Assembly: GCF_900141705.1 (NCBI RefSeq)
Contig: NZ_FQYM01000028.1
Location: forward strand, 1 to 33,870
Direction: 5' to 3'
From: Fibrobacter sp. UWP2
GTDB taxonomy: Bacteria > Fibrobacterota > Fibrobacteria > Fibrobacterales > Fibrobacteraceae
Length of the DNA stretch: 33,870 nt
In this document: positions 1-33,870 of the stretch, one piece after another
Layout: every line of letters starts with the position of its first letter
How positions within the stretch are numbered: position 1 is the first letter of the stretch
Notes under the pieces: generated by a model
Database searches by the model: none
Seen by the model: the letters and a program-made list of their open reading frames with translations, nothing else
Told to the model about the DNA's origin: nothing
Program-made: the position numbers and the translations under genes

Positions 1-51
1 TTCGCCGATGGTACCTGGCCTCCGGGCCCGGGAGAGTAGGGCGCCGCTGGA
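1..51 (+). rRNA. rrf: 5S ribosomal RNA, 3' end (partial)
   Basis: The first bases hold the conserved 3' part of bacterial 5S rRNA: CCGATGGTA, a GGCC-rich helix, then GGGAGAGTAGGGCGCC. The order and spacing match the helix IV/V region of 5S rRNA. The 5' part lies outside the window, so this is the end of an rRNA operon read on the plus strand. A strong terminator follows within a few bases, consistent with the end of the operon. The exact 3' end is approximate. Confidence 0.9.
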
Positions 52-56
52 TTCAC

Positions 57-93
57 GCCCCCCATGAGGTAAACCTCGTGGGGGGCTTTTTTT
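57..93 (+). terminator. Rho-independent terminator of the rRNA operon
   Basis: A 13-bp stem (57-69 with 74-86, one G-T wobble) with loop TAAA is followed by seven T residues. It begins a few bases after the end of 5S rRNA and is almost certainly the operon terminator. Confidence 0.93.
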
Positions 94-182
94 ATGTACC
101 GTTCCGCCTACGGCTCGCTCTCCCCGCAAAGGTGGCCATGCCCACGTAAGCGCTGAAGCGCCAAGTGGTCAAAGGTCGCCCC

Positions 183-204
183 ACGACTCGTCAGTACGAG
201 TCGC
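183..204. repeat. Short palindrome, copy 1 (ACGACTCGT / ACGAGTCG)
   Basis: CGACTCGT (184-191) and ACGAGTCG (196-203) form a perfect 8-bp inverted repeat around the tetraloop CAGT. The same stem, with a different loop, occurs at 12221-12244 between two convergent genes. It has no T-run and is not in a gene. Confidence 0.6.
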
Positions 205-216
205 TTGCGGCTCACA

Positions 217-250
217 GCCCCATGAGGTAAACCTCGTGGGGGGCTTTTTT
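217..250 (+). terminator. Second, nearly identical copy of the rRNA terminator
   Basis: The hairpin arm CATGAGG, the loop TAAA, the arm CCTCGTGGGGGGC and the T7 tract of the first terminator are repeated here, with a 5' arm about two bases shorter. The roughly 120 bases between the copies contain no gene I can support. It may be a fail-safe terminator or a trace of duplication or recombination next to the rRNA operon. Confidence 0.75.
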
Positions 251-267
251 TATACCCGCTTGTCACT

Positions 268-531
268 TTGCTCGCACGTGCTGTTGCCCTCGCTGTCGAT
301 TACGACCACCTGGGAACGGCTATAGCGGGGCGAACTTTTGGCATAGGAACATTGCTAACTGTAGTTCCCTTTACCTTCGGATTGGGAGTTTCCGATATTT
401 TTGGCTCGTCAGAGCAAAGGGAAATGGGCAAACGCTATATGGAAAAGGCTGAACGGTACAAAATTGGCATCGCGCCGGCGATAAACCTGCGTGAACCCGA
501 CGGCGGCCTGCTGTTGCATGTCGGTTTTTAG
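268..531 (+). pseudogene. Possible remnant of a membrane or surface protein (C-terminal part)
   Basis: An open frame of 87 codons ends in TAG at 529-531. Its first 20 residues look like chance translation. The rest has a hydrophobic stretch (about residues 24-45), a charged helix (about 48-65) and a tail ending GGLLLHVGF, where a terminal aromatic residue resembles the last strand of an outer-membrane barrel. No ribosome binding site precedes the first start codon. I do not recognise the family. It could be the decayed 3' end of a larger gene or a non-coding frame. The surrounding 94-267 and 532-600 hold no other feature beyond the repeats listed. Confidence 0.25.
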
Positions 532-600
532 GCGAATGTCTAGCCTCCAAATACTTTCGCCGCGTACTCATTCCTGCACAAAATTGCTATTCTTCTTTTT

Positions 601-2457
601 ATGAAACCGACCATTTCCTTTGTGCTGCAGCTTTCGCCCTCCACGGCTTACGAGAATCTCGATGCGGTCGCACGCAACGTGCTCGACGGCATTGACGTGC
701 TGCTGAACTCTGGAAATGTCAAGTGCTCTGTGTACATGGACGGCCCTACCATCGAGGCGCTGCGCAAGGTGGCGAAGCCTTTGATGTTTGGCAAAATCAA
801 GAGCGGCATTCGCGAAGGCGTGCTCGAATTTTTGGGCGGCGGCTTTTACGACCCCATGCTCTCGTTTTTCCCCGAAGAACTGCAGTCCATGCAGTTGAAC
901 ACGCACAAGAGCCTGCTCAACAAGTGTTTTGACGTGGAGCCGCAGGGCTTCTACAATTCCTCCCTGGTGTGGGAGATGGGGATGACCGCGGTTCTTGAAC
1001 GGGCTGGATTTGACTACGCCCTGGTGAGCGAGGCCGCCATCCAAGACGCGCTGGGGCGTTCGACGCCCGTTTCGGGATGGTTCACCATCGAGGATAAGGC
1101 CTCCTTTGTGCGAATTGTCCCTGTGGCCGACACGCTCTCCAAGGCGATAGAGAATGACGACCTGAACTGGATGCACATTGCGGAACCGTATTGCCGTGGC
1201 GGCCGTTCGGCGGTTGTGCTTTTGAACTTGCCGCCCGACCCGAGCGAGATTGTACACTTCTTTGAACGTCTGGTGGACTTTGTCGAGACGAACGACGTGC
1301 AGACTTGGCCCGTGGGCTACGCGGTGAACCAGCTGAACTCCGAGGGTTCACTCAGCTACTTGATCTCGGCGGGGCATAAGCTGGGCCTCCCTTCGACGGC
1401 GCGCAGCTGCCGTGAGATGCTGATTCGCAGACCCGAGATCAACCTGCTGCAAAAATCGTTCTTGAGTCTGTACCGCCGCGCCAAGGTGGCGCTGGAACCC
1501 AAGAAGTTCAACGCCTTTTGCGAAAAACTGATGCCGGTGATGTCACCGATATTCTTTAGGGATCTGTGCAACAACGAGGGCATGCAGAGTTTGAACGTGC
1601 GCCAGTGGGCGTACCGTTACCTGGTCACGGCGGCCAAAGAACTGGACCGCCTTACCGACTTTGCGGGTTTCCGCTTTGATGTGTGCGACTTTTTGCTGCT
1701 CGGGCGCAAGGTGATTGTGCTCGAGAACCGCGATTTCTCGTGTCTGCTCGATTTTTATGCGGGCGGAATTTTGCGTTCCCTGTACTTTAAGCCGACTCCT
1801 CTCAACTTGCTCAACGCCTGGCGTGACGACGGTGAACCCACCGTGGCGTTCCTCGATTGCCTTTTGCCCAATGCTGACATGGGCGCGACCAAGATTGAGC
1901 AGTACTTGGCGGGCCGCGAGAACATGCTGGCCGAACCCTTCGATTACCAGATCAAGCGGGGCGACTCGGGTGCGGGCGTGGAACTTTTGGAAGAGCAGGG
2001 CTTTACCCTGGGCGAGAAGAAGGGTGTATTCCATGTTAAAAAGTCCTTTGAGTTCGACAGCTCCGAGGCGGCCATTAGCGCGAACTACAAGGTGATGAAT
2101 TCCACCTATGTGGAATCCAAGTGCTATTTTGGGACGCTCTTTGAATTCGGCGTGCTCGAGAACAGCAACGGTATTGGCATTACGATTGACGGCGAAGCGG
2201 TCAAGTGGGACAAGAAGGCCCCGTTCGTTTACCCCGAGGCGACGACCCTCGCCATTAAGGACTATGCGCTGGGTTGTACCATCCACATGAAATTCGACAA
2301 GCCGGCGTCGCTCTTTATTGGCTCCATGTTCGGGGCTACGGCGTCGGCGGCTCCAGAGGTTTTCCAAGGTATTTGCGTGTACCCCTTCTGGCGCACGGCC
2401 TTGAAAGTGACCGAGGAACTTGAATTTAAGGTTAATTTGTCTGTAATAAAAAAGTGA
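601..2457 (+). CDS. GH57-like protein with degenerate catalytic residues
   Basis: A 618-residue cytoplasmic protein with the layout of GH57 4-alpha-glucanotransferases. The N-terminal half resembles the GH57 barrel: LEFLGGGFYDPM matches the conserved second motif, and NSSLVWE (residues 119-125) matches the motif normally written ERVWE. The C-terminal half (from about residue 355) resembles the DUF1926 beta-sandwich, with the segment FDVCDFLLLGRKVIVLEN and a GG turn. Length is close to the roughly 650-residue family norm. Key residues appear lost: the nucleophile Glu aligns with Ser121, the first-motif His residues are replaced (FVLQLSP), and I see no DGEKFG-like acid motif. It may bind glucan without cleaving it, or act by another route. 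It is the first gene of a tight plus-strand operon reaching to 7427. No clear Shine-Dalgarno sequence precedes the ATG; the upstream bases are T-rich. Confidence 0.75.
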   Translation: MKPTISFVLQLSPSTAYENLDAVARNVLDGIDVLLNSGNVKCSVYMDGPTIEALRKVAKPLMFGKIKSGIREGVLEFLGGGFYDPMLSFFPEELQSMQLNTHKSLLNKCFDVEPQGFYNSSLVWEMGMTAVLERAGFDYALVSEAAIQDALGRSTPVSGWFTIEDKASFVRIVPVADTLSKAIENDDLNWMHIAEPYCRGGRSAVVLLNLPPDPSEIVHFFERLVDFVETNDVQTWPVGYAVNQLNSEGSLSYLISAGHKLGLPSTARSCREMLIRRPEINLLQKSFLSLYRRAKVALEPKKFNAFCEKLMPVMSPIFFRDLCNNEGMQSLNVRQWAYRYLVTAAKELDRLTDFAGFRFDVCDFLLLGRKVIVLENRDFSCLLDFYAGGILRSLYFKPTPLNLLNAWRDDGEPTVAFLDCLLPNADMGATKIEQYLAGRENMLAEPFDYQIKRGDSGAGVELLEEQGFTLGEKKGVFHVKKSFEFDSSEAAISANYKVMNSTYVESKCYFGTLFEFGVLENSNGIGITIDGEAVKWDKKAPFVYPEATTLAIKDYALGCTIHMKFDKPASLFIGSMFGATASAAPEVFQGICVYPFWRTALKVTEELEFKVNLSVIKK

Positions 2458-2463
2458 TGACCG

Positions 2464-3153
2464 ATGAGTGCAGATTTGATTAACATCCAGGTGGAAGATT
2501 TTGGCAACGATGTCGAGATAACCCTCTCGGGTTCGCTTGGCGTTTTCCAGTTGCCCGCCGTCCGCGAAAAAATAGAGATGCTCACCGACGGCCCGGGCGT
2601 GTTTTTCTTTTTGAATGTGGAGCGCGCCCGCTTTAAGACCAACGAGTACCTGGATTTGTTCCTTGAGGTGCTGGACCGCGTGAAGGCGAAGAACTCGTCG
2701 CTCATTTTGGTTTTTAGCAACGAAGAGCAAAAGGAGTACTTTAGCAAGTACAAGAACATTTTCGAGATTTACGAGAGCCGTTCCGCTTACAAGGAATCCG
2801 GGCTCATGAAGCAGTTGAGCCAGGTGGGCGTTCACTACGGCAAAAAGACGGGACTCCGCTTGAGCCCGGCGGTCGCCATCGCGGTGATCGTGATGATTGT
2901 GGGCTGCGCCATTTCGCTCTTTATGATTATTGCGGCGCAAGGGCGCGACATTGCCGACAAGCAGGCGCAAATCATCGCGCTGCAAAGTCAAAAGGATCGC
3001 TACATTCGCGAAATCGATAAATTGGAATCGTCGATTGGCCCCTTGCGCAAGCTGGGCGTGGTGCAAGACACTTCGATGCTGAGTTCCTTTGGCGTCATTC
3101 AAGATTGGGTATCGTACTTGGAGTACCTGGAGAATACCCGTCGTGAAAAATAA
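2464..3153 (+). CDS. Membrane-anchored STAS-like protein with coiled coil
   Basis: A 229-residue protein six bases after the previous gene. Residues 1-110 have the alternating strand/helix pattern of a STAS domain (EITLSGSLGVFQLPAVREKI, then a strand FFFLNVERARF and a helix). A single transmembrane segment spans about 135-158, followed by a heptad-like coiled coil about 161-192 and a short tail. At the place where anti-sigma-antagonist STAS domains carry DSSG, this protein has KTNE (58-61), so regulation by the classical Ser phosphorylation is doubtful. MlaB, a partner in phospholipid transport, is also a STAS protein, and an MlaC-family gene lies three genes downstream, but MlaB has no membrane anchor. 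I infer an envelope scaffold or regulator, with the STAS domain in the cytoplasm and the coiled coil outside. The exact function is unknown. Confidence 0.68.
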   Translation: MSADLINIQVEDFGNDVEITLSGSLGVFQLPAVREKIEMLTDGPGVFFFLNVERARFKTNEYLDLFLEVLDRVKAKNSSLILVFSNEEQKEYFSKYKNIFEIYESRSAYKESGLMKQLSQVGVHYGKKTGLRLSPAVAIAVIVMIVGCAISLFMIIAAQGRDIADKQAQIIALQSQKDRYIREIDKLESSIGPLRKLGVVQDTSMLSSFGVIQDWVSYLEYLENTRREK

Positions 3154-3829
3154 CCTGCAAATTTCCTCCTGGTTGACCATTGCTGTTTTTGCTGCGTTGA
3201 CGCTTGCGATTGCGGCTTTTGTCGGCTATTGGCACATGCGCAACGGGGAACTGGGCGAACTCGCCAAGCAGGAGGCAGAACTCCGCGGGGACTTGGAGCA
3301 GCTGGACACCTGGGGCAAGTGGACCATCGATTACGTGAAAATAGACAAGGTGGTGGATCACCTCTCCAAGAACAGGTTGGATTCCGAGGCGCGCCGCAAA
3401 CTCACCGAGCAGATTTGGCAAATTTCACGGTCGTATTCGCTGGACCCGCTCTTGATTTTGGCGGTGGTGGCGCAAGAGAGCCACGGCAATCCCAATGCGC
3501 GCGGCCGCATGAAGTCGGGCAAGGCGTCGGGAGCTTTGGGGCTTATGCAGATCAAGCTCGAGACTGCGCAAAAGATGGCGCAGCACTTTGGGCTCCGCGT
3601 CAACACCTCGGAGGACTTGCTCAAGCCCGAGATCAACGTGACCGTGGGGACTGCTTACCTGATTCGCCTCATTGGCAAGTACGGCAGCTGGAAGGACGCC
3701 TTGATCGCCTACAACCTGGGGCATTCGGCCGTCGACAGGATGCTCGAAAAGGGGCAAGCCTTGCCGACGCGTTACTATGAGCGCGTAATTTCAAAGTATT
3801 GGGATTTGGCGCACCTTTCTTTTTTGTAA
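3143..3829 (+). CDS. Membrane-anchored lytic transglycosylase (SLT domain)
   Basis: I place the start at the GTG at 3143, which overlaps the previous gene by 11 bases and has a GGAG sequence about 8 bases upstream; a longer frame from 3089 would add an unlikely leader. The 228-residue product has an N-terminal transmembrane anchor (about 9-29), a coiled stretch (about 33-60) and a C-terminal SLT fold (about 85-215). The core motif AVVAQESHGNP carries the catalytic acid Glu112. Further family motifs are GALGLMQI, a PEINVTVGTAYL helix and AYNLG. Such enzymes cut the MurNAc-GlcNAc bond of peptidoglycan, forming 1,6-anhydroMurNAc. The protein would work in the periplasm. Overlap with the STAS-like gene suggests translational coupling, so local wall opening may serve the envelope system encoded here. 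Confidence 0.88.
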   Translation: MKNNLQISSWLTIAVFAALTLAIAAFVGYWHMRNGELGELAKQEAELRGDLEQLDTWGKWTIDYVKIDKVVDHLSKNRLDSEARRKLTEQIWQISRSYSLDPLLILAVVAQESHGNPNARGRMKSGKASGALGLMQIKLETAQKMAQHFGLRVNTSEDLLKPEINVTVGTAYLIRLIGKYGSWKDALIAYNLGHSAVDRMLEKGQALPTRYYERVISKYWDLAHLSFL

Positions 3830-3839
3830 ATTTAGGTTG

Positions 3840-5201
3840 ATGATTAGGAGTCTTCTTCCATTTTTGCTGGTCGCTTTGGCGTATGCGGGCGAGGTCCGCT
3901 ACGACTGTGCGCATTTTGTGGAAGCGGGCTTGAACAATGACCCCGTTTTGGCGGAAACACGCTACGGGACTGACGCCAAAAAGAACAAGATCCGCGCTTT
4001 GAAGGCGGAGGCGATTTTGCCCACGTTCAATGTTTCGATGATGGTGGGGCCCGCCCCGGGCCTTCGCGACGAAATCGACAGCGAGGGCGACACGATGAGC
4101 GTCTACGACTTTTCGAAGATGGGCCCGTTTTGGGGTGTGCAGGCGAAGTTTGTGCAACCGCTGAACCTGGGGCAGTACCGCGCGGGCAAAAAGGCTTTGG
4201 AGGCGGACCTTCAGCAAAAGACTTACTCCATTGAGAACCAAGTCCACAAGAAGGACGTGGAGCTCCAGACGTACTACTACAATTACTTGCTCGCCAAGGA
4301 GATGCAAAAGCTCGCCGCCGCCGCCAAGGAGCAGGTCGACAAGGCCTACGACCAAATGGAGGAGGCGCTGGACGACGACGACCCCAACGTGAGCCAGATG
4401 GACTTTTTGAACCTGAAGGCGAAAATGCACACGGTCAAGGAGGGCGTCACCGAGGCTGACCTTGGCATGAAACGAGTGCAACTCGCCATCCGCTTTTCGC
4501 TGGGCTTGGACGACGGCGACGTGTTTGTCGCCGAGGACACTGTTTTGCAGCCGCGGCCGGAACCGCTCCCGCTTTTGGACGAGGTGCGCAACCTGACTCT
4601 GCAGAACCACCCCGAACTCAAGCAGCTGCAGGCTGGGCTTTTGGCGCGCCGCACGCAAATGGACCTTGCCGAGGCGAAGCTTGCGCCCGAGTTCTTTATT
4701 ATGGGCGAGTTCGAGTACGTAAAGAGCTGGGCGGGCAACCGCAGCGTGATGCAGAAGGACGCCTTTGCCGAGGACGCCGTGAACAAGCTGGACGGCCTGA
4801 TTGGCATTGGGCTCCGCTACCGCCTGAACTTTTGGAAGTACTGGGAAGATTTCCGCAGCGCCCGCACCGAGTATCGCGGGCTGCAGCTCAAGGACAAGTA
4901 CGCCGCCGACGGCTTGATTGCCAAGGCCGAGGAACAATACTACCAGGTGGAGGCGGCGCGGGAGAAAATGGATGCCCTCAAGGAGAGCCTACGGGCTTCG
5001 GAAGCCATTTTGAAGGGTGCCGCCATGCAGTACGATTTGGACAAGTCCAAGACGGGGGCGCTGGTCTCGGCGTACACCCAGAACGTGACCCTGCAAAAGG
5101 ATTATTACTTTGCCGTGTGCAACTACAACGTCCAGTTTGCAGAACTGATCGCCAAGATGGGAATGTCGCTGGCCGAGTTCCAATCCAAGTATGTAAAATA
5201 G
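3840..5201 (+). CDS. TolC-family outer membrane protein
   Basis: A 453-residue protein with a signal peptide (MIRSLLPFLLVALAYAGEV). It has two long helical repeats typical of the OEP/TolC family: about 120-220 and 340-450, each rich in heptads such as LEADLQQKTYSIENQVHKK. A short helix with NHPELKQLQAG around residue 260 is a hallmark of the second repeat, and predicted beta strands follow (FFIMGEFEYV, LIGIGLRYRLNFW). TolC proteins form trimeric channels through the outer membrane and periplasm. No inner-membrane pump or membrane fusion protein gene is adjacent; the neighbours are a lytic transglycosylase and an MlaC-family protein. The partner is therefore unknown. A TTG just before the ATG could also start the frame; AGG lies four bases before the ATG. 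Confidence 0.85.
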   Translation: MIRSLLPFLLVALAYAGEVRYDCAHFVEAGLNNDPVLAETRYGTDAKKNKIRALKAEAILPTFNVSMMVGPAPGLRDEIDSEGDTMSVYDFSKMGPFWGVQAKFVQPLNLGQYRAGKKALEADLQQKTYSIENQVHKKDVELQTYYYNYLLAKEMQKLAAAAKEQVDKAYDQMEEALDDDDPNVSQMDFLNLKAKMHTVKEGVTEADLGMKRVQLAIRFSLGLDDGDVFVAEDTVLQPRPEPLPLLDEVRNLTLQNHPELKQLQAGLLARRTQMDLAEAKLAPEFFIMGEFEYVKSWAGNRSVMQKDAFAEDAVNKLDGLIGIGLRYRLNFWKYWEDFRSARTEYRGLQLKDKYAADGLIAKAEEQYYQVEAAREKMDALKESLRASEAILKGAAMQYDLDKSKTGALVSAYTQNVTLQKDYYFAVCNYNVQFAELIAKMGMSLAEFQSKYVK

Positions 5202-5211
5202 GGAGAGTGCT

Positions 5212-5790
5212 ATGCTTAAGAAGTTAATGATTGCTGTTGCCTGCGCGTCTTTGGTCGCCTTTGCCGCAGATGACCCTGTGGCCGCTATCAAAAAGAAGGA
5301 CGCGGAACTGCAGGCGCTCATCAAGAAGTCGAGCCGCAACGCCAAGGAGACGGAGCGCGTGAAGTCGCTTTTGAACGATTCGTTCGACTTTGAACTGCTT
5401 GCGAAAAAGTCCCTCTCGTCTAGCGATTGGAAAGCCCAGGACGAGGCCTCGCAAAAGAAGTTCGTTGCCGAATTCCAGCGCATGGTGCGCAATTCCAGCG
5501 CCAAGCGCCTGGAACTCTACCGCGCCGATTCCACTGTTTACGAACCCGCCAAAATGAAGGGCGCCGACGAGGCCCGCGTGGTGGCGCACCTGTGGTACAA
5601 GGGCAAGGAGTCGGTGCTCGAATACAAGATGAGTGTGGTGAACGGCAACTGGAAGGCTTGGGACCTGGTGATTGACGACCTCTCGACGGCTCGCAATTAC
5701 AAGGACCAGTTCGGCCAGATCCTCAAGACCAAGAGCTTTGCCGAACTCATCGACATCATTAGCAAAAAGGCTGACGAAGCCGAGAAGTAG
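5212..5790 (+). CDS. MlaC-family periplasmic phospholipid-binding protein
   Basis: A 192-residue protein with a signal peptide (MLKKLMIAVACASLVAFAA), length and pattern of the MlaC/Ttg2D family (PF05494). Features include a helical N-terminal part with DSFDFELLAKKSL, where the family has a DF..LA....G segment, then FVAEFQRMVRNSSAKRLE. The C-terminal strands carry the expected VVAHLWYKGKESVLEYKM, NGNWKAWDLVIDDLS and a final YKDQFGQIL. MlaC shuttles phospholipid between the inner-membrane MlaFEDB complex and the outer-membrane MlaA-OmpC complex. None of mlaA, mlaD, mlaE or mlaF is in the window. A GGGAGAG site precedes the ATG. Ten bases separate it from the TolC-like gene, so co-expression is likely. 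Confidence 0.85.
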   Translation: MLKKLMIAVACASLVAFAADDPVAAIKKKDAELQALIKKSSRNAKETERVKSLLNDSFDFELLAKKSLSSSDWKAQDEASQKKFVAEFQRMVRNSSAKRLELYRADSTVYEPAKMKGADEARVVAHLWYKGKESVLEYKMSVVNGNWKAWDLVIDDLSTARNYKDQFGQILKTKSFAELIDIISKKADEAEK

Positions 5791-6726
5791 ATGGGTGGCG
5801 TCCTTTTTTGGCTGCTGGTCGTCGTCTGCGTTTTAGCGCTGGTGGTACTCTTTTTCCCCGTCCCGTTCAGGCTGGACTTTGAAGCGGGGGAGAAGGGCGC
5901 GCTGGCGCGTTTGTTTTTGTACAAAAAACTTTTGTGGACCGGCGAAAAGAAGTGGAAAAAGGAAGAGCCTGCCAAGGACGAGAAAAAAGAAGACTCCGTC
6001 AAGGATGTGAAAAAAGATGCGGACGCCGACGTGGACGACGATGACGACGTTGACGAGGCGTACATGCCGACGTATGTGGCCACAAAGCCGGTAGACTCTA
6101 ACGGGAGGCAGCCCAAGGCCGGGACCTCAAAAAAACAAGAGCCCGTCAAAAAACAAGAGCCTACCGAACCCGCTAAGGAGAGCGCGCCGGAACCTGTGAA
6201 GAATGCACCGGATTCCGAGAAAAAAGCGCCGGAGCCCGCCTCTGCAAAAGAATCTGCGCCTGGGAAAAAGGAAAAGCGCAAGCTGACGGACGAGGAATTC
6301 TGGACTATCGTGTTGACGCCGGAACTGGATGCCCGCGCGTTCCGCTACCTGAAGGGGGCGCTGCTGCTTTTGGTGAAGACCTTGGGCCTGCAGTTTGTGG
6401 ATTGCTATGTGGAGGGAATTCGCGCCGACTACCAGATCATGGGCTACGGGGCCGCGCTCAACGGCGTGCTCAAGGGATTCCCGTACCTCGGGGCGTGGGA
6501 TTTTCGCATGGACTGGACGCACGAAAGGGAACTGCATGCGCAGGGGGCGATTCTCTCGCGCCTGAACCTGTGCCGCGTTCTGGTGCTCCTTTTGATGCTC
6601 GTTTATTATGTGGGTGTGCTGCTGTTCTTGTTTTGGCGGCGTCGCGCCCGTTACTTTAAGACGGGTGAAATGCCCGAGCTGGGGTACATCCGTAAAAAGA
6701 TTCTCGGCTGGATTGTGGAGGAGTGA
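5791..6726 (+). CDS. DUF2953-like membrane protein with long charged linker
   Basis: The ATG directly abuts the stop codon of the MlaC-like gene. The 311-residue product starts with a transmembrane helix ending in FFPVPFRLDFEAG, the pattern of DUF2953 proteins. A low-complexity Lys/Glu/Asp/Pro region (about 50-165) includes a run of Asp residues and repeated KKQEP units. A conserved-looking C-terminal part follows, with YGAALNGVLKGFPYLG and a second transmembrane helix (about 255-280) near RRRARYF. Function of the family is not established. The linker could reach into the periplasm or cytoplasm depending on topology. Assignment to DUF2953 is from pattern and is moderate only. Confidence 0.65.
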   Translation: MGGVLFWLLVVVCVLALVVLFFPVPFRLDFEAGEKGALARLFLYKKLLWTGEKKWKKEEPAKDEKKEDSVKDVKKDADADVDDDDDVDEAYMPTYVATKPVDSNGRQPKAGTSKKQEPVKKQEPTEPAKESAPEPVKNAPDSEKKAPEPASAKESAPGKKEKRKLTDEEFWTIVLTPELDARAFRYLKGALLLLVKTLGLQFVDCYVEGIRADYQIMGYGAALNGVLKGFPYLGAWDFRMDWTHERELHAQGAILSRLNLCRVLVLLLMLVYYVGVLLFLFWRRRARYFKTGEMPELGYIRKKILGWIVEE

Positions 6727-7427
6727 TGCCCGCTTTGACTTTGGATCGTTTGCTTGCCTCCATTGGCTTTGGCAGCCGCAAGGAAGCCCGCGCCTTGGTG
6801 CGCATGGGCCTTGTGGAACTCGATGGCCAGGTGGTTGAGGACCCCTTTATGGAGTTTGCGGAACGCCCGGCGGCAATTACCGTGAACGGCGAGGAAGTGT
6901 CCACGGTCGAAAAACTGTACGTGATGCTCCACAAGCCCGAGGACGTGGAGTGCAGCCACAACGCCCGCGACCACCAGTCGGTTTTTTCGCTGCTGCCCGA
7001 CCGTTTTACCGCCATGGGAATCCAGACGGTGGGCAGGCTCGACGCCGATTCCGAAGGAATCATTTTGCTGAGCAACCAGGGCGACTTTATCCACAAAATT
7101 GAGAGCCCCAAAAAGGGCGTGCTCAAGCGCTACCGCGTGACGCTCGCCCGCCCGTTTACCGAGGCGCAAAAGGCGGAACTTTTGAAGGGCGTGATGCTCA
7201 AGGACGAACGCCGCCCGGTGCTGGCGCGCGCCATCGAGGAGGAGGCGGGCTCCGTGGTGATTACCATTGGCGAGGGGCTGTACCACCAGGTGCGCCGCAT
7301 GTTTGCCGCGGTGGGGAACCACGTGGAGACTCTCACGCGCATTTCGATTGGCAATTTGGAATTGGACCCGACGCTCGGCAAGGGCGGCTGGCGTTTTTTG
7401 ACAGACGCAGAAGTTGCGTCTTTTTAA
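6726..7427 (+). CDS. Pseudouridine synthase, RsuA/RluB/E/F family
   Basis: The ATG overlaps the previous stop by one base (TGATG), with GGAGGAG just upstream. The 233-residue product has an N-terminal S4 RNA-binding domain (residues 2-50, LDRLLASIGFGSRKEARALV) and the catalytic domain with VGRLDADSEGIILLSNQG. Asp106 in GRLD is the expected catalytic Asp. Later motifs are KRYRVTL and GLYHQVRRMFAAVGNHV, typical of the RsuA branch. It isomerises a specific uridine in rRNA; the 16S (RsuA, U516) or 23S (RluB/E/F) target cannot be chosen from sequence by eye. It is the last gene of the operon, and its role appears unrelated to the envelope genes. Confidence 0.92.
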   Translation: MPALTLDRLLASIGFGSRKEARALVRMGLVELDGQVVEDPFMEFAERPAAITVNGEEVSTVEKLYVMLHKPEDVECSHNARDHQSVFSLLPDRFTAMGIQTVGRLDADSEGIILLSNQGDFIHKIESPKKGVLKRYRVTLARPFTEAQKAELLKGVMLKDERRPVLARAIEEEAGSVVITIGEGLYHQVRRMFAAVGNHVETLTRISIGNLELDPTLGKGGWRFLTDAEVASF

Positions 7428-7451
7428 TTGTTGATGTACTGAAGACTGTCC

Positions 7452-7483
7452 ATAAAAAATACCCGGCATCCTCAGATGTCGGG
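7452..7483 (-). terminator. Terminator of the HU-like gene
   Basis: A 9-bp stem (7462-7470 with 7475-7483, one G-T pair), loop CTCA, is flanked on its low-coordinate side by an A-rich tract that reads as T-rich on the minus strand. It lies just after the HU-like stop. Plus-strand transcripts of the preceding operon also meet this hairpin, but without a good T-run. Confidence 0.8.
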
Positions 7484-7512
7484 CTGTTCTCTATCCAAAG
7501 TTTTGTTGCGGA

Positions 7513-7884
7513 CTAGCGGGACTCGGTGTCGGTCGGGGCATCCACCACAACCGGTTCGCTCGCCTCGGTGTCGACTTCGGCGTCGGCAAGGATGGTGTCG
7601 AAGCCGTTGATCTTGTCCTTGATGTCGTTGCTGAACTTGAAGGTGGGCACCATGCGCTCTTCGATGAGGACGGTCTCGCCGGTGCGCGGATTGCGGGCCG
7701 GGCGGGCTTTGCGCGGCTTGCAGGCGAAGGTGCCGAAACCGCGGATTTCGATGGTGTTGCCGTCGATGAGTTTTTCGCCGACGAGGCCGAGGAACTGTTC
7801 GACGACGGTTTTAATATCGTTGCGCACAAATCCAGTGGACTTGGCGATTTCTTGAATAAGATACTGTTTTGTTATATTAGGCAC
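7513..7884 (-). CDS. HU/IHF-family DNA-binding protein with acidic tail
   Basis: A 123-residue protein with the complete HU/IHF fold (residues 1-95): helices TKQYLIQEIAKSTGF and VVEQFLGLVGEKL, then GNTIEIRGFGTF and the DNA-clasping arm containing ARNPRTGE, where the intercalating Pro is expected. Residues 97-123 are an extra acidic tail (DAEVDTEASE and DAPTDTE), longer than the roughly 90-residue family norm. The tail may weaken or tune DNA binding. The start is a GTG; an in-frame stop lies close upstream, so a longer product is excluded. No clear Shine-Dalgarno sequence is seen. It is divergent from the dus gene, across an AT-rich intergenic region. Confidence 0.93.
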   Translation of the reverse strand: MPNITKQYLIQEIAKSTGFVRNDIKTVVEQFLGLVGEKLIDGNTIEIRGFGTFACKPRKARPARNPRTGETVLIEERMVPTFKFSNDIKDKINGFDTILADAEVDTEASEPVVVDAPTDTESR

Positions 7885-8001
7885 AATAAAAACACTGGGT
7901 TAATATTTTTCTTGATGGCTTAAATATAAGTTTAACATAGAGTTAGAGTAGGGTTCTTTTTAAAATTAAATAAATTTTTCGGGCTCTCGCTGAGGACATT
8001 T

Positions 8002-8010
8002 TGTGGATAA
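8002..8010 (-). promoter_or_regulatory. Single consensus DnaA-box-like sequence
   Basis: TGTGGATAA is the exact reverse complement of the DnaA box TTATCCACA. It lies in the AT-rich divergent region 7885-8021 between the HU-like gene and dus. I see only one such box, so this may be chance or a DnaA-regulated promoter. The rest of this region shows only AT-rich, promoter-like sequence. Confidence 0.3.
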
Positions 8011-8021
8011 ATGTGGTTTGA

Positions 8022-9173
8022 ATGTTGAAAAATGTTGAAAGTTTAAAAAACGGGCGTATTCCCAGGCGGGTAAAGTTCAAGTTACGCGACTTGGACGTGT
8101 TCCCCAACACCATATTAAGCCCGATGGACGGGGTGACCGACGCGCCCTTCCGCAGGCTGTGCCGGGTGCTCTCGGGCGACCGCATGGGGCTCCTGGTTTC
8201 GGAGTTCGTGCCCACGGACGGCGACGCGGCGTTCCGGGTAGAAGGGCATAAGCAGCTGAAGTTCTTCCCCGAAGAGCGGCCCTTTGGGGTGCAGATTTTC
8301 GGACGCTACCCCGACCGCATGGCGGCTGCGGCCAAAAAGATTGCCGAGGAACTGCATCCGGACTACATCGAGGTGAACGCGGGCTGCCCGGCGCCCAAGG
8401 TGGCGGGCAAGGGGAGCGGCTCGGGGCTGTTGCGGGACCTGCCGCGCCTGCAGGAGATTCTGCACGACGTGCGCGCGGCGCTGGACGCCTCGGCGACGGA
8501 GGGGCATGTGAACTTGCCCCTGACCCTCAAATGTCGCATTGGCTGGGACAGCGATAGCATCAACGTGATGGAGACTTTGAAAATCGCGGAGGGCGAGGGC
8601 GTGGAGATGCTCACGGTGCACGGACGCACCCGCCTGCAGGGCTACAATGGCCTCGCCGATTGGGACTGGATTGGGAAAGTCGCTGCAGCCGCGAAGATTC
8701 CCGTAATCGGGAACGGCGACGTGAACAGCGTGGAGGTCGCCCGCGAACGGATTGAAAACTACAGTGTGTCCGGCGTGTCCATTGGCCGCGGCGCCATGCA
8801 CAACCCGTGGATATTCGGGCAGATCGCCGATGCTTGGGAAGGTAAGCCTGCGCGGGTGATGACGGCGACCGAGGCGCTGGACGTGTTCCCGCTTTACTAC
8901 AGGTTCAAGATGGAGGACGGGGTGACCGAACTCGGGGCGCTCGGGAGGCTCAAACAGCTTGCCGCGAGGCTATGCAAGGGGTTCTCGGAGTCGGCGATGG
9001 ATATTCGGCAGACATTGCTCAGGAGCGGTACTGCCGGGGAGTTTTTCGACAACCTGGAGTCTCTAAGGGAGGGCGTTGCCCGAGACCTCGTTTTTGAGCC
9101 GGAACGCCTGGTGAACTTGAACGGCGCCAAGGAAACTGAACTCAAGTTTGGCGACCAGTTTGCAGGCCGTTGA
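8022..9173 (+). CDS. dus: tRNA-dihydrouridine synthase (Dus family)
   Basis: A 383-residue FMN-dependent TIM-barrel enzyme. Motifs: LSPMDGVTDAPFRRLCR near the N-terminus, VNAGCPAPKVAGKGSGSGLL with catalytic Cys122, LKCRIGWD, LTVHGRTRLQGYNG, IPVIGNGDV and SIGRGAMHNPWIF. It reduces specific uridines of tRNA to dihydrouridine using NADPH and FMN. Motifs place it with the DusB-like bacterial enzymes; the subtype is not certain. The start is uncertain: the ATG at 8022 lies in a tandem repeat (ATGTTGAAA twice, 10 bases apart), which also gives an ATG in another frame at 8032, and there is no clear ribosome binding site. Confidence 0.92.
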   Translation: MLKNVESLKNGRIPRRVKFKLRDLDVFPNTILSPMDGVTDAPFRRLCRVLSGDRMGLLVSEFVPTDGDAAFRVEGHKQLKFFPEERPFGVQIFGRYPDRMAAAAKKIAEELHPDYIEVNAGCPAPKVAGKGSGSGLLRDLPRLQEILHDVRAALDASATEGHVNLPLTLKCRIGWDSDSINVMETLKIAEGEGVEMLTVHGRTRLQGYNGLADWDWIGKVAAAAKIPVIGNGDVNSVEVARERIENYSVSGVSIGRGAMHNPWIFGQIADAWEGKPARVMTATEALDVFPLYYRFKMEDGVTELGALGRLKQLAARLCKGFSESAMDIRQTLLRSGTAGEFFDNLESLREGVARDLVFEPERLVNLNGAKETELKFGDQFAGR

Positions 9174-9220
9174 AAGCCACGTTGAATATATATTTACAGA
9201 GTGTTTTTTTTGAGGTATGC

Positions 9221-12166
9221 ATGATTCGAGCCATTGAGTTAATTTCCCTCGCCATTTTGGCGGCTGCCACGGTGCCCGGCTTTGCGGCACAGAACGTAAT
9301 CACGGTGGACGATACCCAGCCGGGCATCGTCATCAGCAAGGACCACATGATGGGTGCGGACCTGGCGATTTGGAACCCGCCCAGCCGTTATGACGACATG
9401 AAGGACGCCTTGGTGGACGGCGGCTACAACTTTTTCCGCTTCCCCAACGGGAGCCTGAGCAACGACTACCACTGGAACGGAATCGGCAAGTACGACGAGA
9501 CGGGCGTGTGGGTGGCCGACGAGACCAAGTGGGCACGCGGATTTTTGGGCGAGACGATTTATCGCGGCACGACCAAGGATAACTGGGGCTTTGTGCGTCG
9601 TAGCCACCTATCGGACGGCGACTCCTCGACCATCTGGTGGGGCGAGATCCTTGACCCGGCGGACCCTCCCTGGGTGGTGATCGAGTTCCGCGAAAAAAAG
9701 GCGCTCGACTCCATCGCGATTGACTGGGGCAAGCTGCGCCCCAAGGCGTTTGAGCTCGCCTATTGGACCGAAGATTACGCGCCGTACCCCGGTGTGCACC
9801 AGAATCTGGAGAACAAACTGAAACCGGTGGGCACGGTGAAGGTCGCGGGCTCGACTTCCAAGTACAAGTTTGCGGACGTGAGGGCGCGCTACCTGGCGGT
9901 GCGTTTCAAGACGCAGGACTTGCCGAGCGCGGGCGTGCAGATTTCGGAGATGCGTTTATATGGCGAGGGTTCGGACCTGCTCTCGGGCAATGAATACAAG
10001 TTTTTTGCGATGTCCACCAGGAAGGGGGACCGCGCACGTACCGACTGGACCGACATCAAGTGGGATTTTGAGACTTTCATGGACTACATGAAGGCTTTCC
10101 CGAATTACGGCGCGACCGAGGGCGAGGCCGCGAAACTGGCGCCTCGCGCAGTGATTTGCGTGAACGCGGGCACGGGCAACGTAAAAGAGGCGGTCGCCTG
10201 GCTCCGTTATGCGAACAAAGTAAAAAAGTACAACATCAAGAACTGGCAGATTGGCAACGAACTGGACGGCGAGTGGGAAGAGTCCGGGCCCCTTTCGGCA
10301 CGGCAATACGCGACCAGGTTCCTGGAATATGCCCGTGCCCTGAAGAGCGAGGACCCGACGATACTGATACACGGTCCGCTCTTCAGCACGCACAAGATGC
10401 GTGAGAAAGGGGCCGGCCTTTTGGATGGCAACTTCTGGATGGCGGAATTCTTGCGCATTGTGGGCGAGGCCGAGAAGAAGGACGGCAAACGCTACCTGGA
10501 CGTTTTGGACATGCACACCTACCCGTACTGGGCGCCCGACAACCTGAACCCTGCGGATATGCTCAAGGCGAGTCTGGACGTGGGCCACAACCTCGATACG
10601 CTCGATAGCTGGATGAAGCAGTACCTGGAAGGCGAACGCCGCATATTCCTCTCGGAGTTCAGTACCTCGGTGCAGGGAAGCCAGTGGTGGATGGACTACC
10701 CGCAGGCGGCGGGAGTCGCGAACATCTTTGCGCAATACGCGGTGCGCTTTGGAAACCGCCTGCAGGTGCTCCCCTGGGACGCCTTCGGCAGCATTTTCAA
10801 GGGCCCGGACGAAACCTGGGGCACCATCAGCATGACGGCGCTTTTGAAGGAGGGCTCGTGGAACCGCTGGAAGAGCTTGGAGCCCACCGCCGAGTACTTT
10901 GGCGTGTACATGATGTTCAAGCGCTTTTTGGAGGATGGCTTTGCCGTGGTGCCCGCGGCCTCGACTACTGAGAACGTGAAGGCGTACGCCATTAGCAAGG
11001 GCGACAGCGCCCGCGTGCTTTTGGTGAACATGACCGATGCGCCGCAGGTGGTGCAGGTGGACCGCAAGAGCGGCGCCAACGATTTGGTGCGTACCGAGGT
11101 GGACGTGTTTGGCGCGGACCAGTTCAAGTGGCAGGGCGACCAGAAGGACGCGTTTCCGTACCCCAAGATGGGCCCGAGCGGGCGCCGTATTAACCCGTCC
11201 AAGTCCCGCGACGTGACCGTGCCCGCCTTTGGCGTTGCCGTGGTGCAAATCAACCCGCGTGCCGCGGCTGTTGCGGAACCGCAGGTGGTTGCCGCTGCCC
11301 TCGAAAAGAAGGTGCTTTTGGTGGGCGACACCCTGGACATCTTTATGACGGCGACCCAGGAGAACGGGCAGTTGACCGGCGGTATGCTGCAAATCCCCGA
11401 CTGGGGCAAGGCCGGCGGCACCTTCACCAAGTACATCACTCCCGATGACGGCCTTTGGAACGCCTCCATTGAGAGTTTCCATGTGAAGGTGGCCGTACCC
11501 GAGGGCACTCGCCTTGCCGCGCGCGAGGCGAAGGTGACGCTCTCCGCTATGGGCAAGAAGTCGATTACGTACAAAATGCCGTTCCGCGTGCGCGGCAAGT
11601 ACCGCACCACAAGTGTCATGGAGAACTTTGACAACGGCACCGATGCCGTAAGCTGGTTCCCCGTGGTGAACGGCGACAACGCGACGAGCATGGACGGCAA
11701 GGTGTTTAACGGGAACCCTCCACTGGGCGGCTATATGCGCCACAATTTTGTGATTGAACAGCCTGAGGGTCAGGGCTGGCCCAACTACAGCGGCGCCTAC
11801 TACGTGCTGCCCGAGGCGGTCAAGAAGTCGGTGGGCATCGTGTTCGATTACGCGACCTCGCACAACAATCCCGATGGCTACGTGGAACTGCAGATCATGA
11901 GCGAGCAGGTCAAGGACTACGACGAGTTTATGGTGCGGCTCAAGAACACACACGGCAACTGGGTACGCGACACCCTCATTTGGGAGAACATGTCGCAAGA
12001 GGGCTGGGGCAAGACTATCCCGCAGCTCGACCCCACGCAAATCAAGAACTTCGCCTTCCGCGGCCGTTATAGCGGCAAGGGGTTCATCAGCCTCGACAAC
12101 ATCTACCTGCTGCAGGAAGAAGGCGAAGAGGTTAAGATGCCGACGGGTTTAAGAAGGCTCCGGTAA
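9221..12166 (+). CDS. Secreted GH51-like glucanase with discoidin insert and CBM11-like domain
   Basis: Start chosen at the ATG at 9221, which gives a clean signal peptide (cleavage near GFAA, about residue 23) and has TGAGGT upstream. The 981-residue product has a clan GH-A catalytic domain. NWQIGNELDGEW holds the likely acid/base Glu347, and IFLSEFSTS the likely nucleophile Glu479. Between early barrel strands, about residues 128-248, lies a discoidin-like (F5/8 type C) domain, seen from DGDSSTIWW through WVVIEF to VQISEMRLYG. The C-terminal part about 800-960 resembles CBM11 (ENFDNGTDAVSW near its start, GFISLDNIYLL at its end). This resembles the Fibrobacter cellulose-binding endoglucanase EGF (Cel51A), which is known to be GH51 with a CBM11. 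Substrate is therefore probably beta-glucan, but arabinofuranosidase activity cannot be excluded. It is probably transcribed from its own promoter. Confidence 0.8.
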   Translation: MIRAIELISLAILAAATVPGFAAQNVITVDDTQPGIVISKDHMMGADLAIWNPPSRYDDMKDALVDGGYNFFRFPNGSLSNDYHWNGIGKYDETGVWVADETKWARGFLGETIYRGTTKDNWGFVRRSHLSDGDSSTIWWGEILDPADPPWVVIEFREKKALDSIAIDWGKLRPKAFELAYWTEDYAPYPGVHQNLENKLKPVGTVKVAGSTSKYKFADVRARYLAVRFKTQDLPSAGVQISEMRLYGEGSDLLSGNEYKFFAMSTRKGDRARTDWTDIKWDFETFMDYMKAFPNYGATEGEAAKLAPRAVICVNAGTGNVKEAVAWLRYANKVKKYNIKNWQIGNELDGEWEESGPLSARQYATRFLEYARALKSEDPTILIHGPLFSTHKMREKGAGLLDGNFWMAEFLRIVGEAEKKDGKRYLDVLDMHTYPYWAPDNLNPADMLKASLDVGHNLDTLDSWMKQYLEGERRIFLSEFSTSVQGSQWWMDYPQAAGVANIFAQYAVRFGNRLQVLPWDAFGSIFKGPDETWGTISMTALLKEGSWNRWKSLEPTAEYFGVYMMFKRFLEDGFAVVPAASTTENVKAYAISKGDSARVLLVNMTDAPQVVQVDRKSGANDLVRTEVDVFGADQFKWQGDQKDAFPYPKMGPSGRRINPSKSRDVTVPAFGVAVVQINPRAAAVAEPQVVAAALEKKVLLVGDTLDIFMTATQENGQLTGGMLQIPDWGKAGGTFTKYITPDDGLWNASIESFHVKVAVPEGTRLAAREAKVTLSAMGKKSITYKMPFRVRGKYRTTSVMENFDNGTDAVSWFPVVNGDNATSMDGKVFNGNPPLGGYMRHNFVIEQPEGQGWPNYSGAYYVLPEAVKKSVGIVFDYATSHNNPDGYVELQIMSEQVKDYDEFMVRLKNTHGNWVRDTLIWENMSQEGWGKTIPQLDPTQIKNFAFRGRYSGKGFISLDNIYLLQEEGEEVKMPTGLRRLR

Positions 12167-12220
12167 AGGCAGCTCAGGCCTATTTAGGCAGGGATGCTTG
12201 TAGGCATTCGCTCTCGCAAC

Positions 12221-12244
12221 GACGACTCGTTAATACGAGTCGTC
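12221..12244. repeat. Short palindrome, copy 2, between convergent genes
   Basis: GACGACTCGT (12221-12230) and ACGAGTCGTC (12235-12244) form a perfect 10-bp stem around TAAT. It has the same stem core as the element at 183-204. It lies between the convergent glucanase and lipoprotein genes and could act as a bidirectional stop, but there is no T-run. Confidence 0.6.
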
Positions 12245-12270
12245 TTATGGTTACGGGCTTGCGCCGGATT

Positions 12271-14352
12271 TTATTCCTTGACGCAGCGGATGCTGCAGGA
12301 CATGGCTTTGCGGCTGGTCTTTGCCAAGAAACCCTCCTTGTTTTGGCGGGTCAGCATAAAGAATGTCGGGTTGCCGTCATTGTCCTCTTCTGCTGTGCAG
12401 AACTGCGTGCTCTCGGTGATGTTGCTGAAGTTGCCGTTGGCGTTGCGGCTTCCGGCGGGGTACGCGTTAAAGCCGATGAGGTCCTTGCCATGGGGATCCA
12501 GGGAACCCTGAATCCAACCGCTGGTGGAACCGAAAATCTTGAAATCTGGTTCCTTGGGGTACCAGGACCTGCCGAAGGCGGCGGTGTTCTCCCATTCGGT
12601 GAGCGTGGGGAGGCGCCAGCCCTCGGGGCAAATGTCCTTTTTTAGCTTGATGTTGTCTTCCCTGCGGTAAAGGCGGCCGTAGGTTTCGCAGTCTACGGTG
12701 GTGTCGGCATAGCACCAGCTGGAATCCGTTTTGAAGCGCAGGTTATGGGACATCCAGATGAGGCTGTCGATGCCGATGGTCATGTAGGTGGAACTGTCAC
12801 GGGCGTCGATGAAGGAGTCCACGATCATGGAGTCGGCAGAAAGTTTCCAGGAGAATCCGTTGCAGTAGTACAGGGAGTAGTTGACCTGGGCGTAGCCTTC
12901 GTTGCCCTTTTTGCAGATTCTGCCGATGGTGCGCTCCAGTTCGCCTGCGTTGTTGAGCTCCCCTCCGGTGCAGAAGTACCACTTGGTCGTGTCGATGGAG
13001 CCGCGTACCAGGGTGTCGCTTGTGCCGCACTGGGTAACTTGACGTTCCTGTTCCAGAAGGCTGAGCTCGCGGGTGGTGTCCCGCGTGGCGTTGCTGTCGC
13101 AGAACTGGATTGTTCCCGAGTCGGGCAATACCGTGAGGATGACGTTTTTGCTGTTGCAGAGTTTTTCTTCTTTGAGCGCCGTTTCTATTACATAGATGAA
13201 AGACCAAACGTTGACGATCCTTGTTGTGTCGCGGACGGGGTTGCAGTAGTAGTAACCCTGCGGAGTGCTCTTGATTTCATTCTTGTTGCTGGTGACGCAA
13301 GGTCCCTTGGCTGTGTCAGGATCAAAAAAATCTACCCAGCCGCCGTAGAGGGAGTCGTAAATGTAGTAGGAAGTTTTGAGGTAGTCGCCTTTGCGGATCT
13401 CGCCGTCATGGCCGGGTTCCCAGCCCACGGTGTCATTGTAAGAAAGGGGCATTTCGAGCCACCCTGAATCTTGAGAGCAGTAAAGGTGCTGGTTTTTGAT
13501 GGCTCCGTAGGGCAACTCGTTCTTTTTGATTTCGCCTATGTTGTCTTTGCCACAGGGACCCAGTTTGAATGCGTCGCCAAAAAAATCGATGCTCTTTTCG
13601 AAGCAACCATTTTTGATTTGCATGTCGTTCAATTCGCGGTGGCGCAATGCGGTCATGGCTTTAACGGAGTCGTTTTTCCATTCGCCCTCTTTGGTGAACG
13701 TGGAGTCGTGCCAAGTGCCGGTGTAGTTAAAGTAACATTCAAAGAAATCCGCAAATTCCTTGGAATTTACCTTGTCTTTGAGGAGGTAGGCCTTTTGGAT
13801 GCTCTCCCGGGTCAATGCCAGTGCGGAGTCGTAAGGGACACCTTTTTTAAGGTTCTGGATTAACAGTTCGCCCTCGATGGTGGTCAACTGCGAAGGCATA
13901 ATGGGCTGCTTATCCAGGTTGGCGACTATGGTTACGAAGGGGATGACGCTGGACGTGTAACCATCGCCATAGTAGGTGCTTTGGACCTTCCCGGAGATTT
14001 TGATGAAAGCGTAGGGCGAGCGGAGCTTGATTCCCTCAAAGAGGAACGTGGAGTCGGTTTCTTTTTTTTCGGTGAACTCCCTCCCAGTCAAGTCGAACGA
14101 TTCGTCCAGCTCGTACAGGATGGCGGTTTCGTCTTTGAATTTTAGACGTTGGATGGCGATGGCAACGTCGTATGTCTTGTATTCTGCTTTGGAGGTGTCC
14201 TTGCTGGAATCCGCCGTGGAATCTTCGCTGACGGGGCCCTCGATGCGGTCGGTGGATATGGTGTCGTTGCTGCAGGCGCTAAGGGCGATGGCGCCGGCGA
14301 AAGAGGCCGCCATGAGGCTTGCGAAAGCGTTTGTGCATTTTGAATTTTTCAT
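12271..14352 (-). CDS. Fib_succ_major-domain lipoprotein
   Basis: A 693-residue lipoprotein: signal peptide with lipobox LSAC, then a Ser/Asp/Thr-rich spacer (about 30-55). The middle part (about 55-250) is mixed, without a family I recognise. Cys-rich modules of the type C...N.GEI....YC....W follow (about 265-500; for example CGKDNIGEI and LYCSQDSGW). The C-terminus (about 511-693) is the Fib_succ_major domain (TIGR02145): IDARDSSTYMTIGIDSLIWM, CPEGWRLPTLTEWENT and the terminal IRCVKE. Function of this domain is not established; members are surface or envelope proteins abundant in Fibrobacter. It lies 9 bases downstream of a paralogue (14362-16488), and the two are likely co-transcribed. GGGGGT precedes the ATG. 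Confidence 0.85.
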   Translation of the reverse strand: MKNSKCTNAFASLMAASFAGAIALSACSNDTISTDRIEGPVSEDSTADSSKDTSKAEYKTYDVAIAIQRLKFKDETAILYELDESFDLTGREFTEKKETDSTFLFEGIKLRSPYAFIKISGKVQSTYYGDGYTSSVIPFVTIVANLDKQPIMPSQLTTIEGELLIQNLKKGVPYDSALALTRESIQKAYLLKDKVNSKEFADFFECYFNYTGTWHDSTFTKEGEWKNDSVKAMTALRHRELNDMQIKNGCFEKSIDFFGDAFKLGPCGKDNIGEIKKNELPYGAIKNQHLYCSQDSGWLEMPLSYNDTVGWEPGHDGEIRKGDYLKTSYYIYDSLYGGWVDFFDPDTAKGPCVTSNKNEIKSTPQGYYYCNPVRDTTRIVNVWSFIYVIETALKEEKLCNSKNVILTVLPDSGTIQFCDSNATRDTTRELSLLEQERQVTQCGTSDTLVRGSIDTTKWYFCTGGELNNAGELERTIGRICKKGNEGYAQVNYSLYYCNGFSWKLSADSMIVDSFIDARDSSTYMTIGIDSLIWMSHNLRFKTDSSWCYADTTVDCETYGRLYRREDNIKLKKDICPEGWRLPTLTEWENTAAFGRSWYPKEPDFKIFGSTSGWIQGSLDPHGKDLIGFNAYPAGSRNANGNFSNITESTQFCTAEEDNDGNPTFFMLTRQNKEGFLAKTSRKAMSCSIRCVKE

Positions 14353-14361
14353 TTTTACCCC

Positions 14362-16488
14362 CTAGTCCTTTACGCATCGGATGGCCGCCTTGACCTTGGG
14401 CGAACTGTACTTGATGTTTGTCATTTCGGCGTCCTTCAGGGTCATGTACTTGAACGAGAAACCTGAGGTGTCGGACTCCGTGGTCCACAGGTAGGCTATG
14501 CCTTCGTTGGCGGAATACCTGTTGTCTTTGCCGACGACGCCCGTCCCGTCCAGAGACAGGTTGAAGTCGTCGTTGTTGTAATTCTTGTCGAACGGGTCGT
14601 AGTTCCAGTGCGATTTCCCGCGGAGGCTTGCCCCAACGGTGTTAGACACCTTGTACTTTTGGGCGAAAACAAATAGGGTGTCCCACTCTGCCATCGAGGG
14701 GATGTGGTAGCCTTCGGGGCAAATCCCGTGCACCTTTTCGGAATCGCTCGGGGCTCTCCAGCCGGAATCGGTGGCCACGTTCATGGCGGCGTTCCAGTTG
14801 TAGAGGGTGCCGGGGCTTTCGAGTTGCAAAATGGGGTCGCTGTTGGTAGAGAAAATGTTGCCCTTGAGGTTCGGATAGGCGGCGCTGTCGCCAAAGTCCA
14901 GGTTCTGGGCCATCCAGCGCTGGTTTCCGATGCCGGTGGTGCGGTAGACCTTGCCGTCGCGTTCGTCTATGAGGGCGTTGGCTGCGGAGTCGCCCGAGGT
15001 GAACTTCCAGGAGCCCGCATCGCAAACGAACAGGGTGTAGCCCATCTTGATGGTGTCCTTGGGCGAGGCCTTGGTGCAGGGCTTGTCTAGTGCCGTTTCC
15101 CTGACAGTGAACTGGCGGGCGGTATCGCCTTCGCAAACAAACTTGGTGGTGGGGCTGGATTCGCCGGTAAAGACTTCTCCGTCCTTGGTGCATGTAGCCC
15201 GCTTTGCCTCGCATTCGTCTTTGGTCAGTTCGAGCCAACCACTTCTCTCGCACTGGTAGCACATTTTACCGCTAAAGCGGACTTCGCCGATGTTCTTGTC
15301 TACACAGGCGCTCTTGAGCCCGACGTCCACCTGCTGGGCCTTGTGCCACTCATCGTTCTTGTAGAAATAATAGGTGTCTTTGCAGTTCTCGCTCTTGAGC
15401 AGTTGCGTAGGGTCTGCCGGGGCCTCGTTTAAGAACGTGGCGAAGTCCACATTGGAGCAGATTTCTTCGTGAGCCCACCCTGTGGAATCGCAACGGAAAA
15501 ACTGCTTGTTCCCGTAGATGGGCGAACAGGCGGATTCCTTGTACTTGCCCCGGTTGTCGCTATCGCAGGTGCCCAGGTTCAGCTTGACCTTCCAGAGTGA
15601 GTCCAAAAAGTCCTTCGCCTTTTTGAGCTTCACCTGGTAGCCCCATTTTTTTGAGTATTCAGAGAGCTTGAAACAGTCGCGGTCGGTGGCTTCGCGGTAT
15701 GCCCAGTTCCACATGGTGTAGAGACTGGAAAGAACGATGGTGTCTTTGGTAAAGGCTCCGCTGTAGGGCTTGTCGCCCTCGTTTAGAGAACCAAGTGGGG
15801 TGAACAGGACTTCAGCGGCCAGCAGGTAGTAGTTGTTCTCGTTGGAGTCGGCGAAGTTCATGCTTTCGAAGTCCTCCTGGAGTTCTTCCATCAGCAAAAT
15901 TTCCTTGAGTTCCTTTGCCGCCTGGGCGCGGGCTTCCTTGAAGGACATGCCTTTTTCCATGAGGAACTTGGCCCGGATGGTTTGCATGTCGGTAAAACTG
16001 CTGGTGTTGAGGGCGTTCGTTATGCGGAGGTCCAATATGGTAAAGCTAGAGGACTTGGGGTAATCCCACTCGTTGCATACAGACATCATGGAGCCAGAGA
16101 CTTCGACGCTCACCATGGGGGACTCGAACTTGGCGTCTTCGATGGTGAAGGTTCCTTGGTCGTCCAGAATGTTGGTTTTGTAGACCGTTCCTGTTTGCTT
16201 GAGGGCGCTGTCGAGTTCGCGGACAACGACCTCGGTCCCAACTTTGTAGTGCCCTGCGCTAATGTGGCCACGATAGGTGACGGCGACGCCGGCTTCCCAG
16301 TCGGAGGCGCTTGTGGAGGAGGTGTCGGAGGCAGAGTCGGAGGGGGTGTTCTCGGTGGAGTCTGCGGGAGTGTCCGGGGCTTCGACGATTTCCACCGTTT
16401 CGGTGCTGTTGGAATCACTACAGGCGGCAAGCCCCAAAACGAGGACGGTACCAGTCAATAAAAAAATATTTCTTGTCATGGTTTTCAT
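14362..16488 (-). CDS. Fib_succ_major-domain lipoprotein (paralogue)
   Basis: A 708-residue lipoprotein with lipobox LAAC, a long acidic Thr/Ser spacer (about 22-65), an N-terminal domain of unknown family (about 65-300) and Cys/Trp-rich modules (about 300-500; for example ACVDKNIGEV and CYQCERSGWLEL). The C-terminal Fib_succ_major domain (about 505-708) carries YRTTGIGNQRWMAQNLDF, ICPEGYHIPSMAEWDTLF and AIRCVKD. Sequence similarity to the next gene shows tandem paralogy. The start is notable: two in-frame ATGs (16488 and 16479) sit in opposite arms of a 15-bp hairpin, with no Shine-Dalgarno sequence upstream. The gene is 27 bases after the citrate synthase stop, so it may be read through from that gene or controlled by the hairpin. 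Confidence 0.85.
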   Translation of the reverse strand: MKTMTRNIFLLTGTVLVLGLAACSDSNSTETVEIVEAPDTPADSTENTPSDSASDTSSTSASDWEAGVAVTYRGHISAGHYKVGTEVVVRELDSALKQTGTVYKTNILDDQGTFTIEDAKFESPMVSVEVSGSMMSVCNEWDYPKSSSFTILDLRITNALNTSSFTDMQTIRAKFLMEKGMSFKEARAQAAKELKEILLMEELQEDFESMNFADSNENNYYLLAAEVLFTPLGSLNEGDKPYSGAFTKDTIVLSSLYTMWNWAYREATDRDCFKLSEYSKKWGYQVKLKKAKDFLDSLWKVKLNLGTCDSDNRGKYKESACSPIYGNKQFFRCDSTGWAHEEICSNVDFATFLNEAPADPTQLLKSENCKDTYYFYKNDEWHKAQQVDVGLKSACVDKNIGEVRFSGKMCYQCERSGWLELTKDECEAKRATCTKDGEVFTGESSPTTKFVCEGDTARQFTVRETALDKPCTKASPKDTIKMGYTLFVCDAGSWKFTSGDSAANALIDERDGKVYRTTGIGNQRWMAQNLDFGDSAAYPNLKGNIFSTNSDPILQLESPGTLYNWNAAMNVATDSGWRAPSDSEKVHGICPEGYHIPSMAEWDTLFVFAQKYKVSNTVGASLRGKSHWNYDPFDKNYNNDDFNLSLDGTGVVGKDNRYSANEGIAYLWTTESDTSGFSFKYMTLKDAEMTNIKYSSPKVKAAIRCVKD

Positions 16489-16500
16489 GACAAGAAATAT
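16460..16500 (-). terminator. 15-bp hairpin with T-run overlapping the lipoprotein start
   Basis: ATATTTCTTGTCATG (16466-16480) is perfectly inverted at 16486-16500, with a 5-base spacer. On the minus strand the hairpin is followed by six T residues. It begins 15 bases after the citrate synthase stop, so it could be its terminator. It also contains both candidate ATG codons of the next gene, so it may double as a translation control. Functions are inferred. Confidence 0.6.
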
Positions 16501-16515
16501 AACATATAAACGAAA

Positions 16516-17805
<1,290 letters not shown>

Positions 17806-17838
17806 TTATCCTCCGGAGGGGCGGGTTTCAACCGCCAA

Positions 17839-19131
17839 TTATTTCATCTTCAAAATGCAATTATAAATATTTTCGAACAGCTTGCCGAGCTTTTCGGTCG
17901 GGACGGCGCTGAAAGCGATGCGGATAAGGCCCGAAAGCATGATGGTGCCCGTGCTGTAGTCCTTGATGAGCTTCTGGCGGAGTTCCTCGGCATCCACGCC
18001 CTTCGGCTTGATGCACATAAAGTAACCGCTGTTGCACGGCATGGCCTCGAAGGCTTCCTTGTATTCCGGGTGGCTAGCGAGCTCTTCCTTGATGATGTCG
18101 TAGCGTTTCTTGAGGGTCGCGTACTTCTCGGCCTTCTGGTCCACGTATTCGGGGCTCTGGTAGGCGGCGAGCAGGATCTTCTGGCTGATGCTCGGGGCGT
18201 TAGAGATGTTGCCGCGGACCGTACCGGCGGCCTTGTCCTCGAGGGCCTTGAGCTGGGCTTCGGTGGCGCCCTTGAAACCGAAGGTCATGAACCCGACGCG
18301 GAAGCCCCACACGTAGTCTTCCTTGGTGGGGCCGTCGAGCTTGACGGCGAGCAGGTTCTCGTTGGCTTCGAGCAGCTTCACGAACAGGGATTCCTTGGTC
18401 ACGCCATCTTCGTAGACGAGTCCGAAGTAGGCGTCGTCGAGCAGGGCCACGACCTTGTTGCCCGCGGCAGCGCAGTCGGTGAGGATCTTCGCGATTTCGA
18501 CCGCTTCCTTCTCGGTGGCGGTGTAGCCGGTCGGGTTGTTCGGGAAGTTCAGGAGAACGACCTTCTTCTGGCTCTTGCTTTCGGCGAGGGCTGCCTTGAG
18601 GGCTTCGGTATCGAACCCGCCGTCCTTGAAGGTGTTGAACGTCTTGATTTTCGCGCCGCAGCTGTTCACGAACACGAGCTCGTAGTTGTCCCAGTAGAGG
18701 TCCGGGATGATGACTTCGTCACCCGGGTCGAGGAAGAGGTAGCCTGCGCAGCTGATGGCGTGGGTCAAAGCACAGGTCACGACCGGGTTGCTGAACTGCT
18801 TGCCCTCTAGGCTCGGGTTCTTGCGGACAATCTGTTCCTTCCAGGCCTTGCGGAGGTCGGGGTTGCCGAAACTCGGGGCGTACAGGAACGCCTGCTTGGG
18901 GAGGTTCAGGCTCTTGAGCACGCAGTCGAGCACGAGCGGGCTCCCGTCGTCTTCGAGGGCGGTGCCGATAGTCGCGTTGATTTCGGAGCCCTTGGCTTCG
19001 GCGCCCTGGCCCAGAATGCCCTTGCGCGGGAAGAAGATTGCCTTGCCCCTTTCGGAGAGCATGGAGAGAACATTGCAGCCGTTTGCGGAGAGTTCCGCGT
19101 TTGCCTGTTCGGCGAGAGGATTGTAGCTCAT
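17839..19131 (-). CDS. PLP-dependent class I/II aminotransferase
   Basis: A 430-residue fold-type I aminotransferase starting at the ATG at 19131 (AAGG just upstream); a frame opening 20 codons earlier would add a basic leader but is less likely. Visible motifs are FGNPDLRKAW, LNFPNNPTGYTATEKEA (the PNNPTGY signature), LLDDAYFGLVYE, the PLP lysine Lys270 in KLDGPTKEDYVWGFRVGF, and LIRIAFSAVP with the substrate-carboxylate Arg. I recall DGxTKEDYVWGFRVG in a broad family of uncharacterised bacterial aminotransferases. The amino donor and acceptor cannot be read from sequence. It is upstream of gltA and divergent from ilvE, which suggests a link between 2-oxo acid and amino acid metabolism. Confidence 0.9.
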   Translation of the reverse strand: MSYNPLAEQANAELSANGCNVLSMLSERGKAIFFPRKGILGQGAEAKGSEINATIGTALEDDGSPLVLDCVLKSLNLPKQAFLYAPSFGNPDLRKAWKEQIVRKNPSLEGKQFSNPVVTCALTHAISCAGYLFLDPGDEVIIPDLYWDNYELVFVNSCGAKIKTFNTFKDGGFDTEALKAALAESKSQKKVVLLNFPNNPTGYTATEKEAVEIAKILTDCAAAGNKVVALLDDAYFGLVYEDGVTKESLFVKLLEANENLLAVKLDGPTKEDYVWGFRVGFMTFGFKGATEAQLKALEDKAAGTVRGNISNAPSISQKILLAAYQSPEYVDQKAEKYATLKKRYDIIKEELASHPEYKEAFEAMPCNSGYFMCIKPKGVDAEELRQKLIKDYSTGTIMLSGLIRIAFSAVPTEKLGKLFENIYNCILKMK

Positions 19132-19157
19132 GACCTTGGTCCTGTTAAAAATTCCGC

Positions 19158-19168
19158 GCGCAAATTTA
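19158..19168 (-). promoter_or_regulatory. Putative promoter element TAAATTTGCGC of the aminotransferase gene
   Basis: TAAATTTG fits the Bacteroidetes-type -7 consensus TAnnTTTG and is 26 bases upstream of the ATG at 19131. The same 11 bases occur before maeB at 24559. Confidence 0.45.
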
Positions 19169-19275
19169 GTTTTTTTAGGAGGAGTTTTCAAGTTTTCATT
19201 TTCTGTAACAAGAATGCTGGATGCGCCATGTTAAAAAAGACTTTTTTTCACTAGAAAGCAAGCCAAAATGCCCGC

Positions 19276-19281
19276 TATAAT
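19276..19281 (+). promoter_or_regulatory. Putative -10 element TATAAT upstream of ilvE
   Basis: A perfect TATAAT lies 66 bases before the ilvE start. No good -35 sequence is visible at the usual distance. The divergent aminotransferase gene lies on the other side. Confidence 0.4.
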
Positions 19282-19321
19282 TGTATTTTTCTGTGCGGTA
19301 CCGAACGATACCTTTAAAAAT

Positions 19322-19335
19322 GCACAATTGCACAA
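19322..19335 (+). repeat. Direct repeat GCACAA in the ilvE leader
   Basis: GCACAA TT GCACAA, a direct repeat with 8-base period, lies 12 bases before the ilvE ATG, adjoining the ribosome binding site AAAGG. It may be an operator or a protein/RNA site, or chance. Confidence 0.25.
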
Positions 19336-19347
19336 AAAGGTGAATAT

Positions 19348-20379
19348 ATGCTTGATTTGAACACTGTCGATTGGAAGACGCTCCCCTTCGGTTATTACGA
19401 TACCGATTACAATGTCCGCTGCTACTATCGCGATGGCAAGTGGGGCAAGGTTGAACTTTCTTCTTCCAAGGACATCAGCATCCACATGGCCGCCACCTGC
19501 TTGCATTACGGCCAGGAAGGTTTCGAAGGCCTCAAGGCTTACACGGGTAAGGACGGCAAGGTCCGTATCTTCCGCGTCGACGAGAATGCCAAGCGCATGC
19601 AGAACACCGCGAATCGCGTGCTCATGGCTGTTCCGCCGGTCGAACTGTTCCGCGAGATGGTCCACACCGTGGTGAAGGCCAACGCCCGCTTTATTCCGCC
19701 GTACGGTCACGGAGCAACGCTCTACATCCGCCCGCTCCTCATCGGTACGAGCCCGGAAGTCGGCGTGAAGCCTTCCGACGAATACCTGCTGTTGATGTTC
19801 GTGACTCCGGTGGGTCCGTACTTCAAGGACGGTTTCAAGCCCGTGGATATGATGATCAGCCGCAACTTCGACCGCGCCGCTCCGCAGGGTACGGGTACGG
19901 TGAAGGTCGGCGGTAACTACGCTGCCAGCTTGCTTTCCCTCGCAGAAGCCAAGAAGCTCGGCTACTCCAGCACCATCTACCTGGACGCGAAGGAAAAGAA
20001 GTACATCGACGAATGCGGTCCGGCAAACTTCTTCGGCATCAAGGGCAAGACCTACGTGACCCCGAAGTCCGAATCCATTCTGCCGTCGATTACGAACAAG
20101 AGTTTGCAGCAGCTTGCTGAATACCTCGGCTACACCGTGGAACGCCGCCAGGTTCCGTTCGAAGAACTCGCTGAATTCTCCGAAACCGCCGAATGCGGTA
20201 CCGCCGCCGTGATCACCCCGATCAAGAAGATTGTGGATCCGGTTGCCGGCAAGGAATTCACCTACGGTGACGGCAAGAATCCGGGCCCGGTCTGCACGGA
20301 ACTCTTCACGAAGTACACTGCTATCCAGTTCGGCGAAGCGGAAGACCCGTTCGGCTGGACTGAAGTGGTTGATGTTTAG
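19348..20379 (+). CDS. ilvE: Branched-chain amino acid aminotransferase
   Basis: A 343-residue fold-type IV PLP enzyme. Motifs are CLHYGQEGFEGLKAY near residue 55, YIRPLLIG, PLP lysine Lys186 in GTVKVGGNYAASL, and YIDECGPANFFGI with Glu222 in the E.G..N.F pattern; then SILPSITNKSL and AECGTAAVITP, which bind the PLP phosphate. Length and motifs fit the long class II BCAT type. It transfers amino groups between Leu, Ile or Val and 2-oxoglutarate in the cytoplasm. AAAGG lies upstream of the ATG. It is transcribed alone, ending at a hairpin at 20441-20470. Confidence 0.96.
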   Translation: MLDLNTVDWKTLPFGYYDTDYNVRCYYRDGKWGKVELSSSKDISIHMAATCLHYGQEGFEGLKAYTGKDGKVRIFRVDENAKRMQNTANRVLMAVPPVELFREMVHTVVKANARFIPPYGHGATLYIRPLLIGTSPEVGVKPSDEYLLLMFVTPVGPYFKDGFKPVDMMISRNFDRAAPQGTGTVKVGGNYAASLLSLAEAKKLGYSSTIYLDAKEKKYIDECGPANFFGIKGKTYVTPKSESILPSITNKSLQQLAEYLGYTVERRQVPFEELAEFSETAECGTAAVITPIKKIVDPVAGKEFTYGDGKNPGPVCTELFTKYTAIQFGEAEDPFGWTEVVDV

Positions 20380-20380
20380 T

Positions 20381-20422
20381 GTCATCCTGAGCGCAGGCGC
20401 ATTGCGCCGAAGTCGAAGGATC
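20381..20422 (+). repeat. Palindromic repeat element, copy 1 (intergenic)
   Basis: GTCATCCTGAGCG, a central hairpin GGCGC ATT GCGCC (20396-20408) and GAAGTCGAAGGATC. The outer arms ATCCT (20384-20388) and AGGAT (20417-20421) also pair. A second copy in inverse orientation lies inside uvrB. Confidence 0.8.
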
Positions 20423-20440
20423 TAAAACTGTATAAAAATT

Positions 20441-20470
20441 CCCGCGGAGAAATCTGCGGGATTTTTTGTT
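20441..20470. terminator. Bidirectional terminator of ilvE and uvrB
   Basis: An 8-bp stem (20441-20448 with 20453-20460), GAAA loop, followed by ATTTTTTG on plus and preceded by AAAAATT, a T-run on minus. It serves convergent ilvE and uvrB, whose stop is at 20478. Confidence 0.88.
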
Positions 20471-20477
20471 TTGGAAA

Positions 20478-22709
20478 TTAGTCCTGCATGCCACGGATGA
20501 TGTCGCGGAGGCGTGCCGCTTCCTCGAAGTCGAGGCGTGCGGCGGCTTCTTTCATCTGACGTTCAAGATCTTCGATCTTGGCTTGCGTGGAATTGGATTG
20601 CGGGTCTGGATTCTTCGACTTCGCACTACGTGCTCCGCTCAGAATGACACTGTCCGCGCGCTTGGAGTAGCGGGAACCCTTCTTCTTCGTTTTGCTGCTC
20701 GGCTGCAGCGGTTCCATCGGGCGGATCCCCGTGTCATCGTAGTCGTCCTCGATGGCGTCGGGTTTTTTGTCGCCCTTCCACAAATCGGCGAGCGGGTCGT
20801 TGATGACGAGGTCGTCTTCGAGTTTGCGGGTCACGGACTTGGGCGTGATGCCGTGTTCCTTATTGAATTCTTCCTGAACAGCCCTTCGGCGGGCAGTTTC
20901 GGTGATGGCCTTGTCGAGGCTGTCGGTCATGTTGTCGGCGAAGAGCAAAACGGTGCCGTTCACGTTGCGGCTCGCGCGCCCCATTGTCTGGATGAGGCTG
21001 CGATAGTTGCGGAGGAAACCTTCCTTGTCGGCATCGAGAATCGCGACCATGCTCACTTCGGGCAGGTCCAGGCCTTCGCGCAGCAGGTTGATGCCCACGA
21101 GCACGTCGAATTCTCCGGTGCGGAGCCCCTTGATGAGCTCGTGGCGTTCCAGCGTCTTGATATCGCTGTGCAAATACTTCGCGCGGACGCCCGCCTCGAC
21201 GAAATAATCGGTGAGGTCCTGCGCCATCTTTTTGGTGAGCGTCGTGACGAGCACGCGGTCGCCCGCCTTGACCACCTCTTCGATGCGGTAGAGCAGCACG
21301 TCCATTTGCCCCTTGATGGGGAACATCTCGATTTTCGGGTCCAGGAGTCCGGTGGGACGGTTAATTTGTTCGGTAACGACACCGCCCGTCTTTTCGAGTT
21401 CGTAGTCGCCCGGCGTGGCGCTTACAAAGAGCACCTGCTTTGGGTACATGTACTCGAATTCAGCGAAGTTCATGGGGCGGTTGTCGAGTGCGCACGGAAG
21501 GCGGAACCCGTACTGCACTAGGGAAGTTTTGCGGCTCTTGTCGCCCTCGGCCATGCCGCCCACCTGCGGGATGCTCACGTGCGATTCGTCCACCATCAGC
21601 ATCCAGTCGTCACCGAAGTAGTCAATAAGCGTGAACGGGCGCGTGCCCGGGGCGCGGTCCTCAATAATGCGGGAGTAGTTCTCGATGCCGCTGCATATGC
21701 CCGTTTCGCGGAGCATTTCCATGTCATAGCGGGTGCGGCTGCTGAGGCGCGCCGATTCCAGCACCTTGCCTTCCTTGTCGAGTTCTGCGAGGCGCTCGGT
21801 CAGCTCCATCTGCATGCGCTGCAAGATGCCCGCGCGGCCTTCTTCCTTCGTCACGAAGTGCTTTGCGGGGGCGATGGTCATTTCGTCGAGTTCCTTTGTC
21901 ACTTCGCCCGTGATGATGTTGAAGCGACAGAGCCTGTCGATTTCGTCGCCAAAGAGCTCGATGCGGAGGCCCTCTTCGTCGTAGCTCGGGTGGATTTCGA
22001 TTACGTCGCCGTGGCAGCGGAAGGAGCCGCGCTCGAGCGAGTAGTCGTTGCGCGTGTACTGGATGCGCACCAAGTCGTGCAAAATGCGGTCGCGGTCCCA
22101 GGTTTCGCCCTTCTTTAAGCGGACCATCAAGTCAAAGTATTCGGATGGGCTGCCGAGGCCGTAAATGCAGCTCACGGATGCCACGATAATTACGTCGCGG
22201 CGGGTCAAAAGGTTCGCGGTGGCACGCAGGCGGAGCTTGTCGATTTCGTCGTTGATGCTCGCGTCTTTTTCGATGTACGTGTCGGTATGCACGATGTAGG
22301 CTTCGGGCTGGTAGTAGTCATAATAGCTCACGAAGTATTCCACCGCGTTGTGCGGGAAAAACGCCTTGAATTCCTGGTAGAGCTGTGCCGCAAGTGTCTT
22401 GTTGTGGGTCAAAATCAGTGTCGGCTTGCCCACGTTCTTGATGACGTTTGCCATCGTGAAAGTCTTGCCGGAACCAGTGACGCCAAGCAGCGTCTGGAAC
22501 TGTTCACCGCGCTTAAAACCCTCGGTCAATTCCTCGATGGCCTTGGGCTGGTCGCCCGCCGCACCGTAAGGCGACACCAGATCGAATTCCGCACGTGTGG
22601 GTGACTGGAACTGCTTTAAGTGACCGGGGAGGCTTTTCTCTGGCGGCAAAACCTTTGCTATCGGTTTCGCATACGGGTCCGGTGTAATAGTCTTGCGTGC
22701 GCGTGCCAT
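20478..22709 (-). CDS. uvrB: Excinuclease ABC subunit B
   Basis: A 743-residue UvrB, longer than the E. coli protein (673). Walker A GVTGSGKT is at 76-83, the damage-verification beta-hairpin region is YFVSYYDYYQPEAY (125-138), and helicase motifs include MVDESHVS, LFVSATPGD, VLVTTLTKKMA, GINLLREGLDLPEVS and QTMGRASRN. The C-terminal UVR motif is about 705-743. It works with UvrA and UvrC in nucleotide excision repair. Oddities are a basic N-terminal extension of about 40 residues and a linker (about 640-704) that includes VILSGARSAKSKNP (about 688-701), encoded by a palindromic repeat. It is the third gene of a minus-strand group, 39 bases after the acyltransferase gene. TAAATTG lies only 5 bases before the ATG. 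Confidence 0.97.
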   Translation of the reverse strand: MARARKTITPDPYAKPIAKVLPPEKSLPGHLKQFQSPTRAEFDLVSPYGAAGDQPKAIEELTEGFKRGEQFQTLLGVTGSGKTFTMANVIKNVGKPTLILTHNKTLAAQLYQEFKAFFPHNAVEYFVSYYDYYQPEAYIVHTDTYIEKDASINDEIDKLRLRATANLLTRRDVIIVASVSCIYGLGSPSEYFDLMVRLKKGETWDRDRILHDLVRIQYTRNDYSLERGSFRCHGDVIEIHPSYDEEGLRIELFGDEIDRLCRFNIITGEVTKELDEMTIAPAKHFVTKEEGRAGILQRMQMELTERLAELDKEGKVLESARLSSRTRYDMEMLRETGICSGIENYSRIIEDRAPGTRPFTLIDYFGDDWMLMVDESHVSIPQVGGMAEGDKSRKTSLVQYGFRLPCALDNRPMNFAEFEYMYPKQVLFVSATPGDYELEKTGGVVTEQINRPTGLLDPKIEMFPIKGQMDVLLYRIEEVVKAGDRVLVTTLTKKMAQDLTDYFVEAGVRAKYLHSDIKTLERHELIKGLRTGEFDVLVGINLLREGLDLPEVSMVAILDADKEGFLRNYRSLIQTMGRASRNVNGTVLLFADNMTDSLDKAITETARRRAVQEEFNKEHGITPKSVTRKLEDDLVINDPLADLWKGDKKPDAIEDDYDDTGIRPMEPLQPSSKTKKKGSRYSKRADSVILSGARSAKSKNPDPQSNSTQAKIEDLERQMKEAAARLDFEEAARLRDIIRGMQD
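20608..20648 (-). repeat. Palindromic repeat element, copy 2, in frame within uvrB
   Basis: On the minus strand: GTCATTCTGAGCG, central hairpin GCAC GTA GTGC (20623-20633), then GAAGTCGAAGAATCC. Outer arms are ATTCT and AGAAT (20641-20645 and 20610-20614). It adds about 14 codons to the variable linker before the UVR motif without breaking the frame. Confidence 0.8.
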
Positions 22710-22748
22710 GCCTACAATTTAGCAAAAGGCAAAAAGGTACGGGCCGCC

Positions 22749-23843
22749 TTAGCGTATGCTCAGGCTTTCGCTTACGCTGATTTTTTCTTTGCCCAAAAGG
22801 CGGTAGAGTTTGCAGCGGAAAAGCGGGATGGCGGCGATGACCACGGCTGTGACAATGGGAATGACCGTGTAGGCGATGCCCGGCTTGTTGAACACGTCGC
22901 GCACCAAAAGCCGCATCACGAGCAATGCCCACCAGTGTACGGCGAGGATGACGAGGGCGTTCCTTGAGATGTTGCGTAAGATGCCCTTGAAAAAGAAGTC
23001 GGGGATGCGCGCAAACACGAGGAAAAGTGAAAGTAGACCCGCAATGCCGAGGGCGGAACTGCTCACGAAACCCCAAAAACTTTTGCCAAGGTCGTTGTTC
23101 ATGATGCTGAAGTTGGGGTTGGGCGATTCCACAAGGGCGTAAAGCAAAAACGCTACAATGCCAGTGCCGAGCGTCGCGAAGGTTTTTGCCTTGGACGGGG
23201 ATTCGCCGGCTTTTTTGATGGCGCCCTTGCTGGCGAAACCGGCGGCGAAAAAGCCGAGCGTGGTGAAGCCGCGTTCGATGCCGAGGGGGAGGCGGATGTG
23301 GTTTTGGTAGAGCGTCCAGCCGATGACGAGACTTGCCGCAGCGCCCAGGACGATTGCCCATGTTTTGCCGCGACACAGTTTTTGCAGTCCGAAAAATGCG
23401 ATACTGATGGAGTAGAGCGTGAACACGAACCATAGCGGGCCCGAGCCAATAGAGGACTTGCCCGCCACAAAGATCTTCGCGAGATTCCAGCCAATGTAGC
23501 TGCCCACGTTCTCGATGACGGGCCGCGTGTTCATGATGACCATCTTGGGGGCGCGCGCGTAGAGGTCGAACAGGTATACGACCGGATCCAGTGCTAAAAA
23601 CAAAAGCGAAAGCAGAATGTAGGGGAAAAGGAGGACCCGTGATTTGTGGACAAAGTAACTCTTGAAATCGGGGAAGCGTCGCGTGCTAAAGAGGACTCCC
23701 GAGATAAAGAAGAACGCCGACATGCGTAGCGCGCTCAGGTGCTCCATGCCGAGGGTCGCCTGCGGGAACCCCTGCTCCACGTGGTAGAGGCACACGAGCA
23801 AAAGCACGAATCCCTTGAATTCGTCAATCCACGAAATGCGCAT
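22749..23843 (-). CDS. Acyltransferase family 3 integral membrane protein
   Basis: A 364-residue protein with about ten hydrophobic helices and the N-terminal pattern of the acyltransferase 3 family (PF01757, OafA/YrhL-like): WIDEFKGFVLLLVCLYHV with the conserved His21, then MSAFFFISGVLF and FVHKSRVLLFPYI. A later segment has PLWFVFTLY. These enzymes move acetyl or other acyl groups from the cytoplasmic side to surface glycans or other exported molecules. Substrate is unknown. It starts 3 bases after the MBL gene stop, so they are co-translated. No glycan biosynthesis genes are nearby. Confidence 0.86.
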   Translation of the reverse strand: MRISWIDEFKGFVLLLVCLYHVEQGFPQATLGMEHLSALRMSAFFFISGVLFSTRRFPDFKSYFVHKSRVLLFPYILLSLLFLALDPVVYLFDLYARAPKMVIMNTRPVIENVGSYIGWNLAKIFVAGKSSIGSGPLWFVFTLYSISIAFFGLQKLCRGKTWAIVLGAAASLVIGWTLYQNHIRLPLGIERGFTTLGFFAAGFASKGAIKKAGESPSKAKTFATLGTGIVAFLLYALVESPNPNFSIMNNDLGKSFWGFVSSSALGIAGLLSLFLVFARIPDFFFKGILRNISRNALVILAVHWWALLVMRLLVRDVFNKPGIAYTVIPIVTAVVIAAIPLFRCKLYRLLGKEKISVSESLSIR

Positions 23844-23846
23844 GGG

Positions 23847-24512
23847 CTAGAACCACATTTTTTCGTTGCCGATGGTGGTCGACGGGCCGTGACCGGGGAA
23901 AACGACCGTTTTTTCGGGGAGGGAGAACAGTTTTTTTTGGATTCCGGAGACGAGGTCCTCTTCGTTGCCGCCAAAGAGGTCGGTCCTGCCGCGGCCGCCG
24001 TTAAAGAGAATGTCGCCCGAGAATAGGACTGGGGGCATTTTTTTCGCGGAACCTGGCGCACTAGCCTCTTCGGGGTGGTCGCAGTAAAGGGCGATGCCCC
24101 CCGGTGAGTGCCCCGGGATGTGCAAAACCTGCAGTTGGACACCCGTTATTTCGACGGTGTCGCCCTCGGCGAGGTAGCCGCCCAGCGGGCCTGCGGGCTC
24201 TTCGACGGGGAGGCCGAACATGTCGCTTTGTTCCTCTTGCAGGTCCAGCAAAAAGGCGTCGTCTTCGTGGGCTTCTGCCTTGACGCCAAAAACGCGCTCC
24301 GCAAAGGCGTTGCCCAGCACGTGATCCAGGTGCAGGTGGGTGTTCACCACGTGGCAAACCTTGAGGTTGTTGCCGTCGATGTAGCTTTTGAGGGCGTCGC
24401 GCTCGCGAGCGTTCGAGACGCTGGGGTCAATCAAAATGGCCTCTTTTTTGCTGTTGCTGAGCACGTAACAGTTGACGCCAAAGGGGTTTACGGTGATTTG
24501 CTGGATTTCCAT
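23847..24512 (-). CDS. MBL-fold metallo-hydrolase (glyoxalase II-like)
   Basis: A 221-residue metallo-beta-lactamase-fold enzyme. The metal motif is THLHLDH (His59, His61, Asp63, His64), then IPGHSPGG with His135, FSGDILF with Asp167, and FPGHGPST with His208. The full set of ligands suggests an active dinuclear hydrolase of the YcbL/GloB-like group; typical substrates are thioesters such as S-lactoylglutathione, but specificity cannot be read. I use the ATG at 24512; a GTG two codons earlier also fits. No Shine-Dalgarno sequence is present, and TATATT lies 8 bases before the ATG, which suggests a leaderless transcript. It is first in a group with the acyltransferase and uvrB. Confidence 0.9.
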   Translation of the reverse strand: MEIQQITVNPFGVNCYVLSNSKKEAILIDPSVSNARERDALKSYIDGNNLKVCHVVNTHLHLDHVLGNAFAERVFGVKAEAHEDDAFLLDLQEEQSDMFGLPVEEPAGPLGGYLAEGDTVEITGVQLQVLHIPGHSPGGIALYCDHPEEASAPGSAKKMPPVLFSGDILFNGGRGRTDLFGGNEEDLVSGIQKKLFSLPEKTVVFPGHGPSTTIGNEKMWF

Positions 24513-24520
24513 CGCCACAA

Positions 24521-24526
24521 AATATA
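24521..24526 (-). promoter_or_regulatory. Putative -10 element TATATT of the MBL-fold gene
   Basis: On the minus strand TATATT is followed after 8 bases by the ATG at 24512, which would place the transcription start at or near the start codon. No -35 consensus is evident. Confidence 0.4.
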
Positions 24527-24558
24527 CTTAAACCCTTTTATAACTGTATAATTTTTTT

Positions 24559-24569
24559 TAAATTTGCGC
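24559..24569 (+). promoter_or_regulatory. Putative promoter element TAAATTTGCGC of maeB
   Basis: TAAATTTG matches the TAnnTTTG pattern. The same 11-mer precedes the aminotransferase gene at 19168-19158. It is about 70 bases before the maeB ATG. Confidence 0.45.
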
Positions 24570-24605
24570 AGGAAATATGAATTTAGATTAGGCTAACTTT
24601 TGAAA

Positions 24606-24625
24606 CGGGGTGGACCCCGATTTTT
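24606..24625 (+). promoter_or_regulatory. Small terminator-like hairpin in the maeB leader
   Basis: CGGGG TGGA CCCCG followed by A and T5, just before the AAAGGAG ribosome binding site. It could act as an attenuator or mRNA-stability element; the stem is only 5 bp. Confidence 0.3.
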
Positions 24626-24638
24626 CAAAGGAGAAAGT

Positions 24639-26963
24639 ATGAGCATGGATTTAAAGGAAAAGGCGCTGCAATACCACGCCATGGGCAAGCCGGGCAAAAT
24701 CGAGATTGTGCCCACCAAGCCGCACAGCACCCAGACCGACCTCGGCCTGGCCTACACGCCGGGCGTTGCCGCCCCGTGCCTGGAAATCGAGAAGGACAGC
24801 AATCTCGCTTACGACTACACGGGCCGCGGAAACTTGGTCGCGGTGATTAGCAACGGTACTGCCGTGCTTGGTCTCGGCGATATCGGCGCCCTTGCGGGCA
24901 AGCCTGTGATGGAAGGCAAGGCGCTCCTGTTCAAGATTTACGCCGGCATCGACGTCTTTGATATTGAAATCAACGAAAAGGACCCCAAGAAGTTCATCGA
25001 GATTGTGAAGGGAATCGCCCCCACGTTCGGCGGCATCAACCTGGAGGACATCAAGGCTCCGGAGTGCTTTGAGATCGAGGACACACTCAAGGCCGAGCTC
25101 GACATCCCAGTGATGCACGACGACCAGCATGGTACCGCGATTATTTCTTCGGCGGGCCTTTTGAACGCCATCGAGGTCGCGGGCAAGAGCATTCGCGACG
25201 TGAAGATGGTGGTGAACGGCGCCGGTGCCGCCGCGAGCGCCTGTACCAGGCTGTACCTCTCGCTCGGCCTCAAAAAAGAGAACCTTGTGATGTGCGACAG
25301 CAAGGGCGTGATTCGCAAGGACCGTAAGGGTCTCACCGAAGCCAAGGCCTTCTTTGCGACCGACCGTACCGACATCGAGACGCTCGAAGACGCTATGAAG
25401 GGCGCCGACGTGTTCGTGGGCCTCTCCAAGGGGAACATTCTCACCCGCGAGATGGTGCGTAGCATGGCCGACCAGCCGATTGTCTTTGCGCTTGCGAACC
25501 CGACTCCCGAAATCAGCTACGAAGAGGCGATGGCGAGCCGTGGCGACCTGATTTTTGCGACAGGCCGCAGCGACTACCCGAACCAGATCAACAACGTGAT
25601 TGGCTTCCCGTACATTTTCCGCGGCGCCCTGGACGTGCGCGCCACCTGCATCAACGAGCACATGAAGCATGCCGCCGTGCGCGCGATTGCCGCCCTTGCC
25701 CACAAGCCCGTGCCCGACGTGGTGAACATCGCCTACAACTCCCAGCGATTCACCTTTGGCAGGGAATACCTGATCCCGAAGCCCCTGGACCCGCGCTTGC
25801 TCACGGAAGTTTCCATCGCCGTGGCGAAGGCCGCCATCGAGAGCGGCGTGGCCCGTAAGCCCATTACCGACTGGGACTCCTATTACGACAAGCTCCGCGA
25901 CATGATGGGCTACGACAACAAGCTCATCCGCCAGTTCAGCGATACGGCGCGCAGCAATCCCAAGCGCGTGGTGTTTGCCGAGGGCGACAACCTCAACATG
26001 CTCAAGGCCGCCGTGCAGGTGAAACTCGAAGGCGTGGCACACCCGATTCTGCTCGGTAACGCCGAACGAATCCAGATGATGGCGAGCAAGGAACAGCTCG
26101 ACCTTACGGGCATCAAGATTGTGAATCCGCGCTCTCCCGAGGAATTCGAACGCCGTCGCCGCTATGCCGAAATTTACGCCCAAGAAAACGGCCGTAACGG
26201 CGTGGTGTTCGAGGAAGCCCGTGACGACATGTACGAGGTGAACCACTTTGGCATGATGATGGTGAAGGAGGGCGATGCCGACGCTTTCATTACCGGCGGT
26301 TATTCCAAGTATTCCGAAACCATCGAACTTGCAAAGGAAATCATCGGCATCCGCGAGGAATACAAGCACTTCGGCGCCATGCACATCTTGAGCACGCGCA
26401 AGGGAACGTTCTTCTTGGCCGATACGCTGGTGAACCGCGACCCCGATGCCGAAACGCTTGTGGACATCGTGAAGCTCACGCATGATGCGGTGCGCTTTTT
26501 TGCCCACGAACCGGTGATGGCGATGCTCAGCTACGCGAACTTCGGTAGTGATAAGGAAGCCGCCCGTGGTACGGCCAACAAGGCCCGCGACGCGGTGAGG
26601 ATGATTCACGAGCAGTTCCCGGACTACGTGCTCGATGGCGAAATGCAGGTGAACGTGGCCTTGGACAAGGAACTGCGCGACTCCAAGTACCCCTTCAACA
26701 AGCTCAAGGGCCAGACCGTCAACACGCTCATCTTCCCGTGCCTTTCCTCTGCAAATACGACTTGCAAGATGCTCCTCGAGATGGGCGTGGGCGAGTCCAT
26801 CGGTCCCGTGCAGATGGGCCTGAACAAGCCGGTGCACTTTACCGACTCCGACGCTTCCGTGCACGACATCTTCAACCTGACCGTCGCCGCCGTCATCGAC
26901 GCGATTGTGCAGGAGAAGAAGGACGAAGAGAAGAACCGCAAGAATTTGGACCGTCTCTGGTAA
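24639..26963 (+). CDS. maeB: NADP-type malic enzyme with phosphotransacetylase-like domain
   Basis: I use the ATG at 24639, 7 bases after AAAGGAG; a TTG frame from 24600 runs through the leader hairpin. The 774-residue product is close to the E. coli MaeB length (759). The N-terminal malic domain carries [10 protein letters not shown] with Tyr39, [15 protein letters not shown] with catalytic Lys99, [13 protein letters not shown] and [10 protein letters not shown]. The NAD(P)-binding domain shows [11 protein letters not shown]. From about residue 430 a PTA-like domain follows ([47 protein letters not shown] and [10 protein letters not shown]). The PTA part of such fusions usually has no transferase activity but controls the enzyme through acetyl-CoA. 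It makes pyruvate, CO2 and NADPH from malate. Confidence 0.96.
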
Positions 26964-26984
26964 ACGTCTTTAAAACGATATCAT

Positions 26985-27015
26985 AAAAAGGCCCGGGACA
27001 AGTCCCGGACCTTTT
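26985..27015. terminator. Bidirectional terminator of maeB and the GH5 gene
   Basis: AAAAGG and CCTTTT flank an inner 7-bp CCGGGAC/GTCCCGG stem, with one C-A mismatch. T-runs are present on both strands. It separates convergent maeB and the GH5 cellulase gene. A second hairpin, CCGCAGG/CCTGCGG at 27025-27048, has no T-run. Confidence 0.88.
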
Positions 27016-27066
27016 CTGTTGTTTCCGCAGGCACTCTCTAACCTGCGGGTACCCATACAACCAAAC

Positions 27067-29235
27067 TTACTTGAGGTTCACCTTGTGCATGAACTTCTGG
27101 GAGCCCTGGCGGATCACCAGGAAGGCGGCGCCGCGGAACCCGGTGGAGAGTTCGACGGTGTTGACGCCGCGGATTGCGTCGAAGTTCTGCTGGACCACTA
27201 CCTGGCCGAGGCTGTTCATGAGCATGACGCTGGCACGGCCGGCCTTGGTGGCGTTGAACGTGGCGGCGATGGAGCCGCCGTTGACGCTCAGGTGGAGCTT
27301 GCTCGCGGCGACTGCCGGCTTGATGGCGTCCGTACCGCTGAGTGCGACGACCTTGCCGGTGGCGGTGCCTGTGAGGTCAGACTTTTTATCGAAGTCGTCG
27401 ATGATTTCGGTGGAACCGTCGGCCTTGATGCCCTTGATGTAGTCAAAGGTGATAGTGCCTGTGACCTGCGTGCCGTAGAGGTTCAGACCGATGGCGTTTG
27501 CTTCGTTGAGATCCGTGGGTTCGTTGCGGAAATCTTCCCACTTGACTTGGAAAGTCTGGAAGGAGCCGGTGAGTTCCTGGTCGGCCTGCTCCATAACGGG
27601 GGCGTCGAACCAAGCCCAGCTGCTGCCGGTCATCATGAAGAGGTCCATGGAGGTCCAGCCGTAACCGCCGCAGCCGTCACTTGTTCCGGTGCAGGGTCCT
27701 GCAGAGGCGACGGAACCTTTCAGGCGGACTTCGATGCCGACGTACTTGGAGAGATCCTTGTTTGCGCCGCTGAGGTTGACGCGGACCGTGCCCACTTCGC
27801 TGGAGTCGGAAGTTACTGTCTGGTAAGTCACCTGCACGCCCTTGCCGCTTCCGGTTTCGGGGACTTCGTTTTCGTTCACCAGGCTGTCAAGGTTGCTCTG
27901 GTTGTTGCCTTCCTGGCCGTAGGCCTTCTGGAGAGCATTCAGAACATCCGGGTCGAGAATGCTGTAGGTGCCCTTCTGGCGGGTAATGATGGTCATATTG
28001 CCGTCGTCTTCGGCACCGGTATCCCAGACGTAGGGGATAATGCCGTTGGCCTTCGCGTTCTTGGCGACTTCACCGTAGAAGAGGGCGCGGCCCTGCAGGT
28101 GGAGCTTGAGGTTTGCGGCGTCGGTAATCTGGCCGGTGCGCTTGATGGCACCGAGTTCGCCGATAATCACGGGAATGCCCTTGTCGCAGAACATGGTCTT
28201 GAGTTCACCGAAAGCGCTCTTGATCTGGTTCGGAGTACCGAGGGCGCTGTTGTCGATGCTGTTGGTGTACACGTTCCAGCCCATGTTGTGAGTCTTGTCG
28301 GTGGTGCTTTCGAGACCGGTGTAGTAGTAGAACTGTGTGCCCCAATCTTCGTCCTTGGTCATGAGGGAATACTGGTACGGGTAGTAGTGCACTTCGGCCA
28401 TCATGTAGCCGGCGCCTGCCGGGTCGGTGGGCCAGTTCTGGTTCAGCATGGAGGCCATGTCCATTTCGGTACGCGGGGCCTGCACAATGAGGGTGCGGGT
28501 GGCATTGTTGCCGCCGGCGCTACGCACGGAGGTGATGAAGGCGTCGTAGTAGCCCTTCAAAACCTGCATACGGGTGTTGTCAAATTCCCACTGGGTACCG
28601 TTCCACGGGTCGTTCACGCCCGGTTCGTTGGCGCCTGCAAAGAGGAGGTGCTCGTCGTAGTCCTTGAAGTAGGTTGCAATCTGCTTCCAGTAGGCGGCCT
28701 GGCGGGCCTTGGTGGTGGCAGAACTGTTGGCAATATCACCGGAACCGCTGCGCGGATTGGCGGTGCCGTCGTAAACGCGGTCTTCGAGCCAGCCTTCGTC
28801 CCAGTGCGAGTTCAGCACCACGTACATGCCTTCGGCGATGATCATGTCCACCACGTCCTTGACCTGGGCGAGCCAAGCGGCGTCAATGGTCGGGGTGGTA
28901 AACGAGGCGTCCTTGCCTACGTGCTTGTAGGTGGAGTTGTCAGCGGTGCCGCCGTTAGCAGCGATATCCTTGGCGAGGGCGTCGGAATGTGAATACCAGG
29001 CGCAGGGGATACGCACGGTGTTGAAGCCGGCTGCCTTGATGGCCTTGATGTAGCCGGCGGTCGGAAGCGGGTTGCCCCATCCGGTCGGGTTTTCGGGCAC
29101 TTCCATGGTGTTGCCGATGTTGTAGCCCATGCCCATGCTCTCGACGAGTTCGCTGGACTTAGGGAGGGCGAATGCGGCGGTGGCGGCCACGAGGCCGAAG
29201 CTACATGCGAATCCAAACATCATTTTTGCGTTCAT
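27067..29235 (-). CDS. GH5 cellulase with carbohydrate-binding and C-terminal sorting-like domain
   Basis: A 722-residue secreted protein. The signal peptide covers about 1-24 (MNAKMMFGFACSFGLVAATA). The GH5 barrel spans about 30-430, with MGYNIGNTME, FNTVRIPCAW, acid/base Glu204 in FAGANEPG and nucleophile Glu360 in VIIGELGA. A beta-rich module about 460-635 resembles a carbohydrate-binding domain (YVGIEVRLKG, WEDFRNEP, ITFDYIKGI), of a type I cannot name. The last 65-70 residues (NSLGQVVVQQNFDAIRGVN to FMHKVNLK) resemble type IX secretion C-terminal domains. Substrate is probably beta-1,4-glucan. AAGGAG precedes the ATG, and ATATAGATTA lies 28 bases upstream. Its first 37 codons are exactly reused by the chimeric gene at 29354-30061. 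Confidence 0.93.
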   Translation of the reverse strand: MNAKMMFGFACSFGLVAATAAFALPKSSELVESMGMGYNIGNTMEVPENPTGWGNPLPTAGYIKAIKAAGFNTVRIPCAWYSHSDALAKDIAANGGTADNSTYKHVGKDASFTTPTIDAAWLAQVKDVVDMIIAEGMYVVLNSHWDEGWLEDRVYDGTANPRSGSGDIANSSATTKARQAAYWKQIATYFKDYDEHLLFAGANEPGVNDPWNGTQWEFDNTRMQVLKGYYDAFITSVRSAGGNNATRTLIVQAPRTEMDMASMLNQNWPTDPAGAGYMMAEVHYYPYQYSLMTKDEDWGTQFYYYTGLESTTDKTHNMGWNVYTNSIDNSALGTPNQIKSAFGELKTMFCDKGIPVIIGELGAIKRTGQITDAANLKLHLQGRALFYGEVAKNAKANGIIPYVWDTGAEDDGNMTIITRQKGTYSILDPDVLNALQKAYGQEGNNQSNLDSLVNENEVPETGSGKGVQVTYQTVTSDSSEVGTVRVNLSGANKDLSKYVGIEVRLKGSVASAGPCTGTSDGCGGYGWTSMDLFMMTGSSWAWFDAPVMEQADQELTGSFQTFQVKWEDFRNEPTDLNEANAIGLNLYGTQVTGTITFDYIKGIKADGSTEIIDDFDKKSDLTGTATGKVVALSGTDAIKPAVAASKLHLSVNGGSIAATFNATKAGRASVMLMNSLGQVVVQQNFDAIRGVNTVELSTGFRGAAFLVIRQGSQKFMHKVNLK

Positions 29236-29263
29236 AGAACGACTCCTTTAGTTGCTTTTCCCC

Positions 29264-29273
29264 TAATCTATAT
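29264..29273 (-). promoter_or_regulatory. Shared upstream motif ATATAGATTA of the GH5 gene
   Basis: ATATAGATTA on the minus strand is 28 bases before the start at 29235. It is repeated at 30090-30099 by duplication, and independently occurs 27 bases before the GH5 gene starting at 31868. Likely a promoter element. Confidence 0.5.
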
Positions 29274-29291
29274 TTCGGCTCCAAAACCAGG

Positions 29292-29325
29292 AAAAATAAA
29301 GCACCGACCTCAAAAAAGTCGGTGC
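29292..29325 (-). terminator. Terminator after the chimeric GH5 gene
   Basis: GCACCGAC/GTCGGTGC 8-bp stem, 9-base loop, followed on the minus strand by TTTATTTTTC. It lies downstream of the stop at 29354 and upstream of the promoter motif of the next GH5 gene. Confidence 0.88.
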
Positions 29326-29353
29326 AATGCTTTCAACAAATGTAAAGTTTCGT

Positions 29354-30061
29354 TTACTTTACAGCTATTTTTATACGGTTTTTGCCGCTTTTGGCGATGT
29401 AGAGGCCCTGATGCAGTCCTTCGAGGCTCATGGTGGTGGCGGTTGTGCCGCCGGCAGCGTTCACCTTGCGAACCAGGTTGCCCTGCATGTCAAAGAGTTC
29501 GATGCCGCTTGCCGCGTTGCCCCTGAGCAGGTTCCCTTCGCGGGTGATGGCGGCGTCAAGGCCGTTTTTGACCACGTCCACGAAACCCATGTAGCCGCAT
29601 TCCGGAATCATGGCATCGCAAGGGTCTGTAAAGGAACTTGAGGTCGGCGCAATATTGCTGCTCGATACCGGCGCAATTGCGGAACTGCTAGATACAGGAG
29701 CGATTCCGGAACTGCTAGACGGCGGAACGACCATGCTGCTGCTCGATGCTGGCACGCTGCTGCTCGATGCCGGCTCCGTTCCTCCGCCCGTGATAAAATC
29801 TTCCACGTGCGTCGCGCCCGTGTTCACGTAGTTGCCGAGGTTGTACACGCTGCGCATCGCATTGATGACGTCGGTCTCGAGAACCTTGCCCACGGGGGAA
29901 CTCTGGCGGCGAATGTATGCCATGTTGTCGTAGCCGGAATCGCTCTCGTTGCCCATGCCCATGCTCTCGACGAGTTCGCTGGACTTAGGGAGGGCGAATG
30001 CGGCGGTGGCGGCCACGAGGCCGAAGCTACATGCGAATCCAAACATCATTTTTGCGTTCAT
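29354..30061 (-). CDS. Chimeric truncated GH5 gene made by tandem duplication
   Basis: A 235-residue open frame. Residues 1-37 (ending ESMGMG) equal the start of the GH5 cellulase at 27067-29235; residues 38-235 equal residues 365-562 of the GH5 cellulase at 30180-31868. The joint lies in the repeated GCCCATG and is in frame. The product has a full signal peptide, the last part of the barrel (NESDSGYDNM onward), the Ser-rich linker (about 97-143) and the C-terminal domain, but neither catalytic Glu and almost none of the barrel. It cannot be a GH5 enzyme. It keeps a ribosome binding site and upstream motif copied from the first gene, so it may well be expressed. It may be a non-functional by-product or a secreted anchor-like protein. 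Confidence 0.88.
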   Translation of the reverse strand: MNAKMMFGFACSFGLVAATAAFALPKSSELVESMGMGNESDSGYDNMAYIRRQSSPVGKVLETDVINAMRSVYNLGNYVNTGATHVEDFITGGGTEPASSSSVPASSSSMVVPPSSSSGIAPVSSSSAIAPVSSSNIAPTSSSFTDPCDAMIPECGYMGFVDVVKNGLDAAITREGNLLRGNAASGIELFDMQGNLVRKVNAAGGTTATTMSLEGLHQGLYIAKSGKNRIKIAVK

Positions 30062-30089
30062 AGAACGACTCCTTTAGTTGCTTTTCCCC

Positions 30090-30099
30090 TAATCTATAT
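30090..30099 (-). promoter_or_regulatory. Shared upstream motif ATATAGATTA of the chimeric gene
   Basis: Duplicated copy of the element at 29264-29273, 28 bases before the chimeric gene start at 30061. Confidence 0.5.
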
Positions 30100-30117
30100 T
30101 TCGGCTCCAAAACCAGG

Positions 30118-30151
30118 AAAAATAAAGCACCGACCTCAAAAAAGTCGGTGC
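30118..30151 (-). terminator. Terminator after the intact second GH5 gene
   Basis: Exact copy of the 29292-29325 hairpin at the 826-base offset. It lies after the stop at 30180 and probably is the original terminator of this gene. Confidence 0.88.
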
Positions 30152-30179
30152 AATGCTTTCAACAAATGTAAAGTTTCGT

Positions 30180-31868
30180 TTACTTTACAGCTATTTTTAT
30201 ACGGTTTTTGCCGCTTTTGGCGATGTAGAGGCCCTGATGCAGTCCTTCGAGGCTCATGGTGGTGGCGGTTGTGCCGCCGGCAGCGTTCACCTTGCGAACC
30301 AGGTTGCCCTGCATGTCAAAGAGTTCGATGCCGCTTGCCGCGTTGCCCCTGAGCAGGTTCCCTTCGCGGGTGATGGCGGCGTCAAGGCCGTTTTTGACCA
30401 CGTCCACGAAACCCATGTAGCCGCATTCCGGAATCATGGCATCGCAAGGGTCTGTAAAGGAACTTGAGGTCGGCGCAATATTGCTGCTCGATACCGGCGC
30501 AATTGCGGAACTGCTAGATACAGGAGCGATTCCGGAACTGCTAGACGGCGGAACGACCATGCTGCTGCTCGATGCTGGCACGCTGCTGCTCGATGCCGGC
30601 TCCGTTCCTCCGCCCGTGATAAAATCTTCCACGTGCGTCGCGCCCGTGTTCACGTAGTTGCCGAGGTTGTACACGCTGCGCATCGCATTGATGACGTCGG
30701 TCTCGAGAACCTTGCCCACGGGGGAACTCTGGCGGCGAATGTATGCCATGTTGTCGTAGCCGGAATCGCTCTCGTTGCCCATGTCCCAGAGGATCGGGGT
30801 GAGCCCGTACTGCTTTGCGGCAGAAACCACGTCCTTGTGCCACTGCACGCGGCCCTGCTTGTGGAGGTTCAGGTCGTTGCCGCTCAGTTCCGGTGAGCGC
30901 ACGTTGGCGCCGAATTCGCCGACAATGACCGGGTAACCCTTGTCCACGTAGTTCGTCTTCATCTTGGCGAACTGTTCCTGCGGGTGGACGATGCTACCGA
31001 GCTTGGAATCTACAGAACCTGCCCAGGCGTTGTAGCCCGCGTTGCGGACAGGCTCGCTAGATTTTTGGTAGTCGCCGTAGTAGTATTGCGGAAAAACCTG
31101 CTTGTCACCCCAGGTATCTTCTTTAGTCATGAGCGTGTACTGGTACGGGTCGTAGTAGTGCACCTCGAACATCAGGTAGCCTGTTACCTTGTCCTTAGGG
31201 AACGTGCTTACGGGCGCGTTCGCGACAGACTTGTCGATGTCGGTGTTGAGGCCCTGGATAATGAGCGTGCGGGTGGCGTTGTTCCCGCCGGTGGCGCGCA
31301 CTGCGTCAATAAACGTCTGGTAGTAGTGCATCAGCGTGCTTACATGCTGGGCCGTCCAGGGGTCCACATTCGGGCCGGGTTCGTTCGCACCCGCAAAAAT
31401 CAGGCGCTCGTTGTAGTTCTTGAACTTGTTCGCAATCTGCGTCCAGTACGTCTTCATCTTGTTGTCAACAGTCGAGTTGACGCTCGTGCCGATGTTTGTC
31501 TGGAACCAGCCGCCTTCACCCTCGTGGTGAATGTTCAAGATGGTGTAGAGGCCCGCGCGCATCGCATAGTCGACGACAGTCTTCACGGAATCGAGCCATG
31601 TTTCGGTGACCTTGCCGCCGTTCGTGTGGCTGTCCCAGGCGCAGGGAATGCGTACGGTGTTGAAGCCTGCCGCCTTCACGGAGTCGAGCAAGGCCTGCGT
31701 AGGGAAGGGGTTGCCCCATAGGGTCGGGTTGTTCGGCACTTCCATCGAGTTCCCGATGTTAAAACCCATGCCCATGTTCTTCTGGAGCTCCGCCGCTGTC
31801 GGGAGGGTGGCGGCATTTGCTGTAATTACAGTCGCGGCGATGCCGAGAATAAGTCCAAACCTTTTCAT
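30180..31868 (-). CDS. GH5 cellulase with Ser-rich linker and C-terminal domain
   Basis: A 562-residue secreted enzyme. The signal peptide is about 1-19. The GH5 barrel (about 25-415) has MGFNIGNSMEVPNNPTLWGN, FNTVRIPCAWDSH, acid/base Glu163 in FAGANEPG, FEVHYYDPYQ and nucleophile Glu318 in VIVGEFGAN. A linker of SSSS blocks separated by Pro/Val/Ala runs from about 424 to 470, typical of Fibrobacter glycosidases. Two Cys (475 and 482) follow, then a C-terminal sorting-like domain about 505-562 (ASGIELFDMQGNLVRKV, GLYIAKSGKNRIKIAVK). It probably hydrolyses beta-1,4-glucan. The barrel is clearly related to the neighbouring 722-residue GH5. GAGG precedes the ATG; ATATAGATTA lies 27 bases upstream. 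Its last 198 codons are duplicated in the chimeric gene. Confidence 0.94.
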   Translation of the reverse strand: MKRFGLILGIAATVITANAATLPTAAELQKNMGMGFNIGNSMEVPNNPTLWGNPFPTQALLDSVKAAGFNTVRIPCAWDSHTNGGKVTETWLDSVKTVVDYAMRAGLYTILNIHHEGEGGWFQTNIGTSVNSTVDNKMKTYWTQIANKFKNYNERLIFAGANEPGPNVDPWTAQHVSTLMHYYQTFIDAVRATGGNNATRTLIIQGLNTDIDKSVANAPVSTFPKDKVTGYLMFEVHYYDPYQYTLMTKEDTWGDKQVFPQYYYGDYQKSSEPVRNAGYNAWAGSVDSKLGSIVHPQEQFAKMKTNYVDKGYPVIVGEFGANVRSPELSGNDLNLHKQGRVQWHKDVVSAAKQYGLTPILWDMGNESDSGYDNMAYIRRQSSPVGKVLETDVINAMRSVYNLGNYVNTGATHVEDFITGGGTEPASSSSVPASSSSMVVPPSSSSGIAPVSSSSAIAPVSSSNIAPTSSSFTDPCDAMIPECGYMGFVDVVKNGLDAAITREGNLLRGNAASGIELFDMQGNLVRKVNAAGGTTATTMSLEGLHQGLYIAKSGKNRIKIAVK

Positions 31869-31895
31869 GGAGACCTCTTTTTTGTGTCCTTCATA

Positions 31896-31905
31896 TAATC
31901 TATAT
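31896..31905 (-). promoter_or_regulatory. Shared upstream motif ATATAGATTA of the second GH5 gene
   Basis: The same 10 bases as at 29264-29273, at nearly the same distance (27 against 28 bases) from the ATG, though flanking sequence is different. The rest of 31906-31989 holds GC-rich short inverted repeats (GCCCC/GGGGGC) but no gene. Confidence 0.5.
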
Positions 31906-31989
31906 CTCCGGCGCGGGGAACGCCCCCGGCAAGGGGCTACCCGCAGTAAAACCGGTGAGTGAGGCTCAACGTTTGTAAATAAAATACAA

Positions 31990-33870
31990 CTATCGGTCTT
32001 TTACGCAGCGGACAGAATTCATAGATGATAGATGATACTCCCTCATTTCCGCAGATTCTTTACCAATTCTGAATATACGAGAATTGCTGTTTTGGGTATC
32101 AATGAACTTTACATAATAATAATCGTATTTGCCGGGTATGGTTTCCGAAGGTGCTCGCGTCGAGGTCCAAAAATAAGCTGCTGCGTCATTTGATGTGACG
32201 TCAGCGGTCCACATGTCAAGGAGCTCTTCATAATTTCCTGTGGGAAGGATGGACATTTCTGAATTGTCTTTGCCTTTTCTATAGTACCAGCCATATTTAG
32301 ACATCAAGAATAGCGCTGACGTGTCTGCGCAATAGTTTGTATTGTTGTTGAATGCCGTTTCATTTGCGCATCCTCCAATGTAAGACATACTTAAACTAGC
32401 AAACAACGTTTTCCACTCTGTTGTATCGGGCAGGTGCCAGCCATCTGGACAAACAGTTTGTGCAGTGATAGCTGAGTAAAAACGACCGCTGGACAAACAA
32501 TGTGCTTCACTAAAATGAGGGCATCTGCTGCTATCTGGTGTCCCGATTTTGTAATTGAGGTTTTGCAGCATCCACTCCTTTGCGCCAAATCCCTTCTTGT
32601 AGTATTCGTGACCATCGCGTTTATCAGTAAAAATATAATCATAACCAACAGGTTTGATTCCCATCGAAATCGCCATCCAGGCTTTGGCTGGAATGTTCCA
32701 ATTCCATTGTTCCATCGATATAAAATTCCCTGCCCCCGCGCACGTCATGAGTTCTCCATTAACCCTTAACGTGTCGCCAATGTAAATTGAAGTACAAATT
32801 CTATTAAGGATGATTTCACTTGAAGTCAACAGACGATAATGCCGGGAATCTGTAGAATCACAAACGTATTGCAGTCCGTTGGTTCGTCCGTATATGATTA
32901 AACTTTCAGAACCGGGTTGACCACACGCGACGACTGCCCCGGTAGTCTGGTTGATGTAATCTGGAGCTAAAAGCCAGCGATAAGTGGTGTCGGAATTTTC
33001 GGCGTCGCCCTTTGAACAAAGGTAATAGTTATCATTAAAGGGAATCTTGCTTAGATCTCCGCTTTTGCTTATGTTTGCCCCGCTGTTGTTTTGTTTTTCG
33101 GCGCAAGCCCTGCCGCGTTTCGGGTCCAGTTTCTTGAATATCGAATCCAATGCCGTGCCATGCCGCCAGTGGTTCCCGTCAAAAACATAGACAAGGTTCG
33201 AGTTTACTTTGCCGTTGCGCACGTCCCCTTCGACGAAGTTTGTATCAAGAGCATCCCAACCAGCGGTATCCTCTTCAATGTTGATTGATTTACGCCAACT
33301 CTGCGAGTCGCATGTGTACCAAAGACCATCGGAGAGCTCGGCGATTTCACCATTGCGCTTAATAGTACAGCCACGTTGGCCGAAGGTGTCGTAAGCGTTG
33401 CCTGCACGCCATTGTTGAGTGGTTTGCTCGTATACATACGGGGCGTGCGTTTCTGCTCCTTCTTCTACATCTCCGTCATTGTCGGCAGTTATGAACTCGC
33501 GCGTGTCTTTTTCATAATCGGTGGACGGTCGCCAATTTCCGTCTTCACAGGTGTAGAAAATTCTGCTGATGACAGTATCTTTCACTACAATGCCGTTTCG
33601 CGTGCTCTTTTCGCCTTCGGTGCAACCTGTGCCAAGGATGGCGTCCAGCTCAGTGCCTTCCTTCCATTTGTTGTCACTCAGGTGGAATACGTATACGCTG
33701 TCTGTGTAGGTGCCGCGGCTTACAGCGCCGTCCTTTTTTGCTGGTTTCCATCCGTATGTATCGTATTCTATGGGCTTGGCGCTTTGCCATGCGCGGTCTC
33801 TGCAAATGTACCATTTCTTTTCGGCAGAGTCTTGCGCAATGTTCCCTTCTTTAGAACTGGTGCAACCCAG
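31990..33870 (-). CDS. Fib_succ_major protein with tandem Cys/Trp repeats (5' end outside window)
   Basis: The frame stays open from the stop at 31990 to the window edge, giving at least 626 residues with the N-terminus missing. The C-terminal 216 residues are a Fib_succ_major domain: DKRDGHEYYKKGFGAKEWML, VCPDGWHLPDTTEWKTLF, YFWTSTR and VRCVKDR. The upstream part consists of tandem modules of about 80-88 residues. Each begins GCT, continues with an NGxI segment, WYxC and W, then a second half with DGxVxxG, YVF, W and GTxLD. The first Cys of successive modules is at 3, 83, 168 and 256 of the visible part; later modules are less regular. The function is unknown; surface location is inferred. 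Base composition looks more AT-rich than in the rest of the window. Confidence 0.85.
   Translation of the reverse strand: MGCTSSKEGNIAQDSAEKKWYICRDRAWQSAKPIEYDTYGWKPAKKDGAVSRGTYTDSVYVFHLSDNKWKEGTELDAILGTGCTEGEKSTRNGIVVKDTVISRIFYTCEDGNWRPSTDYEKDTREFITADNDGDVEEGAETHAPYVYEQTTQQWRAGNAYDTFGQRGCTIKRNGEIAELSDGLWYTCDSQSWRKSINIEEDTAGWDALDTNFVEGDVRNGKVNSNLVYVFDGNHWRHGTALDSIFKKLDPKRGRACAEKQNNSGANISKSGDLSKIPFNDNYYLCSKGDAENSDTTYRWLLAPDYINQTTGAVVACGQPGSESLIIYGRTNGLQYVCDSTDSRHYRLLTSSEIILNRICTSIYIGDTLRVNGELMTCAGAGNFISMEQWNWNIPAKAWMAISMGIKPVGYDYIFTDKRDGHEYYKKGFGAKEWMLQNLNYKIGTPDSSRCPHFSEAHCLSSGRFYSAITAQTVCPDGWHLPDTTEWKTLFASLSMSYIGGCANETAFNNNTNYCADTSALFLMSKYGWYYRKGKDNSEMSILPTGNYEELLDMWTADVTSNDAAAYFWTSTRAPSETIPGKYDYYYVKFIDTQNSNSRIFRIGKESAEMREYHLSSMNSVRCVKDR

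Follow-up and report, generated by a model that had tools for sequence, protein, structure and literature searches.

Short homologies at the joints of spontaneous rearrangements have been documented in Salmonella, where a survey left duplication joints of 7 and 9 bp unverified, whereas most of those of at least 11 bp were verified (PMC3411829). Fusions formed at the join point of a duplication are an established class in bacteria (PMC11111574) and in flies (PMC5460883). The locus described here, from Fibrobacter sp. UWP2, shares with the spontaneous duplications of bacteria (PMC3411829; promoter-capture duplications, PMC11111574) a head-to-tail repeat with short homology at its joint and a new join-point fusion, the originals being left intact. 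It differs from most described bacterial duplications in that the unit is much shorter (826 bp) and was found in a draft genome, not selected. As in the duplication fusions of flies (PMC5460883), the duplication boundary brings the 5' part of one gene up against the 3' part of the next, but the present case is bacterial, has no introns, and yields a fusion from which the catalytic domain is missing. The two parent genes have the signal peptide, GH5 domain and sorting-like tail of the Fibrobacter GH5 endoglucanases with basic or T9SS-type C-terminal domains (PMC3079729, PMC6851124), whereas the fusion is without the GH5 catalytic domain.

Structure of the duplicated locus

The window, meaning the whole stretch of 33,870 nucleotides that was analysed, was compared with itself. 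Two segments were found to match over 833 bp without a mismatch at an offset of 826, and identity at this offset fell to background on either side of the match (Table 1). The copies abut without a spacer and overlap by the 7 bp GCCCATG, which is carried by each of the two original endpoints of the duplicated segment as well as by the joint, and which on the coding strand reads CATGGGC, corresponding to Met-Gly codons. As a 30-mer, the joint occurs once in the genome. The 833-bp match is the sole exact repeat of at least 60 bp in the window, and no exact repeats of that length were present inside 20 other 20-kb stretches (400 kb) of the genome. The chance of finding at least 7 bp of homology at random breakpoint pairs in the region was about 8e-4. 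An earlier note on this DNA had described a match at a constant offset with a shared GCCCATG and had read it as a tandem duplication with 7-base microhomology; the match is exact, the copies are adjacent and direct, and both statements hold.

Table 1. Features of the duplicated GH5 locus and of related tandem arrays (window coordinates unless a locus is named).
Feature	Coordinates	Strand	Evidence
Upstream parent, intact 562-aa GH5	30180..31868	-	ORF; Pfam Cellulase 39-366; linker; T9SS-like C-terminal domain
Intergenic copy 1 (upstream parent to fusion ORF)	30062..30179	-	Terminator-like hairpin 30127-30151
Fusion ORF, 235 aa	29354..30061	-	ORF list, alignment to parents, Pfam, structure model
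Intergenic copy 2 (fusion ORF to downstream parent)	29236..29353	-	Terminator-like hairpin 29301-29325
Downstream parent, intact 722-aa GH5	27067..29235	-	ORF; Pfam Cellulase 41-408; weak T9SS-like C-terminal tail
Copy of duplicated unit adjoining upstream GH5	29951..30783	-	Exact 833-bp identity with 29125-29957
Copy of duplicated unit adjoining downstream GH5	29125..29957	-	Exact 833-bp identity with 29951-30783
Join point, 7-bp short homology	29951..29957	.	Repeat comparison; 30-mer unique in genome
Horse MAG tandem GH5 arrays	L041 5252-13760; L042 5255-11662; L043 5258-13513

The order of transcription is 562-aa GH5, fusion ORF, 722-aa GH5, and a malic enzyme/phosphotransacetylase gene (24600-26963, plus strand) lies beyond the last of these. 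In the copy adjoining the upstream GH5, that gene contributes its 3' part, beginning at codon 363; then come the 118-bp intergenic region and codons 1-37 of the downstream gene, which here form the start of the fusion gene. In the copy adjoining the downstream GH5, the 3' part is supplied by the fusion gene, and the intergenic region is followed by codons 1-37 of the downstream gene, here intact. Alignment agreed with the earlier description of the unit as the 3' part of one GH5 gene plus the first 37 codons of the next. The two intergenic copies (118 bp each) are identical and were duplicated whole, and each contains a terminator-like hairpin of 11 pairs followed by a T tail. The duplicated terminator that had been proposed is thus represented in both copies. 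The promoter proposed along with it is still plausible, but a simple consensus scan returned no sigma-70-like promoter, a consensus that may not suit this phylum.

Several other features of the window were recorded. The code for the Ser-rich linker (window 29658-29774 and 30484-30600) contains short repeats in tandem (21 and 27 bp), a likely source of the change in linker length between relatives. The C-terminal domain of the upstream GH5 (window 30180-30480) is far more diverged from its relatives than the catalytic domain, which would fit either fast evolution or replacement from outside; acquisition of the C-terminal half from another gene of this genome was considered on this ground, but a search for a close copy elsewhere in the genome gave none. 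Three genes encoding a Fibrobacter succinogenes major domain (FISUMP) are located on the minus strand at 12271-14352 and 14362-16488, which are adjacent, and at 31990-33870, which is cut by the contig end. No Rfam families were matched in the window.

Predicted product of the fusion ORF

Residues 1-37 of the fusion are residues 1-37 of the 722-aa GH5, and residues 36-235 are residues 363-562 of the 562-aa GH5, the two residues at the joint being common to both parents. The frame is open across the joint, with start and stop supplied by different parents. The N-terminus is hydrophobic in translation, MNAKMMFGFACSFGLVAATAAFA, and the sequence across the joint contains ESMGMGNESDSGYD. The contribution of the upstream GH5 runs from the end of barrel strand 8 onward and comprises the end of the barrel, the Ser-rich linker, and the T9SS-like C-terminal domain. 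The in-frame gene of 235 codons that the earlier note had reported is accordingly present, and alignment confirmed its parentage: one enzyme supplied the putative signal peptide, the other the linker and C-terminal domain.

The description of this gene as a chimeric cellulase was not sustained. The catalytic motifs of the parents, NEPG and GEFG/GELG, are absent from the fusion, and Pfam Cellulase gave no match to it. Since the barrel and both catalytic glutamates (acid/base and nucleophile) of a GH5 enzyme are missing, the fusion is not a cellulase. An AlphaFold2 model was confident only at residues ~170-235, which form a small all-beta domain at the C-terminus, and most of the chain was predicted to be disordered. 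Por_Secre_tail matched the fusion with E ~1e-4, just below its curated cut-offs. Foldseek searches with the C-terminal domain returned weak matches that included RgpB and other C-terminal domains of T9SS cargo (best E overall 2.6e-3; none below E 1e-3). SprA, a T9SS core protein, was detected above cut-off in the same genome (G000:C6), and a tail of this type, the BTD/CTD, has been proposed as a T9SS signal for F. succinogenes enzymes (PMC6851124). The product is likely an exported non-catalytic stub made of a putative signal peptide, a short GH5 remnant, a linker and a T9SS-like domain, both its export and its lack of function being predictions from sequence and structure model. The fusion ORF would be expected to bring no benefit to the cell.

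The locus in related genomes

Relatives of the locus were collected by a protein search of genome contigs with the upstream GH5, which gave 36 loci, nearly all from Fibrobacter, and the fusion protein was searched in six frames against 80 Fibrobacter genomes, one genome per species. L026, L027, L028 and L038 each carry one upstream GH5, one downstream GH5 and one malic enzyme, in that order; in the first three the upstream parent is 79-82% identical and the downstream parent 59-81%. A single-copy pair of upstream and downstream GH5 genes is also present in L046 and G032, and the malic-enzyme gene adjoins the pair in relatives wherever the contig extends that far. The intergenic regions of the relatives vary in length (~0.2-0.5 kb), and in the relatives just named they contain no second copy of the unit. 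The comparison of the locus that had been proposed as a check, made here with relatives of other species, gave one copy of each parent gene in the six just named.

A full-length match to the fusion was obtained in 1 of the 80 genomes, that of the window itself. Strong matches in other genomes begin at fusion residue 35 and form part of longer GH5 frames, with two exceptions that are short open frames, one a broken upstream-type gene (G079:C30) and the other at a contig edge (G007:C68). On these 80 genomes the fusion was rejected as an old feature of the genus. Because the relatives are single-copy and the fusion is confined to one genome, the duplication is, judged from these sequences, a derived state in the lineage of the window.

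The broken gene belongs to the Fibrobacter MAG RUG14497 (L046 7001-8420; L083 2480-3983, same contig), in which the 377-aa first part of the upstream-type GH5 leaves the frame and the last part resumes in another. In Fibrobacter MAGs from horse faeces, 3-4 tandem GH5 genes occupy the locus that holds two in rumen relatives (Table 1). These arrays likewise consist of neighbouring GH5 paralogues, but their genes are whole and diverged, and they contain neither a fusion stub nor identical repeats. The GH5 locus may also grow by duplication over longer time scales.

Origin and age of the duplication

The reading that we regard as highly probable is a real spontaneous tandem duplication of 826 bp between adjacent GH5 genes, formed at a 7-bp homology and yielding a non-catalytic fusion ORF. 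A segment between two adjacent divergent GH5 cellulase genes would have been duplicated spontaneously in head-to-tail orientation, its ends joined through the direct homology CATGGGC (coding strand), for instance by replication slippage or template switching, or by illegitimate recombination. The extra fusion ORF would have been placed between its parents at the join point, with its reading frame preserved by chance. As the segment starts within the upstream gene and stops within the downstream one, neither parent is disrupted and the region upstream of each is preserved. The 7-bp joint fits a RecA-independent duplication at short homology, and it is from such features that we infer the mechanism. 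Homologous recombination between the GH5 paralogues was rejected, since the joint links codon 363 to codon 37, which are non-homologous sites in the barrel; one endpoint lies near strand 1 of the downstream barrel and the other where strand 8 of the upstream barrel ends, and at such non-equivalent places of the two genes unequal crossing-over is not the cause.

The absence of differences in 833 bp gives 95% upper bounds on age of ~9, 3.6 and 1.8 million generations at assumed mutation rates of 2e-10, 5e-10 and 1e-9 per base, respectively, gene conversion, which can keep copies alike, being ignored. The earlier note had called the event very recent, which is too strong, as zero divergence allows up to ~2-9 million generations. 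Short tandem duplications in Pseudomonas (2.6-3.3 kb) are lost at only ~1e-4 per generation (PMC12607827); given such slow loss and the age bound, the duplication need not be a laboratory event.

Assembly evidence and alternative readings

The genome is a draft assembly of 72 contigs, apparently built from short reads. Its contig ends overlap by ~95 bp, or by 393 bp in the case of one repeat family, and overlaps of ~95 bp are characteristic of de Bruijn assembly at k=95. Positions 1-95 of the window recur at the end of C55 (5255 bp) and where C37 begins; the contig break at the window start thus falls in a repeat, possibly a collapsed rRNA operon. Assemblers normally prune chimeric edges of low coverage. 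The joint is spanned by 87 95-mers that are found nowhere else in the window, and because a graph with k=95 cannot join sequences on a 7-bp overlap, these 95-mers must come from reads. The reads would accordingly have contained the joint at a depth sufficient to escape pruning, and we infer that it is physically present in the cells. Fibrobacter isolates from herbivores have been assembled using SPAdes with -k 25,55,95 from inserts of 300 or 550 bp (PMC6291624), and the window probably comes from this data set or a similar one. As the 833-bp repeat is longer than such inserts, its copy number, and any mixture of duplicated and single-copy forms, are beyond the assembler.

This bears on the alternative that the unit is amplified to at least three copies or is polymorphic in the culture, the assembler having written a loop as two copies. 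Short reads cannot count the copies of an 833-bp tandem repeat, and short tandem duplications are easily amplified and are usually maintained at a few copies (PMC12607827). There is no direct counter-evidence, but two copies are the simplest reading, and we consider the alternative possible though on balance unlikely.

An artefact of assembly or library construction is less probable still. Chimeric molecules, or contigs wrongly abutted with an 833-bp overlap, would have produced the repeat from a single-copy genome. The draft, apparently short-read state of the assembly and the length of the repeat relative to the published insert sizes (PMC6291624) are compatible with this; library chimeras do occur, and 7-bp duplication homologies seen in single Salmonella reads failed verification (PMC3411829). 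At high coverage, a chimera from the library would be indistinguishable from a real duplication. Against this, the sharing between contig ends is not arbitrary in length, being ~95 bp or, in the one repeat family, 393 bp; homology of 7 bp is rare in random chimeras; a chimeric edge at low coverage would normally have been pruned; and no second repeat was found in the 400 kb sampled, so that nothing points to a recurrent artefact. Of the assembly artefact that the earlier note had offered as its alternative, what remains is the copy number, which the k=95 graph does not fix; the 7-bp joint itself such a graph cannot invent.

A function for the fusion, as a new gene kept by selection for a secreted surface protein or a decoy of the secretion machinery, is very improbable: the fusion is in frame, with its own copy of the upstream region, a putative signal peptide and a T9SS-like C-terminal domain, in a genome that encodes a T9SS core protein, and the BTD/CTD is a proposed T9SS signal of F. 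succinogenes enzymes (PMC6851124), but it has no catalytic domain, is mostly predicted to be disordered, occurs in one genome only, and its copies offer no divergence on which selection could be tested.

Implications

The spontaneous duplication preferred here belongs to a well-known class of mutation and is an ordinary one, seen in one genome only. The earlier interpretation as gene birth would need expression and retention of the fusion. There is a slight chance that the duplication is real, fixed and expressed, in which case the export parts of two cellulases would have been combined into a new surface protein that is secreted but non-catalytic; if true, this would be passenger loss occurring in nature, with a catalytic enzyme converted in one step into a linker-plus-anchor protein. 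In practice the locus is a trap, as gene callers will report an extra small secreted cellulase-derived protein that rests on a repeat which short reads cannot count. If physically confirmed, the locus would be a clean snapshot of neighbouring paralogues giving rise to an in-frame fusion with neither parent lost. It could then serve as a marker for duplication at short homologies in a non-model phylum, and as a test case for the keeping or losing of export signals alone.
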